From assembly GCA_017962085.1 (NCBI GenBank), contig JAGCWA010000011.1:1-64000 (forward strand): 64,000 bases of DNA, in the 5' to 3' direction. Positions 1 through 64,000 of this stretch are shown in pieces. Positions within the stretch are counted from its first letter, which is position 1. Each line of letters starts with the position of its first letter. Origin of the DNA: Paludibacteraceae bacterium (GTDB lineage: Bacteria > Bacteroidota > Bacteroidia > Bacteroidales > Paludibacteraceae). The notes under the pieces are model-generated. The model had not been told where the DNA came from. It saw only the letters and a program-made list of their open reading frames with translations, and ran no database searches. The translations under genes were made by a program, and so were the position numbers.

Positions 1-17
1 AAGTCGCGAACGAATTT

Positions 18-126
<109 letters not shown>

Positions 127-128
127 TC

Positions 129-161
129 GGGGTCAATCCTTACGGGTTGACCCCTTTTTTT
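129..161 (+). terminator. rRNA operon intrinsic terminator
   Basis: An 11-bp stem, GGGGTCAATCC paired with GGGTTGACCCC (one wobble), has a TTAC loop and is followed by seven T. It begins right after the 5S rRNA and should end the rRNA operon. Confidence 0.93.
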
Positions 162-521
162 GTGCCCGGCCGGGGCGCATCGTGGATGCGGGGCGTGACG
201 GTTCATCAGATGCCCTATTCCCGTGCCACCCTTTCGGGGTTCCGCCGCCGCACCACGTTCCCGCACAGGGGTTGACACCCCTGCCTGTGATGTTATCGCC
301 CCGTCGGGGCTTAGGTCGTGCGCGTCATGTGGGGATATGCGTCCCATTAATTGACCGAATCGAACTGACGTTCCAAAATTAGTAATCGTTAATTGTAGCA
401 AAAGCAGACCTAGGCGTTTGTCCCCTTATATCCGAAATATGATTGGTTCGGCATGTTTCCTAATGCTATATTAAAATATGTTAAATCGCAGGTATGTTCC
501 CATTTATTGCCCATTATATAG
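162..521. other. gene-free region after the rRNA operon
   Basis: No supported gene. The left half is GC-rich and the right half, from about 385, is AT-rich. Short open frames here lack family resemblance. A direct repeat copy lies at 360-386. Confidence 0.6.
360..386 (+). repeat. imperfect direct repeat, left copy
   Basis: The 27-nt segment starting TCGAACTGACGTT matches 3617-3643 at 22 of 27 positions in the same orientation. The two copies bracket the three-gene FISUMP operon. Confidence 0.5.
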
Positions 522-529
522 TAATTTTG
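522..529 (+). promoter_or_regulatory. -7 promoter box TAATTTTG
   Basis: TAATTTTG fits the Bacteroidota -7 consensus TAnnTTTG and lies 79 nt before the first gene of the FISUMP operon. No good -33 TTTG is visible at 19-21 bp upstream. Confidence 0.55.
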
Positions 530-607
530 CGAAAAATAATTAATGTTGGTGCAATCTATGGTATGGGTATCAATAGAGATTAAAATGATTATACAATCTT
601 ATTAGAG

Positions 608-2155
608 ATGAAGAGGTTTATTACATTGTTGAGTGTGTTATCGTTTGTGTTTGTTGCGCATTCAAAGATTTTTATGAAAGTCACCACCGCAGATGGGAAA
701 GTAGAGACTTTCGAGGTCGAATCGTTGGATAAGGGTAGTTATGATGTTGATGATTCTGTCACAGTTAGTGGATATTGTTCTGGACATGGTTTTGTTGAAA
801 TGGGCAATGGCGTATTTTGGGCTACATGTAACGTGGGGGCTAATTCCCCAGAACAATTAGGAGATCTTTTTTATTGGGGTGATACGATTCCTTATGAGTT
901 GTCAAGTTCATTCACTACGCATGGGACGCCTGATAGCCCGATGTCGTTGGAAGAAGATGCCGCTTACGTAAACATGGGTAAGGAATGGCGTGTGCCAACG
1001 ATAGAAGATTATAACAATCTGAATAGAACTTACATTAATAAATACTATACTGAAAATTATAATAATACAGGGGCCAAGGGAATTATTATTTTAAGTAGTG
1101 TAAATGGGAATATGTTGTTTTTCCCAATATCTGTTGAGTCCTCTACGTATGAAGGTCCTCAAGCAATGTATTGGTTAAGCTATTGTTATAGCCGCGGTTC
1201 GGCGGCTGCAATGAGTATCAAAGAGCATTCGGCGGGGTATTCACGAACTGGCACATCGACTCCTTTGCCGATAAGGGCTGTGTTAAATGAGGAATATGGT
1301 TATGTTCATGTTAAATTTATCAATAAGGCGTATGGTGATCTGTTGTACGATCTGCGTATGTCTTATGGTGACACGATCGGTTCTGTGGATGTTGAAGTGT
1401 CAGATGTTCCATTTGGTTATGAATTTTGTGGGTGGGGCATTGATGAATCCTATAATTTATCTGAGAAGAGCCAATATGATACTACAAAATTAGTTAGTTT
1501 GGATACTATAGCCGTTACATCTCAACTGTATGCCTATCCTATTTATAGACCTGCAACTTTCGTAATCACATCGGATGGCGAGGTTGATGGCTTTGAATAT
1601 GTTGATATGGGCTTGTCAGGAAAGTGGGCTACGTATAACTTAGGGGCTAATAGTTCCTCAATAATGGGAGATTACTATGCGTGGGGTGAGACTGTTTCTA
1701 AAGACACGTTCACTCATGAGAATTATAAATTTGATGAGGATGGACGTTACTATACTAAGTATGTGACCAGTTCGTATAGTGGAACTGTAGATAATAAAAC
1801 GATGTTGGAGGCAGAGGACGATGCGGCAACTGTGAATATGGGTGAGAACTGGAGATTGCCAACGTGGGACGAATGGGATCGGTTGAGGAGATATTGTGAA
1901 TGGAAGATAATTAGGAACTTCAACAATTCGGGTATCCCTGTGTTTATGGTTACCGACAAGAGTATTGACAAATCAATATTTATTCCGATTAAGACTCTTG
2001 CTAAACTGGACGATGAGCAGAATAGAACATATTATTGGAGCTCGGAAATAGAACAGTCGAGTGATATTGTTAGAAGTTTGACCTATAGAGATTTTGTAGA
2101 AGAACTATCCTATGACCGTTATTTGGGTGGATTAATTAGAGGTGTGATAAAATAA
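608..2155 (+). CDS. secreted protein with two FISUMP domains and an InlB-like repeat
   Basis: A 515-residue protein with an N-terminal signal peptide (about residues 1-19). A short beta-rich segment resembling the N-termini of many secreted Bacteroidales proteins (ADGKVETFEVESL) follows. Residues about 58-225 and 330-515 are two FISUMP (Fibrobacter succinogenes major paralogous) domains. They are recognisable by WATCNVGANSPEQLGDLFYWG and the parallel WATYNLGANS with GDYYAWGE, each followed by an EDDAA-VNMG-WRxPT block. Between them (about 232-315) lies a segment like the InlB/Flg_new beta-grasp repeat ending in FCGWG. There is no T9SS sorting domain, so the mode of surface attachment is unknown. 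First gene of a tight operon (12-bp gap to the next). The biochemical role of FISUMP domains is not established. Confidence 0.85.
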   Translation: MKRFITLLSVLSFVFVAHSKIFMKVTTADGKVETFEVESLDKGSYDVDDSVTVSGYCSGHGFVEMGNGVFWATCNVGANSPEQLGDLFYWGDTIPYELSSSFTTHGTPDSPMSLEEDAAYVNMGKEWRVPTIEDYNNLNRTYINKYYTENYNNTGAKGIIILSSVNGNMLFFPISVESSTYEGPQAMYWLSYCYSRGSAAAMSIKEHSAGYSRTGTSTPLPIRAVLNEEYGYVHVKFINKAYGDLLYDLRMSYGDTIGSVDVEVSDVPFGYEFCGWGIDESYNLSEKSQYDTTKLVSLDTIAVTSQLYAYPIYRPATFVITSDGEVDGFEYVDMGLSGKWATYNLGANSSSIMGDYYAWGETVSKDTFTHENYKFDEDGRYYTKYVTSSYSGTVDNKTMLEAEDDAATVNMGENWRLPTWDEWDRLRRYCEWKIIRNFNNSGIPVFMVTDKSIDKSIFIPIKTLAKLDDEQNRTYYWSSEIEQSSDIVRSLTYRDFVEELSYDRYLGGLIRGVIK

Positions 2156-2167
2156 AAGAACGAAGAT

Positions 2168-2641
2168 ATGAAACACATAAAAATAATTCTGACAACGATT
2201 TTTATCGGGCTCGTTAGCGTTTCTGCTATGGCGGACGCTTCTTATCTGACTATATATCTTAAGTCAAAAAAAGCTGAGAGCTTTCTATTAAAAGAGAAAC
2301 CAACCATCACCTATGCGGAAGGAGCTATGGTTATTGATGGGCAGATATCAACTTCGTATGCAATTGATGAAATAGAGGAGTTTAAATTTACAGAAGGATC
2401 GGTGACAGAAATTCAAACAGTAAAGAATGACGGCATACTATTTTCTTATCTAGACAATAAGACAGTTGTTGTTTCTGGTTTGAACGAAAACGAGTCGGTT
2501 TGTTTGTTTGGTATCAATGGAGCTGTTTTGCGAAATTACAAGGTGGATGGTTCTGGCAACTTAATCATCGTTTTGCCACAAAACAATGGTGTTTACATCC
2601 TTAAGTTAAGAGATAAGTCATTTAAATGTTTGAAAAAGTAG
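2168..2641 (+). CDS. small secreted protein with a T9SS-like C-terminal domain
   Basis: 157 residues with a signal peptide (about 1-22). Residues 24-75 form a beta-rich segment of the kind found at the N-terminus of many exported Bacteroidales proteins (a short strand, a glycine/aspartate turn, then YAIDEIEEFKF). The last 70 residues (VVVSGLNENESVCLFGINGAVL ... NNGVYILKLRDKSFKCLKK) have the strand pattern and Lys-rich end of a T9SS type A sorting domain, though shorter than usual. It is the middle gene of the FISUMP operon, with gaps of 12 and 5 bp. Likely exported and possibly surface-anchored; no enzymatic motif is visible. Confidence 0.75.
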   Translation: MKHIKIILTTIFIGLVSVSAMADASYLTIYLKSKKAESFLLKEKPTITYAEGAMVIDGQISTSYAIDEIEEFKFTEGSVTEIQTVKNDGILFSYLDNKTVVVSGLNENESVCLFGINGAVLRNYKVDGSGNLIIVLPQNNGVYILKLRDKSFKCLKK

Positions 2642-2646
2642 TCTAT

Positions 2647-3600
2647 ATGAAAAAGCTAATCATATTGTTTCTAACGTTCTTCGCCATAAATCTGAGTTGG
2701 GGCGTAGATAGTAAGATCACACATCTTCGTATCACATCAGCTGATGGTGAGATACATCGTTATGATGTCAACTTGATTAAAGAAATTACGTTCGAAGAAG
2801 AACAGTCAGCGTATAAAGTGGCGTTTTATGACGAAGATAGTACATTGATCGAATCACAAACGGTCAAGGCGGGGGATGATGCTGTTCCTCCTACGGTGAC
2901 ACCGAAGGATGGATATCGATTCGTGGGTTGGTCGGAAGACTATACTGGGATTGTTGAGGATAAGAATATATATGCATCCTACGAATGTATCTCTTGTATA
3001 GATGGTTACATGTATGTAGATCTTGGTTTGAGTGTGTATTGGGCAAGCTATAATGTTGGAGCCACATCTCCGGAGGAGTATGGTGATTATTTCGCGTGGG
3101 GTGAAACGGCGCCAAAAGACACATATACATGGGATAACTATAAATATTGTGAGGGAACAGCGAATTCTCTGACAAAGTATAATTTCAATGATGAGGATGG
3201 TGTTGTTGATGAGATTTTGACGCTTCTTCCAGAAGATGATGCGGCGACAGTAAATTGGGGAAGCAATTGGCGTGTGCCAACAGAGGCTGAAGTGGAAGAG
3301 CTTAGAGCGAACTGTACGTTTGAGGCCGTTACGAACTACAAATCGACAGGCGTAAATGGTTTTGTCATCACAAGTAAGGTTACAGGTTTTGAAAATGTCA
3401 GTATCTTTATGCCTGAGGGCGGATATAAAACCACGAAATTGGCTTTCCGTGGTAATGCGGGTGATTACTGGACATCTTCTGTGAATAAGGAAGGATGTAG
3501 TATTTCTATAGGTCTTGGCTTATCAGATGATGGCGTGGTGTCATGGTCAATCATTGAACGTTATATAGGAAGAACTGTCAGAGCTGTAGCGGATAAGTAA
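2647..3600 (+). CDS. secreted protein with InlB-like repeat and FISUMP domain
   Basis: 317 residues. The ATG at 2647 is chosen over an in-frame ATG at 2626 because it begins a clean signal peptide (MKKLIILFLTFFAINLSWG) and does not overlap the preceding gene. After a short segment with DGEIHRYDV, residues about 52-110 form an InlB-like repeat (YEDxxxxIESQTVKAG ... FVGWSEDYTG). Residues about 120-317 are one FISUMP domain with WASYNVGATSPEEYGDYFAWGE, EDDAATVNWG and WRVPTEAE. It resembles the C-terminal half of the 608-2155 product, so the two are probably duplicates. Last gene of the operon. Confidence 0.83.
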   Translation: MKKLIILFLTFFAINLSWGVDSKITHLRITSADGEIHRYDVNLIKEITFEEEQSAYKVAFYDEDSTLIESQTVKAGDDAVPPTVTPKDGYRFVGWSEDYTGIVEDKNIYASYECISCIDGYMYVDLGLSVYWASYNVGATSPEEYGDYFAWGETAPKDTYTWDNYKYCEGTANSLTKYNFNDEDGVVDEILTLLPEDDAATVNWGSNWRVPTEAEVEELRANCTFEAVTNYKSTGVNGFVITSKVTGFENVSIFMPEGGYKTTKLAFRGNAGDYWTSSVNKEGCSISIGLGLSDDGVVSWSIIERYIGRTVRAVADK

Positions 3601-3616
3601 CTCTTACTTGACTACG

Positions 3617-3643
3617 TCGAACTAACGTTTCATAATTAATGAT
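3617..3643 (+). repeat. imperfect direct repeat, right copy
   Basis: Same-orientation partner of 360-386, 22 of 27 identical, beginning 16 nt after the stop codon of the FISUMP operon. It could be a remnant of insertion or recombination. Confidence 0.5.
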
Positions 3644-3741
3644 GCGGGGTTGGGGGATGTCACGCACATCACCGTGGGTTCTATAATTCTTATATATTTA
3701 TTTTCAATACGATAGCTGCAACAAGCGATGGATTGGAACTC

Positions 3742-4113
3742 CTATTCCTGTCTCTTAACCGTCGGCACGATGAAGCCGACCACAACCACTCCGATAAGGC
3801 AGGCGATCGCCACGATGATTCGTACGCAAAGCTTATCGATAAATTGGGTGATGGACAAGGTGCTCATCCCTACCATCATGATGATCGCCATGATCTTGGT
3901 GCGGGGAGTCAATCCCTTATTCTTCTCATAGTCACGGATATATGCGCCTAACCATGAAGCCAGGAGTTTCTCCCTCAGACGTGGACTGCTCCGGTAGAAG
4001 AGCCATGATGCCGCTAGCATGAATGGTGTGGTGGGTAATCCTGGTACGAATATGCCTATTGTGCCTAGCCCGACGCATAGCGATCCTAAAGCGATGTAAA
4101 TAATTCTTTTCAT
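3742..4113 (-). CDS. YbaN/DUF454 family inner-membrane protein
   Basis: 123 residues. The ATG at 4113 gives the typical family start MKRIIYIALGSLCVGLGTIG, directly followed by FVPGLPTTPFMLAASWLF, the family's conserved block (xPxLPTTPFxLLA). A second conserved region is RLREKLLASWLGAYIRDYEKNKGLT. Two hydrophobic segments follow at the C-terminus. An open frame extends 18 codons further upstream but would put charged residues before the first membrane segment. The function of DUF454 proteins is not known. It stands alone, divergent from the DUF1015 gene. Confidence 0.88.
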   Translation of the reverse strand: MKRIIYIALGSLCVGLGTIGIFVPGLPTTPFMLAASWLFYRSSPRLREKLLASWLGAYIRDYEKNKGLTPRTKIMAIIMMVGMSTLSITQFIDKLCVRIIVAIACLIGVVVVGFIVPTVKRQE

Positions 4114-4297
4114 CTCAACCTTATTTATGTCGCGAAAGTACCATATTTCCTGACGCCCCGATAGCACAAATCGGCTTATTAATAGGACTATTCAAGTCTC
4201 TTTTTTAGGATACGCCATGACAAATTTATCTCTAAAAAATCTATCGTGTTCTTAATTAATTCGTACCTTCGCGCATATTTAACTTTTAGTCTAACAC

Positions 4298-5545
4298 ATG
4301 GCAATAGTAAAACCATTCAAGGGCATACGCCCTCCGAAAAACTTAGTAGAGAAGATCGAAAGCCGTCCGTACGACGTGCTCGATTCCGAAGAGGCCCGCG
4401 CAGAGGCCGGAGACAATGAGATGTCCCTTTATCACATCATCAAACCAGAGATAGATTTTCCGGTAGGTACCAGCGAGTACGATCCGCGCGTCTACGAAAA
4501 GGCTGCGGAGAATTTCCAGAAGTTCCAGGATAAAGGTTGGCTTGTGCAGGATAACAAGGAGATGTACTACATCTATGCGCAGACGATGAACGGCAAGACC
4601 CAATACGGCCTCGTCATCGGCGCATATGTGGACGATTATATGACGGGTGTCATCAAGAAGCATGAGTTGACCCGCCGCGATAAGGAGGAGGATAGAATGA
4701 AACATGTGCGCGTGAACAACGCCAACATCGAGCCAGTCTTCTTCGCTTATCCGGACAACGCTACGTTGGATAGTTTGATCAAGAAATATACCGCCAATAC
4801 GCCTGAGTATGATTTCATCGCTCCTATCGATGGCTTCGGACATAAGTTCTGGCTCATCGACCAAGACGCTGACATCAAGACTGTTACGGAGGAGTTCGGC
4901 AAGATGAAGGCGCTCTATATCGCCGACGGACACCACCGTTCCGCCGCAGCCGCTTTGGTGGGTGACGAGAAGCGTCGTCAGAACCCGAACCACAAGGGTG
5001 ACGAGGAGTATAACTACTTCATGGCGGTGGCTTTCCCTGCCAGCCAGTTGACGATTTTGGACTACAACCGTGTCGTGAAGGATTTGAACGGCCTCTCTTC
5101 CGAGGAGTTCCTCCAGGCGCTCTCCAAGAACTTCACGGTCGAGAAGAAGGGTGAGGCGGAGTACAAGCCGAAAGAGCTCCACGAGTTCTCCCTCTATCTG
5201 GATAAGAACTGGTACAGCCTGAAGGCGAAGCCGGGCACGTTCGATAATTCAGACCCTATCGGGGTGTTGGACGTGAGCATCTCCAGCAAGCTCATCCTCG
5301 ATGAGATATTGGGCATCAAGGATCTCCGTTCCGACAAGCGTATCGATTTCGTCGGTGGTCTCCGTGGCTTGAAGGAGTTGAAGCGTCGCGTGGACAATGG
5401 CGAGATGCGCATGGCGCTGGCGCTCTATCCTGTCTCCATGAAGCAGATCATGGACATTGCCGACAGTGGCAATATCATGCCTCCTAAGGCTACATGGTTC
5501 GAGCCGAAGCTTCGTTCAGGCTTGATCATCCATAAGTTGTCGTAA
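4298..5545 (+). CDS. DUF1015 family protein
   Basis: 415 residues, full length for DUF1015 (COG4198). The N-terminus AIVKPFKGIRPPKNL with RPYDVL and the central ADGHHRSAAA block are the family hallmarks. Family members often lie beside serine/phosphoserine metabolism genes such as serA, but no such gene is next to it here. No signal peptide, so probably cytosolic. The biochemical function is unestablished. Transcribed alone; a terminator follows at 5565. A TACCTTCG sequence at 4262 is a near-match to the -7 box. Confidence 0.9.
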   Translation: MAIVKPFKGIRPPKNLVEKIESRPYDVLDSEEARAEAGDNEMSLYHIIKPEIDFPVGTSEYDPRVYEKAAENFQKFQDKGWLVQDNKEMYYIYAQTMNGKTQYGLVIGAYVDDYMTGVIKKHELTRRDKEEDRMKHVRVNNANIEPVFFAYPDNATLDSLIKKYTANTPEYDFIAPIDGFGHKFWLIDQDADIKTVTEEFGKMKALYIADGHHRSAAAALVGDEKRRQNPNHKGDEEYNYFMAVAFPASQLTILDYNRVVKDLNGLSSEEFLQALSKNFTVEKKGEAEYKPKELHEFSLYLDKNWYSLKAKPGTFDNSDPIGVLDVSISSKLILDEILGIKDLRSDKRIDFVGGLRGLKELKRRVDNGEMRMALALYPVSMKQIMDIADSGNIMPPKATWFEPKLRSGLIIHKLS

Positions 5546-5564
5546 ACAAAACATTGGATATAGC

Positions 5565-5602
5565 AAAGGCGGTTCATCCTATCGTGGTGAACCGCCTTTT
5601 TT
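5565..5602 (+). terminator. intrinsic terminator after DUF1015 gene
   Basis: AAAGGCGGTTCA pairs perfectly with TGAACCGCCTTT around an 11-nt loop, and the 3' arm runs into six T. It lies 20 nt after the stop codon and may also serve the convergent glycosyltransferase gene. Confidence 0.9.
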
Positions 5603-5623
5603 CGTCACGGAAGTATGCCGCTC

Positions 5624-6445
5624 TTATGTGTTCGGCAAGCCCGATTGGTCTATTCCGTAAGGGGTATAGCCTACCTCTAGGCGGTTGTTCTCCTCGAAGA
5701 TAGGCACGTTGGGGTTAGGAATCACCTCTTTGCGTATGTGCTTCCTATGGTATACGCGGCAAACGAACTTATAGCGCAGGACAGGGATGCCCACACGGCT
5801 CAATCGCGCTTCCAGGTCGGTATCCTCTCCGGTGGCGGGTGAAAGGTATCGTTCGTCGAATCCATTCACTTTAAGCAGGTCGCTTTTGTAGATGCCGAAG
5901 TTGCAGCCTAAAAGGCATCCCTTCCCTGGTTTTATCAGTCCGAACCGTAGCCGTAGGGGGATGCGTATGACATTCTCCGAGTGCCTCTCCTTGCTGAACA
6001 ATAGGGGGAAGAAGCAAGACCGCAGGTATCCCTTCTCCACCAGTTCGGGCGTCAGCTTGTCGGAGATATCCTGTGTGAGTTGCACCCTCCTGCCACTAAT
6101 GACGTAGCCTTTCTGGCGGAGGTCGTAGTGGTCCTTCACGAAGTGCTTTTCCGGTATGCAGTCACCGTCCAGGAAGACCAAATATTCAGCCTTGCTGGCC
6201 ACAACCGCCTTGTTGAGGATGATGTCCTTCCTCCATCCTTTATCCTCGTGCCATATATGCTGGACAGGGAAAGAGGCTTTGCTTGCCATCTCCTTCATCT
6301 CCTGCACGTTCTCAGGGGATGAGCCGTCGTCCGCTATCACCACCTCGAAATTTTTGTATGTCTGTTGTTGTAGCATGGCGAATATCATCTTCAGCCAAGC
6401 CGTGTTGTTGTAGACGGCGATGATGATGGAAATATCCACGTTCAT
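5624..6445 (-). CDS. glycosyltransferase family 2
   Basis: 273 residues. The ATG at 6445 is chosen because the GT-A fold begins at once (MNVDISIIIAVYNN); 31 further in-frame codons upstream have no family match. Seen motifs: the nucleotide-binding start IIIAVYNN, IADDGSS near residue 40, the metal-binding FLDGDCIPE near 95, and FDERYLSPATGEDTDLEARL in the acceptor region. No membrane segment. It probably transfers a sugar to a cell-surface polysaccharide or lipid; donor and acceptor cannot be read from the sequence. A lone gene convergent with DUF1015 and divergent from the flippase gene. Confidence 0.88.
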   Translation of the reverse strand: MNVDISIIIAVYNNTAWLKMIFAMLQQQTYKNFEVVIADDGSSPENVQEMKEMASKASFPVQHIWHEDKGWRKDIILNKAVVASKAEYLVFLDGDCIPEKHFVKDHYDLRQKGYVISGRRVQLTQDISDKLTPELVEKGYLRSCFFPLLFSKERHSENVIRIPLRLRFGLIKPGKGCLLGCNFGIYKSDLLKVNGFDERYLSPATGEDTDLEARLSRVGIPVLRYKFVCRVYHRKHIRKEVIPNPNVPIFEENNRLEVGYTPYGIDQSGLPNT

Positions 6446-6641
6446 TGTTCGTATTTTATGTTTAAAAAATTGAAATTCTGTTACTTGTAAATAATTTAAA
6501 AATGTAAACAAAGATAGTGCATTTTGCGTATTGGGCAAAAATAGGATGTCAAAAAGTTACCCGTTCCATAGCGTCTTGTGGCGGGTTTTGCTTAACTTCG
6601 CGTCGTTGTCCCATGGTGTTGTATAACTAATCAACTCATTC

Positions 6642-8192
6642 ATGTCCAAAGAATCAAGGGTAAAGAAGTCGTTGTTAAACATGAAGGTGAACCTTATCGC
6701 GTACTTCGTGATGATTGTCGTTTCCTTTTTTACCCGAAAGATCTTCCTTGATCAGTTGGGGGACGAATTCATCGGACTCACGACCACCATCAATAGTTTG
6801 CTGGCCTTCCTGAACCTCGCGGAGTTGGGTGTGGGTGCCTCCATCGCGTATTTCCTCTACAAACCGTTGTATGATGACGATAGGGAGAAGATCAACGAGG
6901 TCATATCCATCATGGGGTACATGTACCGCCTCATCGGACTATTCATCCTCTGCGCGGGCATTGTCATGTCTATATTCCTCCCCTTCTTCTTCGAGGGGAC
7001 GCAACAATCATGGTTCATCGTCTACTATTGTTTCTACGGGCAGTTGGCCTGCTCTCTGATTGGCTATTTCGTTAATTATAAGGCTAATACAATCTTCAAT
7101 GCGGACCAGCGCCAGTATTTGGTCAACGGATATTTCCAGCTATCGCAGTTCGCCTGCACGATCATCCAGATGCTCTTCGCCCTCTATACCAATAGTTGTG
7201 CCCTGTACATAACCGTCTCCATTATCTTCGCCGTCGTGAACAGCGTGATCCTGAACTGGAAGTTCAACAAGGTCTATCCTTGGGTGGTGGCCAATTATGA
7301 TTTGGGCAAGAGGGCGATAAAGTGGCACCCGGAGATTATCCAATACGTCAAGAGGGTCTTTATCCATCAGATTGGCGGATTCATCAACAACAGTGTGATG
7401 CCGCTCATCGTGTATGCCTATGCGTCGCTGACGATGGTCACCTTCTACGGCAACTACACGCTCATCAACTCGAAGATCAGCCAGCTGGTCAACGCCGCCT
7501 TCTCGGGCACCAACGCTGGCATCGGCAACCTGATCGCGGAAGGGGACAAGAAGCGCATTTATGCGTGCTACAAGGAGTTGTTCTCCATCAAGTTCTTCGC
7601 CGTCCTCTTCCTTTCCATCTGCCTGGTGCGGCTCAATTCGGACTTCGTGGCGGTGTGGTTGGGCGATAAGTATGTTCTGGAACCGCTCATCGTCGCCCTG
7701 ATTTGCGCGGACTTTTGCCTCAATCTGTTGAGGGACACCACGGAGCAATACCTCAATGGTTATGGGCTGAAGGCTGACGTTTGGGTGCCGGTATGCAGGA
7801 TCATCTCCCTGGTGTTGGTCATCGGGGCAGGCAAGGTCTGGGGACTTGTCGGTATATTGACGGTTCCAGTCCTCGTGCAGTTGTTGCTCATGCATGTTTG
7901 GAAGCCCTACTACCTCTACCGTGACGGGTTTCAGGTGCCTTTCTTGGACTATGTTAAGTTGCTCGTATCCAATACTCTTCCGTTCCTTTGCGCCTATTTC
8001 GCCGCGGTGGAACTGAGTTCGTTGTGGGGTGTTCCGGACGGGTTGTGCACGACGTGGAGCATGTTCCTCGTCAAGAGCCTTTCCTTCTGTTCGGTTCTGC
8101 TGGTTGTCTCCGCCGTCCTCGCATATTTCTTCTCGGACGGCATACGTTGTTTCGTCGAGAGAGTCAAGGGAAGCCTTTCCCGTAAAAAATAG
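6642..8192 (+). CDS. polysaccharide flippase-like membrane protein (MOP superfamily)
   Basis: 516 residues with about 12-14 hydrophobic segments spread over the whole length, as in Wzx-type polysaccharide flippases of the MOP superfamily. The N-terminus SKESRVKKSLLNMKVNLIAY and the following FFTRKIFLDQLGDEFIGLTT are typical of Bacteroidota members. Such proteins move undecaprenyl-linked oligosaccharides across the inner membrane. It is followed after 6 bp by a GT2 gene, suggesting the pair handles one glycan. No polymerase or large glycan cluster is present here, so the substrate is open. Confidence 0.85.
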   Translation: MSKESRVKKSLLNMKVNLIAYFVMIVVSFFTRKIFLDQLGDEFIGLTTTINSLLAFLNLAELGVGASIAYFLYKPLYDDDREKINEVISIMGYMYRLIGLFILCAGIVMSIFLPFFFEGTQQSWFIVYYCFYGQLACSLIGYFVNYKANTIFNADQRQYLVNGYFQLSQFACTIIQMLFALYTNSCALYITVSIIFAVVNSVILNWKFNKVYPWVVANYDLGKRAIKWHPEIIQYVKRVFIHQIGGFINNSVMPLIVYAYASLTMVTFYGNYTLINSKISQLVNAAFSGTNAGIGNLIAEGDKKRIYACYKELFSIKFFAVLFLSICLVRLNSDFVAVWLGDKYVLEPLIVALICADFCLNLLRDTTEQYLNGYGLKADVWVPVCRIISLVLVIGAGKVWGLVGILTVPVLVQLLLMHVWKPYYLYRDGFQVPFLDYVKLLVSNTLPFLCAYFAAVELSSLWGVPDGLCTTWSMFLVKSLSFCSVLLVVSAVLAYFFSDGIRCFVERVKGSLSRKK

Positions 8193-8198
8193 ATTATC

Positions 8199-9113
8199 AT
8201 GAGTGATTACAAGTATTCCATCATTATTCCCCATTACAATATTCCGGACCTCCTCATGAGGTGCCTGAATAGCATCCCTGTGAGGGAAACGATACAGGTT
8301 ATTGTGGTGGATGATTGCAGTCCGGAAGCCCATACGTACAAGGAGAAGTACCCTGAGCTGTCACGTCCCTTCCTGGAGTTCTACCAGACCTCGCAAGGGG
8401 GCAGTGCGGGGCGGGCGAGGAACCTCGGACTGGAGCATGCCCGTGGGGAGTGGGTGTTGTTCATGGATGCGGACGACCTCTTCGCGGATAATCTGTGCGA
8501 GCTGCTGGACGAGCATGTGGAGGAGGGTCCCGATATTGTCTTCTTCAACAACAGGAGCGTCATGAGCGACGATCTGACCCAGCCCGCCAACAGGGATTTC
8601 TATCAATACCTCTTCAAGGAATATGAGGAGACGGGGTCGGAGCTCAACCTGAGGTATGATTTCTATTCCCTGTGGGGAAAGGTCTTCAGCCGTGCTTTCA
8701 TCGAGCGTCATGGCATACGTTGCGACGAGACGATGTACTCGAACGATGTCCTCTTCTCCTTCATGGCCGGGCACCTCGCCGGGAAGATACGGGTGGTGGA
8801 CGAGCCCCTCTATATCGTCACGCAGCGGAGCGGTTCGTTGGCCTCGAGCCAGTTCTCGGGAAAGGCGATGTCCCTGAAGGAGTGTGAAGATAGGCTGGAT
8901 GTCTCCATCAGGGTGGCGCAAATGACCCGTAAGTACAATATACCCGTCAAGAAGGAGCTGCACATGGAGCATTCCTGGGCGATGCGCCTGCATTACCCTT
9001 GGCATTACCTATGGCGCCTGCTGCGCCTGCTCCCGACCGCCCCGAGGATGTTCATGCTCTTTCTGCGTAGGGATTTCCGCACGGTTCTCCGTATGCTGAA
9101 AAGTTGGGTGTAG
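8199..9113 (+). CDS. glycosyltransferase family 2
   Basis: 304 residues starting directly with the GT-A fold: YSIIIPHYNIPDLLMRCLNSIP, VVDDCSPE near residue 38, GSAGRARNLGLEHARGEWVLFMDADDLF around 68-95 with the DADD metal site. The C-terminal part has basic and aromatic clusters that could touch the membrane. It begins 6 bp after the flippase gene and is almost certainly co-transcribed. Sugar donor not determinable. Confidence 0.88.
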   Translation: MSDYKYSIIIPHYNIPDLLMRCLNSIPVRETIQVIVVDDCSPEAHTYKEKYPELSRPFLEFYQTSQGGSAGRARNLGLEHARGEWVLFMDADDLFADNLCELLDEHVEEGPDIVFFNNRSVMSDDLTQPANRDFYQYLFKEYEETGSELNLRYDFYSLWGKVFSRAFIERHGIRCDETMYSNDVLFSFMAGHLAGKIRVVDEPLYIVTQRSGSLASSQFSGKAMSLKECEDRLDVSIRVAQMTRKYNIPVKKELHMEHSWAMRLHYPWHYLWRLLRLLPTAPRMFMLFLRRDFRTVLRMLKSWV

Positions 9114-9121
9114 TCGCTCCG

Positions 9122-9153
9122 TTTGCTTTTTTGGTGATTTTTTGCCAATTTTG
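9122..9153 (+). promoter_or_regulatory. promoter: TTTG, 20 bp, CAATTTTG
   Basis: A -33 TTTG at 9122-9125 is followed after 20 bp by CAATTTTG at 9146-9153, one mismatch from TAnnTTTG. This matches Bacteroidota promoter spacing and precedes the 9197 gene by 43 nt. Confidence 0.55.
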
Positions 9154-9196
9154 CGTAAACGTACAATTGTAATCATTTAAAGTAACAAATAACGAT

Positions 9197-9772
9197 ATGA
9201 GTTTAACGACGTTAATAGCTGTTTGCTTCGCCTCCCTTTTAGGGTTCGCCTCTTTTGTTTTGGCGATTGTAGGCGGTGTGAAAAAGAACAAGAAGCTCCT
9301 GTACGGAGGTGTCGCCGGTTTTTGTGTGTTTGGTATAGCCAATGCCCTGATCATAGTGTGTTCCGTTTTCAATGCGGTAAATTCTGTCACTACGGACAGT
9401 GTGGCGGATACCGCGCGTGATGTGACTGAAAGCGGTGGCAAGATAACAGGGAAGATGATTAAAGGCACCCTGACCGGCATGTCCAATGGAATGGAAAAGG
9501 ATATTGAGACCGACTCGTCCGTCGTGCAGGCCGGCATCATCGTCAATCATTGTGAAAGTACGGAGAACGGGTTGTCCATCTATCTTGATTTCACGAAGGA
9601 TTTCGACGGGGTGGTGGCGCTCTACGCATACGACGGAAACGATAAGAAACAAGGTTACGCCAAGGATAGCTTCCATGTGAAGGCGGGAGAGGAAGGAGTA
9701 TATCGTTTCGATTTCGAGGAGGGTGTCAATGTCGGCTTCATCGGACATTATCGCTTGTGCGTCAAGAATTAA
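9197..9772 (+). CDS. hypothetical two-helix membrane protein
   Basis: 191 residues. I do not recognise the family. Two hydrophobic segments lie at about residues 4-30 and 36-58. A Ser/Thr- and Gly-rich linker follows (about 60-105). The C-terminal domain of about 80 residues contains ENGLSIYLDFTKDFDGVVALYAYDGND and ends without a membrane segment. The layout suggests an anchored soluble domain. It has its own promoter at 9122-9153 and appears monocistronic. Confidence 0.7.
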   Translation: MSLTTLIAVCFASLLGFASFVLAIVGGVKKNKKLLYGGVAGFCVFGIANALIIVCSVFNAVNSVTTDSVADTARDVTESGGKITGKMIKGTLTGMSNGMEKDIETDSSVVQAGIIVNHCESTENGLSIYLDFTKDFDGVVALYAYDGNDKKQGYAKDSFHVKAGEEGVYRFDFEEGVNVGFIGHYRLCVKN

Positions 9773-9803
9773 GGCGGGTTCTATTTAAAAAATTCCGATA
9801 TGT

Positions 9804-9834
9804 TTTCAAATTAGAAATAATAACTATATATTTG
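9804..9834 (+). promoter_or_regulatory. promoter: TTTC, 19 bp, TATATTTG
   Basis: TATATTTG at 9827-9834 is a perfect TAnnTTTG box, with TTTC (one off TTTG) 19 bp upstream at 9804-9807. It lies 68 nt before the rhodanese-like lipoprotein gene. Confidence 0.65.
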
Positions 9835-9902
9835 CCAAAAATGATGTTTGAAACATGGTTGGATTATTTTATTAACAGCTTATATAATAGGAGATTAGTC
9901 AG

Positions 9903-10358
9903 ATGAAAAATGTAAGATTATTTATTTTAGCGATTTTGGGCGTTTGCCTGTGTGTCCTTTCATCCTGCAATGGAAAGGGAGGATCCGATACGTTGTGTGA
10001 CCACAGGAAGGCAGAGGCTGGGCCATTTAATAACTATTTGGAGAAACAGGCTGAACCTCAGATTGTAGACTATCGTTCCGCGACGGAGTATGCCAAGGGA
10101 TGCATTAAGGGGGCGGTGAATATCCCTGTTTCCGTTGTGGAGTTGAATGGATCCAATGGAGATTGCGAGTATGTGAAGAAGGTGATGGCTGAATTTGACG
10201 TGAACAAGCCTTTGTTCGTCTATGGAGGCAAGGATGCTTTCGGTACGAACGGTATGGCTGTTCCTGGACAGTTGGCTTGTAAGTTCACTTCCGTTACGCT
10301 TCTGGTGGGCGGATACGACGCATGGGTGGCTGCAGGTTTGCCTACGATGATACCTTGA
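9903..10358 (+). CDS. rhodanese-fold lipoprotein lacking the catalytic cysteine
   Basis: 151 residues with a lipoprotein signal peptide and lipobox LSSC (lipid cysteine at residue 22). Residues about 48-150 follow the rhodanese fold: QIVDYRSATEYAKGCIKGAVNIPVSVVEL is the usual strand plus the CH2-like GHIxGAxNIP block, and GGYDAWVAAGLP is the usual C-terminal block. At the active-site loop, where active rhodaneses have CxxGxRS, this protein reads FVYGGKDAFGTNG with no cysteine. It therefore should not transfer sulfur by the normal mechanism. An active-looking rhodanese lipoprotein is present at 48640. Transcribed alone with its own promoter and terminator. Confidence 0.82.
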   Translation: MKNVRLFILAILGVCLCVLSSCNGKGGSDTLCDHRKAEAGPFNNYLEKQAEPQIVDYRSATEYAKGCIKGAVNIPVSVVELNGSNGDCEYVKKVMAEFDVNKPLFVYGGKDAFGTNGMAVPGQLACKFTSVTLLVGGYDAWVAAGLPTMIP

Positions 10359-10384
10359 TTCATATTCCATCATGCTATAGAGAG

Positions 10385-10414
10385 GGGTCGCTTCGATGAA
10401 GTGACCCTTTTTTT
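10385..10414 (+). terminator. intrinsic terminator
   Basis: GGGTCGCTTC pairs with GAAGTGACCC (one wobble) around a GAT loop, followed by seven T. It lies 26 nt after the rhodanese-like gene. Confidence 0.92.
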
Positions 10415-10542
10415 AGACTTTAGCTTTTAGACATTAGATATTTTTTGGGTAAATAGTAAATGTCGAAATGGGCTAAATGAAACCACCATGGGCATCTTTC
10501 GGGAAACTTGTACATTCGCATCGTAATTAGTAAAAAATTCGC

Positions 10543-10550
10543 TATCTTTG
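10543..10550 (+). promoter_or_regulatory. -7 promoter box TATCTTTG
   Basis: A perfect TAnnTTTG box 17 nt upstream of the ATG at 10568. This argues that the 20 codons open in frame upstream of that ATG are not translated. Confidence 0.65.
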
Positions 10551-10567
10551 CGAAAAAATTTGTAGAT

Positions 10568-11173
10568 ATGAGTTTCAGCCAGGAAGCAAGTAGATTGTTC
10601 GATGATGTGATTGTTGATTACCACAAGACAGATAACGTGGATGCCGCCATGAGTAATCCTTATCCGGCGCAGACAATAGAGAGTGTGTTGTATCTTAAGA
10701 ATTGGATCGACACTGTTCAGTGGCACTTGGAGGACATCATCAGGAATCCTGAAATTGACCCGGTAGAGGCGTTGTCCATCAAACGTAGGATAGACAAATC
10801 GAACCAGGAGAGGACGGATTTGGTGGAACGTATCGATAGTTATTTTCTGGAGAAATACGCTTCGGTTGCCGTGAAGCCGACGGCCGTCATCAACACGGAG
10901 AGCCCCGCTTGGGCCATCGACCGCCTCTCTATCTTGGCGCTGAAGATTTACCACATGCGCAAGGAGGTGGAGCGCACCGACGTCGACGATGCCCACCGCT
11001 CGGCTTGCCAGAAGAAACTGGACGTCCTGCTGGAGCAACGCAAAGACTTATCCTCCGCGATCGACCAACTCATCAAGGACATCGAGAACGGCGACAGGTA
11101 CATGAAGGTCTACAAGCAGATGAAGATGTACAACGACCCTAACTTAAACCCGATCCTTTACGGACGGAAATAA
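10568..11173 (+). CDS. DUF4254 domain protein
   Basis: 201 residues from the ATG at 10568, which lies just downstream of a promoter box. The family is recognisable from NPYPAQTIESVLYLKNWIDTVQWHLEDIIRNPEI and the conserved DRLSILALKIYHMR block. It is entirely alpha-helical in appearance and has no signal peptide. Function unknown. In Bacteroidota it is commonly found beside a heptosyltransferase-like GT9 gene, as here (8-bp gap), so a role linked to lipopolysaccharide core assembly is possible but unproven. Confidence 0.87.
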   Translation: MSFSQEASRLFDDVIVDYHKTDNVDAAMSNPYPAQTIESVLYLKNWIDTVQWHLEDIIRNPEIDPVEALSIKRRIDKSNQERTDLVERIDSYFLEKYASVAVKPTAVINTESPAWAIDRLSILALKIYHMRKEVERTDVDDAHRSACQKKLDVLLEQRKDLSSAIDQLIKDIENGDRYMKVYKQMKMYNDPNLNPILYGRK

Positions 11174-11181
11174 TTGCATAG

Positions 11182-12228
11182 ATGGAGGCGAGGAAGAATC
11201 TTTTGGTAATGAGGCTTTCTGCTATGGGAGACGTGGCGATGACAGTTCCTGTTATCGCCTCTTTTTTAAAGGCCTACCCGAAGATGGGCGTCATCATGCT
11301 CTCCTCGCCCAGACTCTCCTCCTTGTTCGAGGGAATGGAGCGCGTGACCTTCCTGCCTGTCGACACGAAAGGTACCTATAAGGGCCTCTTCGGAATGGTC
11401 AAGCTCTTCAAGAAAATCAAAAAGAGCTACTCGTTCGAAAAGATGATAGACCTCCATGACGTGATCCGTAGCAAGGAGGTGCGGACCATGGTCGGAATGT
11501 CCGGAAAGAAATCCTACGTCATCAACAAAGGAAGGAAGGAGAAGAAGAGGCTCGTCTCTTCCCAGGATAAGGATAGAAGGCAGCTTAAAACCTCTGTGCA
11601 ACGCTACGTCGAGGCCTTCGAGGAGGCGGGATACCCTTTCGCCTTGGATTTCGACGGACTGATGCCTAAGGGTGGAGCCCTCCCGGAGAGGATCGCCGAG
11701 ATGATCCGGACGGACAAGCCCCACCGCATCGCCATAGCGCCTTTCGCCCAACATGCCGGCAAGATTCTTCCGCTGGAGAAGACCGAACAGATCGTCGCCC
11801 ACTATGCGGAGCGGGACGACACGCAGATTCTGCTGTTTGGCGGGGGGAAGGCGGAAACGGAGACTTTCAACGCCTGGACGGCCAAATACCGCAACACGCT
11901 CTCCATGGCGGGCAAGTTCTCGCTCATCGAGGAGATCCAGGTACTGAACCATTGTGACGTCCTGCTCTCCATGGATTCCTCCAATATGCACCTCGCCTCG
12001 CTTGTCGGTACGCCTGTCGTCTCTGTTTGGGGCGCTACCCATCCTTGTGCAGGCTTTTATGGCTACGGGCAGGACCCTTCGGACGCTGTGCAGCTGGACT
12101 TGCCTTGCCGGCCATGCTCCATTTACGGCAAGAAGCCTTGCGCAAGAAATGATTATGCTTGTCTGAATGGAATAAGCAACGATATGATAATCAGTAGATT
12201 GGATAAGCATATCGAAAAAAATCGGTGA
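11182..12228 (+). CDS. glycosyltransferase family 9 (heptosyltransferase-like)
   Basis: 348 residues with the GT9 layout of two Rossmann domains. The N-terminus LLVMRLSAMGDVAMTVPVIASF matches the family start (R-x-S-xGD-hxxxxP). The C-terminal half contains LLFGGGKAE and MDSSNMHLASLVGTPVVSVWGATHP, the nucleotide-sugar binding block of ADP-heptose:LPS heptosyltransferases. It probably adds a sugar to the lipid A/core region at the cytosolic face of the inner membrane. It pairs with the DUF4254 gene upstream. Its true donor is not certain, since Bacteroidota GT9 enzymes are diverse. Confidence 0.88.
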   Translation: MEARKNLLVMRLSAMGDVAMTVPVIASFLKAYPKMGVIMLSSPRLSSLFEGMERVTFLPVDTKGTYKGLFGMVKLFKKIKKSYSFEKMIDLHDVIRSKEVRTMVGMSGKKSYVINKGRKEKKRLVSSQDKDRRQLKTSVQRYVEAFEEAGYPFALDFDGLMPKGGALPERIAEMIRTDKPHRIAIAPFAQHAGKILPLEKTEQIVAHYAERDDTQILLFGGGKAETETFNAWTAKYRNTLSMAGKFSLIEEIQVLNHCDVLLSMDSSNMHLASLVGTPVVSVWGATHPCAGFYGYGQDPSDAVQLDLPCRPCSIYGKKPCARNDYACLNGISNDMIISRLDKHIEKNR

Positions 12229-12254
12229 AATAGGGAAGAAAAAGTTATTAACAA

Positions 12255-12285
12255 TTTGAAATATCGGATAAAACGTCTATCTTTG
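12255..12285 (+). promoter_or_regulatory. consensus promoter TTTG, 19 bp, TATCTTTG (rpmH)
   Basis: TTTG at 12255-12258 and TATCTTTG at 12278-12285, exactly 19 bp apart. This is the best full-consensus Bacteroidota promoter in the window and suits a highly expressed ribosomal protein gene. The 5' untranslated region would be about 55 nt. Confidence 0.85.
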
Positions 12286-12345
12286 CAATCCGATTTTGGG
12301 AGTGAAAATCAGGAAGAATAATATAAATAATAATAATACACGGCA

Positions 12346-12504
12346 ATGAAAAGAACATTTCAACCCTCTATTAGAAAGAGAAAGAACAAGCACGGTTTCC
12401 GTTCAAGAATGGAGACAGCTAACGGACGTAGAGTATTGGCATCTCGCAGGGCTCATGGCAGAAAGAAGCTCACAGTTTCTGACGAGTACGCTGTAAAGAG
12501 ATAA
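12346..12504 (+). CDS. rpmH: ribosomal protein bL34
   Basis: A 52-residue basic protein starting [20 protein letters not shown] and continuing [20 protein letters not shown], the universal bL34 signature, ending YAVKR. Component of the 50S subunit. It has a full-consensus promoter at 12255-12285. In many bacteria rpmH lies beside dnaA or rnpA, but here its neighbours are a DUF4250 gene and a PASTA protein gene. Confidence 0.97.
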
Positions 12505-12582
12505 TATTTCTCTGAAGAAACAAAGGAAAGATATGGGGCGCATCACGGTATGCGCCTCAATTGTTTTATAGACGTGTATGTT

Positions 12583-12765
12583 ATGAATCAGTTACCGGAA
12601 GATATAAACATGTTGTTCAGCTTCGTGAACATGAAGCTGCGGGACGAGTATGCTGGGGACTTGGACGAGTTGTGCAGAGCCTTAGATGTGGAGAGGGATT
12701 GGCTGGTAGCCCGTCTCGCCACAGGCGGTTTCGAGTTCAGCGAGCAGCAGAAAAGGTTCTGGTAG
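12583..12765 (+). CDS. DUF4250 family small protein
   Basis: 60 residues starting MNQLPEDINMLFSFVNMKLRD, then LDELCRALDVERDWL and a C-terminal FSEQQKRFW, which is the whole DUF4250 pattern (LPxDxxxLLSxVNxKLRD ... QNxFW). The ATG at 12583 is chosen because the family begins there; an in-frame ATG at 12550 adds eleven residues with no match. Cytosolic, helical, function unknown. Confidence 0.88.
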   Translation: MNQLPEDINMLFSFVNMKLRDEYAGDLDELCRALDVERDWLVARLATGGFEFSEQQKRFW

Positions 12766-12830
12766 TTTTGTGTGGGGCAAGAAGATCGTGTTTCACGGCG
12801 GTTTCTTCTGCCGCAAGATATAATGCGACA

Positions 12831-12857
12831 TCTACTATTTAACGATTTACTATTTAC
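12831..12857 (-). repeat. dispersed TAGTAAATCGTAAAT-type repeat
   Basis: Read on the minus strand this is GTAAATAGTAAATCGTTAAA followed by TAGTAGA. It is closely related to the two intergenic copies at 37131-37252 and to 50662-50725. Non-coding. Confidence 0.6.
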
Positions 12858-13019
12858 TTTTGTGCCGATGCGATGATTTCGCGGCATACTCCGTGAACTC
12901 TTTTCTCCCTGAGGAATTTTTTGTGAAGCGCCCAGAGGATGGCTCTCATTGTTCTATTGTAACCGCCTGTTTGAACTCATATTTTTATCATAAACATACC
13001 TATTAGAGAAAATTTATCG

Positions 13020-13027
13020 TATTTTTG
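13020..13027 (+). promoter_or_regulatory. -7 promoter box TATTTTTG
   Basis: A perfect TAnnTTTG box 20 nt upstream of the ATG at 13048. It overlaps a GTG at 13027 in the same frame, which excludes that GTG as the start of the PASTA gene. Confidence 0.6.
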
Positions 13028-13047
13028 TGGGAAATAACAAGGTTCCT

Positions 13048-13902
13048 ATGAAAATTGATGTAAAGAAAATATTTATCAACCCGTACACGATTAGCGTTGT
13101 GGCGGCGTTGCTGATTTTATTCGTTCTTTATAAGTGTACGTTCTCATGGCTGAAGAGTTACACCAACCATGGCCAGGAGATAGTTGTCCCGGACTTGTCG
13201 GGAATGACCACAGCCGAGGCTTCGCAGGTCTTGGCGAAGCAGTCGCTGAAACTGGAGGTGGTGGACTCCGTCTTCATGAAGGGGAAGAGCCTCGGTTCCA
13301 TTGTGGAGCAAATGCCTAAGCCGGGGGATAAGATCAAGGCGGATCGCACCGTGTACTTGATCGTCAACTCGTCGGCTGTGCGTAAGGTGATGTTGCCGGA
13401 TGTGCATGAGTTCTCGCTCAGGCAGGCGGAGGCCATGATCAATTCCGTGGGACTCAGGGTCGATAGTGTGATTTACATTCCAAACGAGTATAAGGACCTG
13501 GTGCAGTTCGTGAAGCAGAACAAGTTGGAGATCCAGCCAGGTACCCGCATTCCGGAGGGTTCAAGCGTGACGCTTTATGTGGGCCGCGGCTTGTCCAACG
13601 AGATGCTTGAGGTGGTCAGCTTCAGGAAACTGAACGAGGATCAGGCCAAGCTGAAGGCCCATTCCGCTTACCTCAACATCGGCAAGGTCATCTACGACGA
13701 GCAGCCTAAGGATGATGCGGAGAAGGCCCTGTTCTTCGTCTATAAGCAAGTACCCGCCACGGGTTCCTCCATCAGTGTGGGAGGCTCCGTCGACCTATAT
13801 CTATCCAAGGACCCTTCCGTGCTGGAATCGCCGGAGGTGATCTACTACAACCCGGACGAGCCGGATGACACGAGTGCGGACACTGATAATCTCTTCAAAT
13901 GA
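13048..13902 (+). CDS. membrane-anchored PASTA-domain protein
   Basis: 284 residues. The ATG at 13048 follows a -7 promoter box. One membrane helix (about 13-33) is followed by three extracytoplasmic PASTA repeats (about 44-108, 112-180, 186-256). These are recognisable by VVPDLSGMTTAEASQVL, MLPDVHEFSLRQAEAMI and the recurring PxPGxxIxxGxxVxLxVx ends. A short acidic tail follows. PASTA domains usually bind peptidoglycan or muropeptides on Ser/Thr kinases and penicillin-binding proteins. This protein carries no kinase or transpeptidase domain, a stand-alone form common in Bacteroidota. It overlaps rluD by 4 bp (ATGA). Confidence 0.9.
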   Translation: MKIDVKKIFINPYTISVVAALLILFVLYKCTFSWLKSYTNHGQEIVVPDLSGMTTAEASQVLAKQSLKLEVVDSVFMKGKSLGSIVEQMPKPGDKIKADRTVYLIVNSSAVRKVMLPDVHEFSLRQAEAMINSVGLRVDSVIYIPNEYKDLVQFVKQNKLEIQPGTRIPEGSSVTLYVGRGLSNEMLEVVSFRKLNEDQAKLKAHSAYLNIGKVIYDEQPKDDAEKALFFVYKQVPATGSSISVGGSVDLYLSKDPSVLESPEVIYYNPDEPDDTSADTDNLFK

Positions 13903-14984
13903 TCGACGACAACCTCATCCCTGACGATTTGGATGTGGAGGAGAGGGAGGATGGCGACGCGGCCCTCGGCAATGACGGCCGGTTCCATGAGCACTTCCGC
14001 TTCACGGTCGAGAAGGGCCATTCCCTCGTCAGAATCGACAAATACCTTGTGAACTGCATGTCCAATGTCTCGCGCAACCGTATTCAGGATGCGGCGGACG
14101 CTAAGTGCATATTGGTCAACGGTAACCCCGTGAAGTCCAATTATAGGGTGAAGCCCTTGGATGTGATATCCATCATGCTTTCCTACCCGCCGTCTGAGTT
14201 CGAGATCATTCCGCAGGATATTCCGTTGAACATCGTATATGAGGACCAGGATGTCATCCTCGTCAATAAGCAGCCGGGCATGGTCGTGCACCCTGGCTTC
14301 GGCAATTTCCAGGGCACGCTCCTCAATGCGTTGGCGTGGCACCTGAAGGACTCGCCGGACTTCAGCGTCAATGACCCGCGCTTAGGGTTGGTGCACCGTA
14401 TCGACAAGGACACGTCCGGCCTGCTCATCATCGCCAAGAACGAGGACGCCAAGACCCACTTGGGCAAGCAGTTCTTCAACAAGACGACCAAACGGCTCTA
14501 TAATGCGCTTGTTTGGGGCAATTTCACGGAGGACGAGGGGACGATCACGGGAGATTTGGGCCGTGATCCGAGGGATAGGATGCTCTTCACCGTCTTCCCG
14601 GAAGGGGAGAACCCCAACGCCAAGCATGCCGTCACCCACTACCGGGTGCTGGAGCGGTTTGGCTACGTGACCCTCGTGGAGTGCAGGCTGGAGACCGGAC
14701 GCACGCACCAGATACGCGTGCACATGAAGCACATCGGCCACACGCTCTTCGCCGACGAGCGTTACGGAGGCATGGAAATACTAAGAGGAAACACCACCGC
14801 CAAGTACAAGCAGTTCGTGAAGAATTGCCTCGAGATCTGTCCGCGGCAGGCCTTGCACGCCAAGACCTTAGGCTTCGTGCATCCGCGCACGGGGGAGGAG
14901 ATGTATTTCGACTCCGAATGGCCGGACGATTTCAAGCAGCTTGTCGAGAAGTGGAGGCGCTTCGCCAGTGGCGCCGAGCTGTGA
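13899..14984 (+). CDS. rluD: 23S rRNA pseudouridine synthase RluD family
   Basis: 361 residues. An S4 RNA-binding domain (about 45-105: VRIDKYLVNCMSNVSRNRIQ) precedes the catalytic domain. The catalytic motif is LVHRIDKDTSGLLIIAKN near residue 165, matching HRLDxxTSG with the nucleophilic Asp. The later block GRTHQIRVHMKHIGHTLFAD is also diagnostic. RluD converts uridines in helix 69 of 23S rRNA. The N-terminus has an acidic extension of about 40 residues. Its start overlaps the PASTA gene stop, indicating translational coupling. Confidence 0.92.
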   Translation: MIDDNLIPDDLDVEEREDGDAALGNDGRFHEHFRFTVEKGHSLVRIDKYLVNCMSNVSRNRIQDAADAKCILVNGNPVKSNYRVKPLDVISIMLSYPPSEFEIIPQDIPLNIVYEDQDVILVNKQPGMVVHPGFGNFQGTLLNALAWHLKDSPDFSVNDPRLGLVHRIDKDTSGLLIIAKNEDAKTHLGKQFFNKTTKRLYNALVWGNFTEDEGTITGDLGRDPRDRMLFTVFPEGENPNAKHAVTHYRVLERFGYVTLVECRLETGRTHQIRVHMKHIGHTLFADERYGGMEILRGNTTAKYKQFVKNCLEICPRQALHAKTLGFVHPRTGEEMYFDSEWPDDFKQLVEKWRRFASGAEL

Positions 14985-15424
14985 GGAGCGTAGGACGAGT
15001 CCGTCGGTTTGTTTGCGCCGTATCCCTGTAGGCATAAAAAAACCGCGCCATGGCAAGGAGAGCCGATGGCGCAGTATAACAAAACAATCATAGAATTTTT
15101 GATAATATTGTTCCCCTTTAAGGATTATGAAAAGTCTATTCCATTTGAGATGATTAATGTTGAATTATCTATCATTTAATCCAACCCTCTCATGTATATT
15201 AATGCAAAAACTGTGCCAAAGTACCCATTTTATTAGACCAAATTAAATAATATATATCATATAATCGAATATGGCATCCCGTTTTGGGTCTATTTGTTTC
15301 TTTTATATTGCGTCTAATCAATAAAATGATGGTTGCGTTGCGTGCGGTGCGCCTATACATTAATATATTTAATAAATAATGAAATTTTTTTTAAATACAA
15401 TAGAGCAAAATAAAAATAATAATA
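14985..15424. other. gene-free AT-rich region
   Basis: No supported gene on either strand. It contains the minus-oriented hairpin at 15034-15072 and AT-rich sequence leading to the promoter at 15425. It is the left boundary of the accessory island. Confidence 0.6.
15034..15072 (-). terminator. minus-oriented intrinsic terminator-like hairpin
   Basis: On the minus strand GCGCCAT and ATGGCGC arms, extended by GGC/GCC, enclose a short loop and are followed by GG and seven T. No minus-strand gene lies upstream of it, so it may insulate rluD from antisense reading or end an unseen transcript. Confidence 0.55.
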
Positions 15425-15432
15425 TATATTTG
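15425..15432 (+). promoter_or_regulatory. -7 promoter box TATATTTG
   Basis: A perfect TAnnTTTG box 111 nt upstream of the start codon of the broken gene at 15543, leaving room for a long leader with a hairpin. Confidence 0.5.
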
Positions 15433-15454
15433 CGTCATATTTTCATGAGAATAT

Positions 15455-15505
15455 TTCCTCATATTTGATTGATTGGTTCTTGCAAATATGAGGAATATAA
15501 GAACC
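15455..15505 (+). promoter_or_regulatory. 5' leader hairpin with a second pairing from its loop
   Basis: TTCCTCATATTTG (15455-15467) pairs perfectly with CAAATATGAGGAA (15483-15495). The 15-nt loop holds GGTTCTT (15475-15481), which is complementary to AAGAACC at 15499-15505. The two pairings probably compete. It lies in the leader of the broken gene at 15543. Confidence 0.5.
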
Positions 15506-15542
15506 TAATTATTAACTAAGTTTTTAATTTAAAATTAAATGC

Positions 15543-15957
15543 CATGAAATTTAAAAAAGTTATTCCTAAGCCATGAGTGTTGCCGTGTTAGTAGCTATGC
15601 TAGATGTGTAATTGAGGAGGCAGTAGCTAATAGTGCCTCCATTAATGGGTAACAAATTTATTTTGGCTATTGGAATCATAGGTGATTGTTCAACCATAGT
15701 TTACAAATTGAGGTGAAATGATATGGTTCCGGTAGAACATGATGATCTATCCCACTCTCCTAACCCTACCGATGGCAGGTTCACAGTCGCCTTCGTCACG
15801 GAGGATGTGGATGCAGCCTTATAGGACAACAATTCAGGTAAGGTGGTCTATACCACGGGCGGGAATGGCCGTGAGCAAGTTTACAACCTGGGAGTCAAGG
15901 CGAGCGGTATCTACTTCGTATGTGTCACCACAGATGAAGATCTACACAAAGAATTAA
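15543..15957 (+). pseudogene. collapsed remnant: signal-peptide start plus T9SS sorting domain
   Basis: The first 55 nt (ATGAAATTTAAAAAAGTTAT, then ...GTGTTGCCGTGTTAG) resemble the signal-peptide start of the intact gene at 19910 but carry an early stop and frameshifts. From about 15745 the sequence encodes a broken T9SS type A sorting domain: NPTDGRFTVAF, a TAG stop, then GKVVYTTGGNGREQVYNLG and KASGIYFVCV. This is close in DNA to the end of the metalloprotease gene at 18190-18417. The two ends correspond to the first gene and the last domain of a [tail-module protein + T9SS protease] pair, with the middle deleted. A hairpin GGAGGCA/TGCCTCC lies between at 15616-15640. Confidence 0.8.
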
Positions 15958-16014
15958 AAAAACAATTTTATCACAATAGGGTGAGGGGAACCTCCCTTTT
16001 AAAAATTTTTAAAC

Positions 16015-16707
16015 ATGAAAAAAAATATTTTTTTAGCAGTATTGTTCGTAATGTCATGTGGAAGTAGTGCATTGGCACAAACATCAACGTCAACATTTTC
16101 CGTCTTCAGCGGAGGAAACAGCAATTTCAATTATATCCAGTGCTATAATACCACTGTAAATGACAGGGTCGCATTCCAGAAGCAAGTGTTCAATATAGAC
16201 GCGGCAGGAAATACGCACACCTGCGGGTTGAGTGTGGGTGGCTTTAGTGGCGCGACAAATTTGGATATCATCCAAGACGGATTCAAGATTCGCTTGAAGA
16301 CGACGGCAAGTTACGGTTCTCAGGGAAGGATAAGCCCGATCGAGTACACTGCCCAATCCCACACATTCAACGGACCAATCGTTTGTAACGATGAGCTGAA
16401 TGTGGTCGAGGTGAATTCCAAGAGCATCCGTACGGAGGACATCACGGTGGACATGAACAATGCGGCCGACTATGTCTTCGACGAGAACTACAACTTGCGT
16501 TCACTCAGCGACGTGGAGAGTTTCGTGAAGGAGAACAAGCACTTGCCTGGCGTACCATCCGCCGCTGAGATGGCCGAGAAGGGCATGAGCGTTTCTCAAA
16601 TGAGCAACCTGCTCCTCGAGAAGGTAGAGGAACTTACCCTCCACATGATCGAGTTGGAGAAGGAGAACAAGATGCTAAGAAGTAGGGTAGACATGTTGGA
16701 GAAGTAA
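16015..16707 (+). CDS. secreted protein with conserved C-terminal coiled-coil tail module (paralog A)
   Basis: 230 residues with a signal peptide (about 1-22, ending ALAQ). Residues about 23-125 are a Ser/Thr/Asn-rich beta-type region unlike the other paralogs. The last 105 residues carry the shared module: NELNV-EVNSKSI, ADYVFDENYNLRSLSDVE, KENKHLPGVPSAAEMAEKG, then a coiled coil of heptads (LLEKVEELTLHMIELEKENK). Related tails are widespread in Bacteroidota, often annotated as tail-fibre-like or S74-like. No T9SS sorting domain. It lies 12 bp upstream of a T9SS-sorted metalloprotease gene. I infer an oligomeric surface protein. Confidence 0.8.
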   Translation: MKKNIFLAVLFVMSCGSSALAQTSTSTFSVFSGGNSNFNYIQCYNTTVNDRVAFQKQVFNIDAAGNTHTCGLSVGGFSGATNLDIIQDGFKIRLKTTASYGSQGRISPIEYTAQSHTFNGPIVCNDELNVVEVNSKSIRTEDITVDMNNAADYVFDENYNLRSLSDVESFVKENKHLPGVPSAAEMAEKGMSVSQMSNLLLEKVEELTLHMIELEKENKMLRSRVDMLEK

Positions 16708-16719
16708 AAACATAGAAAC

Positions 16720-18417
16720 ATGAAAAGATCGATATATTTAATCTTATTTGCGTTGGCGGTTTGTTTTAGTGCCAATGCGGCGGTTTCGCAGCGATTCGAT
16801 GCGAACAGCATGTCGTCCAGTAAACACAGGGCGATTCAGAAGCATGTGAAGAAGTATAAATCGTACAAATTCGACCGAACAGCTTTCCTGAAGAACCTGA
16901 AGGAAGATAGCCGTATTAAGTTGAATCTCGCCGGGGATTACGCTTTTGACATGACCTTGGCGGAAAACAACTTGTGCGCGGGCGATTGCGTTGTGGAGTG
17001 CACCGGAAAGAACGGCACGTCAAGGATGAAGATGCAGTCCCGTATCTATAAGGGGAAAACATCCAAGGGCGATGACGTGAGGCTTTCCGTCTTTTCGGAC
17101 AAGGTTTCAATGGTGATTATTGACGGAAACGGCAAGCAAACGTATGTCAAGCAAGCCAAGGAACTGACCAATGCGGATGACGAGGAACTGATCGTATACA
17201 CGGGAGAGGATGTGCAGGTCCAGGAAGATCGCCTGTATGGTAACTCCAACGATGTCGAGAAAGTTCAGTTGCCCAATCGCTCAGCGGCTAGTAACGGTAG
17301 TGTATCATGCGCGAAGTTGCTGGAGTTGGCCATTGAAGTCGATTACGAAATGTACAAGAGGTTGGGGTATTCCACACAAAGAGTGTATGATGAGGTGATG
17401 GCTGCGTTGAACTTGGCTGAGTCAGCCTACGAGACCTATCTCTCCCTCACATTCTCCGTGAAGTATATTCACATATGGACCTCTAGTTCGGTCTCCGGTT
17501 ATCCATATTCCTCTTCGTATAATCTTGAGACGTTGTTGGGTAAATTAAAAGGTTACTGGAATTCGAACATGACGAGCGTTAGTCGTGACATTTGCCACAT
17601 GTTCACAGGAAACATCGTGGCAAGTAATGAGGTTGGCAGGGGATATTCCTTTACAGGGAGGTCTGTGGCCGGAACGCAGAACGCATATTCGATCACTCTG
17701 TATAGGGACGAGATGTATAAAACCACGGCGCACGAGCTTGGACACAACATGGGAGCGGACCATCCTGTCGATGAGGCTGGTTGTGGCTGTGGTACCACGT
17801 CGACTTCCGTCATGTGTCAAGGTGAAAAGAGTGATAATCTGTGGTTCTGCAGCAAGTCCATCCAGGAGATCCAGGCTGGAATCGATTATGCGGGGAGCAT
17901 CCTATCCTTGCCGTCTACGCTTTCCGTCGCTGGCACAATCAGCAACACGAGGACTGATTACGACGCAAGTTCCCTTATTTCAGCGAATTGTAATATAACA
18001 AACAATTCGAGCGTTAGTTTCACCTCTTTCGGCAGAATCACCTTGAGGAGCGGATTCCATGTCTCTTCGAATTCGAAATTCAAAGCGGATGTCAAGAGCT
18101 GTGGTTCATTGCGCAGGGGCTCGATCCTAATCGATGACATCGACGACGCGATCTCCGACGAGACGCTGGACGGGGAAGCCTCTCCGGCCATCACCCTTTA
18201 TCCTAATCCTACCGATGGCGAGTTCACTGTCGCCTTCGCCGCCGAGGAAGTGGCGTACGTGCTTACCGTGACGGACGTCGCAGGTAAGGTGGTATACTCA
18301 GCGGATGGAATAGGCCGTGAGCAGGTTGTCAACCTGGAGGGCAAGGCAAGCGGTGTCTACTTCGTACGTGTCAATGCGGGCGAAAACACCTATTTCGAGA
18401 AGGTTATCTTGAGATAA
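16720..18417 (+). CDS. T9SS-secreted metzincin metalloprotease
   Basis: 565 residues: signal peptide (about 1-20), a propeptide-like region (to about 190), a catalytic domain, a linker with RSGFHVSSNSKFKA, and a T9SS type A sorting domain over the last 75 residues (YPNPTDGEF, GKVVYSADG, GVYFVRV, EKVILR). The zinc site is HELGHNMGADH near residue 338, matching HExxHxxGxxH, followed by a Cys-rich stretch and a Met-turn candidate (SVMC). This is the metzincin pattern, closest in appearance to M12B/reprolysin-like enzymes. Expected to be exported by Sec, then displayed or released through T9SS with the C-terminal domain removed. It forms a pair with the tail-module gene 12 bp upstream. Confidence 0.9.
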   Translation: MKRSIYLILFALAVCFSANAAVSQRFDANSMSSSKHRAIQKHVKKYKSYKFDRTAFLKNLKEDSRIKLNLAGDYAFDMTLAENNLCAGDCVVECTGKNGTSRMKMQSRIYKGKTSKGDDVRLSVFSDKVSMVIIDGNGKQTYVKQAKELTNADDEELIVYTGEDVQVQEDRLYGNSNDVEKVQLPNRSAASNGSVSCAKLLELAIEVDYEMYKRLGYSTQRVYDEVMAALNLAESAYETYLSLTFSVKYIHIWTSSSVSGYPYSSSYNLETLLGKLKGYWNSNMTSVSRDICHMFTGNIVASNEVGRGYSFTGRSVAGTQNAYSITLYRDEMYKTTAHELGHNMGADHPVDEAGCGCGTTSTSVMCQGEKSDNLWFCSKSIQEIQAGIDYAGSILSLPSTLSVAGTISNTRTDYDASSLISANCNITNNSSVSFTSFGRITLRSGFHVSSNSKFKADVKSCGSLRRGSILIDDIDDAISDETLDGEASPAITLYPNPTDGEFTVAFAAEEVAYVLTVTDVAGKVVYSADGIGREQVVNLEGKASGVYFVRVNAGENTYFEKVILR

Positions 18418-18450
18418 GTGCCTTGTCAAGTATAGAAACCGCCTAAAAAG

Positions 18451-18484
18451 AGAGGGAGGCTACTGTTGTCAGTGGCTTCCCTCT
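18451..18484 (+). terminator. strong hairpin, probable terminator
   Basis: AGAGGGAGGCTACTG pairs over 15 bp (two wobbles) with CAGTGGCTTCCCTCT around a TTGT loop. The T-tract is weak (TCGTTT), with a T-run further on. A hairpin of the same design follows the cysteine protease gene at 22443. Confidence 0.7.
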
Positions 18485-18894
18485 TCGTTTATGCCGCTTT
18501 TTTTGCCCTGAAATGGCTAAGTGAAGGGCGTGATTTTTCTGTTTATAACAAAAATCATAGTAAAAAATGGTTTTTTACGCGAATACGCTTGCCGTTTAAC
18601 TATAAAATGCATTTAAATATGTTACAAAATAAATGATAAAGAGACGCAAATCATTATATTGGCATAGTTTTTGCATTTTCATAACCCTAAAAATGACAAA
18701 AAATAGACAGAACGCAAAACTATCGTATAAAACATAATAGAAGTTAAGTCGTTCAATATTAATATTTTACTTAAATCAATATAAAAACCATATTTCATAA
18801 TATTTTAATGTTTAAAAATACACAATCGTGGAAAAAATCCACAAAAAGTTGAATATTGGGGAAAAATTCTACAATGCATGTATAAACATCTAAA
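18485..18894. other. AT-rich intergenic region
   Basis: No gene seen. The sequence is very AT-rich, with small imperfect inverted repeats (for example TGATTTTT with AAAAATCA near 18531). It separates the two protease units and leads to the promoter at 18895. Confidence 0.6.
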
Positions 18895-18902
18895 TAACTT
18901 TG
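18895..18902 (+). promoter_or_regulatory. -7 promoter box TAACTTTG
   Basis: A perfect TAnnTTTG box 102 nt before the 19004 start codon, so the second protease unit has a long leader, like the first (box at 15425). Confidence 0.55.
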
Positions 18903-19003
18903 TTGTGCGAATGGCCATTTGCAAGGTATTTTATGATGGTTAGATTCTGTCAGCTTGTGAGAGCGGGAAGATAATCGGTTATTTTTTTTAAATTAATATT
19001 AAA

Positions 19004-19774
19004 ATGGAATTAAAGAAAGTTTTTTTGGCAACGATGGGTATTGCCATGTCTGTATGTGCTGCGAACGCACAAACTCCCATTACGGAGAGTAGTTATTATG
19101 TAGCGAATTTGCATTCAGCGAATTTCTCTGTAAAGTATCATCAAATAAACAGTGGCGGACAGAAAGAGCAGGATAGTCCTAATTATTTCATTCACTGTAT
19201 TGACTCTAATTTAGGTGCGTATACAACGGTGTTCGAGGTTACCCAGTCGGGTCGTATCGGAGGAACAGGCCTTTGGCTCAACAAGACATCTTCCAGCCAC
19301 TCGATGTGCCCTCATTTCTCCATCAACTGGGATAACAACAACAACTTGACGTTCAGCACCAATAGTTACATGAACTCCTACTATCCAGCCATATTCAAAT
19401 TCACCAGGGCCACTTTCGACAATGATGTGATTGTCAATGGTAAGTTGACTTGCAAGGACGAGTTGAATGTAACGGAGGTGAATTCCAAGAGCATCCGCAC
19501 GGAGGATATCACGGTGGACATGAACAACGCCGCCGACTATGTGTTCGACGAGAACTACAACTTGCGTTCGCTCAGCGACGTGGAGAGCTTCGTGAAGGAG
19601 AACAAGCACTTGCCTGGCGTACCATCCGCCGCTGAGATGGCTGAGAAGGGCATGAGCGTTTCCCAAATGAGCAACCTGCTTCTTGAGAAGGTAGAGGAGC
19701 TTACCCTCCACATGATCGAGTTGGAGAAGGAGAACAAAGCTTTGAAGGCTGAAATGGAGTCTTTGAAGAAGTAA
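19004..19774 (+). CDS. secreted protein with conserved C-terminal coiled-coil tail module (paralog B)
   Basis: 256 residues with signal peptide (about 1-23, ending ANAQ). The head (about 24-145) is distinct from paralogs A and C. From the DELNV-EVNSKSI block on, the tail is nearly identical to paralog A (16015), and the 73 residues from MNNAADYV to ELEKENK are the same. The DNA identity of this tail is also very high, with third positions mostly shared, which suggests recent duplication or gene conversion. The end is a Lys/Glu-rich coiled coil. No sorting domain. It precedes paralog C and the cysteine protease. Confidence 0.8.
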   Translation: MELKKVFLATMGIAMSVCAANAQTPITESSYYVANLHSANFSVKYHQINSGGQKEQDSPNYFIHCIDSNLGAYTTVFEVTQSGRIGGTGLWLNKTSSSHSMCPHFSINWDNNNNLTFSTNSYMNSYYPAIFKFTRATFDNDVIVNGKLTCKDELNVTEVNSKSIRTEDITVDMNNAADYVFDENYNLRSLSDVESFVKENKHLPGVPSAAEMAEKGMSVSQMSNLLLEKVEELTLHMIELEKENKALKAEMESLKK

Positions 19775-19909
19775 AAAAAAGGAAGGGGGCGATCCATCCC
19801 CATTGGTTGTTATTATTTTTATGTGCATCATATATTAATTTTTCAGTCATAAAACAGGTGGGTTGTCCTGCGATCAATTATTCAATTAATACTCATTATT
19901 TTTCACAAT

Positions 19910-20773
19910 ATGAAATTTAATAAAATTATTTTGGCGACGATGGGTGTTGCCATGTCGGTTTGTGCGGCAAATGCACAACAATGGAAAACAAATAATTATG
20001 GATTATACAGCTATCCATTGACAGGGAACACCAGCAATGTGGCTATCGGAATCACGCCATCTTCTTCAACAAGCGCATACAAATTGTATGTGAAGGGAGA
20101 TTCAAAAATCACGGGTGCTATGTATGTGAACGAGTTATATAGTACAGCGAACCTCTATTCTCAAGGTAATTTTAAAGCTACTGGAAATAACAATTCCATT
20201 GAGAATGGGTTGTCTGTGTATGGGCAGCACACACAGAACTACGTTGGATTATTCTTGGGGAGGAAGAGCCAAACTCTTTCCGATGGTATGGTTATTTCCG
20301 CAACAGGAGAAAGAAATTATTCGAATTTGACTTTCTACGCGAATTCATATTCTTTCATCGGGGCGTATGGAAACGTAAATTACATGAATCTGTCCAATGG
20401 TAAGACCAATGTCCTCACCGACCTTGATGTGACTGGCAAGATCAAGTGCCATAACGAGTTGGAGGTGGCTGAGGTGTTGAAAGCCAACCAAATCAAGGCG
20501 CAGGACATCAATGTGGAGATGAACAACGCTGCCGACTATGTGTTCGACGAGAACTACAACTTGCGTTCGCTCAGCGACGTGGAGAGCTTCGTGAAGGAGA
20601 ACAAGCACTTGCCTGGCGTTCCATCCGCCGCTGAGATGGCCGAGAAGGGCATGAGCATGTCCCAAATGAGCAACTTGCTTCTCGAGAAGGTGGAGGAACT
20701 CACGCTCCATATGATCGAATTGGAGAAGGAGAACAAGGAGTTAAAGAACAGAATAGAAATGTTGGAAAAATAA
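19910..20773 (+). CDS. secreted protein with conserved C-terminal coiled-coil tail module (paralog C)
   Basis: 287 residues with a signal peptide nearly identical to that of paralog B (ILATMGVAMSVCAANAQ). The head (about 24-185) includes TSAYKLYVKGDSKITGAMYVNELY and GNNNSIENGLSVYG, patterns reminiscent of phage-fibre and adhesin stalk repeats. The tail repeats the 73-residue module with one change (MSMSQM instead of MSVSQM). It lies 12 bp upstream of the papain-like protease gene, the same spacing as in the first unit. Probably surface-exposed and oligomeric; ligand unknown. Confidence 0.8.
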   Translation: MKFNKIILATMGVAMSVCAANAQQWKTNNYGLYSYPLTGNTSNVAIGITPSSSTSAYKLYVKGDSKITGAMYVNELYSTANLYSQGNFKATGNNNSIENGLSVYGQHTQNYVGLFLGRKSQTLSDGMVISATGERNYSNLTFYANSYSFIGAYGNVNYMNLSNGKTNVLTDLDVTGKIKCHNELEVAEVLKANQIKAQDINVEMNNAADYVFDENYNLRSLSDVESFVKENKHLPGVPSAAEMAEKGMSMSQMSNLLLEKVEELTLHMIELEKENKELKNRIEMLEK

Positions 20774-20785
20774 AATTAGTTTAAT

Positions 20786-22384
20786 ATGAAACTTAAACAG
20801 ATAGTACTTATTGGAACATCATTTGCTGTTTGTGGAATCAGCAATGTGTTTGGAGCATCTAACCCTGCTGCTCATTATTGTGAGGTTTTGGGTTATGAGT
20901 ACTCCGTAGAGATTGATGCGGAGGGGAATGAAGTAGGACTTTGTACCCTGCCTGATGGTAGTAAGGTGGACGCATGGGATTTCTATAGAGGAAAGGTGAA
21001 GCCGGAGTTTTCTTATTGTAGCAAGTATGGCTATAAATCCGAAAACAGACAAATAGAGACTGAAGGTTATACGGTTGAATGTCAGTATTGTGTAAAGGCC
21101 AATGCTCTTAGAAGTGGTTCTGAAGGGATTCCGGTGGACCAATTGATGGAGCAGAATGGAGATATTGACAATAGTGACCAATCTGATGCGGATTTCGCGC
21201 AATTGGTTGAGTCTGAGGTGGAAAGTGCTTCACTGAGAGCAGGAGTAACGCTTCCGACTTCTTTTGACATGAGGAACTATAACGGGAAGAATTACGTTAA
21301 TCCGGTAAGAAACCAGCAGTCATGTGGGGCTTGCTACGCATTTGCCACGGCTGCATGTTCAGAGGTGGCGTACAATCGCGCGACTGGCTCTTTTGACGGT
21401 AATAGAAAGAAATTCTCCGAATCATTTATCATGTGGTGTAACACTGGTAGAGGATGTGGTGGAGGAAATACGGGTGCTGCTGTAGGAACAGTAACCACAC
21501 AAGGTATTTGTGAATTGTCGTATTTCCCTTTTACCACGACAGAGCCTTCTTCATGCAGCGCCCACATGAGCGATCCTTTTGCCGCATTTAATTCATACCA
21601 AAGAATAGCTTGTAAGGATATTACGGCAATTAAGACTGCCATCTACAAGTATGGCGCTGTGGTTGCGAGAGTTCATGCAACTTCTGCATTCCATAATTAC
21701 ACATCCGGAATCTTCACGAATTCGGAGAATGCATGCTCTGGTCCTTTCGGACATGCAGTTGTGTTGGTCGGCTGGGGAACTGATGCTACAAAGGGTGACT
21801 ATTGGATTATGAGAAATTCATGGGGCACAAGTTATGGTGAAAATGGATATATGAGGATTAGCGTTGCCGCATCTAATGTTTCTTCGGAAGTTTACTGCCT
21901 TATCCCTAATCCAGTCTATTATGAGGCGAACAACGTGTCTGAAAAATGTAATATCCCTGCTGATGGCAATGTGGTATTCATCGGACATAATACGCTTAAG
22001 TTGAAGACTGGTTTCTCTACGAAGAAGGGATGTGTGTTCCGTGCAAAGAGACAGGCTGCCACTATACGTAAGTCTCTTGACAACAGTTCGTTCGGTGGTT
22101 CTATTGATGGAATGGACATTAACGAAGAGGTTTCCGAGTCTCAGGATGTTGAGGCTCAGACTATCTATCCGAACCCGAACGACGGTGAATTCTCTGTTTT
22201 ATTTGCTGCAGAGGATGTGGAGTATAACGTTGTAGTTACGGATTTCACGGGCAAGGTGGTTTACACGGCAACTGGTTTTGGTCGTGAGCACATTGTCAAA
22301 ATGAAGGATATCGTTAGCGGTGTATACTTCGTACGTGTCAACATTGGCGATAAGTCTTACACGGAGAAGGTTATCATAAAATAA
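20786..22384 (+). CDS. T9SS-secreted papain-like (C1) cysteine protease
   Basis: 532 residues: signal peptide (about 1-23), then a DUF333-like segment (NPAAHYCEVLGYEYSVEIDA and later GLCTLPDGSKVDAWDFYRG). A second Cys-pair segment and a pro-region run to about 150, and a C1 peptidase domain follows (about 155-370). The active site is complete: oxyanion Gln and nucleophile in VRNQQSCGACYAFA, His in FGHAVVLVGWG, Asn in MRNSWGTSYGENGY. After a linker (LKTGFSTKKGCVFRAK) comes a T9SS type A sorting domain (YPNPNDGEF, GKVVYTATG, GVYFVRV, TEKVIIK). Coupling of DUF333 with C1 may serve as a folding or inhibitory module. Last gene of the second protease unit. Confidence 0.91.
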   Translation: MKLKQIVLIGTSFAVCGISNVFGASNPAAHYCEVLGYEYSVEIDAEGNEVGLCTLPDGSKVDAWDFYRGKVKPEFSYCSKYGYKSENRQIETEGYTVECQYCVKANALRSGSEGIPVDQLMEQNGDIDNSDQSDADFAQLVESEVESASLRAGVTLPTSFDMRNYNGKNYVNPVRNQQSCGACYAFATAACSEVAYNRATGSFDGNRKKFSESFIMWCNTGRGCGGGNTGAAVGTVTTQGICELSYFPFTTTEPSSCSAHMSDPFAAFNSYQRIACKDITAIKTAIYKYGAVVARVHATSAFHNYTSGIFTNSENACSGPFGHAVVLVGWGTDATKGDYWIMRNSWGTSYGENGYMRISVAASNVSSEVYCLIPNPVYYEANNVSEKCNIPADGNVVFIGHNTLKLKTGFSTKKGCVFRAKRQAATIRKSLDNSSFGGSIDGMDINEEVSESQDVEAQTIYPNPNDGEFSVLFAAEDVEYNVVVTDFTGKVVYTATGFGREHIVKMKDIVSGVYFVRVNIGDKSYTEKVIIK

Positions 22385-22442
22385 CAGGTTCTTTAATGTA
22401 GTCAGTTAGCCGCACTTCCCAAGTGTGGGCTATGCTTAAGAA

Positions 22443-22480
22443 AGAGGGGAGTCACTGATCTCAGCGGCTCCCCTCTCCTT
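22443..22480 (+). terminator. probable terminator after cysteine protease
   Basis: AGAGGGGAG pairs with CTCCCCTCT, extended inward through TCACTGA/TCAGCGG with one mismatch, and is followed by CCTTTT. It resembles the hairpin at 18451. Confidence 0.75.
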
Positions 22481-22503
22481 TTGCGTTTAATCTTCCGATT
22501 CTA

Positions 22504-22665
22504 TTACTCTGCCTCCGTGAATTGGTCTTTGCCAACGGAACACAAAGGACACTCGAAATCTTCCGGTACCTCTTCCCATGGTGTGCCTGGTTTGATACCT
22601 GCCTCAGGGCATCCTACTTCTGGGTCATATTCCCATCCACATACTTCACATACGTACTTCTTCAT
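22504..22665 (-). CDS. rubredoxin
   Basis: 53 residues with the two CxxC knuckles of the iron site, CEVCGWEYDPEVGCPEAG and CPLCSVGKDQF, separated by the usual PGTPWEEVPEDF loop. Rubredoxin is a one-electron carrier, typically in oxygen or peroxide defence in anaerobes. The ATG at 22665 gives the normal family length; an in-frame start 15 codons upstream adds an unrelated segment. It lies 55 bp downstream of aroA and may share its transcript. Confidence 0.95.
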   Translation of the reverse strand: MKKYVCEVCGWEYDPEVGCPEAGIKPGTPWEEVPEDFECPLCSVGKDQFTEAE

Positions 22666-22720
22666 TTTTTCTAAATTTAAGTTATTAAATCGATTTGTTA
22701 TGTTGTGCATTTGTTGATGC

Positions 22721-23947
22721 CTACGCTTCCTTCACCTCGAAGCCGACCTGCTTGAGGTGCTCCCAGAACTCCGGATAGGACTTCGTGACCACCATGGGTT
22801 GGTCTATCAGCACGGAGCCCCGCACCATCGCCATAGGGGCGAAAGCCATCGCCATGCGGTGGTCTTCGTAGGTCGCCACGACGGGTTCCTCCTGCGCCGC
22901 GCAACGCTCGCCGTTCCATGCGAGCATTCCTTCGCCTGGCTCCGTCAACAGATAACCGAACTTCGCGCACTCGTTCTTCAGCGCGGCGATGCGGTCCGTC
23001 TCCTTGATTTTCAACGACTGAACGCCTGAGAACTCGAAAGGGATCTCCAAGGCGCAACAGGTCACCACCAATGTCTGCGCCAGGTCTGGTTGCCCCACAA
23101 AGTCGTAACGGAAACGCTCCACCGGTTGGCCTTCCCGTGATAGGGTGATGCCTCCCCGCTCGAATCGGGTCGATATGCCCAATGGCTCGAAGATCTTCCT
23201 CACCGCCGAGTCTCCTTGGAAGCTCACCTCCCGCAGGTAAGGGAGGTGGATGTCGCTCTGTTGGGAGAGGGCGGCCATCTCATACCAGTAGGAAGAGGCG
23301 GACCAATCGGCCTCCACCTCATAGTCCTCAATCTTATAGGTCTGCGGTTTCACCCGTATGATATTATCCTTCCACTCCGATTGGACACCCATCTCGGCCA
23401 TCATGCCTAACGTCATCTGGATGTATGGGACGGAGACGATATTGCCCTTGAGCTCCAATGTGAGTCCCTCCTTCATGGAAGGGGCCACCATCAGGATGGC
23501 GGAGATGAACTGGCTGCTCACCCCTCCGTCCAAAGCGATATGCCCGCCTTTCAGTTCTGTTCCGCGGATATGCAACGGAGGGAACCCCTCCTGCTCCTCG
23601 TAGGATATTTCAGCCCCCAACGCGTTCAGCGCCTCCACCAGAACCGCGATGGGACGGTGCTTCATCCGCTCGCTCCCTGTGATGTGCCAATCGCCCGGCT
23701 TAGAGGCCAGGTAGGCTGTCATGAAACGCATGGAGGTGCCCGCCGCCCCCACGTCGAAGTGGTTGCCGCCAGCGGTTAGCGCACGTACCAGCACGTCCGT
23801 ATCGTCGCACTTCGCCAAGTTTCGGATTGACTGATGCGAGCGACCCACCGCCCCCATGATCAGGGCACGGTTGCTGATGCTCTTTGAAGCGGGCAGGATA
23901 ACCTCCGCGAAGAGGTCCTGCTTAGGTGCAGTTATCTTATATCTCAT
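22721..23947 (-). CDS. aroA: 3-phosphoshikimate 1-carboxyvinyltransferase (EPSP synthase)
   Basis: 408 residues. It catalyses shikimate-3-phosphate + PEP to EPSP, the sixth step of the shikimate pathway. Seen motifs: LPASKSISNRALIMGA at the N-terminus, GAAGTSMRFMTAYLA near residue 90, SSQFISAIL, and KETDRIAALKNECAKFG near 310. The GAAGT loop (GNAGT in the classical enzyme) carries Ala at the second position, an observation on the glyphosate-proximal loop only. Its ATG overlaps the stop codon of the upstream cyclo-ligase/AroB fusion by 4 bp, so two shikimate steps are translationally coupled. Confidence 0.94.
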   Translation of the reverse strand: MRYKITAPKQDLFAEVILPASKSISNRALIMGAVGRSHQSIRNLAKCDDTDVLVRALTAGGNHFDVGAAGTSMRFMTAYLASKPGDWHITGSERMKHRPIAVLVEALNALGAEISYEEQEGFPPLHIRGTELKGGHIALDGGVSSQFISAILMVAPSMKEGLTLELKGNIVSVPYIQMTLGMMAEMGVQSEWKDNIIRVKPQTYKIEDYEVEADWSASSYWYEMAALSQQSDIHLPYLREVSFQGDSAVRKIFEPLGISTRFERGGITLSREGQPVERFRYDFVGQPDLAQTLVVTCCALEIPFEFSGVQSLKIKETDRIAALKNECAKFGYLLTEPGEGMLAWNGERCAAQEEPVVATYEDHRMAMAFAPMAMVRGSVLIDQPMVVTKSYPEFWEHLKQVGFEVKEA

Positions 23948-25545
23948 ATTCCTAATGTATCCCTATAGAAATCCAATGCCTCGAAGATATCCTTCTTCTC
24001 CACGTTGGTGTTGATTCGGATGTCGCCGATACCGCCCAGCAACGTGAAGAGGATGCGTCCGTCTCCCTCGTTCTTCTTGTCGTGGGTCATCAGTTCGTAT
24101 AATAAATCATACTCTTTGCAGGTGATGTAGAGGGAACCGTAGTGTTCCTTTATCAACGAAACCGCCTGCAGGAAGTCCTCCTTCGGGAAGCCCACCAATT
24201 TGTATGAGAGGTAGAGTTCCGCAAGCATACCCCAAGCGACCGCATAGCCATGCAGCTTCGTCTCGTTCTGCTGGATCGCGTAGCTCTCGAAGGCATGTCC
24301 CACCGTATGGCCGAAGTTCAGCGCCTTGCGGATGCCCTTCTCCGTCGGGTCCACGCGCACGATGTCACGCTTCACCTGGATAGACTCCTCCACTAGGGAA
24401 GGGAGGACGTTATAGTCGATATGATCCAAGTCGAACTGGAGGATATGGTTCCAGACCTCACGGGAGGAGATCAGTCCATGCTTGATCATCTCGGCGAAGC
24501 CTGAGAGGAAGTTCTCCTTGTCCAATGTGCGCAGGAAATCCACGTCAATCAAGACCGATTGGGAAGGGTTGATCACCCCCACCTCGTTCTTCAGTCCGCC
24601 GAAGTTGATGCCCGTCTTGCCGCCCACGGCCGCATCGATGGTACCCAACAGGGTAGTCGGCACATTGATGTAGTCCATACCACGCTTGAAGGTGGAGGCG
24701 GCGAATCCGCCCAAGTCGGTGACCATGCCCCCGCCCAGATTGATCATCAACGACTTGCGGGTGGCTCCGTGTTGGCTGAGGTGGCTCCATACGGAGGCCA
24801 ACGCCTCGACATCCTTGTTGTCGTCACCCGCCTTGATGCAGATCACGTTCGAGGCAGGGATCCCCAAGCCGGAGAGTTTCCCCAAACAGAGACGGTGCGT
24901 GTTCTCGTCCGTCAGCACAAAGACGGAATCCAAGGAGCGGTTCCCCAGCTCCTCCGGCAGGATCTGTTCCAGCCTGCCCAATTTTATCACTTGTTCATTA
25001 TCCATAATCGTACCAAAAATCACTTTATTCATTTTGCTGTCCCACGGTTCGGTCGGCACAGCGGAGACATATTGTTCAGGGAAGCACACCCCGATCTTGT
25101 AGGCTTGCAGTTGAGGCAACAACCGGTCGTAATACCCTTTGCCGCGGCCCAAACGGTTGCCGGAAGCGTCGAATCCTACCCCCGGCACGATCGCCAGATC
25201 GATGAGCGGGTAGTCAAGGAAGGGTTCGCCCGTAGGCTCCAGGATGTCGAATGACCCCTTCCGCATGCTCTCCAGGCCCTTGTAGGCCCTGATCTCCAGC
25301 GTGTCGCCTATGACAACGGGCAACAATATATGCTTTTCAGTGTGCCATTTCTCCACGAAGGCATGGGTATCCACCTCGTCCGGCAACGACCAGAAGAGCA
25401 GCACATACTTCGCCGAGACGAAGCGAGGGTCCTTCTCCACACTCGTCCAGACCTGGGAGGCGCGCATCGCCTTCTCCGCATCGGACAAAGCCTTCACGCT
25501 TGCCTTGATGGACTTCCTCAGAACCGCTTTCCCCGCTTTCTCCAT
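23944..25545 (-). CDS. aroB: fused 5-formyltetrahydrofolate cyclo-ligase / 3-dehydroquinate synthase
   Basis: One uninterrupted 533-codon frame holds two enzymes. Residues about 1-178 are a 5-formyl-THF cyclo-ligase: KAVLRKSIKASVKALSD, and the ATP/folate-binding GVGFDASGNRLGRGKGYYDRLL near 125. Residues about 182-533 are a complete 3-dehydroquinate synthase: INLGGGMVTDLGGFAAST, RGMDYINVPTTLLGTIDAAV, GGKTGINFGGLKNEVG, FAEMIKHGLI, and the metal-binding LNFGHTVGHAFES. The junction (VIFGTIMDNEQVIKLG) has almost no linker, and an internal ATG at codon 182 could start AroB alone. AroB makes dehydroquinate; the ligase returns 5-formyl-THF to the active folate pool. Overlaps aroA by 4 bp. Confidence 0.92.
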   Translation of the reverse strand: MEKAGKAVLRKSIKASVKALSDAEKAMRASQVWTSVEKDPRFVSAKYVLLFWSLPDEVDTHAFVEKWHTEKHILLPVVIGDTLEIRAYKGLESMRKGSFDILEPTGEPFLDYPLIDLAIVPGVGFDASGNRLGRGKGYYDRLLPQLQAYKIGVCFPEQYVSAVPTEPWDSKMNKVIFGTIMDNEQVIKLGRLEQILPEELGNRSLDSVFVLTDENTHRLCLGKLSGLGIPASNVICIKAGDDNKDVEALASVWSHLSQHGATRKSLMINLGGGMVTDLGGFAASTFKRGMDYINVPTTLLGTIDAAVGGKTGINFGGLKNEVGVINPSQSVLIDVDFLRTLDKENFLSGFAEMIKHGLISSREVWNHILQFDLDHIDYNVLPSLVEESIQVKRDIVRVDPTEKGIRKALNFGHTVGHAFESYAIQQNETKLHGYAVAWGMLAELYLSYKLVGFPKEDFLQAVSLIKEHYGSLYITCKEYDLLYELMTHDKKNEGDGRILFTLLGGIGDIRINTNVEKKDIFEALDFYRDTLGI

Positions 25546-25549
25546 GACA

Positions 25550-27742
25550 CTATTTTTTTACCACCCGTAATGTTTCGGTGGCGGATTCATATATTAGCCG
25601 CAGGAGGTAAATACCTGACGGAACATTCATGCGGAAGGATAGTTCCTCCAATGATTTATCCACTGCCACTTTGCGTGCCACCCGTCCTTCCATGTCGATT
25701 AGTTCGTAGTAGAGAACCGTTCGGGAGGAAGGGAAGCGAACGGTGACCCTATCCTCCACAGGGTTAGGGGAGACGATGGACGCAGGTTCATCCGCCGAGT
25801 GGTCTGTCACCGCGATGATGTCGATACCACCCACCTGTACCACTGGCTCGATGTAGAGTGAGGTCGGCTGTTTGTAGTAAGGGTGCGCTTCCTCGAAGGA
25901 GTGCCAGCCCAAACTGTCCTTGAAGTATGCGGTGTTCTCACCGGTGAGTTTCTCCTCCGTATGGCATAATGCGAAATTGTTCTTAGGGGAAGCGACCAGC
26001 TTAAGTCCCACAAAGAAAGTGGAGTCCACCTTCAATGGTTGGTTGAGCCGGTAATAGCAGTCCCGGTTTGTCCATTCATTCACAACCGTTTCGTTAAAGG
26101 TGGTGGATCTTTTGGATATGGAGATATTGGTGAGGGAAACCACCTCCTGACTTATTATCTCTTCCGGCACCGAATCGCCTCGGTAAATCCTCAGCAGAAT
26201 GGTATCCTTTTCGGAATAGGTACCCTGCCATGGAGCGATATACACGCCGTAGAGGACGGACGACTTTTCGTCCAGGTGGAATCTCTCCGCATATTCAACA
26301 ATGCCCTTGTTGTTATGGCCTGCGGCGAATTGTTCGTAATTGGATATTTGATGAATCATATCGCCTTCGTTCCAGTTGGTTACGCGCGAGCAAGGAATTA
26401 TGTGAGACTCACGACCATCACACACGAGACTACCATTTCTCTTGGAATCCAAGCACATGTTGAGGCCTCTCTCCCACACCTCGCTTAATGCCCAGAAAGC
26501 ATCGTAGCCAGGCTTTTGGCATGACTCTTTCGTGTCTCCGCCAGACAAGGCTCCTATGAGCAGGTTGTCTGAGCCAAACAAGCCAGCGCCAGACGAGCCA
26601 CCCTCCATGATTCCAGTTTCCCAACGGTCGACAATCCAGTGTATATTGGAGTCGAAGATATCTTCCACCATAAAGGTTCCTAAATATGGAGTGTCCTCTT
26701 CGTAGGAGATTTTCCTCATGTCAGAGTTGGGGTGATGGAAAGTGTATGCGCCTGGATTCAGGTCGCGAGTGGCGTTCCATCCGGCATAATATACCCGATA
26801 GTCAATCGGAGGCACCCTTCTCAGTCGCATTAGTATGGCATCGGAAGGGGTGTCGGAGAAGATCACGTCCGCACCGGAGACACTCATCTCCAGTGAGCCA
26901 GTAATCTCCTCATGGCAATGCGGTCGTTCGTAGTTGAAGTAGAAGACGCATCTTTGCGCCAATGATTTATCCACCACACCCATCTCCTTGTATAGGCAGT
27001 GGGCGGCGGTGATCAGGAATGCCGCGTCGTCGTTCGCCGAATTGTTCACCATGTTACCGGAACAGTATTCGGTGCCCGCTATGATGAATGCCACGGAGCT
27101 TCTGGCTTGTTGCTCGTGGATGCCCAAGCAGGAGGCGTCCACCTGACAGGGTTGGGAGGAGCCTGCGGAAGGGAAAAATTTCAGCCCGCGATAGTCATGG
27201 TTGACATTGCCAATCCGTAGCCGGCTATTGCTATTCTTAGGCGTGATCAGTTCCACGACGACCTCGTCCCCAGGCACGGGTGTGGTGGGCAATATTCCGC
27301 AGTCCGAGTTGTTCTCTGCGGTGAAGGACCCTAGTATGGTGTTGCGGTCCGGTGTATAGATGAAGAGTTGGGAGGAGTCGTCCAACTGGTATTCGTCGAA
27401 GATGAGGTTCAGGGAATAAGCCCCTTCGGAGACGATATGGAGCCTCCACACGTCCCTTCCATCCTTCAGGTGGTAGCGGACTCCCGAATTCTCAGGGGTA
27501 TAGTCCACGTCGAAGGCATAGGCGAAACGAATACCTCTGACATTGTTACCCGCTAAGGAGTCCTCCCGGCGCAGTTCCTCCACATCAAACGCAGGCATAC
27601 GTACGGTCTGTGAGCCACGCTTCAGGCACGGACCCGCATCCAATTCCTCCGGCAGAGGCAATCCGCCGTGGCTGATCTGCGCCTGCGCCCCCAGCGTCAT
27701 GGAGAAGGTTGCGATGTATATTATTTTTTTGAACAAACGCAT
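25550..27742 (-). CDS. T9SS-secreted trypsin-like serine protease (lysyl endopeptidase-like)
   Basis: 730 residues: signal peptide (about 1-22), a beta-rich pro-domain (about 60-165), catalytic domain (about 200-410), a middle region, and a T9SS type A sorting domain at the end (SPNPVEDRVTVRF, YELIDMEGRV, SGIYLLRL). The triad is visible: His in FLITAAHCLY, Asp in TPSDAILMRL, Ser in MEGGSSGAGLFG. The arrangement resembles lysyl endopeptidases of Bacteroidota and Achromobacter protease I. Substrate specificity is not certain. It lies in an unusual operon: GT2 upstream (22-bp overlap) and the cyclo-ligase/AroB gene 4 bp downstream. Confidence 0.9.
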   Translation of the reverse strand: MRLFKKIIYIATFSMTLGAQAQISHGGLPLPEELDAGPCLKRGSQTVRMPAFDVEELRREDSLAGNNVRGIRFAYAFDVDYTPENSGVRYHLKDGRDVWRLHIVSEGAYSLNLIFDEYQLDDSSQLFIYTPDRNTILGSFTAENNSDCGILPTTPVPGDEVVVELITPKNSNSRLRIGNVNHDYRGLKFFPSAGSSQPCQVDASCLGIHEQQARSSVAFIIAGTEYCSGNMVNNSANDDAAFLITAAHCLYKEMGVVDKSLAQRCVFYFNYERPHCHEEITGSLEMSVSGADVIFSDTPSDAILMRLRRVPPIDYRVYYAGWNATRDLNPGAYTFHHPNSDMRKISYEEDTPYLGTFMVEDIFDSNIHWIVDRWETGIMEGGSSGAGLFGSDNLLIGALSGGDTKESCQKPGYDAFWALSEVWERGLNMCLDSKRNGSLVCDGRESHIIPCSRVTNWNEGDMIHQISNYEQFAAGHNNKGIVEYAERFHLDEKSSVLYGVYIAPWQGTYSEKDTILLRIYRGDSVPEEIISQEVVSLTNISISKRSTTFNETVVNEWTNRDCYYRLNQPLKVDSTFFVGLKLVASPKNNFALCHTEEKLTGENTAYFKDSLGWHSFEEAHPYYKQPTSLYIEPVVQVGGIDIIAVTDHSADEPASIVSPNPVEDRVTVRFPSSRTVLYYELIDMEGRVARKVAVDKSLEELSFRMNVPSGIYLLRLIYESATETLRVVKK

Positions 27743-28614
27743 AAATAAATTAGTCTATAAAGATCAAAGATAAACAAACTGGGATGTTTACCCAACAGTT
27801 TTTTCTCGCACGACGAGCGCACCAGGGGGTAAGTCTTGGCGAAAAGAGACGAGAGCCCGAAACGGTCTATCCGCTTGAAGCAACGCAATATTCTGATGCT
27901 CTCCGCCAGATCCTCGTCATATCCTCTCCTTTGGCAGATGAGCCAGAGATTGGCGACCGCATTCAAGCTCTTTTGCAGGAACACATCGGAAGTGTCGTAG
28001 TTGAGGTGCGACAAGGCATTGTCGATGTGCGTGACGGAGATTTCCTCTCGCTTGAGGGAGAGCCCGAAAAGGGTATCCTCGTGTCCATATCCCTTTAGCG
28101 ATTCGTCAAAACGGAGACGCTCGAGGAGTGCCTTCTTTATCATGAAGTTGAATGTGGAGAAGGAGTCGTTCGGTCGGACGCTTCTCTCCGCGGCGCTTCT
28201 CTCCTCCCTTTCTTTGCCGTATTTCCAGCGGAGGATATGCTTGTCTGACGTGGGTTGCTCACCATAGTGGTAACCGCCCATCACAACGTCATGCCCCTCC
28301 ATGCGGATGTACCGCTCAAGGAAGGAATCGTCTTGCGGAAAAACATCACAGTCCATGAAAATCAGGTATTCGTACCGAGCTTCATCCGCCAGCCTGTTGC
28401 GTATGGCGGAGCGTCCCACGTTCTGCGGCAACCGCACGTAACGGACACTTTCCAGCGAACCAAGCGTACTGTTCTCCTCCAGGAAGGATGTGGAGCCGTC
28501 TTCCATCAGCAGGATCTCGAAAGCGCAGGAGGAACGCGACGCCTGACGATGTAATTCGTGGACAAGCGATGTGACATCCTGATTGTAAACTGGTATGCAG
28601 ATGGATAACTCCAT
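27721..28614 (-). CDS. glycosyltransferase family 2
   Basis: 297 residues. The GT-A core begins at residue 1 (MELSICIPVYNQDVTSLV), with LLMEDGS near 36, AIRNRLADEARYEYLIFMDCDVFP near 75-95, and a GYGHEDTLFGLSL acceptor block near 185. It has no membrane helix. First gene of the minus operon, overlapping the serine protease gene by 22 bp. Target unknown. Confidence 0.87.
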   Translation of the reverse strand: MELSICIPVYNQDVTSLVHELHRQASRSSCAFEILLMEDGSTSFLEENSTLGSLESVRYVRLPQNVGRSAIRNRLADEARYEYLIFMDCDVFPQDDSFLERYIRMEGHDVVMGGYHYGEQPTSDKHILRWKYGKEREERSAAERSVRPNDSFSTFNFMIKKALLERLRFDESLKGYGHEDTLFGLSLKREEISVTHIDNALSHLNYDTSDVFLQKSLNAVANLWLICQRRGYDEDLAESIRILRCFKRIDRFGLSSLFAKTYPLVRSSCEKKLLGKHPSLFIFDLYRLIYLCVCSKK

Positions 28615-28705
28615 ATCTTCGGGGTATTCACTTTAAACAGACAAAAATACAAAATAGTGGCGAAATAGATTAAATTCGCGTAACGATTATAGACAAAAAA
28701 ACAAA

Positions 28706-29170
28706 ATGAATATCGAGATAGAAAGAAAATATTTGTTGTGCAACGAGGATTGGAGAGGTTTGGCGGAGGGTGTTTACTACAAGCAGGCCTATCTGAACGA
28801 GCGTGGCGGCAACACTGTGCGTGTGCGTATCGAGGGAGACAAGGCCAAGCTGACTATCAAGGGCAAGGCGAAGAATATCTCGCGCGTCGAGATCGAATAT
28901 GACATCCCGATGGAGGATGCCGAGGCGCTCTTCTCGCTGGCCAAAACACCTTGCGTGGAGAAGTACCGGCATAAGATCCCTTACAAGGGAAACGTTTGGG
29001 AAGTGGATGAATTCCTAGGAGAGAACAAGGGCCTTGTCATTGCGGAGATTGAGCTCAAATCGGAGGAGCAGACCTTCGAAAAGCCCGAATGGATAGGGGA
29101 GGAGGTCACCTTGGACAAGCGCTACACCAACTCGAATCTAGCGGTGAAGCCTTACTCTTCGTGGCAATAA
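28706..29170 (+). CDS. CYTH-domain protein (class IV cyclase / triphosphatase family)
   Basis: 154 residues starting MNIEIERKYLL, which carries the ExExK signature of the CYTH triphosphate-tunnel fold. Further acidic and basic strand motifs follow: TVRVRIEGDKAKLTIKGKA, EIEYDIPMEDA, and VDEFLGENKGLVIAEIELKSE. Related enzymes hydrolyse inorganic triphosphate or thiamine triphosphate or make cAMP; small bacterial ones are mostly tripolyphosphatases. Cytosolic. Convergent with the methyltransferase gene, sharing a terminator. Confidence 0.9.
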   Translation: MNIEIERKYLLCNEDWRGLAEGVYYKQAYLNERGGNTVRVRIEGDKAKLTIKGKAKNISRVEIEYDIPMEDAEALFSLAKTPCVEKYRHKIPYKGNVWEVDEFLGENKGLVIAEIELKSEEQTFEKPEWIGEEVTLDKRYTNSNLAVKPYSSWQ

Positions 29171-29176
29171 AAGAAA

Positions 29177-29202
29177 AAGAGTGATGGAAAACCATCACTC
29201 TT
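29177..29202 (-). terminator. terminator for the RNA methyltransferase gene
   Basis: AAGAGTGATGG pairs perfectly with CCATCACTCTT around a four-base loop. On the minus strand a T-rich run (TTTTTCTTTTATTG) follows. The stem overlaps the stop codon of the minus-strand gene. It could also slow plus-strand reading from the CYTH gene. Confidence 0.82.
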
Positions 29203-30880
29203 CATCATCTCTTCTTCTTCGTCCGCCGAAGTTCCTGTTCCCTCTGTTGTCGTCGTCATCGTCCCGACGTCTGAAAGGACGCTTGAAGTTATCACGTCCG
29301 CCGAAATCCCCACGTCTATTGTCATCCCTATTCCGGTCGTATCTTGGTCTGCCGCGGAAATCATCGTCGTCGCGGTCCTCACGTTTCCTGAACTCTTTTC
29401 TACCCTCACCGCCGCGGAAGTCGCCACGGTCACGGTCGTATCGGTTACGGTCAAACGGACGTTCGGAACGTCGTTCGTTCCATTCCGCCTCACGTTGGCT
29501 TTTCCTCTCTTGGTACTCTCTCTCCTTTTCGAAGGCTTCGTGTCTGCGGCGTTGGTATTCGCTCTGTTCGTTCTCGTTGTTGGAGCTTCTGTTCCAGGTG
29601 TCCTCCTCGACCCTTACGAATGAGCCATCCTCGCGGACAGGGCTGAACTTGCGCTCCTCAGGGTTTTGGGAAGAGAATCTCCTTGCTCTATCGCCCTCCT
29701 CCTGGGGGAAGGCACGGCCCTCGTTACGGTCGCGGAGGTAGTCGTTCCTACGACCCTTGAACATCTCGTATTTCCTGAACTCGCATTCGATGGAGCCGTT
29801 GAGCAGGTGGTATTTCACGGAAGGCCTCAGACCGATGTGGTCGGTCGTCTCGCAAGGCACGGTGATGATCCAGGCGGACATATCCGTGAAGTCGTTCTTC
29901 AGTTTGGAGCCGATCTCCTCGTAGAGTTTATCCATCTCGAAAGGCTTCAACCGCTCACCGTAAGGAGGGTTGAACATCACCATCGTATCGTTCTGAGGGC
30001 GTTCGCAGCCTTGGAATGGCTGGTGTTTCAGTTCGATGTACTTCGTCATACCCGCACTCTTCACGTTCTCCGTTGCAATACGCAGGGCGGCGGAAGAGAT
30101 ATCGGAAGCATATATCTTATGGGTGAATTCTCTCTCTTGGGACTCATCGTCATACAGATTCTCCAGCATTTCCTTGTCGAAGTCAGGCCACTTTTCGAAG
30201 GCATACCCCTTGCGGTAGATACCTGGCGCGATGTTCAGAGCCATGAGGGCAGCCTCGATGGCGATGGTGCCCGATCCGCACATAGGGTCCATGAAATCGG
30301 ACTGGCCTTCCCAGCCTGCCAGGCGCAACATGCCGGCGGCCAACACCTCGTTGATAGGCGCCTCGGTCTGCTCCACCTTATAACCCCTCATGAAGAGCGG
30401 TTCGCCGGAGCTGTCCAAGGAAAGGGTACAAACATCCTGGTTGACGTGGATGTTCAGCTGCACGTCCGGGTTTTTGATGCGGACGGAAGGCCTTTCGTTG
30501 TATTTCTCCATGAAATGGTCGGCGATGGCATCCTTGGCTTTGTAGGCGAGGAACTTGGAGTGTCTGAAGTTCTCGGAGTGGACCACAGCGTCGATGGCGA
30601 AGGTTTTCTTCGTGTCCAAGTATTGTGACCAATCCATAGATTTGATGATTTGGTAGACTTCATCAGCGTCCGATGCGGTGAATTGATGGATAGGCTTAAG
30701 AATGCGTAGCGCTGTGCGGCATCTGAAGTTTGCCTTATACATCATCTCCTTGTCGCCGTAGAAGCGAACACCTCTTGTGATGATTTCGACCTGCTCCGCA
30801 CCTATCTCTGTCAACTCTTTTGCCAGTACCTCTTCCAAGCCTTGAAAGGTTTTGGCGATCATTTCAAAATTATTTGCCAT
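29195..30880 (-). CDS. THUMP-domain RNA methyltransferase with long Arg/Asp/Gly-rich tail
   Basis: 561 residues from the ATG at 30880, which lies close behind a -7 promoter box. The N-terminal part starts FEMIAKTFQGLEEVLAKEL, with a THUMP RNA-binding domain at about 45-155. The Rossmann methyltransferase domain (about 165-380) shows FMDPMCGSGTIAIEA for SAM binding and VMFNPPYGERL, the NPPY motif of N-methyltransferases. This is the RlmL-N/YpsC type acting on 23S rRNA. From about residue 395 the protein is a low-complexity tail rich in Arg, Asp, Glu and Gly (many RDR, RGD, FGG units) that makes up almost 30% of the chain and probably contacts RNA. Confidence 0.9.
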   Translation of the reverse strand: MANNFEMIAKTFQGLEEVLAKELTEIGAEQVEIITRGVRFYGDKEMMYKANFRCRTALRILKPIHQFTASDADEVYQIIKSMDWSQYLDTKKTFAIDAVVHSENFRHSKFLAYKAKDAIADHFMEKYNERPSVRIKNPDVQLNIHVNQDVCTLSLDSSGEPLFMRGYKVEQTEAPINEVLAAGMLRLAGWEGQSDFMDPMCGSGTIAIEAALMALNIAPGIYRKGYAFEKWPDFDKEMLENLYDDESQEREFTHKIYASDISSAALRIATENVKSAGMTKYIELKHQPFQGCERPQNDTMVMFNPPYGERLKPFEMDKLYEEIGSKLKNDFTDMSAWIITVPCETTDHIGLRPSVKYHLLNGSIECEFRKYEMFKGRRNDYLRDRNEGRAFPQEEGDRARRFSSQNPEERKFSPVREDGSFVRVEEDTWNRSSNNENEQSEYQRRRHEAFEKEREYQERKSQREAEWNERRSERPFDRNRYDRDRGDFRGGEGRKEFRKREDRDDDDFRGRPRYDRNRDDNRRGDFGGRDNFKRPFRRRDDDDDNRGNRNFGGRRRRDDEE

Positions 30881-30907
30881 CGCGAAATTTGTATATTTGT
30901 GCCGTTG

Positions 30908-30915
30908 CAAAGATA
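30908..30915 (-). promoter_or_regulatory. -7 promoter box TATCTTTG (minus)
   Basis: On the minus strand TATCTTTG lies 27 nt upstream of the methyltransferase ATG at 30880, supporting that start over the in-frame codon at 30910. Confidence 0.65.
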
Positions 30916-31026
30916 CGAAGAATTATAATAGTTTTCGTATAGTGGACGGCTAATAATTATTACAGTGGAAAGAAGTTTCATGAGGAATCCGTTCCATGAT
31001 GAAAATAGGGTGTCTCCACCTATAAA

Positions 31027-31130
31027 CAAAAAAAAACCACAACTAACTCTTCACAGAGTGATTGTGGTCGCCTATTTAAAGTATAAATGTTTCCTGACAA
31101 CGAAATATTAAATTCATTTCGTTTTGCATT
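31027..31130 (-). ncRNA. candidate small RNA
   Basis: On the minus strand a TACATTTG -7 box (31132-31139) is followed by a perfect 8-bp hairpin AACGAAAT/ATTTCGTT, a short linker, and a terminator stem CCACAA-ACTC/GAGT-TTGTGG with nine T at about 31036-31028. No open frame of note is inside. The terminator ends before the methyltransferase promoter, so it needs a transcript of its own. I do not recognise the RNA family. Confidence 0.5.
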
Positions 31131-31247
31131 GCAAATGTAACAACAATGCGCATGTGGGAGGGGTGAACCATGTTTCATTTAACGGATAATTTTGTTACAA
31201 ACGCAAAAAACATGCGGTGGAATCGCCATTTTCCGTACATTTTTATG

Positions 31248-31255
31248 TAGATTTG
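31248..31255 (+). promoter_or_regulatory. -7 promoter box TAGATTTG
   Basis: A perfect TAnnTTTG box 20 nt upstream of the rdgB start codon, the likely promoter of the rdgB-porZ-tsaE-GT4-helicase operon. Confidence 0.6.
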
Positions 31256-31275
31256 TATCGTAAATAGAAGAAGAA

Positions 31276-31857
31276 ATGGAACAATTAGTCTTTGCGACGA
31301 ACAATCCTCATAAAGTGGATGAGGTGAGGAACAAGTTGAGCGGTTTGTTTGAGATCAGGACGCTTTCGGAGATTGGGTGTGTGGAGGATATTCCCGAGAC
31401 ATCCGACACGTTGCAGGGGAATGCGGCGCAGAAGTCCCATTACCTGCATGACCGTTTCCATTGCGATTGTTTCGCTGACGACACTGGGCTGGAGGTGGAG
31501 GCGCTGAACGGTGCGCCGGGCGTCTATTCGGCGAGGTATGCGGGGCCGGGGAAAGATTCCGAGGCGAACATAGACAAATTGTTGTCGGAGTTGGAGGGGA
31601 AGGAGAACCGCCGCGCCAGGTTCAGGACAGTCATCTCGCTCATTCTCAATGGACAAGAGCATTTCTTCGAGGGTATTGTCACTGGAACGATCCTGATGGA
31701 AAGGCATGGATCCAACGGATTTGGCTACGACCCCGTGTTTCAACCGGATGGCTATGACCGTTCTTTCGCGGAGTTGTCCATGGACGAGAAGAATAAAATC
31801 AGTCATCGTGGGCGAGCGACGGAGAAACTTATAGAATTCTTAAGCGGAACAAAATAA
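31276..31857 (+). CDS. rdgB: non-canonical purine NTP pyrophosphatase (RdgB/HAM1)
   Basis: 193 residues with the HAM1/RdgB fold. The N-terminal substrate loop is [12 protein letters not shown], the metal-binding block is [25 protein letters not shown] near residue 70, and the C-terminal FGYDPVFxPxG block with [18 protein letters not shown] is complete. It hydrolyses ITP, dITP and XTP to monophosphates, keeping deaminated purines out of DNA and RNA. First gene of a five-gene operon; porZ starts 10 bp downstream. Confidence 0.96.
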
Positions 31858-31867
31858 CTATCTCATT

Positions 31868-34231
31868 ATGAGAAATATAAAAAGACTAATATTGATTGCC
31901 TGCGCCATCTGTTGCGCTTCGGCGAGTTTCTCCCAATTGCCGATGGGGGGATGGCAGACATTCTTCAGCTACAACCACGCTGGCAATATGGTTCAGTCCA
32001 AAGACAAAATCTATGCCTTGAGCGATGGTAACCTATACTCCATAGATAAGGAATACGAAAGCATTGAAACCTATACGAAGCTGACGGGCTTGTCGGACGG
32101 TAATATCATCAAAATCGCTTATTGCCAGTCCCAGAACACGCTTGTCATCGTCTATGACAACTGTAATATCGATCTGTTGACCAACTCCCGCATCATCAAC
32201 GTGAACGACTTAAAAAGGGCGGAGGTGAGCAACAAAAAGGTGAACAATATCACTGTCGACGGGAAGTTCGCCTATCTGGCTTGCGGCTTCGGCGTCACGG
32301 TGCTGAACGTGGAGAAGGCGGAGATTGTCGACACCTATATCTTAGGCGAGAAAGGGGCATACGTGAATGTAGAGAACGTTGTGTTCCATAACGACTCCAT
32401 CTATGCGCAGTTCGGTAGCACCATCCGTTATGCCTCCAAGAAGGATAATAACTTGGCGGATTTTAACCATTGGAAGACCTTCTACCTCCTTTCGGAAAAG
32501 GCTATCAGTGAGGGGATTACTGTGACTGAAGAGACCAAGGATAGCCTGCAGAATGAGGGTGATATCCTCCCGATCTCGAAGATTTACACTTTCAATAGTT
32601 CACTGCTTATCCGTTCGGAGGATCTCTTGATAAAGAGGGATTCTTCCGCTACCCGGACCATGCAGCTCCCTCGTAATGCCAATCTTTCGGTGGATGATCT
32701 GTTGATCGTCTCTAAAGGTGATTCTATGGTGGCTTTCAACGATGATTTCGAAAGGGTGGTTGGTGTCGTTGCGGACTCGGTGCTCGAGACGCTCTATGAT
32801 CCTCAAAGCAAGGCGTTTTGGCTCTGTGACTTCCAAGCGGATGGTCGTACCATCATCCAAAAGTATGCTCGGGATGGCAAGTTCTTGAATTATTACGTTC
32901 CGGATGGCCCCGTTTCTGGTGAGATCGCTTTCGTCAAGTACCAAGACGGTAAGCTCTTCACGGGTAGCGGCGGACCTTTCGACCGCCCATTGCATACCCC
33001 GGGTGTCGTGCAGTTCCTAGAAAACGGACACTGGTCCATCATCACGGAGATGGGTATGGATTCATCTATCCTTCGCAAAAGCCACTTCCTCGATGTGATC
33101 GACATCGCCAGCGACCCTCAAGACAATAACCATCTCTTCGTGGCCGCCTGGAAGGGTCTCTTCGAATTCCAAGGCATAAGGCTCATCAACCATTTCACGA
33201 ATAACAACAGCCCGTTGTCCGCGGATGGTAGTAATACACTGGTCGATGGTGTCAAATACGACAAGGACGGTAACCTCTGGATACTGAATATGCTTTCCCA
33301 AAGCCCGATTCATATTTACACCCCTGATCACGAGTGGCACCAATTGAACTACACCCTATTGCAAAACACCAATGGTCTCAGGGACCTATTCATCGATAGC
33401 AAAGGTTATCTGTGGGTGATCAAATACCGTGATGGGCCTGGCGTTTTCTGCGCCGACTTGAACAATACTCCCCTGAACGAACAGGACGATAAGAAAGTGT
33501 TTATCTCCACCTTCTATGACAAGGATTCCCATGCGCTGACACTCTCCACTGTCCGTTGCATCACGGAGGATCAGGAAGGGGTGGTCTGGATAGGCACGGA
33601 TAGGGGTCCGTTGTTGGTCCCTGACGCTTCCAAGATGTTTGACCAGGACTTCAAGGTGGACCGTGTGAAGATAACGCGTGAGGACAATGCCAGCTATGCT
33701 GACTATCTGCTCGAAAGCGAACAAATCAATGCGATCGTCGTGGACGGCAACAATAGGAAATGGATCGGCACCAACTCCACCGGATTGTATCTGCTCTCCT
33801 CGGACGGAAAGGAAACCATCCACCATTTCACCACGGAGAACTGCCCGTTCACATCAAACGCTATCATGGACCTCTTCATAAACAATGAGACGGGTCAACT
33901 TTATATCGTTACTTCCTCAGGACTCTTCCTCTACCAGACGGATGCGATAAAAGGCGCGGAATCCTATGACAAGGTTTATGCCTACCCTAATCCTGTCAGA
34001 GAAGACTATGAAGGACCTGTCACCATCGTCGGACTTAGGGAGAACAGCCAAGTGCGCATCTCCGACTCGGAGGGTAGAATCATCCATGATGGGGAATCCA
34101 ACGGCGGCGCGTATGTCTGGGATGGCAAAGACATGAATGGTAGAAAGGTGAATACGGGTGTCTATTTCATCTATGCGGCTTTGTCGGATGGTAGCTCCAA
34201 GATGGTCACTAAGATTGCAATCATCAAATAA
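31868..34231 (+). CDS. porZ: T9SS component PorZ-like beta-propeller protein
   Basis: 787 residues: signal peptide (about 1-22), then GGWQTFFSYNHAGNMVQSKDKIYALSDGNLYSID opening a first seven-bladed propeller. A second propeller of two-component-regulator type follows (repeats such as DGNLWILNM, KGYLWVIKY, EGVVWIGTD, NRKWIGTNSTGLYLL). A C-terminal sorting-type domain closes the chain (YAYPNPVREDYEGPVTI, GVYFIYA). This architecture and length match PorZ, the T9SS surface component that binds anionic LPS and feeds it to the PorU sortase. Its presence fits the T9SS-sorted proteases here. The call rests on architecture; a generic propeller sensor is less likely. Confidence 0.82.
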   Translation: MRNIKRLILIACAICCASASFSQLPMGGWQTFFSYNHAGNMVQSKDKIYALSDGNLYSIDKEYESIETYTKLTGLSDGNIIKIAYCQSQNTLVIVYDNCNIDLLTNSRIINVNDLKRAEVSNKKVNNITVDGKFAYLACGFGVTVLNVEKAEIVDTYILGEKGAYVNVENVVFHNDSIYAQFGSTIRYASKKDNNLADFNHWKTFYLLSEKAISEGITVTEETKDSLQNEGDILPISKIYTFNSSLLIRSEDLLIKRDSSATRTMQLPRNANLSVDDLLIVSKGDSMVAFNDDFERVVGVVADSVLETLYDPQSKAFWLCDFQADGRTIIQKYARDGKFLNYYVPDGPVSGEIAFVKYQDGKLFTGSGGPFDRPLHTPGVVQFLENGHWSIITEMGMDSSILRKSHFLDVIDIASDPQDNNHLFVAAWKGLFEFQGIRLINHFTNNNSPLSADGSNTLVDGVKYDKDGNLWILNMLSQSPIHIYTPDHEWHQLNYTLLQNTNGLRDLFIDSKGYLWVIKYRDGPGVFCADLNNTPLNEQDDKKVFISTFYDKDSHALTLSTVRCITEDQEGVVWIGTDRGPLLVPDASKMFDQDFKVDRVKITREDNASYADYLLESEQINAIVVDGNNRKWIGTNSTGLYLLSSDGKETIHHFTTENCPFTSNAIMDLFINNETGQLYIVTSSGLFLYQTDAIKGAESYDKVYAYPNPVREDYEGPVTIVGLRENSQVRISDSEGRIIHDGESNGGAYVWDGKDMNGRKVNTGVYFIYAALSDGSSKMVTKIAIIK

Positions 34232-34235
34232 TGCA

Positions 34236-34649
34236 ATGGTAATAAACGATTTATCTTCTATAAGGGAATCCGCCAAGGAATTCATCGCCCAAATGGGTGA
34301 CCGCCGCGTTTTCCTCTTCTACGGCTCGATGGGGGCTGGCAAAACAACCTTCATCCGCGCTATCTGCGAAGAGCTGGGCGTCACGGACGTCGTGAACAGC
34401 CCTACATTCGCCATCGTGAATGAATACACGGACGGGAAGGGCCAACCGATATACCATTTCGACTTCTATCGTATCAACAAAGTGGAGGAGGCCTACGATT
34501 TCGGTTACGAGGATTACTTCTACAGCGGCAACGTCTGCTTCGTGGAGTGGCCGGAGATGATCGAGGAACTCCTGCCGCCCGATGCGGTCAGGGTCTCCAT
34601 CCAGGAAATGCCGGACGGCTCAAGGAACGTCAACATCACTAAGGCATGA
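34236..34649 (+). CDS. tsaE: tRNA threonylcarbamoyladenosine biosynthesis protein TsaE
   Basis: 137 residues. The P-loop is FLFYGSMGAGKTTFIRAI near residue 27, followed by VNSPTFAIVNEYTDG and YHFDFYRI, then FVEWPEMIEELLP, all diagnostic for TsaE. It is the ATPase that resets the TsaB-TsaD complex in t6A37 tRNA modification. The ATG at 34236 starts 4 nt after the porZ stop; a longer frame inside porZ lacks family residues. Its stop overlaps the next start (ATGA). Confidence 0.95.
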   Translation: MVINDLSSIRESAKEFIAQMGDRRVFLFYGSMGAGKTTFIRAICEELGVTDVVNSPTFAIVNEYTDGKGQPIYHFDFYRINKVEEAYDFGYEDYFYSGNVCFVEWPEMIEELLPPDAVRVSIQEMPDGSRNVNITKA

Positions 34650-35770
34650 AAATAGGTTTCGACGCTAAACGCGCTTTCTGCAATACCCGCGGATTGGGCA
34701 ACTACAGCCGTGATACGATTCGGCTCCTGACCGAACAGTTCCCGGAGAACGATTATACCCTTTTCACTCCGAAAATCAAGGAGTCTATCCGTTGGAACTA
34801 TAACAAACAATGTGCCTCAACGGTCCTACCGCAGGGCATCCATGCGAAAGGCTTCTTTTCCTCCCTCTGGCGCACCCGAGGAATCTGCAAGGACATCGAA
34901 CGCTTGGATCTGGACATCTACCACGGCCTCAGCCACGAATTGCCTTACGGAATAGAAAAGACACGCACAAGGACGGTCGTCACCATGCATGACCTGATCT
35001 TCTTGAAGAACCCGGAACTGTTCCCCCTCTTCGACAGATATTCCTTTAGAAAAAAATATATCCATGGCTGTAAAACGGCGGATAGGGTCATCGCTATCAG
35101 CGAGGAGACGAAGCGCGACCTGATGGAGTACCTGCACGAGGAGGAGTCCCGGATCGACGTGGTCTACCAAGGTTGCAACCCTGTGTTCCATCAGCCCGTG
35201 GAGGAGGCGGAGCTCGAGGCGATCCGGCAAAAATACGCGCTCCCCAACGAGTTCATGCTGATCATCTGCGCCATCGAGCGGAGAAAGAACCACGAACTGA
35301 TCCTCAAGGCGATGCGCCACCCTCAACTGGACCTCCCGCTCGTCATCGTGGGTAGGCCTTCCGAATACAAGAAACATCTGGAGGAACTCATCCGTGAGTA
35401 TGGTCTCGAGAATAGGGTGATCTTCCTGGATGCGATGCCAACGACCGCCTTGCCTGCGCTCTATAAGCTCGCTACAGTGTTCGTCTACCCTTCCTTGTTC
35501 GAAGGGTTTGGCATACCGATCTTAGAATCCCTCACCATGGGTACACCCGTCGTGACCAGCGAAGGCAGTTGCTTCCGGGAGACGGGCGGAGAGGCCGCCA
35601 AGTATGTTGATTGCAACAATTCGGACCAGCTGGCGGAGACCCTCATCGACGTGCTCCAACACCAGGAGGTGCGTGACGGAATGATCGCCGCAGGCCTTGC
35701 GCACGCCCAGAAATTCACGGATAGCGCAGTCGCCCAAAACTTAATGTCAGTCTATAAAAAAATTTCATGA
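34646..35770 (+). CDS. glycosyltransferase family 4
   Basis: 374 residues with the GT-B layout. The N-terminal glycine-rich loop is RGLGNYSRDTIRLL. The C-terminal donor-binding block is YPSLFEGFGIPILESLTMGTPVVTS (the E-x7-E motif) around residue 285. THDL (VVTMHDLIFLKNPELF) is typical of mannosyl/rhamnosyltransferases of the WbaZ type. No membrane helix. Start overlaps tsaE by 4 bp and the DEAD-box gene starts within 2 bp of its stop. Since porZ needs A-LPS, a role in surface polysaccharide is tempting but unproven. Confidence 0.9.
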   Translation: MKIGFDAKRAFCNTRGLGNYSRDTIRLLTEQFPENDYTLFTPKIKESIRWNYNKQCASTVLPQGIHAKGFFSSLWRTRGICKDIERLDLDIYHGLSHELPYGIEKTRTRTVVTMHDLIFLKNPELFPLFDRYSFRKKYIHGCKTADRVIAISEETKRDLMEYLHEEESRIDVVYQGCNPVFHQPVEEAELEAIRQKYALPNEFMLIICAIERRKNHELILKAMRHPQLDLPLVIVGRPSEYKKHLEELIREYGLENRVIFLDAMPTTALPALYKLATVFVYPSLFEGFGIPILESLTMGTPVVTSEGSCFRETGGEAAKYVDCNNSDQLAETLIDVLQHQEVRDGMIAAGLAHAQKFTDSAVAQNLMSVYKKIS

Positions 35771-35771
35771 T

Positions 35772-37091
35772 ATGTCGGACATCATCACCAACACCCTACA
35801 GACAATCGGTATCAATGAGCTGAACGAAATGCAGCAGGCCTCCCTCCGCGCCAACGAGTCGGGTAGGGACGTCGTGCTCCTCTCCCCTACAGGGTCGGGC
35901 AAGACGCTGGCTTTCCTCCTTCCGTTGCTCAAGCAGATGAAGCAGGGCACCGACACGACCCAAGCTATGGTCATCGCCCCGTCGCGCGAATTGGCGCTTC
36001 AGATCGAGGAGGTCTTCCGCTCCTTCAAGAGTGATTTCCACATCACGTGCTGTTACGGCGGACATCCATTCGAGGTGGAAAAAAATGCGCTGGCCAATCA
36101 TCCCGAACTGGTCGTCGGCACCCCGGGGCGTCTCTTGGACCATATCAACCAAAAGAGCTTCAGCCCCGAAACCATTAAGTTCCTGGTGCTGGATGAATTC
36201 GACAAATCCCTCGAACTAGGCTTCCAAGGAGAAATGGAGGCGGTCATCTCCCAACTGACGGGCGTGAAGAAACGCATGATGCTCTCCGCCACGAAGTCGG
36301 AGGAGATCCCTTCCTTCACGAAGATACACCACCCGATGGTGCTCGATTTCTTAGGCAACACGGAGACCCTCCGCTCGCTAAAGGTCCATCTGGTGCAATC
36401 CCCTATCAAAGACAAACTGGAGACCCTCCTGAAGCTGGTCTGCACCATAGGCAACCAGCCTACTCTGATCTTCTGCAACTATCGGGAATCGGTGGAGCGT
36501 ATCGCTAATTTCCTGAAAAAGAATAAATTGGATTGTAAGATGTTCCATGGTGGCATGGAGCAGGTGGATCGGGAGAAGTCTTTGTTCCAATTCAGGAACG
36601 GAACCTCCTACTTGCTGGTCTCCACCGACCTGGCCTCCAGAGGTTTGGACATCCCCGAGATACAGAACGTGGTGCACTACCACCTCCCTATCAACAAGGA
36701 ATCCTACACGCATCGTAACGGAAGAACAGCCAGGATGTATGCGGACGGTAACGCCTACATCATCCTCCACGGGGAAGAGCACTTGCCTGATTTCCTTGAA
36801 GGAGAGGAGCTGAATCCATTCGAACTGCCGGAAGAGTGCCAGGCACCACAACCCTCCGAATGGGCCTCCGTCTACATCGGCAAAGGGAAGCGGGACAAAC
36901 TCAGCAAGGGAGACATCGCCGGCTTCCTCATGAAAAAGGGCGAACTTGGGAAAGATGATTTAGGTAGGATAGAGGTGAAGGAACAATTCTCCTTCGCCAC
37001 CGTGCGTCGCACAAAGATCCAGGCCCTCCTGCAAAAGGTGCGTGGCGAGAAGATCAAAGGGATGAAAACCCTGTTCGAGGAAGCCATGTAG
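35772..37091 (+). CDS. DEAD-box family RNA helicase with a DEFD motif II
   Basis: 439 residues with two RecA domains. Motifs in order: Q-motif region NELNEMQQASL, motif I SPTGSGKTLAF, Ia APSRELALQI, Ib GTPGRLLDHI, motif II LVLDEFDKSLELGF, motif III SATKSEE, IV LIFCNYRESVERIA, V ASRGLDIPEI, VI HRNGRTAR. Motif II reads DEFD instead of DEAD, and motif VI has Ala for the usual Gly in GRTGR. A C-terminal extension of about 80 residues includes YIGKGKRDKLSKGDIAGFLMKKGEL, an RNA-binding fold like that of DbpA. Probably ribosome assembly; last gene of the rdgB operon. Confidence 0.93.
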   Translation: MSDIITNTLQTIGINELNEMQQASLRANESGRDVVLLSPTGSGKTLAFLLPLLKQMKQGTDTTQAMVIAPSRELALQIEEVFRSFKSDFHITCCYGGHPFEVEKNALANHPELVVGTPGRLLDHINQKSFSPETIKFLVLDEFDKSLELGFQGEMEAVISQLTGVKKRMMLSATKSEEIPSFTKIHHPMVLDFLGNTETLRSLKVHLVQSPIKDKLETLLKLVCTIGNQPTLIFCNYRESVERIANFLKKNKLDCKMFHGGMEQVDREKSLFQFRNGTSYLLVSTDLASRGLDIPEIQNVVHYHLPINKESYTHRNGRTARMYADGNAYIILHGEEHLPDFLEGEELNPFELPEECQAPQPSEWASVYIGKGKRDKLSKGDIAGFLMKKGELGKDDLGRIEVKEQFSFATVRRTKIQALLQKVRGEKIKGMKTLFEEAM

Positions 37092-37130
37092 GGGCGAAAC
37101 CCAATTTAGATTCATGTGCCGCGGCGGTAG

Positions 37131-37170
37131 CCCTAAAATAGTAAATTGTAAATAGTTAAATAGTAAATAC
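37131..37170 (+). repeat. dispersed repeat, copy 1
   Basis: A 40-nt unit starting CCCTAAAATAGTAAATTGTA, 37 of 40 identical to 37213-37252 in the same orientation. It lies between the helicase and TM2 genes. Related sequences occur at 12831 and 50662. Confidence 0.8.
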
Positions 37171-37212
37171 TTGCGGCATTTAGAGGAAGAGAAAATAATC
37201 GCACGCGCCATA

Positions 37213-37252
37213 CCCTAAAATAGTAAATCGTAAATAGTTAAATCGTAAATAG
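37213..37252 (+). repeat. dispersed repeat, copy 2
   Basis: Second copy of the 40-nt unit (CCCTAAAATAGTAAATCGTA at its start), 82 nt after the first. Internally the units are made of short TAAATxG steps. Confidence 0.8.
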
Positions 37253-37319
37253 ATGTAGTTGTTTTGTGCGGCAAATGAATTTTCTCTGTCCAGGAACTCT
37301 ATTTTTTCCTTTTTTAGGA

Positions 37320-37349
37320 TTGCTTTCCGTTGAATTATATATATATTTG
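37320..37349 (+). promoter_or_regulatory. promoter: TTG, 19 bp, TATATTTG
   Basis: TATATTTG at 37342-37349 is a perfect -7 box, with TTG 19 bp upstream at 37320-37322. The leader to the TM2 gene is about 140 nt. The rest of 37253-37494 shows no gene. Confidence 0.6.
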
Positions 37350-37494
37350 AGTATTGTTTTGAGGATGAACAAATAGCGAGTTGTATTTATAATCTAAGTG
37401 GATAGGGATGTGTTCTCTCATGCAATGACAGGTGTATGTCGTGTAACAATTTGATAATTAATAATAAACATAGTAATAACTAACAGTAGAAACA

Positions 37495-37908
37495 ATGGAA
37501 AAAAGTTTAATTGATCAGTTCATGTTGGCCAATGCGGACAACCTTGATAAATCTAAAATGCAGGAAATAATCTCTAAGCTAGAGGAATTGCCGGATAGCG
37601 CATCTAACCAATTGTTGACACTTCAACTCAAAAAGCCGTTGACGAACTTCATCATCTCCTTCTTTTTGGGCAACTTCGGTGTGGATCGTTTTGTTATGGG
37701 ACAAACTGGAAAGGGTGTCTTGAAGCTCCTCACTTGTGGTGGTGTAGGTATCTGGACCATCATCGATTGGTTTACGGTTATGGGCAGAACGAGGGAGCTT
37801 AATACAGAGAAGCTCATCTCGTTGATCAACAGTGTTAAGGGTGGCAACGCTTTCTCCGCGAACAGAGTTCAGGAGGGCGATGGACAAATCCCTAAGATTG
37901 GAGAATAA
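37495..37908 (+). CDS. TM2-domain membrane protein
   Basis: 137 residues. A soluble helical N-terminus (about 1-45) precedes a TM2 domain (about 47-100): two membrane helices joined by the conserved loop [34 protein letters not shown], which has the family's D-R-F and GxxGxxxL spacing. The C-terminal 35 residues are soluble. Function of bacterial TM2 proteins is unknown. Monocistronic, with its own promoter and terminator. Confidence 0.9.
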
Positions 37909-37963
37909 TTCATGGACAAAGGAGCAATCTCTCGGCAACTACGTAGATTGCTTCAATAAGAAT

Positions 37964-37995
37964 GAGGGCGTGTCAAAAATGATATGCCCTCTTTT
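37964..37995 (+). terminator. intrinsic terminator after TM2 gene
   Basis: GAGGGCGTGTC pairs with GATATGCCCTC over 11 bp (two wobbles) around a six-base loop, followed by TTTT. Confidence 0.85.
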
Positions 37996-38044
37996 CATAT
38001 AAAATAAAATGTGAATAGATAACAACTAACCCAACATTACGATA

Positions 38045-38671
38045 ATGGACAAAACAAAATATAGTTTAGCCCTGCATTTTGTATGTCTGTGCGCATTTTT
38101 GGCGATTTTCTTCAATACAGGGGAAGATGACGGTGTCAGATGGCATTTGGATATAGTCCTGTTTGTGGGTTCCCTCATTTCCGCTGTGGCATGGCTAAGG
38201 CTGACACGACAGAAGGGATCTAACGCTTTTGTACGTTTCTATATGCGCTTATACAGTATAATCAGTGTGCCAATTGCCTTTTTTATGTTATTCGAACTAG
38301 GGTTTTGGCATTTTAGGAAAGGTGAAATAGTAGCCGAAGACTCTAATTACATTATCAGAAAAGTACATCAGGGCATAATAATGGGGATTGATCCTGATAT
38401 ATTCAGTTTGTATGAAAAAGATGGTGTTTTCGAACGATACGTCAGGACATTAACTTCAAATCATTTCTACTACAACATGAAATCGGTTAAATTCCATGAA
38501 GATTTGTCTGCCGTTTCCTTCAGATTAGAACCGACGGAAACGTGGGCAAAAGAGAGTTCCGACACAACATCAGAATACAACGTTGTACCTATCTATGAGG
38601 AGGAGTTCAACCGTCATCTCCGAGAGATCGACAGTTTAAAGAAGGAGCTTAATTGTCGGGAAGGGAAATAG
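38045..38671 (+). CDS. hypothetical membrane protein
   Basis: 208 residues; no family recognised. Three hydrophobic segments lie in the N-terminal half (about 7-25, 37-55, 72-90). The remaining 115 residues are soluble, rich in charged residues, and end in a short coiled-coil-like stretch (HLREIDSLKKEL). Codon use is more AT-rich than in the neighbouring housekeeping genes. Flanked by terminators at 37964 and 38756, so probably transcribed alone. Confidence 0.65.
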   Translation: MDKTKYSLALHFVCLCAFLAIFFNTGEDDGVRWHLDIVLFVGSLISAVAWLRLTRQKGSNAFVRFYMRLYSIISVPIAFFMLFELGFWHFRKGEIVAEDSNYIIRKVHQGIIMGIDPDIFSLYEKDGVFERYVRTLTSNHFYYNMKSVKFHEDLSAVSFRLEPTETWAKESSDTTSEYNVVPIYEEEFNRHLREIDSLKKELNCREGK

Positions 38672-38755
38672 TCTGGCAATGGCCTCCTTGCTGAAAATCA
38701 GACAAAAAACGCCAAGAATCGTTTGAGCATTTTCCATTGAATCCCTAAAGAAAAA

Positions 38756-38789
38756 GGGTATGCCAAATTTTTGACACACCCTCTTTTTT
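38756..38789 (+). terminator. intrinsic terminator
   Basis: An imperfect stem GGGTATGCCAAA with TTTGACACACCC is followed by TCTTTTTT. It sits between the 38045 gene and the convergent mrp gene. Confidence 0.75.
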
Positions 38790-38823
38790 ATTTATGATCC
38801 AAGGCGATTTTTTAGCCTCTATA

Positions 38824-39930
38824 TCAATGTTTTACATTAACCACCTGCGTCTCCGGCAATGTGGAGTTACGTATCTCCACCTGTTCCACCACTCTCCTTG
38901 CCAACTCAGCGAAGGCTTGTCCGGTGATGGAGTCCGGGTTACATGCGACAGGCTCTCCGTTATCTCCTCCCTCGCAGATGCTCTGCACGATAGGGATTTG
39001 CCCCAACAAAGGAATGTTCAGCTCCTCCGCCAAGCGTTTGCAGCCTTCTTTCCCGAAGAGATAGTATTTATTGTTCGGCAACTCCGCCGGGGTGAACCAT
39101 GCCATGTTCTCCACCAAGCCTAAGATAGGCACATTCACTTTCTCTCCCGTGAACATGCTGATTCCCTTTCGGGCGTCCGCCAAAGCGACTTCCTGTGGGG
39201 TGCTGACGACGATCGCGCCTGTGATCGCAACGGTCTGCACCATGGTGAGGTGGATGTCGCTGGTGCCTGGGGGTAGGTCCACGATGAAGAAATCCAGGTC
39301 GCCCCAGTTGGCGTCCGATATGAGTTGTTTCAGCGCATTGCTAGCCATGCCGCCTCGCCAGAGCACCGCATTGTTCGGGTCGACGAAGAAGCCGATGGAG
39401 AGCATCTTCACACCATATTTCTCTTCTGGTCTGATGAGTTCCCTTCCCTCCACGGGTTCCAGATAGGGTCTTGCGTCCTCCAGCCCGAACATTTTCGGAA
39501 CGGAGGGGCCGAAGATATCCGCATCCAGTAATCCTACCTTGTAACCTTCGTTCGCCAAGGCTACGGCGAGGTTGGAGGAGACGGTGGATTTCCCCACGCC
39601 GCCCTTACCGGACGACACCGCAATGATGTTCTTCACTTGGGGAAGCAATTTGTCCGGTTGTGGAGGCAACTGCGTCTTATAATTCACGCCGATGTTTCCC
39701 ACGATTTCAACCTCCTTGCCCACGTAGGTGAGTATCGCCTGCTCGGATGCTTTCACCAAAGACTTGGCGAAGGGGTCGTTGGGTTTGTCCAGCAGAAGGG
39801 AGAAGGATACCTTGTTCCCTTCGATGCGTATGTTATCGTCCACCATACCGGCCGTGACGACATCCACCCCATTCCCGGGGTAGCGCACATGCTTCAATGC
39901 GTCTAATATCAGTTGCGGATAAAGGGCCAT
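38824..39930 (-). CDS. mrp: Mrp/ApbC-type P-loop ATPase, iron-sulfur carrier
   Basis: 368 residues. An N-terminal MIP18/DUF59 domain (about 1-85: ILDALKHVRYPGNGVDVV) precedes the MRP/NBP35 ATPase. The deviant Walker A is AVSSGKGGVGKSTVSSNLAVALA near 105, followed by GLLDADIFGPSVP and DFFIVDLPPGTSDIHLTM. These proteins bind and pass on Fe-S clusters in the cytosol. There is no C-terminal CxxC; as in many bacterial Mrp proteins, cluster ligation must involve other residues. Last gene of the long minus-strand operon, 10 bp after ddl. Confidence 0.93.
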   Translation of the reverse strand: MALYPQLILDALKHVRYPGNGVDVVTAGMVDDNIRIEGNKVSFSLLLDKPNDPFAKSLVKASEQAILTYVGKEVEIVGNIGVNYKTQLPPQPDKLLPQVKNIIAVSSGKGGVGKSTVSSNLAVALANEGYKVGLLDADIFGPSVPKMFGLEDARPYLEPVEGRELIRPEEKYGVKMLSIGFFVDPNNAVLWRGGMASNALKQLISDANWGDLDFFIVDLPPGTSDIHLTMVQTVAITGAIVVSTPQEVALADARKGISMFTGEKVNVPILGLVENMAWFTPAELPNNKYYLFGKEGCKRLAEELNIPLLGQIPIVQSICEGGDNGEPVACNPDSITGQAFAELARRVVEQVEIRNSTLPETQVVNVKH

Positions 39931-39940
39931 ATCGCTCAGT

Positions 39941-40921
39941 CTATTTTGTCAATTCATTTTCGATGATATCCGTCATCACATCCTTGATGTCCAATCCTGC
40001 GGCGCGAACCTGCTGCGGGATGAAGCTGGTGGCGGTCATGCCAGGGGTGGTGTTGACCTCCAGAAGGTTGATCTTATCCCCTTCGGTGATGATGTAATCG
40101 ACACGGATGATACCTTTCGCTCCGATGTAGTCATAGATCATGGAGGTGAGGCGTTGCACACGGTCTGTCACCACTTGGGAGAGTCTGGCTGGAGTGATCT
40201 CCTCCACCGCACCGTTGTACTTGGCGTCCGTGTCGAAGAACTCGTTCTTGCTGACCACCTCAGTGATAGGGAAGACAACGCTTTTCTCCCTTGTCTTATA
40301 GATACCGCAGGTGATTTCCGTTCCTTGCATGAAGGACTCGATGATGACCTGGTCGCTCTCGACGAGGGCCGCCTTCACCGCCGCCTGGATTCCCTCCGCG
40401 CTCTTCACCTTAGAGGTTCCGTAGCTGCTTCCGCCTCCGTTTGGCTTCACGAAGATAGGCATGCCGAGCTCCTCCTCAATCGCCTTCTCGTCCACCTTGT
40501 CACCCTTGTTGAGGAGGATGGACTTGGCGCTTGGCACGTTGAATTCGTTCAGGAATTTATTGCAGAAAAATTTGTTGAAGGTGAGCGCTGCCGCCAACAC
40601 GCCGCAACAGGAGTAGGGTATACGGAGCAAATCGAAGTATCCTTGCAGCTTGCCGTCCTCTCCCGGTACACCGTGAATAGTGATGTAGGCGAAGTCGAAG
40701 CGGGTCTTATTCCCTTTATTGTCTGTAAACGAAAAGTCATTCTTGTCGATGGCATATTTCTGTCCATCACACTCCACCTCCCAGGTTGTCCCTACGATGG
40801 TGACGATGAACAAGTCATATTTTTCCTTATCGATAAACGAATAAAGGCCTGCCGCACTTCTGAGGGAGACCTCCAATTCAGACTGGTCACCTCCAGCCAC
40901 GATTGCTATTTTCTTCTTCAT
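39941..40921 (-). CDS. ddl: D-alanine--D-alanine ligase
   Basis: 326 residues with the ATP-grasp fold. The N-terminus IAIVAGGDQSELEVSLRSAAG matches the substrate-binding start, HGVPGEDGKLQGYFDLLRIPYSC is the substrate loop, and FVKPNGGGSSYGTSKV binds ATP. The end LLEVNTTPGMTATSFIPQQ carries the metal ligands (NTTPGMT for the usual NTxPGMT). It makes D-Ala-D-Ala for peptidoglycan. In many Bacteroidota ddl follows rluD, but here rluD is 25 kb away. Confidence 0.95.
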   Translation of the reverse strand: MKKKIAIVAGGDQSELEVSLRSAAGLYSFIDKEKYDLFIVTIVGTTWEVECDGQKYAIDKNDFSFTDNKGNKTRFDFAYITIHGVPGEDGKLQGYFDLLRIPYSCCGVLAAALTFNKFFCNKFLNEFNVPSAKSILLNKGDKVDEKAIEEELGMPIFVKPNGGGSSYGTSKVKSAEGIQAAVKAALVESDQVIIESFMQGTEITCGIYKTREKSVVFPITEVVSKNEFFDTDAKYNGAVEEITPARLSQVVTDRVQRLTSMIYDYIGAKGIIRVDYIITEGDKINLLEVNTTPGMTATSFIPQQVRAAGLDIKDVMTDIIENELTK

Positions 40922-40963
40922 TGGTATAACCTATTGTGAATGTTAATACTCTTATTTTCTCCA

Positions 40964-41569
40964 TCAATCCCAGTCAGAGTGGATGTAATCCCCTCCTTCG
41001 ATGGCTTGATAGATGTCCAAATTGTTCCGTTGGTAATAGAACTCAAATTGCGCATCGTCGATATTGCTACGAATCAGGCTCATGTATGGGGCGACCGATC
41101 CGTCTTCTTCTATCATCGCCATTGCTTCGGCCTTCAGTAGATAGAAGCAAATTTTATCCTCCGTCTTCTTGACGTAGAGTTTTGGGGCGTATGCGTTGAA
41201 CATCAGATGGTCGTTCTGCATCTCTATGCGCATGGGATTCGTGAGGAGTTGGTATGCGCTGATCGCCTTCACGTAGTAATAGCCGGTTTCATGTCGTTCG
41301 ATGAAGTAGGCGGTGTCTTGGGTGAAATACAAGGCGGTTCCTTCTGCTCTTCCTTCGAGGTTTTCCTGCATCTTCCCTTTCAGGATGCTTGCGATAGGTG
41401 TTTCCGTATGGGAGAGGAAACAAAGGATTTCAGGATTTCCCCATCCTCCGATAATCTCTTCCTTCGTTATTTCATCTTCGGAGATGCCTGGCATGATGGG
41501 CTTTTCGCACGACGTCATCCAGATGGCAAATACCATTGTGGCAATAAATAAAATAGGGTTCGCTCTCAT
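40964..41569 (-). CDS. hypothetical lipoprotein
   Basis: 201 residues. The ATG at 41569 gives a lipoprotein signal peptide (RANPILFIATMVFAIWMTSC) with lipid cysteine near residue 21. The mature part is beta-rich, with FYYQRNNLDIYQAIEGGDYIHSDWD at the C-terminus. I do not recognise the family. It lies between prfB and ddl, 42 bp upstream of ddl. An in-frame extension to 41644 would overlap prfB and lose the signal peptide position. Confidence 0.72.
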   Translation of the reverse strand: MRANPILFIATMVFAIWMTSCEKPIMPGISEDEITKEEIIGGWGNPEILCFLSHTETPIASILKGKMQENLEGRAEGTALYFTQDTAYFIERHETGYYYVKAISAYQLLTNPMRIEMQNDHLMFNAYAPKLYVKKTEDKICFYLLKAEAMAMIEEDGSVAPYMSLIRSNIDDAQFEFYYQRNNLDIYQAIEGGDYIHSDWD

Positions 41570-41630
41570 GATGTATAGCTTCTCATTAATTGAATTTCGG
41601 GTTGTGTGTGATGTAAATGGTGGAGACGCG

Positions 41631-42744
41631 TCACTCGCCTCCACCGAATTCCATCAGATATGCTTTGATGAAGCCGTCCAGGTCTCCGTCCATCACCGCC
41701 TGCACGTTGGATGTCTGGTAGTCTGTCCTGTGGTCCTTCACCCTTCTGTCGTCGAACACGTAGCTCCTGATCTGTGAGCCCCACTCGATCTTCTTTTTGC
41801 CCGCCTCGATTTTAGCGGACTCCGCCCGACGTTTCTCGAGCTCTATCTCGTACAATTGGGAACGCAACAGACGCAGCGCGTTTTCCTTGTTCTTTGGTTG
41901 GTCGCGGGTCTCGGTGTTCTCGATCACGATCTCATCCTCTTGGTCGGTCAGCACGTTGTGGAACTTATAGTGCAGACGTACACCCGACTCGACCTTGTTC
42001 ACGTTTTGGCCACCCGCACCGCTGGAGCGGAAGGTGTCCCATGAGAGGTTCGCCGGATTGACGTAGATCTCGATGGAGTCGTCCACCAACGGAACGACGA
42101 ACACGGAGGTGAACGAGGTCATACGCTTTCCCTGCGCGTTGAACGGGGAGACGCGTACCAAGCGGTGCACACCGTTCTCGCTCTTCAAATAACCGTAGGC
42201 GAAGTCTCCCTCCACCTTGATGGTGACGGACTTGATGCCCGCCTCATCTCCATCGAGTAGGTTGGCGATCTCCGTCTTGTATCCTTTCGCTTCACACCAG
42301 CGGAGGTACATTCTCATGAGCATGTCGCCCCAGTCTTGCGCCTCCGTTCCTCCGGCGCCCGCCACAATCTTCAGGACGGCGCCCATCTTATCCTCCTCTT
42401 TGCGGAGCATATTCTGCAGCTCCAGTTTCTCCGTCAGGTCGATGGCGTGGGCATAGGCGGCATCCACCTCCTCTTCCGTCACGGCCTCCTCCTTGTAGAA
42501 GTCGAACGAGAGCTTCAGCTCCTCGACGGCCGCCTTCACATCGTTGTAGCCGTCCACCCACTTCTTGATGTCCTTGATTTTCTTCATCTGCGCCTCCGCG
42601 GCTTTCTGGTCGTCCCAGAAACCAGGGGCTTGCGTACGTAACTCCTCTTCCTCGATTTGAACTATCTTCTCATCGATGTCAAAGATACCTCCTCAACGCG
42701 TCCTCGCGTTCCAACACACTCTTCAGTTGGTCTATTGTAATCAT
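41631..42744 (-). CDS. prfB: peptide chain release factor 2, with programmed +1 frameshift
   Basis: The gene starts at ATG 42744 and reads 21 codons (MITIDQLKSVLEREDALRRY, then L) to an in-frame TGA at 42681-42679. It continues in the +1 frame from GAC at 42680 (DIDEKIVQIEEEE...) to 41631, giving 370 residues. The slip site is AGGAGG TAT CTT TGA C, with an internal Shine-Dalgarno-like AGGAGG three bases before CTT, as in E. coli prfB. The product has the RF2 SPF tripeptide (RVSPFNAQG) for UGA recognition and the catalytic GGQ (SSGAGGQNVNKVES). Low RF2 favours frameshifting, which is autoregulation. Confidence 0.96.
42679..42695 (-). promoter_or_regulatory. prfB recoding site
   Basis: On the minus strand the site reads AGGAGGTATCTTTGA, followed by C at 42678. 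AGGAGG (Shine-Dalgarno-like) is spaced three bases from the CTT slip codon and the UGA stop. Its presence in a genome with few Shine-Dalgarno starts shows that ribosomes there still use anti-SD pairing. Confidence 0.92.
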
Positions 42745-42816
42745 TATTGTAAAGTTATATGTGAAAATGGAAAGCCCATGATGATCCGTTCGACCATCAT
42801 GAGCCTCTGTATTATA

Positions 42817-43710
42817 TTATTTCAGTCCGATGAAAGGAACGGCACCTTTTTCACCCGACATGTAGGTAGGCAGTTTGCCGTCCCACTTCTCGATGGCGCA
42901 TTGGCGAACCAGCAATTCATTGAGGGACAAGGCCACCACTCTGTTGTAGTAAGCCTCACCATCTCCTTTGATCTTCAAGGCGTTTGCCTCACCTTGTGCC
43001 CTGGCGATCTCGATCTTGGCGTTCGCCTCGGCTTCCTTCACTTTGTTCTCTGCCTTCAAGGCGTTCTGTACCGCTTCGTTCTTGGCGTTGATCGCCTCCG
43101 CCAATGAGTTCGGTGGAGTGATCTGTGAGGTGAACTCTTCCACTATGAAACCTTCGTTGGAGAGGGATTTCTCAAGTTTCTCGCGCACTTCCATCTCGAA
43201 ACCTCCTCTGTTCGCCATGAGGGAATCCGAGGTGTAGCGGTTGGCGCAGGTACGATATGCCTCGTAGATGCAAGTGCGGATATAACCATCCTCAATGTCG
43301 GCAAGTGATTTTCTATACTTGACGAACACCTGCTCCGCCCTGTCTCCATCCAAACGGTAGGCGATGGTCGGGTCCATGGTGAACGTACTCGCGTCCTTGG
43401 CGTTCACGGAAAACGGTTCGTATGTCTTACGTTGCACGTATATCGGATACTCGAACACACTCTGCGTGATAGGGTTGTACCATACCCAACCCTTACAGGT
43501 TCCGATCACACCTCCGCGACGGTCGGAGTCACTGGACCATTTGTAGAACTTCAGACCCACGGAGCCTGAATCGATGGTTGTGCAACTATTAGATATGGCG
43601 ATCAAAATCAGCACACCAGCAATCAATGGGATAGAGAAAATCTTCTTGATCTTGGAGAGCACCACATTCTTGGTGTCGTCACTTTGGTTGTAGTTATAAT
43701 ATTTGCCCAT
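42817..43710 (-). CDS. SPFH/prohibitin-like membrane protein
   Basis: 297 residues. One N-terminal membrane helix (about 27-45) is followed by an SPFH (band 7) domain (about 47-215: IDSGSVGLKFYKWSSD, PFSVNAKDASTFTMDPTIAYRL). An Ala/Glu/Lys-rich coiled coil (about 205-265: AINAKNEAVQNALKAENKVKEAEA) comes before the end. This is the prohibitin layout: membrane-anchored proteins that form large oligomeric rings and often regulate proteases or membrane domains. It sits between the acyl-CoA ligase gene (7 bp) and prfB. Confidence 0.88.
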   Translation of the reverse strand: MGKYYNYNQSDDTKNVVLSKIKKIFSIPLIAGVLILIAISNSCTTIDSGSVGLKFYKWSSDSDRRGGVIGTCKGWVWYNPITQSVFEYPIYVQRKTYEPFSVNAKDASTFTMDPTIAYRLDGDRAEQVFVKYRKSLADIEDGYIRTCIYEAYRTCANRYTSDSLMANRGGFEMEVREKLEKSLSNEGFIVEEFTSQITPPNSLAEAINAKNEAVQNALKAENKVKEAEANAKIEIARAQGEANALKIKGDGEAYYNRVVALSLNELLVRQCAIEKWDGKLPTYMSGEKGAVPFIGLK

Positions 43711-43717
43711 AGTTATA

Positions 43718-45532
43718 TTAATTATTATACATGTTTTCTATCTCTTTCTCGTAGTGCTCGGAGATGACCTTCCTTTTCAGTTTCAGGGTCAGGGTCAATT
43801 CTCCGTTGTCTGGCGTGAACGCATCGGTGAGCAACGTGAACCTCTTCACCTGCTCATACACCGCCAGATCCTTCTGTGCCTGTTGGATACGGGCTTCGTA
43901 GAAGGCGATGATCTTAGGGTTCTCCAGCAACTCTTTCCGTGACGCGAATTTTATCTTCGACGTGTTGGCGAATGCTTCGAGGGCCGAGAAGGCTGGGACA
44001 ATGAGGGCGGATACATACTTCCGCTGGTCGGCTATGATGGCCGCCTGCTCGATGTACTTGTCCACGATGAGTTTGCTCTCCACCTGCTGTGGCGCCACGT
44101 ATTTTCCGTTGGAGGTCTTATAGAGCTCCTTGATCCTCTCGCGGATCACCAGTCTACCCTGTTCCGTCAGGTATCCGGCGTCGCCCGTCTTGAACCATCC
44201 GTCCACGAAACTGCTTTCGTTCGCCTCAGGCTTGTTGTAGTATCCTTCCGTGATGGTCTTTCCTCGTAGGAGTATCTCGTCGTTCTCGCCGATCTTCACC
44301 TCCACCTCCGGCATGATGTCGCCGACGGAGTGTATCTCATAATCCACGTTGAACGGGTTGTAGCAGGAGACGGTGGCGGTCGATTCCGTCAGTCCGTAAC
44401 CCACGCATATATTGATGCCCACGCTGTGGAGGAATATGTTCACATCGTCGGAAAGGGCGGCTCCCGCTGTCGGGAAGAATCGTCCCTTGCCCAGTCCGAT
44501 CACCTTCTTCAGTAGTTTGAACAAGGTGTTTCGGTAGAACCAATAGCGTATGTTCAGGATCGCAGGGATAGGTTTGTTGTAACGTCTGTATCCTAAGTTG
44601 CGGCGTTCGCCGATCTTAACCGCATGGAGCATCCACTTGCGGAGTGGGGAAGGGAAGCCCTCGATCTTATCGTTCACGCCCATGTAGACCTTTTCCCAGA
44701 AGCGTGGAACGGCGCACATCATGGTTGGTTGAACCTCCTTGATGATGGTTTGGATCTCCTTAGGGTTTTTGTTGACCGCCACGACCATGTTACGGTGCAT
44801 GCAGAAGTACGTCCATGCCCTCTCGAAGATATGGCTGAGAGGGAGGAAACAAAGCGACACGTCCTTGTCCGTCACGTTCTTGAGACGGATGTCGTGGATC
44901 TTCATCGCCTGTTGGTAGTTGGATTGCCGGATGATCACGCCCTTAGGCTCACCTGTGGTTCCCGACGTATATATGAGGGTGGTGAGGTCATTGAGGGAGA
45001 GTTTCTCCAAGCGCTCATTCAGTAATTGGTCCGCGCTCTGCGACTCCAGTCCATGCTTCTTGAAATCCTCGAAGGAGATGGCGGCGTCCACACCCTTGAG
45101 TTGGACGGAAGGGTCGATGGCGACGATCCGTTTCAGGTATTTCGATTGCCGGAGCACCTCCACCGCTCTGTCGTATTGGTATTGCTCCCCCACGAAGATG
45201 GTGCTGATTTCGGCATCGTTGATGATATAGTCGATTTGAGAGGCGGATGCGGTGGCATACATAGGCACGGTTGTGGCCCTGATGGACTGGCACGCCAAGT
45301 CCACCGCAATGATTTCCACCATGTTTTGGGAGAAGATGGCGATACGGTCCTCCTCCTTGATGCCCAATTCGATGAGGGATTTGGCGATGGAGCGCACTTG
45401 TTCCGCGAAATCGGACCAGCTGACGTTCCTCCACTCTCCCGTGGCATCATCCTTATATTTGAAGACGGTTCGGTTGGCGCAAGCCTTGGCCTTCTCGAAC
45501 GCGATTCTTCCGAAATGGATAAGCTTTTCCAT
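43718..45532 (-). CDS. long-chain fatty acid--CoA ligase (AMP-forming)
   Basis: 604 residues of the ANL superfamily. Motifs: P-loop LTTLIYTSGTTGEPKGVII near residue 185, the adenylate-binding GYGLTESTATVSCYN near 380, and GWFKTGDAGYLTEQGRLVIRERIKELYKTSNGKYVAPQQVE near 460-500. It activates fatty acids to acyl-CoA through an acyl-AMP. Its place in an acpP-fabF-rnc operon suggests recycling exogenous or phospholipid-derived fatty acids, but acyl-ACP synthetase activity cannot be excluded. Confidence 0.9.
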   Translation of the reverse strand: MEKLIHFGRIAFEKAKACANRTVFKYKDDATGEWRNVSWSDFAEQVRSIAKSLIELGIKEEDRIAIFSQNMVEIIAVDLACQSIRATTVPMYATASASQIDYIINDAEISTIFVGEQYQYDRAVEVLRQSKYLKRIVAIDPSVQLKGVDAAISFEDFKKHGLESQSADQLLNERLEKLSLNDLTTLIYTSGTTGEPKGVIIRQSNYQQAMKIHDIRLKNVTDKDVSLCFLPLSHIFERAWTYFCMHRNMVVAVNKNPKEIQTIIKEVQPTMMCAVPRFWEKVYMGVNDKIEGFPSPLRKWMLHAVKIGERRNLGYRRYNKPIPAILNIRYWFYRNTLFKLLKKVIGLGKGRFFPTAGAALSDDVNIFLHSVGINICVGYGLTESTATVSCYNPFNVDYEIHSVGDIMPEVEVKIGENDEILLRGKTITEGYYNKPEANESSFVDGWFKTGDAGYLTEQGRLVIRERIKELYKTSNGKYVAPQQVESKLIVDKYIEQAAIIADQRKYVSALIVPAFSALEAFANTSKIKFASRKELLENPKIIAFYEARIQQAQKDLAVYEQVKRFTLLTDAFTPDNGELTLTLKLKRKVISEHYEKEIENMYNN

Positions 45533-45546
45533 CCTATTATGACACT

Positions 45547-46329
45547 TTATTCAGCGCAAGACGAGTCTTGGCTTTGAACGTTACTATCGTTTTTTTTCTC
45601 CTTGCGGAAAAAGTTCCTGTCTTTTTTGAGTCTTCTCAAGGCCGCCTGCGAAGCCATCTGTTGGGACTCCTTTTTGGAGTAGCCGGTGCCAAATCCGCCG
45701 TGTACGTTGTTGAGGCGCACTTCGGACTTGAACATGATGTTGTGGTCTTTGTCCTTCGTCTCGTCGACCACGGAGTAGGCGATGTGCACTCGGTTCTTCT
45801 GGCACCACTCGATGAGTTTGGACTTGTAGTCGTGGTCGTCGTTGATCACCTTGGACATGTCCATGAACTTTTTGAGGACGACATCCTTCAGATAGTAATA
45901 AGTGAAGTCGAAGCCTCTGTCCAGATAAATGGCGCCCACCAAAGCCTCGAAAGCGTTACCATATACATTGAAGTTATGTGTTTTGTTCATGGGGGTGGTC
46001 TTGATGATCTTCTCGAGTCCCATCTGTTGGGCCACCTTGTTCAGGGTTTCGCGCTGCACCAGTTTGACCCGCATATTGGTCAGGAGGCCTTCGTCGGCGT
46101 TTTTGTATTGCTTATAAAGAATATCCGACACGATGGCCTCGATGACAGCGTCCCCCAAGTATTCGAGCCGCTCGTTCGATTGGCTATCCTTCTTCGCCCT
46201 GACCATAACAGACTTATGGGAGAGCGCGAGGTTATAATAATCCACATTGTGGGGGGTGAAGCCGAGTTGCCTTTGGATAACCAAATAATCCCCTTTGGAG
46301 GACGCCCAAAGAAGCCTTACCCGGTTCAT
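45547..46329 (-). CDS. rnc: ribonuclease III
   Basis: 260 residues from the ATG at 46329 (MNRVRLLW); an in-frame ATG at 46383 would add 18 residues and overlap fabF by 35 bp. The nuclease domain has HKS and the signature NERLEYLGDAVIEAIVSDILY with catalytic acidic residues, plus AFEALVGAIYLDRGF. A C-terminal double-stranded RNA-binding domain follows (about 165-235: SKLIEWCQKNRVHIAY ... GYSKKESQQMASQAALRRL). It cleaves dsRNA during rRNA processing. It follows fabF by 19 bp, an arrangement common in Bacteroidota. Confidence 0.94.
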   Translation of the reverse strand: MNRVRLLWASSKGDYLVIQRQLGFTPHNVDYYNLALSHKSVMVRAKKDSQSNERLEYLGDAVIEAIVSDILYKQYKNADEGLLTNMRVKLVQRETLNKVAQQMGLEKIIKTTPMNKTHNFNVYGNAFEALVGAIYLDRGFDFTYYYLKDVVLKKFMDMSKVINDDHDYKSKLIEWCQKNRVHIAYSVVDETKDKDHNIMFKSEVRLNNVHGGFGTGYSKKESQQMASQAALRRLKKDRNFFRKEKKNDSNVQSQDSSCAE

Positions 46330-46348
46330 AGCCTCTTTTATGAGAAAT

Positions 46349-47599
46349 TTAACCTTCAAATTTCTTAAATATGATTGTCGCATTATGGCCGCCGAACCCG
46401 AAGGTATTGGACATGGCGGTCTTAATTTCACGTTTCTTCGCCTTGTTGAAGGTGAAGTCCAGTTTGTAATCTATCTCAGGGTCATCGTCACCCTCTTGGT
46501 GGTTGATGGTTGGCGGGATCATACCCTCCTTGATGGCTAGGATGGAGGCGATGGCCTCTACCGCGCCTGTCGCTCCGAGGAGGTGTCCCGTCATTGACTT
46601 GGTGGAGCTCAGGCTCATCTTGTAGGAATGTTCCTTGAACACTTTCAGGATGGCCTTCACCTCCGAAGGGTCTCCCAATGGTGTGGATGTTCCGTGCATA
46701 TTGATGTAGTCGATCTCCTCCGGACGCATACCCGCATCCTTCAAAGCGGCTTCCATGACCAAGACCGCACCCTCTCCTTCCGGGTGTGTCGCCGTCATGT
46801 GGTAGGCATCCGCAGATGCGCCTACGCCCACAACCTCCGCATATATCTTCGCTCCTCTGTTGATGGCATGCTCATATTCCTCGAACACCAAGCATCCTGC
46901 TCCTTCACCCATCACGAACCCGTCCCTCGATGCACTGAAAGGCCGAGAAGCTGTCTGAGGGTCTTCATTCCTCGTCGAGAGCGCATGCATCGCACAGAAT
47001 CCACCGATACCGCTACGCGTGATAGCAGCCTCGACTCCACCCGTGATCATCACATCCGCCCTGCCTAAGCGAATCATGTCGCAAGCGGTGCTCAATGCAT
47101 GTGTCGATGACGCACAAGCGGATACGATACCGAAATTCGGACCGCGAAACTTATACAACATCGAAATATGTCCGGCCGCCATGTCGGCGATCATCCTCGT
47201 TATGTAAAACGGATTGAATTTGCCACAGGATTGGAATTCTTCAAAGCCTTGCTCCAATGAGGTGATACCTCCGATACCCGTGGAGAATATGACTCCTCCC
47301 CTGTCGGTATCCAACTTCTCCATATCAAAATTCGCATCGTCCATGCACTCCTTCGCCGCAGCGATGGCGAACTGAACGTGCTTGTCGAGCTTACGTGCCT
47401 CCTTCTTGTCGAAGTAATCCAACGGATCGAAACCTTTCACCTCACATGCGAAGGTCGTCCGGAAATTCGTCGCGTCAAAGAGCGTAATGGGAGCGGCCCC
47501 GCTCACACCTTTCAGTAATGCGTTCCAATAAGTAGGAATATCGTTCCCTATTGGCGTAATCGCGCCCACTCCCGTTACTACAACTCTTCTGAAATTCAT
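46349..47599 (-). CDS. fabF: beta-ketoacyl-ACP synthase II
   Basis: 416 residues of the thiolase fold. The active-site cysteine lies in VSACASSTHALSTACDMI near residue 165. The two histidines are in MHGTSTPLGDPSE and the GHLLGATGAVEAI block. RRVVVTGVGAITPIGNDI is the usual FabF start. It extends acyl-ACP with malonyl-ACP in fatty acid synthesis. It lies 17 bp downstream of acpP, the classic acpP-fabF-rnc order. Confidence 0.96.
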   Translation of the reverse strand: MNFRRVVVTGVGAITPIGNDIPTYWNALLKGVSGAAPITLFDATNFRTTFACEVKGFDPLDYFDKKEARKLDKHVQFAIAAAKECMDDANFDMEKLDTDRGGVIFSTGIGGITSLEQGFEEFQSCGKFNPFYITRMIADMAAGHISMLYKFRGPNFGIVSACASSTHALSTACDMIRLGRADVMITGGVEAAITRSGIGGFCAMHALSTRNEDPQTASRPFSASRDGFVMGEGAGCLVFEEYEHAINRGAKIYAEVVGVGASADAYHMTATHPEGEGAVLVMEAALKDAGMRPEEIDYINMHGTSTPLGDPSEVKAILKVFKEHSYKMSLSSTKSMTGHLLGATGAVEAIASILAIKEGMIPPTINHQEGDDDPEIDYKLDFTFNKAKKREIKTAMSNTFGFGGHNATIIFKKFEG

Positions 47600-47616
47600 A
47601 GCCGAAAACTATGATC

Positions 47617-47853
47617 TTATTTCATTTCTGACTCAATCAACTTGATTGCCTCGCCTACTGTTGAAATCTTCTCCGTTTGGTCGTCAGAGATCTGGATTCC
47701 GAACTCCTTCTCGAATTCCATGATCAACTCCACAGTATCCAATGAATCTGCACCCAAATCGTTAGTGAAACTTGCCTCATCGGTTACCTCTTCCAACTCA
47801 ACGCCTAATTTCTCAACAATAATCGATTTAACTTTCTGTGCTACTTCTGACAT
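47617..47853 (-). CDS. acpP: acyl carrier protein
   Basis: 78 residues, very acidic. The phosphopantetheine attachment serine is Ser37 in [18 protein letters not shown]. Helical, standard ACP length. It carries growing acyl chains as a thioester and leads the minus-strand operon. A TTTCTTTG sequence on the minus strand at about 47899-47906 is a near-match to the -7 box. Confidence 0.97.
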
Positions 47854-48017
47854 AATCTTAATTTTTTAGTTAATAATTTATGTGTTAAATTTGCGGTGCA
47901 AAGAAACATATTTTTGGCGAGATAAAACGTGTAATGTCCTACAAAAAATCCAAAATATTGCACAATTACCCCCAAATGTGTATCTTTTTTTATGTCTAAA
48001 ACGAAATATGTAATCAA

Positions 48018-48584
48018 ATGGAAAAAAAGTTAGCCATTTTCGCCTCGGGCTCCGGATCGAATGCGGAAAACATCATCAACCACTTTTCGGGCAACAAGAA
48101 TGTAACCTTCCCTTTTATATTATGTAATAAGAAAGATGCCTATGTGAAGGTGCGCGCGGAGCGTTTGAACATTCCTTTTAGACTCTTCACGAAAGACGAA
48201 TTGAAGGACGGAACCGTTTTGGGTTGGCTGCAGGAGGCAAAGGTTGATTACGTCATCTTGGCTGGCTTCCTGTTGCAAGTGCCTTCCGCTATCATCGAGG
48301 CCTTCCCTAATCGGATCATCAATATCCATCCTGCCCTCTTGCCTAAGTTTGGCGGGAAGGGCATGTACGGCTCGCACGTGCACGAGGCGGTGGTCGCGGC
48401 CGGCGAGAAGGAGAGCGGCATCTCCATCCATTACGTGAACGAGAACTTGGACGAGGGGCAGGTGATCTTCCAGGCGAAGTGCAAGGTGCTCCCTACCGAC
48501 ACGCCGGATGATGTCGCGCATAATGTGCATGAGCTGGAGTACCAATACTTCCCGCAAGTGATCGCGCAGGTGATCGGCGAATGA
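48018..48584 (+). CDS. purN: phosphoribosylglycinamide formyltransferase
   Basis: 188 residues. The N-terminal loop FASGSGSNAENIINHF and the catalytic block INIHPALLPKFGGKGMYG with HxxH (SHVHEAV) and SGISIHYVNENLDEGQVIFQ are those of PurN. It transfers a formyl group from 10-formyl-THF to GAR in purine synthesis. Divergent from acpP, as is common in Bacteroidota. Confidence 0.96.
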   Translation: MEKKLAIFASGSGSNAENIINHFSGNKNVTFPFILCNKKDAYVKVRAERLNIPFRLFTKDELKDGTVLGWLQEAKVDYVILAGFLLQVPSAIIEAFPNRIINIHPALLPKFGGKGMYGSHVHEAVVAAGEKESGISIHYVNENLDEGQVIFQAKCKVLPTDTPDDVAHNVHELEYQYFPQVIAQVIGE

Positions 48585-48639
48585 TTGCTATATATATTAA
48601 ATCGGTGAATCCTCTGGACGCACCTTAATTCTAGTAGTT

Positions 48640-49011
48640 ATGAAAAGATTGTTTTTGTTATTGGGGCTCCTTTTGTCCATGGTGGCTTGCGCCCAGAAGA
48701 ACATCTCGCCGCAGGAGTTCCACGAGATGATCACCAAGGACCCGAACCTTCAGGTGGTGGATGTGCGCACGCCGCAGGAGTTCGCCGCCGGTCATATCAA
48801 GGGTGCTCGGAACGTCGACTTCCGCAATCCCGACTTCGAGAAGAACATCGCCAAGGCGGTCAAGAAGAGGAAGACGGTGCTGGTCTATTGCCGCTCCGGG
48901 AAGAGAAGCCTCAACGCCATGAACCTTATGGTGAAGAACGGGTTCAAGGATGTATATAACATGGAAGGTGGTATATTGGCCTGGGAAAAGGAGTTCGAGG
49001 TGGAGAAATAA
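48640..49011 (+). CDS. rhodanese-domain lipoprotein, active-site cysteine present
   Basis: 123 residues with lipobox MVAC (lipid cysteine near residue 18). The rest is a single rhodanese domain: VVDVRTPQEFAAGHIKGARNVDF, then VLVYCRSGKRSLNAMNLM with the persulfide-forming cysteine (CxxGxRS pattern), and GGILAWEKEF. It should be able to carry sulfane sulfur at the periplasmic side of a membrane. Compare the cysteine-less protein at 9903. Confidence 0.92.
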   Translation: MKRLFLLLGLLLSMVACAQKNISPQEFHEMITKDPNLQVVDVRTPQEFAAGHIKGARNVDFRNPDFEKNIAKAVKKRKTVLVYCRSGKRSLNAMNLMVKNGFKDVYNMEGGILAWEKEFEVEK

Positions 49012-49211
49012 CCGAGCGGTTCCTCTTGGGGCCGGTTGGAACGAATCTCCGGCATGGCGGTTTTTTGTGCCATATAATATACCATGTCAAAAAAAACATT
49101 ATGTTTGTATTACGAATTCCTTATTGCGTCTCTATGGTATGCTTTATTAAGGATGTAGAGTGGTGAGGATGTGATATATGTTTGATTATTAACAATTTAA
49201 AATTTTTACAT

Positions 49212-49478
49212 ATGCAAACTTGTCCGAAGAATTATTTGGTGCAATCAATTTTAGCGACCATTTTCTGTTGCTTGCCAATTGGAGTTTTTGGAATCCTCAA
49301 GGCAATTAAAGTGAACAAACTATTTGATCAAGGTGATTATGAAGGGGCTTTGGAGGCCAGCAAGAGCGCCAAGAGTTGTGCGAGATGGGCTGTGATCGTA
49401 GGCATTTTGGTAGGTGTTGTTGTTATGATTCTCTTCTTTGTTTTTGGTGTAGGCAGGGCGTTAATATCCCAACAATAA
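49212..49478 (+). CDS. CD225/dispanin family membrane protein
   Basis: 88 residues, two hydrophobic segments. The first carries the CD225 signature (CCLPIGVFGILKAIKVNKLF) with the following GDYEGALEASKSAKSCARWAV. The ATG at 49212 is preferred over one at 49182 because the family starts close to it. In eukaryotes dispanins include interferon-induced transmembrane proteins; bacterial members have no assigned function. Terminator at 49497. Confidence 0.9.
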   Translation: MQTCPKNYLVQSILATIFCCLPIGVFGILKAIKVNKLFDQGDYEGALEASKSAKSCARWAVIVGILVGVVVMILFFVFGVGRALISQQ

Positions 49479-49496
49479 TTTTACAATTGATAGGAG

Positions 49497-49533
49497 AGAG
49501 GGCAAGAAGGACATTTACTCCTTCTTGCTCTTT
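49497..49533 (+). terminator. intrinsic terminator
   Basis: GGCAAGAAGGA and its flank pair with TCCTTCTTGCTC over more than 11 bp, followed by TTTCCC. It lies 19 nt after the CD225 gene. Confidence 0.8.
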
Positions 49534-49574
49534 CCCATATAATAAAGGAGGTTTGAATAAACGACAGAGAACGC

Positions 49575-49961
49575 ATGGCCTTTTCGACGAAGCGGTGGTG
49601 GAAGTGGATTGCCTTGGTGGTGATAGGCCTTGTGGGGGTGCTCGTCTATTATTTATATAATCCTTCCAATATCCAATTTTTCCCGAAGTGTCCTTTCTTC
49701 CTCCTGACGGGGCTGAAGTGCCCGGGATGTGGCTCGCAGAGAGCCATCCATTGTTTGCTCCATCTTGAGTTCGTGCCTGCGTTCCGGTACAACGCTCTCC
49801 TGGTTTTTTCCATTCCGGTTGTCTCCCTGCTTTTGCTCTCCTCGGCGCTTAAGGAGAGGTATCCGGTCTTCCATAATTACATGAATAAGCCGTGCGTTCC
49901 CATCACCTACCTTGTGGTTGTGCTGGCTTGGTGGATCCTCAGAAACCTCCTCGATTTTTGA
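49575..49961 (+). CDS. DUF2752 family membrane protein
   Basis: 128 residues with three hydrophobic segments (about 11-29, 72-90, 105-122). The DUF2752 signature FPKCPFFLLTGLKCPGCGSQRAIHCLLHLEF is complete, with its CPGCGSTR-type cysteine pair (CPGCGSQR here). Function unknown; the cysteines suggest metal or redox binding. It starts 41 nt after the terminator at 49533 and may share a transcript by read-through. Confidence 0.92.
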   Translation: MAFSTKRWWKWIALVVIGLVGVLVYYLYNPSNIQFFPKCPFFLLTGLKCPGCGSQRAIHCLLHLEFVPAFRYNALLVFSIPVVSLLLLSSALKERYPVFHNYMNKPCVPITYLVVVLAWWILRNLLDF

Positions 49962-50033
49962 CGTCTGGAGTTGTTTTTGACAAGTATCAATGAATTTATC
50001 GTGTTAATAATTCATAATGGATTATAATTTTTT

Positions 50034-50041
50034 TAAATTTG
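50034..50041 (+). promoter_or_regulatory. -7 promoter box TAAATTTG
   Basis: A perfect TAnnTTTG box inside the 835-bp region without an obvious gene. It precedes the possible small ORF at 50155 by 113 nt. Confidence 0.4.
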
Positions 50042-50154
50042 TGAAAAGGGGCTAAAGAAAGGGGTTAAGCGAAATCCTGATCCATTACGTAGGTCGCGAA
50101 TAGTGTTGATGTGAATAAGGGTTAAATTGCAAATCAAAGGATTATTTCCTGTTT

Positions 50155-50307
50155 GTGGTGAAAGAGTTTGCGGCGTTATGGGCTCTGATTGTTGTTTGTT
50201 GGATGTGTAACGATCAAAATATAACGCTTATGAGAATTCAGCTACTATTTATTTACGCAGCGGTTTTCCTGTTGTCATGGGCATGGTTGACGTTATTGAT
50301 ACCATGA
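50155..50307 (+). CDS. possible 50-residue two-helix membrane microprotein
   Basis: An open frame with a GTG start (50155 or 50158) encodes 50 residues. They have two hydrophobic stretches, FAALWALIVVCWMC and LLFIYAAVFLLSWAWLTLLI, separated by a short polar turn (NDQNITLMRIQ). A second in-frame start, ATG at 50230, would give only the second helix (25 residues). There is a -7 box at 50034. No family recognised, and chance cannot be excluded at this length. Confidence 0.35.
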   Translation: MVKEFAALWALIVVCWMCNDQNITLMRIQLLFIYAAVFLLSWAWLTLLIP

Positions 50308-50340
50308 TGTGGCCAGAACGGGAACGCATCAAAAAGAGTG

Positions 50341-50348
50341 TAATTTTG
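50341..50348 (+). promoter_or_regulatory. -7 promoter box TAATTTTG
   Basis: A perfect TAnnTTTG box that would start a transcript near 50355, running through the inverted repeat at 50403 to the terminator at 50608. Confidence 0.5.
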
Positions 50349-50402
50349 TAAGGGCATTTTCAATGTCCATGGTGTGTATGGTGATTAAGCACGGAATGTG
50401 CG

Positions 50403-50450
50403 ACTGTTTTCATAGGGGCGGGCAGTTCGCCCGTCCATTATGAAAACGGT
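50403..50450 (+). repeat. 48-nt inverted repeat
   Basis: Outer arms ACTGTTTTCATA and TATGAAAACGGT pair over 12 bp with one wobble. Inside, GGGCGGGC pairs with the CGCCCGTCC region over 8 bp with one wobble. Together they make a long, nearly continuous hairpin with an AGTTC loop. Confidence 0.8.
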
Positions 50451-50607
50451 AGAAAAAACGACAATCGAAACAAGTACGAGTGTAAAAAACAACATATTAA
50501 TTTATCATGAAACAAGGAGGGCATCGCCTCTCCGCACAAAACAGAAAAAAGAAGCATATACTACAAGATACGATTAAAATCTTCTAAACTCAATTACAAG
50601 TACGATT

Positions 50608-50640
50608 GGGGTGTTTTGTGAAAAGCGCCCCTTTTCTTTT
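50608..50640 (+). terminator. intrinsic terminator
   Basis: GGGGTGTTTT pairs with AAAAGCGCCCC over 10 bp (two wobbles) with a GTGA loop, followed by TTTTCTTTT. No recognised gene lies directly upstream, which points to an unannotated transcript. Confidence 0.8.
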
Positions 50641-50661
50641 ACCCTTCCGTGAGATATTTAT

Positions 50662-50725
50662 GATTTACTATTTACCATTTACGATTCCAGAAACTGGTAA
50701 ATCGGAAGTCGCCAAATCGTAAATC
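50662..50725. repeat. inverted repeat of dispersed TAAATCG type
   Basis: GATTTACTATTT at 50662 is complementary to AAATCGTAAATC at 50714-50725 with one mismatch. The composition matches the dispersed repeats at 12831 and 37131. Confidence 0.6.
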
Positions 50726-50778
50726 CCTACCCCTCTCGTCATTTTCTCTCCCCCCAACCATCTATCAGAATTATTTTG

Positions 50779-50786
50779 TAATTTTG
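50779..50786 (+). promoter_or_regulatory. -7 promoter box TAATTTTG (argD)
   Basis: A perfect TAnnTTTG box 58 nt before the argD ATG at 50845. It lies upstream of the in-frame GTG at 50797, which is therefore unlikely to be the start. Confidence 0.6.
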
Positions 50787-50844
50787 CGGTGTCTGAGTGG
50801 TCGTGGGACTAACTCGTTTGGAAAGAATGACTAATAATTGCAAT

Positions 50845-51981
50845 ATGAAACTTTTCGATGTATATCCGCTTTTCGATGTGAATATCGTAAAGGGTAAAGG
50901 TTGTAAGGTATGGGACGAGAAGGGCCAGGAATACCTTGATTTGTATGGTGGGCACGCTGTTATCAGCATCGGACATTGCCACCCTCACTACGTGGAGATG
51001 ATGACGAAGCAGTTGAATGCGCTTGGCTTCTATTCCAACTCCGTGATCAACAAACTGCAGGTTCAGTTGGCTGAACGCTTGGGCAAGGCCAGCGGTTACG
51101 AGGACTACCAGTTCTTCATGATCAACTCCGGCGCGGAGGCGAACGAGAACGCCCTCAAGCTGGCTTCCTTCTACAACGGACGTACCCGCGTGCTCTCTTC
51201 CGACAAGGCGTTCCACGGACGTACTTCGTTGGCGGTCGAGGTGACCAACAACCCGAAGATCATCGCCCCTATCAACGACAACGGCCATGTCACTTACCTC
51301 CCGTTGAATGACCTGGACGCTTGGGTGAAGGAGATCAAGAAGGGGGACGTCTGCGCCGTCATCGTGGAGTGTATCCAAGGCGTGGGCGGCATCCGTATGG
51401 TGACGAAAGAGTTCCTCCAGGGCCTCCGCAAGGCTTGCGATGAATATAACACTGTGTTGATCTGCGACGAGATCCAATGTGGATATGGCCGTTCGGGCAA
51501 ATTCTTCGCCCACCAACACTTGGACGTTAAGCCGGACCTCATCACGGTGGCGAAGGGCATCGGCAACGGTTTCCCTGTCGCTGGCTTGCTCATCGCTCCT
51601 AAATTCACCCCTGTATACGGACAGTTGGGTACGACGTTCGGCGGCAACCACATGGCTTGCACGGCTGGTTTGGCGGTGCTCGACGTGATGGAGCAGGAGA
51701 ACCTCGTGGCGAACGCTGGCGAGGTGGGAGACTACATCATGCAACAGCTGAAGGCGGCTAAACTGCCTCACATCACGGATATCCGCGGACGTGGCTTGAT
51801 GATCGGTATCGAGTTGGATTGCCCTCATAAGGAGATCCGTAGCAAACTGGTCTTCGAACAACACGTCTTCACGGGCTGCAGCGGAACGAACGTGCTTCGC
51901 CTCTTGCCGCCTCTCTGCTTGACGAAAGCGGAGGCCGACGACTTCATCGCACGTCTCAAGACCGTGCTGACCAATGCCTAA
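50845..51981 (+). CDS. argD: acetylornithine/succinylornithine aminotransferase
   Basis: 378 residues of the class III PLP aminotransferases. MKLFDVYPLFDVNIVKGKGCKVWDEKG is the normal ArgD start of Bacteroidota, so the ATG at 50845 is used. Motifs: GGHAVISIGHCHPHYV, NSGAEANENALKLA, CDEIQCGYGRSGKFF with the PLP-binding aspartate, and ITVAKGIGNGFP with the Schiff-base lysine. It makes N-acyl-ornithine in arginine synthesis. Unusually, no other arg gene is adjacent; a HisIE-like gene follows after 30 bp. Confidence 0.92.
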   Translation: MKLFDVYPLFDVNIVKGKGCKVWDEKGQEYLDLYGGHAVISIGHCHPHYVEMMTKQLNALGFYSNSVINKLQVQLAERLGKASGYEDYQFFMINSGAEANENALKLASFYNGRTRVLSSDKAFHGRTSLAVEVTNNPKIIAPINDNGHVTYLPLNDLDAWVKEIKKGDVCAVIVECIQGVGGIRMVTKEFLQGLRKACDEYNTVLICDEIQCGYGRSGKFFAHQHLDVKPDLITVAKGIGNGFPVAGLLIAPKFTPVYGQLGTTFGGNHMACTAGLAVLDVMEQENLVANAGEVGDYIMQQLKAAKLPHITDIRGRGLMIGIELDCPHKEIRSKLVFEQHVFTGCSGTNVLRLLPPLCLTKAEADDFIARLKTVLTNA

Positions 51982-52011
51982 TGGGCTATCGTAAACGTAA
52001 AAAATATAACT

Positions 52012-52581
52012 ATGCATACAATTCAAGCGGTTGTGCAGGATGTGCGCACCAAACAGATCCTTCGTGTGGGCTTCGTCAATGACGAGGCGATCGCGAAGAT
52101 GGAGGCGGAGAAGGTGGTTTACTTGCTGAACGCCGACCAATCCGCCTTGGAACTTATCACCGGAGGAGAGTACTTCAAACCGGTTGCGGTGGACTCCCTG
52201 GTCTATAACGTGGAGAAGACCGCCGTCATCATCAAGGCGTTGCCGGAAGGATCCACCACCGGGGCGGACACGTTCCGTGGCGACAAGAACATAGAGGACC
52301 TCGCTTTCCTTTCCTACTTGCAGGACTTCATCGAGAAGCGCAAGCGGGAGATGCCGGAGGGTTCCTACACGACCAAACTCTTCACCAAGGGCGTGAACAA
52401 GATCTCGCAGAAAGTGGGCGAAGAGGCTGTCGAAACCATTATCGAGGCTACGAACGGAACAGGCGAACAATTCCTCTACGAATCGTCCGACCTGATTTAC
52501 CACCTGATCGTCTTGCTGACGGAGAAAGGCTATAGAATCGAGGATCTGGCGAGAGAATTGAAGGCTAGACACAAAGAATAA
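52012..52581 (+). CDS. HisIE-like protein with degenerate HisI half and intact HisE half
   Basis: 189 residues. The first 90 follow the phosphoribosyl-AMP cyclohydrolase (HisI) fold (QAVVQDVRTKQILRVGFVNDEAIAKME). However, the zinc and catalytic motifs are gone: there is no W-x-KG-x-x-SG, no DCDxD, and TGADTFRG stands where CHTGxxTCFG belongs. No cysteine occurs in this half. Residues about 100-189 are a full phosphoribosyl-ATP pyrophosphohydrolase (HisE): FLSYLQDFIEKRKREMPEGSYT, KVGEEAVETIIEA, and ESSDLIYHLIVLL with the MazG-type acidic residues. It probably has only the HisE activity, or has been recruited for another nucleotide. No his operon is nearby. Confidence 0.85.
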   Translation: MHTIQAVVQDVRTKQILRVGFVNDEAIAKMEAEKVVYLLNADQSALELITGGEYFKPVAVDSLVYNVEKTAVIIKALPEGSTTGADTFRGDKNIEDLAFLSYLQDFIEKRKREMPEGSYTTKLFTKGVNKISQKVGEEAVETIIEATNGTGEQFLYESSDLIYHLIVLLTEKGYRIEDLARELKARHKE

Positions 52582-52587
52582 TTCTTC

Positions 52588-53436
52588 ATGACGGAATTTA
52601 CAATAATCACATTCTCCATAACAGTAGTCTTTCTATTCTGGTTTTCACCATCTTGGTTTCAATGGAAGGATGATAGAAACAAAAAGGGACTAGCCCAAAT
52701 GAAGACCTTTACTCGTGAGAACGATAATGATCTTTTCCCCAAGGGGTTATTCCATAAAGAGACGAGGCGTGCAATACGTGCCGTCGCCATATTGTTCGCC
52801 ATCATGATACGGAGGGACAATGAGATCATGGCCTCCGAAGCCTTGGTGGCGCACGAGTATTTCGACAAAAGATTTAAGGCATCCCACTACATGAAGATGT
52901 TCAGTGAGGACAAGAAGGTGTTGCGCTCCTTGCTGAAGAAATATTTGAAAGGCAAATTGCCCACGTTCAGAGACTGTGCGTTGGATGTCGTGAGAGCGGG
53001 GACTCCGTATGAGGCGCGGCTGGAGCTCTTAGAATATCTCTTCAAGACCGCCTATGTCTCCGAGGGCATCTGCGACGCCGAGATGGTGAAGTTGCGTGAG
53101 ATCGCGGAATACCTTCTCATCAAGGAGTGGGACATCCTCTCCTTGGAGTACAAATACGAGTTCAGGAGGAGGGAATCCAGCGACAGGCAAAAGGAGAACC
53201 AACGCCTCAACGACTTGTCCTGCAACATCATGCGACAGGCGTACCTCACCTTGGGTGTGTCGTCGGACGCTACGGATGATGAGGTGAAGGCGGCGTACCG
53301 TGAGATCGTGAAGGTTTGCCATCCGGACAAACTGACGGTGGAGGCGGGTTCTAAGGAGTGGGAGGAGTCGGTCGTGAGGTTCCGCCATACCGTTGAGGCC
53401 TATCACATGGTCTGTGACGCCAGAAATATATCATAA
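52588..53436 (+). CDS. membrane-anchored TerB-like / J-domain co-chaperone
   Basis: 282 residues with an N-terminal membrane helix (about 4-22), a helical TerB-like domain (about 55-185), and a C-terminal J domain (about 215-282). The J domain starts AYLTLGVSSDATDDEVKAAYREIVKVCHPDKL and has the HPD tripeptide that activates DnaK ATPase. The order membrane helix, TerB-like, J domain is that of DjlA. It begins 6 bp after the HisIE-like gene. Confidence 0.9.
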   Translation: MTEFTIITFSITVVFLFWFSPSWFQWKDDRNKKGLAQMKTFTRENDNDLFPKGLFHKETRRAIRAVAILFAIMIRRDNEIMASEALVAHEYFDKRFKASHYMKMFSEDKKVLRSLLKKYLKGKLPTFRDCALDVVRAGTPYEARLELLEYLFKTAYVSEGICDAEMVKLREIAEYLLIKEWDILSLEYKYEFRRRESSDRQKENQRLNDLSCNIMRQAYLTLGVSSDATDDEVKAAYREIVKVCHPDKLTVEAGSKEWEESVVRFRHTVEAYHMVCDARNIS

Positions 53437-53471
53437 TCATTATTTTATAAAAATATCCGTCTGAAATCCTC

Positions 53472-54284
53472 ATGAGGTTTTGCGCATGTGTCATCGCATA
53501 TTATCCTGACGAGCAGCTGTTGCGGAAGAACGTGGCATGCTACCGTGAATTCGCCGAGAAGGTCTTCATCTGGCAAAACACGCCTATGTGGGACCGTCAT
53601 GAGCTGGACAGCTTGGGCGATAATGTGGAATGGCTGGGCGAGGCGGACAACGTGGGCATCTCTCGTGCCCTGAACGCAGTGTTGAGGCGTTGCCAAGAGG
53701 CGGGGATCGATTACCTGCTCACCATGGACCAGGACAGCCAATTCGTGGATTTCAGCTATTTCCTCCACCAAATCGAGAGCCAACTGCCTGCCGAACAGAT
53801 CCTCTCATTCGCGCCTGTGACGCCTGGCGAATCCGCCGAGGCAGGATGCTTCGAGCCTAAGAACTACGTCATCACCTCCGGTTCCATGGTCAATGTGCCG
53901 TTAGCGCTGTCGATCGGTGGTTACCGTGAGGAGTTCTTGGTGGATGGTATCGACATGGATTTCTGCTTCAAGGCGCAAAAGGCTGGGCTACAGGTAGTGA
54001 TGGTGGGCGGTGCGACGCTCCGTCAGCGCTTCGGCGAGACCATCAAGGTGGGCGACAAGGAGATCGTCTCATACCCGCCTAAGCGTCTGTACGCTATCGT
54101 GAAGTCACAGTGGATGCTCTGGGCGGATTACCCCCAATACTTTAAGAAAACACGTTTCCTGAAGACTTTCTACCTGGGAGAACCCTATCATATCCTATTT
54201 TTCCAAAAAGATAAGTGCCGCAAGCTGTGGGCCATTCTCAGGGCCACCGTTTCAGGCCTGCGCTACCGAATCGCTCATTTATGA
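53472..54284 (+). CDS. glycosyltransferase family 2 (rhamnosyltransferase-like)
   Basis: 270 residues. The core resembles rhamnosyltransferases of the WbbL/RfbN type: ACVIAYYPDEQLLRKNV at the start, DNVGISRALNAVLRRCQEAGIDYLLTMDQDSQF with the metal-binding MDQDS, and FLVDGIDMDFCFKAQKAG near 165. It ends with basic residues that may contact the membrane. Its last 10 bp overlap the convergent MFS gene. Confidence 0.88.
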   Translation: MRFCACVIAYYPDEQLLRKNVACYREFAEKVFIWQNTPMWDRHELDSLGDNVEWLGEADNVGISRALNAVLRRCQEAGIDYLLTMDQDSQFVDFSYFLHQIESQLPAEQILSFAPVTPGESAEAGCFEPKNYVITSGSMVNVPLALSIGGYREEFLVDGIDMDFCFKAQKAGLQVVMVGGATLRQRFGETIKVGDKEIVSYPPKRLYAIVKSQWMLWADYPQYFKKTRFLKTFYLGEPYHILFFQKDKCRKLWAILRATVSGLRYRIAHL

Positions 54285-55474
54285 TTCATCAACCGGTAGG
54301 TGAGGAAGGTCATGATGAGTGTCAATCCGAAGACGTAGCCGTAGGCGACCCTCATGCTGGTTGCGTCGGCGATGGCTCCGATGAGGAACGGACCGAAGAG
54401 GAAGGCCGTGCTGCTGACCGTATTGACCATGGCGATACCCATGCCCGGGTTGACGCCCTTCTGCTTTCCTGCTAAGCTGTAGATGATCGGCACGAGGCAA
54501 GAGATGCCCAGACCGGCGATGAAGAATCCGACGGCGGCGCAGATGAAGTGTGGGTTGGAGATGATGGTGAGGATGCCGAAAGAGGTGAGCAAACAACTCC
54601 AGAAGAGGATGGTCGGGTCGCTGTAGCGCTGGCGCAATCGGTCGCCGAACGAACGTCCGATGGACATGAAGGCGGCGTAGATAGTTAAGCCCAACGGCGC
54701 GAGGTTCTCGGGAAGCGAAACGATGGTCTTCATGTAGACGGTGCTCCAATTGGTGAAGCTACCCTCCGTGACCCTCGAGCAGAGGGCGATGAAGGCGATC
54801 AGGAGCAATATACCCTTAGGCAATATCAGAAAGGGACGCTTCTCCACCCGCTCCGTTCGGGTGATGGTCTCCTGCAGGAAGAAGCGACGGATGTAGAAGA
54901 TGATGGCCACGCTGAAGAGCGCGACGCTGAGGTGGTGCACATAAACAGGGAACCCGTAGGTGATGAAGAGGATGCTGAGCAATGCGCCGCAGCACACCCC
55001 CACGTAGTAGAGCGCATGGAACATCGAGACGACAGGCCGCTTGTAGGCGTTCTCCACCAGGATGGAGTTACCGTTGATGGCGACGTCCGTGATGGTCACG
55101 AGCATGCCGTAGAGGGCGCAGAAAGGGAAGACGAGCAACTTATGGGGCATAAGCGTCATCAGGGGAAGCAGCAGCATGTAGGCGTAGCTCAGCGCCGTGA
55201 GCTTCTTGCTGCCGAACCGTGCGGAGAGGTGGCAACACATCGGGGTGATGATGAGCGAGCCGATCGCCATGCTGAGCGGAATGTAGCTCAGCTCGCGGAT
55301 GGACATCCCATAATGTGCGTTGATGGCCGGGTAGCGGGAGACGAGCGAGGCGTAGACGAAGCCCATCATGAAATATTGCGTCAGCAAGGCATACCTGGCA
55401 TGATGCTTGGTCGATGTAATTCTGTTGTGATGTGTGAGCGACGCTTCGCCCCATGGTGCATCCATCTTGCTCAT
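54275..55474 (-). CDS. major facilitator superfamily transporter
   Basis: 399 residues with 12 hydrophobic segments. The ATG at 55474 is chosen; the upstream in-frame codon at 55498 is TTG. The family resembles FucP/YbjJ-type sugar or small-solute permeases (HARYALLTQYFMMGFVYASLVSRYPAI, NPGMGIAMVNTVSSTAFLFGPFLIGAIAD). Substrate unknown. Its tail overlaps the convergent GT2 gene by 10 bp. A TACCTTTG -7 box lies on the minus strand at 55537-55544. Confidence 0.87.
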   Translation of the reverse strand: MSKMDAPWGEASLTHHNRITSTKHHARYALLTQYFMMGFVYASLVSRYPAINAHYGMSIRELSYIPLSMAIGSLIITPMCCHLSARFGSKKLTALSYAYMLLLPLMTLMPHKLLVFPFCALYGMLVTITDVAINGNSILVENAYKRPVVSMFHALYYVGVCCGALLSILFITYGFPVYVHHLSVALFSVAIIFYIRRFFLQETITRTERVEKRPFLILPKGILLLIAFIALCSRVTEGSFTNWSTVYMKTIVSLPENLAPLGLTIYAAFMSIGRSFGDRLRQRYSDPTILFWSCLLTSFGILTIISNPHFICAAVGFFIAGLGISCLVPIIYSLAGKQKGVNPGMGIAMVNTVSSTAFLFGPFLIGAIADATSMRVAYGYVFGLTLIMTFLTYRLMNHK

Positions 55475-55536
55475 TTTTCTTAATCGTTTAATATTCAATA
55501 CAATATATATTTCGTTGTCAGATCATAAATCGTCTG

Positions 55537-55544
55537 CAAAGGTA
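55537..55544 (-). promoter_or_regulatory. -7 promoter box TACCTTTG (minus, MFS gene)
   Basis: On the minus strand a perfect TAnnTTTG box lies 62 nt upstream of the ATG at 55474. Confidence 0.6.
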
Positions 55545-55741
55545 CGTATACAAGGGCGAAAAACAAAACCATTCATCCGTCTATTATAGCACTTTTCCTC
55601 CCTTGAAAAGTATATTTCCCCACCGCTTGTTTCTCCCCTATGAGACTATTTTTGTTTTTATAAAAAGTTGAATATTAAATCATTATAATTTTATAAGTAA
55701 TTTTTTTCAAAAATTGAGAACATTCTATTTGAATTATGCTA

Positions 55742-55749
55742 TAACTTTG
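55742..55749 (+). promoter_or_regulatory. -7 promoter box TAACTTTG (leu operon)
   Basis: A perfect TAnnTTTG box 20 nt before the leader peptide ATG at 55770, giving a transcript that contains the whole attenuator. Confidence 0.7.
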
Positions 55750-55769
55750 TACCCGTAATATTTCGAAGA

Positions 55770-55838
55770 ATGACAAATTACATACTCAATATTATTAACA
55801 TTTCCATTATTATCCTTTTGCGTAGCTTAAGGAAGTGA
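55770..55838 (+). CDS. leader peptide of the leucine operon (Ile/Leu-rich)
   Basis: A 22-codon open frame (MTNYILNIINISIIILLRSL, then two basic residues and TGA) with seven Ile and four Leu codons. Five of them are consecutive (Ile-Ile-Ile-Leu-Leu, codons 13-17) just ahead of the stop. Its stop codon lies inside the 5' arm of the antiterminator. This is the arrangement of ribosome-mediated attenuation controlled by charged tRNA-Ile and tRNA-Leu. Confidence 0.82.
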   Translation: MTNYILNIINISIIILLRSLRK

Positions 55839-55905
55839 GGAATGTGTATATTGACGAACCCTATAGAACCTTTCTCACTTCCTTGTGGGAAAGGTTCTTT
55901 TTTTT
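55829..55905 (+). promoter_or_regulatory. attenuator: competing antiterminator and terminator stems
   Basis: Antiterminator: AAGGAAGTGAGGAA (55829-55842) pairs with TTTCTCACTTCCTT (55871-55884), 11 bp perfect, extended to 14 with one wobble. Terminator: AGAACCTTTCTCAC (55865-55878) pairs with GTGGGAAAGGTTCT (55885-55898), 14 bp with one wobble, loop TTCCTT, followed by seven T. The two stems share 55871-55878 and cannot coexist. A ribosome stalled at the Ile/Leu codons leaves 55829-55842 free (read-through); one reaching the stop codon covers it (termination). Confidence 0.85.
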
Positions 55906-55931
55906 ATTATATTTATCTAACAAAAGAACTT

Positions 55932-57422
55932 ATGTCTGAGAGATTATTCATTTTTGACACGACACTGAGAGACGGGGAACAGGTCCCCGGTTGTCAGTTG
56001 ACCACCATCGAAAAACTTGAGGTGGCCAAAAGTCTCGAAGCTTTGGGCGTGGATGTGATTGAGGCGGGTTTCCCTATCTCCAGCCCGGGGGATTTCAAAT
56101 CGGTCGAGGAGATTTCCAAAGTGGTGACTTCACCTATCGTTTGCGCTTTGACCCGTGGTATCGAGAAGGATATTGACGTGGCCTACGAGGCGCTCCACTT
56201 CGCGAAGAGGAAACGAATCCACACGGGTATTGGTACGTCCGACTTGCACATCCGCTATAAATTCAACTCCAACAGGGAGGAAATTCTTGAGCGCGCCATC
56301 GCCGCCACAAAGTATGCGAAGAAGTACGTGGAAGACGTGGAGTTCTATTGTGAGGATGCGGGCCGGACCGACAACGAATACCTCGCCCGCGTGGTGGAGG
56401 CGGTCATCAAGGCGGGTGCGACCGTCGTCAACATCCCGGACACGACGGGCTATTGCCTCCCGGACGAGTTCGGCGCGAAGATCAAATACCTCTTCGACCA
56501 CGTCGACGGCATCCACAAGGCGGTCATCTCCACCCACTGCCACAACGACCTCGGCATGGCAACCGCCAACACGCTCGCCGGTGTGATGAATGGTGCCAGA
56601 CAAGTGGAGGTGACCATCAACGGTGTGGGCGAACGTGCGGGTAACACGGCGCTCGAGGAGGTGGTGATGGCCCTGCGCTGCCGCAAGGAGCTGAACATCG
56701 ACACCGCGATCGACACGAAACATATTTACCATACAAGCCGCATCGTCTCTAACCTGATGAACATGCCGATCCAAATGAACAAGGCGGTGGTCGGCAGGAA
56801 CGCCTTCGCCCACTCCTCCGGCATCCATCAGGACGGTGTGCTGAAGAACCTCCGCACCTACGAGATCATGGACCCTAAGGACATCGGCATCGACGATAAC
56901 ATGATCGTGCTGACGGCCCGCAGCGGTCGGGCGGCCCTTCGCCACCGCCTCGGCACATTGGGGTACGAGGTGACGAACGAACAGCTGGATGATCTCTACA
57001 ATAAGTTCCTCGTCTTGGCGGACCAGAAGAAGGAGGTGTTGGATGATGATATCCGCATGCTGATGGGAAAGGGCGGCGGAGAGAAGGCGGTCGAAGTGAT
57101 CTCTCTCCAGGTCGTTTCAGGCAAGAACATCAACCACGAGGCCGATCTGGTGCTCTCCGTCCATGGCGTGACCAAGGAGGCGAAGGCCTTCGGAAACGGT
57201 CCGGTGGACGCCGCCATCAATGCGCTGAAGGCTATCCTCCAAGAGAAGATGACCCTCTGCGAGTTCACCATCCAATCCATCAGCAAGGGTAGCAACGACG
57301 TCGGAAAGGTACACATGCAGGTGGAACATAACGGCAAGGTATATTTCGGCTTCGGTGCCAATACGGATATCGTCGAGGCTTCCCTCGAGGCCTATGTGGA
57401 CGCCGTCAATAAATTTATGTGA
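55932..57422 (+). CDS. leuA: 2-isopropylmalate synthase
   Basis: 496 residues. Starts [23 protein letters not shown], the DTTLRDGEQ catalytic block. [19 protein letters not shown] holds the metal-binding histidines, and [20 protein letters not shown] is also conserved. A C-terminal LeuA dimer/leucine-binding domain follows (about 385-496). It condenses 2-oxoisovalerate with acetyl-CoA, the first committed step to leucine. The ATG at 55932 is used; a frame open from 55842 would read through the terminator stem. First gene of the leu operon. Confidence 0.94.
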
Positions 57423-57443
57423 TAACTGATAACGATAGCAATT

Positions 57444-58838
57444 ATGAATACATTATTTGACAAGATATGGGATGCCCACGTGGTATCACAACTGGAGGAT
57501 GGGCCTTCCCAACTCTACATCGATCGCCTCTACTGCCATGAGGTGACCACCGCACAGGCTTTCACGGGCCTCCGTGAGCGCGGACTGAAATGCTTCCGTC
57601 CTGAACAGATCTATTGCATGCCCGACCATAACATCCCTACCCACGACCAGGACAAACCGATCGAGGACGAGGTGGGCAGGAAACAGGTGGCCACGCTCGA
57701 ACAAAACGCAAAGGACTTCGGACTGAGCTACTTCGGCATGAATGACAAAAGGAATGGTATCATCCACGTCGTCGGACCGGAGCGGGGACTTTCCCTGCCG
57801 GGCATGACAATCGTCTGCGGCGACTCGCACACCTCCACGCATGGCGCGATGGGTGCCGTGGCTTTCGGCATCGGAACCTCCGAGGTGGAGATGGTGCTGG
57901 CGAGCCAATGTGTGTTGCAGGCGAAGCCTAAATCCATGAGAATCAATATCGAAGGGGAACTCGGCAAGGGTGTGACCCCGAAGGATGTGGCGCTCTACAT
58001 CATGAGCCAGATGAGCACATCCGGCGCCACGGGTTACTTCGTGGAATATGCCGGGTCGACCGTCCGCAACATGTCCATGGAGGGCCGTCTCACCCTCAGC
58101 AACCTCACCATCGAGATGGGTGCGCGCGGCGGATTCATCGCACCGGACGAGGTGACCTTCGCCTACCTGAAGGGGCGTGAGCATGCTCCTAAGGGAGAGG
58201 CATGGGAGAAGGCGGTGGCCTACTGGAAGACCCTCCGAAGCGGTGAGGATGCGGTGTTCGACCGTGAAGTCACCTTCTACGCCAAGGATATCGAACCGAT
58301 GGTCACCTACGGCACCAACCCGGGCATGGGCATGGGCATCTCGCAACATATCCCTTCCCTCGAGAGCGTTGAGGCTTCGAGCCGCGCCTCCTTCCAGAAG
58401 AGCCTGAACTACATGGGCTTCCAAGCGGGCGAGAGACTCTTGGGCAAGAAGGTGGACTACGTCTTCTGCGGCTCCTGCACCAATGGTAGGATCGAGGACT
58501 TCCGCGCGTTCGCTTCGCTCGTGAAAGGGAAAAAGAAAGCACCAAACGTGACCTGCTGGTTAGTGCCGGGCTCATGGATGGTGGACCAACAGATCCGTGA
58601 AGAGGGGTTGGACAAGGTGCTCGAGGAGGCTGGCTTCGTCCTCCGTCAACCGGGCTGCTCCGCCTGCCTCGCCATGAACGACGACAAGATACCGGCCGGC
58701 AAACTGAGCGTCTCCACCTCCAACCGTAACTTCGAGGGCAGGCAAGGCCCTGGCGCCCGCACCATACTGGCCAGCCCGCTCGTGGCAGCCGCAGCCGCCG
58801 TCACAGGCGTCATCACAGACCCTTGCACAATGTTATAA
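57444..58838 (+). CDS. leuC: 3-isopropylmalate dehydratase large subunit
   Basis: 464 residues, aconitase-type. Fe-S cluster cysteines are in [13 protein letters not shown] and [37 protein letters not shown] is the family block near 130. With LeuD it isomerises 2- to 3-isopropylmalate, and by analogy citramalate in the CimA route. Follows leuA by 21 bp. Confidence 0.96.
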
Positions 58839-58859
58839 ACCTAAAAAAGACAAGATACG

Positions 58860-59462
58860 ATGAAACAGAAATTCGATATAATAGTTAGCAGATGTGTTCC
58901 CCTCCCATTGGAGAATGTGGACACGGATCAGATCATACCCGCCCGTTTCCTGAAGGCGACGGACAAAGAGGGGTTCGGTGAGAACCTATTCAGGGATTGG
59001 CGCTACGACAAGGAGGGTAACCCTGTCAAGGAGTTCGTGCTGAACGACCCCACCTACAGCGGCTGCGTCCTCGTGGCTGGCAAGAACTTCGGTAGCGGTA
59101 GCAGCCGTGAGCATGCGGCCTGGGCCATCGCCGGATATGGGTTCAGGGTGGTTGTCTCCAGCTTCTTCGCGGACATCCACAAGAACAATGAGCTGAATAA
59201 CTTCGTCCTGCCTGTCGTCGTGAGCGAACCTTTCCTGGCCCGCCTCTTCGCCAGCATAGACGAGAACCCAAAGATGGAGGTGAAGGTGGATCTGCCGAAC
59301 CAGACCATCACCAACCTGGCGACAGGGGAGAGCGAACGGTTCGAGATCAATGCCTACAAGAAAGAGTGCCTCATGAAGGGTTACGACGATATCGATTACC
59401 TATTGAGCAAAAAGAACCTCATAGAGGATTATGAGTCTAAAAGAGATATGACATGGAAATAA
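58860..59462 (+). CDS. leuD: 3-isopropylmalate dehydratase small subunit
   Basis: 200 residues. [22 protein letters not shown] near the start and the swivelling-domain loop [21 protein letters not shown] are the LeuD hallmarks. It overlaps the next gene by 10 bp. Forms the dehydratase with LeuC. Confidence 0.96.
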
Positions 59463-60964
59463 TGGACACTACCCTACGTGATGGGGAACAGACATCGGGG
59501 GTATCATTCGCCCCCCACGAGAAACTGGGTATCACCCGCATGATGATCGATACCTTAGGGGTGAACCGTGTGGAGGTGGCCTCCGCCAGGGTCTCCGACG
59601 GTGAGTCGGACGCGGTGAAGCGTATCGTGGAATGGGCGAAGAAGGCCGGACACCTGCAACGCATAGAGGTGCTCGGTTTCGTGGATGGCGGCACCTCCCT
59701 CCGCTGGATCGAGGAGATGGGCGCCAAGGTGATGAACCTGCTCACCAAGGGTTCGAAGCGTCATGTGGAGAACCAATTGGGGAAGAGCACTCAAGAGCAT
59801 CTCGCGGATATCCGCGCCATCGTCCTCGACGCACAGGCAAGGGGTATCGAGGTGAACCTCTATCTGGAGGATTGGAGCAACGGCATGATCCACTCACGCG
59901 AATACGTCTACGAGTATCTGGACGCTATCGCCGACCTACCCATCAAGCGGGTTATGCTGCCGGATACCTTAGGCATCCTCAACCCGCAGCAGACCTTAAC
60001 GTTCTGCAAGGATATGTTGGACCGTTACCCGAAGTACCACTTCGACTTCCATGCCCACAACGACTATGACCTCGCCTTGGCGAATGTATTCGCCGCCGCG
60101 TCGGCCGGTATCCAAGGTCTGCATACCACCTTCAACGGATTGGGCGAAAGGGCGGGCAACGCTCCGCTGACCAGCGTCGTGGCGGTGCTCCATGACCAAC
60201 TGAAGATCAAGACCTCCATCCGTGAGGATAAGATCTACCAGATGAGCAAGCTGGTGGAGACCTACTCGGGCATCCGCATCCCGAACAACAAACCGATCAT
60301 CGGTGACAATGTCTTCACCCAATGCGCGGGCATCCATGCGGACGGGGACTCGAAGAACCACCTCTACTACAACGACCTGCTGCCGGAACGTTTCGGACGT
60401 GAGCGTGAATATGCCTTGGGCAAGATGTCGGGCAAAGCCAGCATCCGCAAGAACATCGAGGCGTTAGGCATCAGCCTAGACGATGACTCGATGACCAAGG
60501 TCACGCAACGTATCATCGAGCTGGGCGACAAGAAGCAGATCGTCACGCAGGAGGATCTCCCCTATATCATATCGGACGTGCTCAAACACCCTGTGGAGAA
60601 GCAGAAGATCCGCATGGTCAACTACTCCCTCTCGCTTACCCATGGCATACGCCCTGTGGCGACCGTGAAGATAGAGATCAACGGGGAAAGCTACCAGGAG
60701 ACCGCAGCCGGCGACGGACAGTACAACGCCTTCACTAAGGCGTTATGGAAGATATACACCTCGCTCAAGAAACCGATCCCTGAGTTGCTGGACTACTCGG
60801 TCATCATCCCTCCTGGCGGTAAGACGGACGCCTTGGTCCACACCACCATCACATGGAAGTTCCGTGACCACGTGTTCAAGACCCACGGACTGGATGCCGA
60901 CCAGACAGAGGCGGCCATCCAAGCAACAGAAAAAATGTTAAACTTAATAGAAGAAAAACAATGA
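59453..60964 (+). CDS. cimA: (R)-citramalate synthase / isopropylmalate synthase family
   Basis: 503 residues of the DRE-TIM family, starting [38 protein letters not shown] holds the metal-binding histidines, [15 protein letters not shown] follows, and a regulatory C-terminal domain ends the chain. It is clearly a second paralog of leuA in the same operon, as expected for citramalate synthase (pyruvate + acetyl-CoA), the first step of threonine-independent isoleucine synthesis. This agrees with an Ile-rich leader peptide. A second 2-isopropylmalate synthase cannot be ruled out. Overlaps leuD by 10 bp and leuB by 4 bp. Confidence 0.8.
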
Positions 60965-62028
60965 AACTGAATTTAGCCATATTACCTGGAGACGGCATCG
61001 GACCTGAGGTGGTCTCCGTTGCCCTGAATGTAGTGAAGAAAGTGTGCGAGCGCTTCGGACACTCGCTGACATACGACTCCGCTTTGGTCGGTGCCTGCGC
61101 CATCGACGCTTGCGGTGACCCTTATCCTGAGGATACCCACGCACTCTGCATGAAGGCGGATGCTGTGCTCTTCGGCGCAGTGGGCGACCCTCGCTTCGAC
61201 AATGACCCTACCTCCAAGGTGCGCCCTGAGCAGGGACTGCTCGCCATGCGTAAACAGTTGGGACTCTACGCCAACCTGCGTCCGGTGGAGACCTACCCTT
61301 CGCTCGTCGGCCAATCTCCCCTCAAGGAGGAGGTGGTGAGCGGTGCGGACTTCCTCTGCATCCGTGAGCTGACTGGCGGTATGTACTTCGGTGAGAAGGG
61401 AAGGAAGGAGAATGGCACGGTGGCCTACGATACCTGCATCTACAGCACGGAGGAGATCCGCCGCATCCTCAAGCTCGCCTTCGAATACGCTATGCGGAGA
61501 CGCAAACACCTGACGGTCGTGGACAAAGCGAACGTCCTGGAGTCTTCCCGCCTATGGAGAGAGGTGGCTCAATCCATGGAGAAGGATTACCCTGAGGTGA
61601 AGACCGATTATATGTTCGTGGACAATGCCGCCATGCAGTTGGTGCGTTGCCCGAAGTTCTTCGACGTCATGGTGACGGAGAATACCTTCGGCGACATCCT
61701 CACCGACGAGGCGAGCGTCATCGCAGGCTCCATGGGCCTTCTCGCCTCCGCCAGCATCGGCACGCACACCAGCCTCTTCGAACCAATCCACGGCAGCTAC
61801 CCTCAGGCGGCTGGCAAGGACATCGCGAACCCATTGGCGGCTGTGCTTTCCGCCGCAATGATGTTCGAATACGCCTTCAACGCCAAGGAGGAGGGCGCTA
61901 CTATCCGTCGCGCGGTGGCGGCTTCCCTCGAAGCGGGTATCGTCACGGAAGACCTCGCCGCCAAGGGCGCGAAAGCCTACAAGACCAGCGAGGTCGGGAA
62001 GTGGTTATGTGATTATATTGGTCGATAA
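60961..62028 (+). CDS. leuB: 3-isopropylmalate dehydrogenase
   Basis: 355 residues. [50 protein letters not shown], and the metal/substrate block [25 protein letters not shown] with [18 protein letters not shown] are diagnostic. It oxidises and decarboxylates 3-isopropylmalate with NAD+, and by analogy 3-methylmalate in the CimA route. Start overlaps cimA by 4 bp. Confidence 0.97.
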
Positions 62029-62053
62029 AATCAATCATAGCATTGGATTTAAA

Positions 62054-62356
62054 ATGGATTATAAGGTTAACATACAGGCACTTGCGGACTATATCCGCCA
62101 CCACGACGTGGCCTATCAGGACAATAAGGGATATTATAACATCTCTTACGGAGAGGATGACGGATGCGCCATCTTCTTCGCGAGCAAGATCTCCTCGATG
62201 AAGGAGGTGACGGTCGTCGATCGGAACGATATGCTCTCCACTCCTTATCGTCGCTTGGCGGAAAGTGCGGCGCCCAATGACCTGCTGATCCTAGCGGAAC
62301 CCTTCCTCTTCCGGTTTTCGGAGGAGGAAGCCCGCCACTTCCTCATAGGTGGATGA
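62054..62356 (+). CDS. hypothetical small protein
   Basis: 100 residues starting MDYKVNIQALADYIRHHDVAY. No family recognised. It is acidic, without signal peptide or membrane segment, and has a mixed helix/strand look (GDDGCAIFFASKI, NDLLILAEPFLFRFSEEEARHFL). It lies 25 bp after leuB and shares its transcript. An in-frame ATG at 62009 would overlap leuB and is less likely. Confidence 0.7.
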   Translation: MDYKVNIQALADYIRHHDVAYQDNKGYYNISYGEDDGCAIFFASKISSMKEVTVVDRNDMLSTPYRRLAESAAPNDLLILAEPFLFRFSEEEARHFLIGG

Positions 62357-62394
62357 ATTAGAATACCAATTATTCTTAAATTCAACCGCTCATC

Positions 62395-62444
62395 AAAAAA
62401 GGGCGGCGCCATCACGGATGTGAGGGCGCCGCCCGATGTTTTTT
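62395..62444. terminator. bidirectional terminator between leu operon and RNase G gene
   Basis: GGGCGGCGCC (62401-62410) pairs perfectly with GGCGCCGCCC (62425-62434). On the plus strand GATGTTTTTT follows; on the minus strand the stem is followed directly by six T. It can end both the leu operon and the convergent rng gene. Confidence 0.92.
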
Positions 62445-62471
62445 CAGAGCTGCGACTACGGGATGACGAAG

Positions 62472-64000
62472 TTAATCCTCTTCGCTCTCGTGAATCGTTT
62501 CAGACTCTTCTGTCAAGTCCACCTCGTTGCCTTTCTCGTCGTAGAACTGATATTGAAGGAACGCGAAGTTTTGTGACGGAATCAACTTGAAGGAGCAATG
62601 GTACTTTCGGCTCCATTTAGACTTCAGTGTGAAGAATGGGAGTCCTTTGTTGATATAAGCCGCCACGTAAGGGTGGACATAAAGTTTAAAACTCCTTACT
62701 TGTAAGATATTTACAAGATAATCTATCTTACTCTCCAATGTGTCCACGAATAAGATAGAGGGTTGGGAAACACCTTTTCCCATGCACGTCGGACATACTT
62801 CCTCCGTGTTGATGTGCATCTCAGGACGCACTCGTTGACGTGTGATCTGCATCAGGCCGAACTTACTGAGTTGCAAGATGTTGTGTCTTGCTCGGTCATT
62901 CTGCATGTTCGCCTTCATTCTGTCGTAGAGGGCTTGCCGGTTTTCCGCCTTGGTCATATCGATGAAGTCGACCACGATGATACCACCCAAGTCGCGCAGT
63001 CTCAGCTGTCTGGCCAATTCGTCGGCTGCGGCCAGGTTCACCTCGATGGCGTTCGCCTCTTGGTCGTTGCCGGCTTTGGACTTGTTACCGCTGTTGACGT
63101 CCACGACGTGCATCGCTTCGGTCTTTTCGATGATGAGGTAAGCCCCGTTCTTGAAGGAGACGATCCTTCCGAAGAGCGACTTCAGTTGTTTGGTGACGGA
63201 GAAATGGTCGAAGATAGGGGTGTCGCCCGTGTAGAGCTTGACGATGTTCCTCTTCTCCGGAGCTATTTCGCTCACGTACTCCAGCACCTCGTTGTAGACA
63301 ACCTTGTCGTTTACGTGAATGCTTTCGAACGAAGGGTTGAAGATGTCGCGGAGGATGGCGACGGTGCGTCCGAACTCCTCGTGGATCAGTTTAGGCAGTT
63401 TGCCCTCGCTGCTCATCTTCGCCACGCTGGCCTCCCAGCGTTGTACGAGCGTTTGTATCTCCGCGTTCACGTCTTCCACCGACTTGCCCTCCGCCACGGT
63501 ACGTACGATGACGCCGAAGTTTTTAGGCTTCACGCTTCTGACGATTTGCTTGATACGGTTCCGCTCCTCGTTCGATTTGATTTTTTGGGAGACGAACACT
63601 CTGTCCGCTCCTGGAATAAGTACCAGAAACCTTCCTGCGATGGATATCTCCGCCGTCAGTCTCGGTCCTTTCGTGGAGATCGGTTCCTTGGCGATCTGCA
63701 CCAGCACCTCCTGCCCTTGGGTGAGCAAGTCCGTGATCTGGCCGCCTTTTTGGATCTCCTTCTGGATCTGATAACGAGAGAGGGTGAGTCCCTTCTTCTT
63801 GCCGCTCAGGGCATCCTTCATGAACGAATTCAGTGTAAGGAAATGAGGCCCTAAGTCTTGGTAGTGGAGGAACGCTCCCTTCTCGTAGCCCACGTCAACG
63901 AATGCCGCATTGAGTCCTGGCATCAGTTTCTTCACCTTGGCGAGGTAAATGTCGCCAACGGAGAATTTGCTGTCCCGCCTATCCTTGTTCACTTCAACCA
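62472..64000 (-). CDS. rng: ribonuclease G/E family, 5' end beyond the window
   Basis: The frame is open to the window edge at 64000; the visible part is about 509 residues. The S1 RNA-binding domain is entered partway (FSVGDIYLAKVKKLMPGLNAAFVDVGYEKGAFLHYQDL), so about 35 N-terminal residues are missing. The catalytic RNase H-like/DNase I-like part shows GGIIVVDFIDM with metal-binding aspartate. The zinc-link cysteines are in EVCPTCMGKG. The end is acidic. RNase G processes the 5' end of 16S rRNA and degrades mRNA. A GTG at 63992 could look like a start but lies inside the domain. Confidence 0.92.
   Translation of the reverse strand, partial: VEVNKDRRDSKFSVGDIYLAKVKKLMPGLNAAFVDVGYEKGAFLHYQDLGPHFLTLNSFMKDALSGKKKGLTLSRYQIQKEIQKGGQITDLLTQGQEVLVQIAKEPISTKGPRLTAEISIAGRFLVLIPGADRVFVSQKIKSNEERNRIKQIVRSVKPKNFGVIVRTVAEGKSVEDVNAEIQTLVQRWEASVAKMSSEGKLPKLIHEEFGRTVAILRDIFNPSFESIHVNDKVVYNEVLEYVSEIAPEKRNIVKLYTGDTPIFDHFSVTKQLKSLFGRIVSFKNGAYLIIEKTEAMHVVDVNSGNKSKAGNDQEANAIEVNLAAADELARQLRLRDLGGIIVVDFIDMTKAENRQALYDRMKANMQNDRARHNILQLSKFGLMQITRQRVRPEMHINTEEVCPTCMGKGVSQPSILFVDTLESKIDYLVNILQVRSFKLYVHPYVAAYINKGLPFFTLKSKWSRKYHCSFKLIPSQNFAFLQYQFYDEKGNEVDLTEESETIHESEED

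Follow-up and report, generated by a model that had tools for sequence, protein, structure and literature searches.

A candidate ribosome-mediated transcription attenuator with Ile and Leu codons upstream of leuA in a Paludibacteraceae bacterium, and codon-matched leaders before other amino-acid operons of Bacteroidota

The DNA analyzed here, referred to as the window, is a stretch of 64,000 nucleotides (contig JAGCWA010000011.1, positions 1 to 64,000) from the genome of a Paludibacteraceae bacterium. It contains a leucine biosynthesis operon preceded by a short ORF rich in Ile and Leu codons and by a hairpin followed by a T-run, which raises the question of whether the synthesis of branched-chain amino acids in this organism is controlled by a leader peptide. 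A sequence-only reading of the region had proposed a ribosome-mediated attenuator, and in this study we examined its parts, its conservation in relatives and the occurrence of similar leaders before other operons.

Architecture of the leader and of the leuA operon

The features of the region are listed in Table 1. The elements named by the sequence-only reading were located as claimed: the −7 box, the leader ORF with its Ile and Leu codons and the terminator stem with its T-run were read directly, and the 5′ arm of the antiterminator lies over the stop codon of the leader. The −7 box conforms to TAnnTTTG, which we take to be the −7 promoter consensus of Bacteroidota, and this motif occurs in the 60 nt preceding the start codon of the leader in 56 of 63 relatives, as against 4% of mononucleotide-shuffled upstream regions. 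Visual inspection revealed neither a convincing −33 box at its customary distance from the −7 box nor a Shine-Dalgarno sequence for the leader ORF; Bacteroidota hardly use Shine-Dalgarno sites, and initiation of translation in these bacteria is largely non-Shine-Dalgarno. As judged from sequence only, an intrinsic terminator is present between the leader and leuA. An in-frame ATG at position 55842 prolongs the leuA frame in the 5′ direction through the terminator (positions 55842-55931), so that gene callers could misplace the leuA start.

Table 1. Features of the leuA leader and operon in the window
Feature	Position	Strand	Remarks
MFS transporter gene	54275-55498	−	upstream of the leader, divergent
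−7 box, TAACTTTG	55742-55749	+	taken as Bacteroidota type, TAnnTTTG; read directly
Leader peptide ORF, MTNYILNIINISIIILLRSLRK	55770-55838	+	ATG 55770, TGA 55836-55838; 22 codons, 7 Ile, 4 Leu
Predicted 1:2 protector hairpin	55786-55854	+	leader codons and antiterminator arm; MFE fold
Core regulatory codons, ATT ATT ATC CTT TTG (IIILL)	55806-55820	+	position-wise conservation
Antiterminator 5′ arm (segment 2), AAGGAAGTGAGGAA	55829-55842	+	overlaps the leader stop; 14 bp with 55871-55884
Terminator hairpin (segments 3:4)	55865-55898	+	14-bp stem, 55865-55878 with 55885-55898
Antiterminator 3′ arm (segment 3)	55871-55884	+	within terminator 5′ arm and loop
T-run of intrinsic terminator	55898-55905	+	read directly
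leuA, 2-isopropylmalate synthase	55932-57422	+	ATG 55932; NCBIfam NF002086 and TIGR00973 above cut-off
leuC	57444-58838	+	TIGR00170 above cut-off
leuD	58860-59462	+	TIGR00171 above cut-off
cimA-like (citramalate synthase, isoleucine branch)	59453-60964	+	best NCBIfam model NF042433
leuB	60961-62028	+	TIGR00169 above cut-off

The fourth gene of the operon matched NF042433 (CimA of Leptospira) with an E value of 1e-193 and 644 bits (cut-off 950) and TIGR00977 with 160 bits (cut-off 450), and because both scores are under the equivalog cut-offs the gene is named cimA-like only. In the congeneric loci L082, L084 and L086, the leader and leuA are 98-99% like those of the window, and the DNA farther 5′ had no match within positions 50001-57500; the break in the match falls between 55741 and 55786, at the −7 box in L082 and inside the first codons of the leader in L084 and L086. 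As far as these comparisons indicate, the operon and the putative attenuator may have changed place together as a block.

The fold of 55771-55915 had a z score of −5.9, a value equaled by none of 200 shuffles. In free-RNA folding, the antiterminator was formed when the RNA ended before segment 4, and the terminator won once segment 4 was present. When 55820-55868 was shuffled, the stretch complementary to the terminator arm and loop reached at least 14 in 1 of 5,000 shuffles and at least 10 in 132 of 5,000; the observed value was 15. An ATG ORF of 12 to 45 codons with at least 11 Ile and Leu codons arose in 4 of 5,000 shuffles of 55750-55860, and dinucleotide shuffling of all intergenic DNA (55500-55931) produced one in 391 of 5,000 trials; since AT-rich intergenic shuffles match it this often, the leader ORF alone is weak evidence. 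A chance ORF, which the whole-intergenic shuffles do not rule out, is ruled out by conservation in relatives, and it is from this conservation that the predicted leader switch is well beyond chance.

Conservation of the two helices and of the leader codons

LeuA searches yielded 596 candidate contig loci, of which the best 80 (by title mostly Bacteroidales, one Lentisphaerae) were used, and a second set comprised 30 loci from 61 related genomes, giving 110 leuA loci in total. Alignment A1 consists of 64 of these loci, 43 from the best 80 of 596 and 21 from the related genomes; its rows were picked for a visible leader, and counts from A1 therefore describe only loci with a leader. The 46 loci left out were near-duplicates (L082, L083, L086, L091, L104 and L106), L031 (incomplete sequence), L100 (preceded by 33 nt of DNA), L096 (missed, although a leader is visible by eye), L090, and the 37 loci, less L031, in which no leader was seen initially. 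A covariance model, R1, was built from A1 and thus from leuA leaders only, and it later found a leader in four of the loci that had initially shown none (L010, L017, L019 and L050).

R1 matched 5′ of leuA at E ≤1e-5 in 48 of the best 80 of 596 loci. The match is by construction in the 43 that belong to A1, and each of the five outside A1 has an Ile/Leu-rich ORF; in the other 32 of these 80 loci no R1 match was found before leuA. A true LeuA is encoded by 41 of the 61 related genomes. By hand comparison, 29 of these, including 14 that comprise the window's genome and its congeners, have an R1 match just 5′ of leuA, and 21 A1 rows stem from this set; the other 12 have none, one of these lying at a contig end and one having a leader by eye. 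In a class sample of 295 genomes, 37 had an R1 match at E ≤0.001, and matches at E ≤1e-12 were found only within the window's order.

Both helices showed two-sided changes in A1. In the terminator helix, all 14 pairs had such changes and 88.0% of cells were paired; in the antiterminator helix (64 rows), the figures were 13 of 14 pairs and 76.5%. None of 500 shuffles attained the observed helix values on any of five measures, and sliding a helix by 1 to 3 columns lowered pairing to at most 67.3% for the terminator and at most 52.0% for the antiterminator. The two predicted helices are mutually exclusive, and a shared segment together with covariation in both helices is the signature of a switch. 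For the 1:2 hairpin, folds of the 5′ half paired at least 5 of 9 arm bases upstream in 63 of 64 relatives (mean z −2.3), and no covariation was found in the 64-row alignment.

The sequence-only reading had suggested a search for the same leader before leuA in relatives and had named, as one observation that would speak against it, relatives lacking the Ile/Leu-rich frame and compensatory stem changes; both were present. With leader frames taken in frame from A1, an Ile/Leu counterpart was found in 63 of 64 rows; the exception, L078, is misaligned at the anchor. About 20% of the residues over these 63 leaders are Ile, about 20% are Leu, and 3.9% are Val. The core consensus over the 64 rows is I/L, I, I, L, L, with Ile at position 3 in 54 rows and, at position 4, Leu in 48 and Arg in 13. 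At position 5, 56 of 64 rows have Leu, and the residue is conserved as an amino acid rather than as DNA, because all six Leu codons (TTG, CTG, CTT, CTA, CTC and TTA) are used. Arm 2, in turn, is conserved as RNA, and the reading frame through it varies among relatives.

In 60 of 64 rows, the antiterminator arm (GGAAGTGAG) starts 13 to 16 nt past the first nucleotide of the final core Leu codon. Given the size of the ribosomal footprint, this spacing would place the arm start at about the leading edge of a ribosome that holds this codon in its A site. In the window, this distance is 13 nt and the stop lies at +5 from the arm start, a clean predicted geometry for both stalling and masking. Among 63 relatives, 35 have the stop at −5 to +5 relative to the arm start, 24 at +15 to +22 and 4 at +27 to +34. 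A ribosome at a stop between +15 and +34 (28 of 63) would mask the arm only partly, and at +27 to +34 (the 4) not at all, which makes the simple masking model weaker for those species.

The sequence-only reading had also tied the Ile richness to the presence of cimA in the operon. This fits the sample overall, a cimA homologue lying 3′ of leuA in 39 of the 43 A1 loci from the best 80 of 596 (in the other four, under 3.8 kb of sequence follows the start of leuA, not enough to tell), but falls short of proof: in L165 (leuA-leuC-leuD-leuB), the sole operon lacking cimA for which a leader was visible, the leader (MNKTIIILSIILLA) is likewise of the Ile/Leu type and retains its Ile. At L163, L164, L166 and L167, where leuA has no adjacent cimA, no Ile/Leu leader was seen by eye, and such loci are uninformative on the link between cimA and Ile.

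Proposed mechanism and alternative explanations

From the parts, the two-sided changes in both helices, the codon conservation, the spacing and the pathway-matched codons, we infer that the leader is very probably a ribosome-mediated transcription attenuator sensing charged tRNA-Ile and tRNA-Leu. The transcription start, ribosome stalling, termination and amino-acid response would then be as follows. Transcription would start right after the −7 box, and a ribosome following RNA polymerase closely would initiate the leader at 55770. With Ile or Leu scarce, this ribosome would stall at the IIILL codons, its leading edge reaching the antiterminator arm, and would open the 1:2 hairpin and leave 55829-55842 free; segment 2 would pair with the emerging 5′ half of the terminator (2:3), and the polymerase would continue into leuA-leuC-leuD-cimA-leuB. 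If Ile and Leu are ample, the ribosome would reach the stop inside the arm and mask it, the 3:4 hairpin would form, and transcription would stop near 55905, yielding an RNA of about 150 nt.

The alternative that survives best, which we regard as improbable, is an attenuator look-alike that acts otherwise, for example by constant partial termination, with the ORF aiding translation or mRNA stability. Streptomyces ilvB and leuA provide a precedent, since for Streptomyces coelicolor mutations of the ilvB leader codons are described as having no effect and those of leuA as not fitting attenuation (PMC1262725). In the leaders studied here, however, codon identity tracks the product of the pathway, and in a look-alike the antiterminator would have no reason for covariation.

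We think it highly unlikely that the terminated leader RNA, besides attenuation, also serves as a trans-acting small RNA. rnTrpL in alphaproteobacteria is a precedent for this, and the predicted product here would be a separate transcript of about 150 nt with an intrinsic terminator at its 3′ end, but attenuation already explains the observed conservation.

A T-box or other ligand-binding riboswitch would likewise be a structured 5′ leader with a terminator and an antiterminator. Searches against Rfam 15 gave no T-box match at gathering score in the window and none at E ≤1 in 55700-55960, and no match to known amino-acid leader families or other regulatory families at the gathering threshold, the sole gathering-score match in the window being 5S rRNA and the best sub-threshold match PyrR (E 0.07); with an Ile/Leu-rich ORF conserved through synonymous change, a riboswitch is thus a negligible prospect. 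Equally negligible is a functional small protein followed by an ordinary terminator: the peptide is hydrophobic and has counterparts in many relatives, but its length (16-31 residues) and C-terminus vary while only the Ile/Leu content and core are kept, and the antiterminator covaries.

Codon-matched leaders before other operons and relation to known systems

R1 also matches leaders of other operons. At ilvD loci of relatives, 21 of 30 had an ORF with at least 36% Ile+Leu+Val within 330 nt upstream; nine lacked one, including a locus situated at a contig end. Val amounted to 20.6% in 16 distinct ilvD leaders versus 3.5% (mean per peptide) in the 63 leuA leaders (Mann-Whitney p 1.5e-9).

Individual loci were inspected as well. 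In the window's genome, a leader of the same type precedes ilvD (L147, G000:C59:84168-84317, minus strand; peptide MMRTIRINIIISILALVVCRC), with a weak R1 match (E 0.004), and no such leader was found before ilvD at the congener loci L188-L190. In that genome, hisG is also preceded by a His-rich leader (MFNTKFHHNHHHYQR) and a terminator (L219, G000:C54:3795-3910, minus strand), and pheA by two tandem Phe/Tyr-rich leaders (MKNFFSYYFYFFYFIQ and MMNNWCFYYYYFFYFMRFIR), each with its own terminator (L218, G000:C39:8339-8624); visual inspection upstream of its thrA revealed no Thr leader. In other genomes, we noted a Cys-rich leader (CSSLVCCC) with a terminator before a cysE-like gene that is under cut-off (L156, G160:C49:25303-25454), the next gene reading by eye like cysteine synthase; a leader containing WWW (MNFLLTNTFWWWHSQLKKS) before trpB (L214, G055:C59); and a leader with an Ile/Thr run (MYNSTIIITIIITT...) before thrA (L158, G100:C1). 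Putative tandem attenuators were seen at ilvD, where the first leader begins with GTG (L212, G058:C112:1-350), before a gene like that of the acetolactate-synthase small subunit (L220, G161:C23:497049-497317) and as a pair at a contig end (L159, G227:C248).

The regions viewed in other genomes numbered 14 from the class search and 6 from the related-genome search. Single leaders were found before ilvD (5), ilvB (2), ilvE (2), thrA (1), the cysE-like gene (1), trpB (1) and pheA (1), and the three tandems were one at ilvD, one at the acetolactate-synthase small-subunit-like gene and the contig-end pair; the other four regions were noise or doubtful. Gene names were assigned by family models for one representative each; the second ilvE, the cysE-like gene and that pheA scored below NCBIfam cut-offs, the pheA being above that of Pfam. 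Weak R1 matches in G059:C29, G014:C152, G000:C51 and G160:C45 were rejected by eye as plain hairpins or noise, and the one in G043:C40, beside a glutamate-synthase-like gene, is doubtful as a leader.

Leader-peptide attenuation is likely to be a general control of amino-acid operons in Bacteroidota, with candidate codon-matched leaders at leuA, ilvD, ilvB, ilvE, thrA, hisG, pheA, trpB and cysE, some of them in tandem as possible serial gates; outside leuA and ilvD, this reading draws on one or two genomes per operon.

The leader in the window combines Ile and Leu codons, whereas the leader codons of leuL are mainly Leu. It also differs from proteobacterial leu, trp and his attenuators in matching no Rfam family, in its Bacteroidota promoter and the lack of a visible Shine-Dalgarno sequence, and in that its regulatory codons partly form the 1-arm of the predicted 1:2 hairpin. 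In other respects it resembles proteobacterial leuL, trpL and hisL as these are described for what is a textbook mechanism (PMC1183508): a leader with codons for the product, an antiterminator and terminator and a predicted 1:2 hairpin, all before the operon. The leucine-rich attenuator peptide of the Staphylococcus aureus ilv-leu operon shares control of branched-chain synthesis, but belongs to another phylum, and repression there is also exerted via CodY (PMC5794164); a branched-chain-rich uORF for which attenuation has likewise been proposed comes from other lineages and precedes a different first gene (PMC10272879); and the actinobacterial LEU element shares a Leu-codon leader before leuA, but is described as a pseudoknot with the Shine-Dalgarno box, with no terminator or antiterminator (PMC1262725).

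The statement of the sequence-only reading that such attenuation is less described in Bacteroidota was fair, since, one likely earlier survey aside, the reports found mention it in passing (PMC9723704, PMC7366714). For Flavobacterium psychrophilum, RNA-seq provided 'strong clues' that amino-acid operons are subject to leader-peptide attenuation, and conserved 5′ elements were noted upstream of several genes including pheA and hisG; phylum and proposed mechanism are shared with the window, and the passages of that report considered here neither name leuA nor give a leader alignment or covariation (PMC9723704). In B. thetaiotaomicron, sORFs in 5′ UTRs are described as reminiscent of leader peptides (PMC7366714).

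The mechanism itself is thus known, the leuA leader would be a further case of it that no Rfam 15 model matches, and the greater interest lies in its extension to a codon-matched set across the phylum. We claim no priority, because Lopatovskaya 2010 is a likely prior survey and may already predict attenuators in Bacteroidetes. That survey is cited by PMC4833913 and PMC10272879.

For Bacteroidales, the leader described here offers a concrete, testable candidate regulatory RNA for branched-chain amino-acid synthesis. Conservation of an attenuator would be natural evidence for transcription-translation coupling, because the ribosome must follow RNA polymerase closely. Codon-matched leaders may be usable as reporters of the levels of single aminoacyl-tRNAs, and the serial gating suggested by tandem attenuators is of interest. 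If leader-peptide attenuation is indeed general in Bacteroidota, transcription and translation would be tightly coupled phylum-wide, and leuA would be governed by a dual sensor of Ile and Leu.
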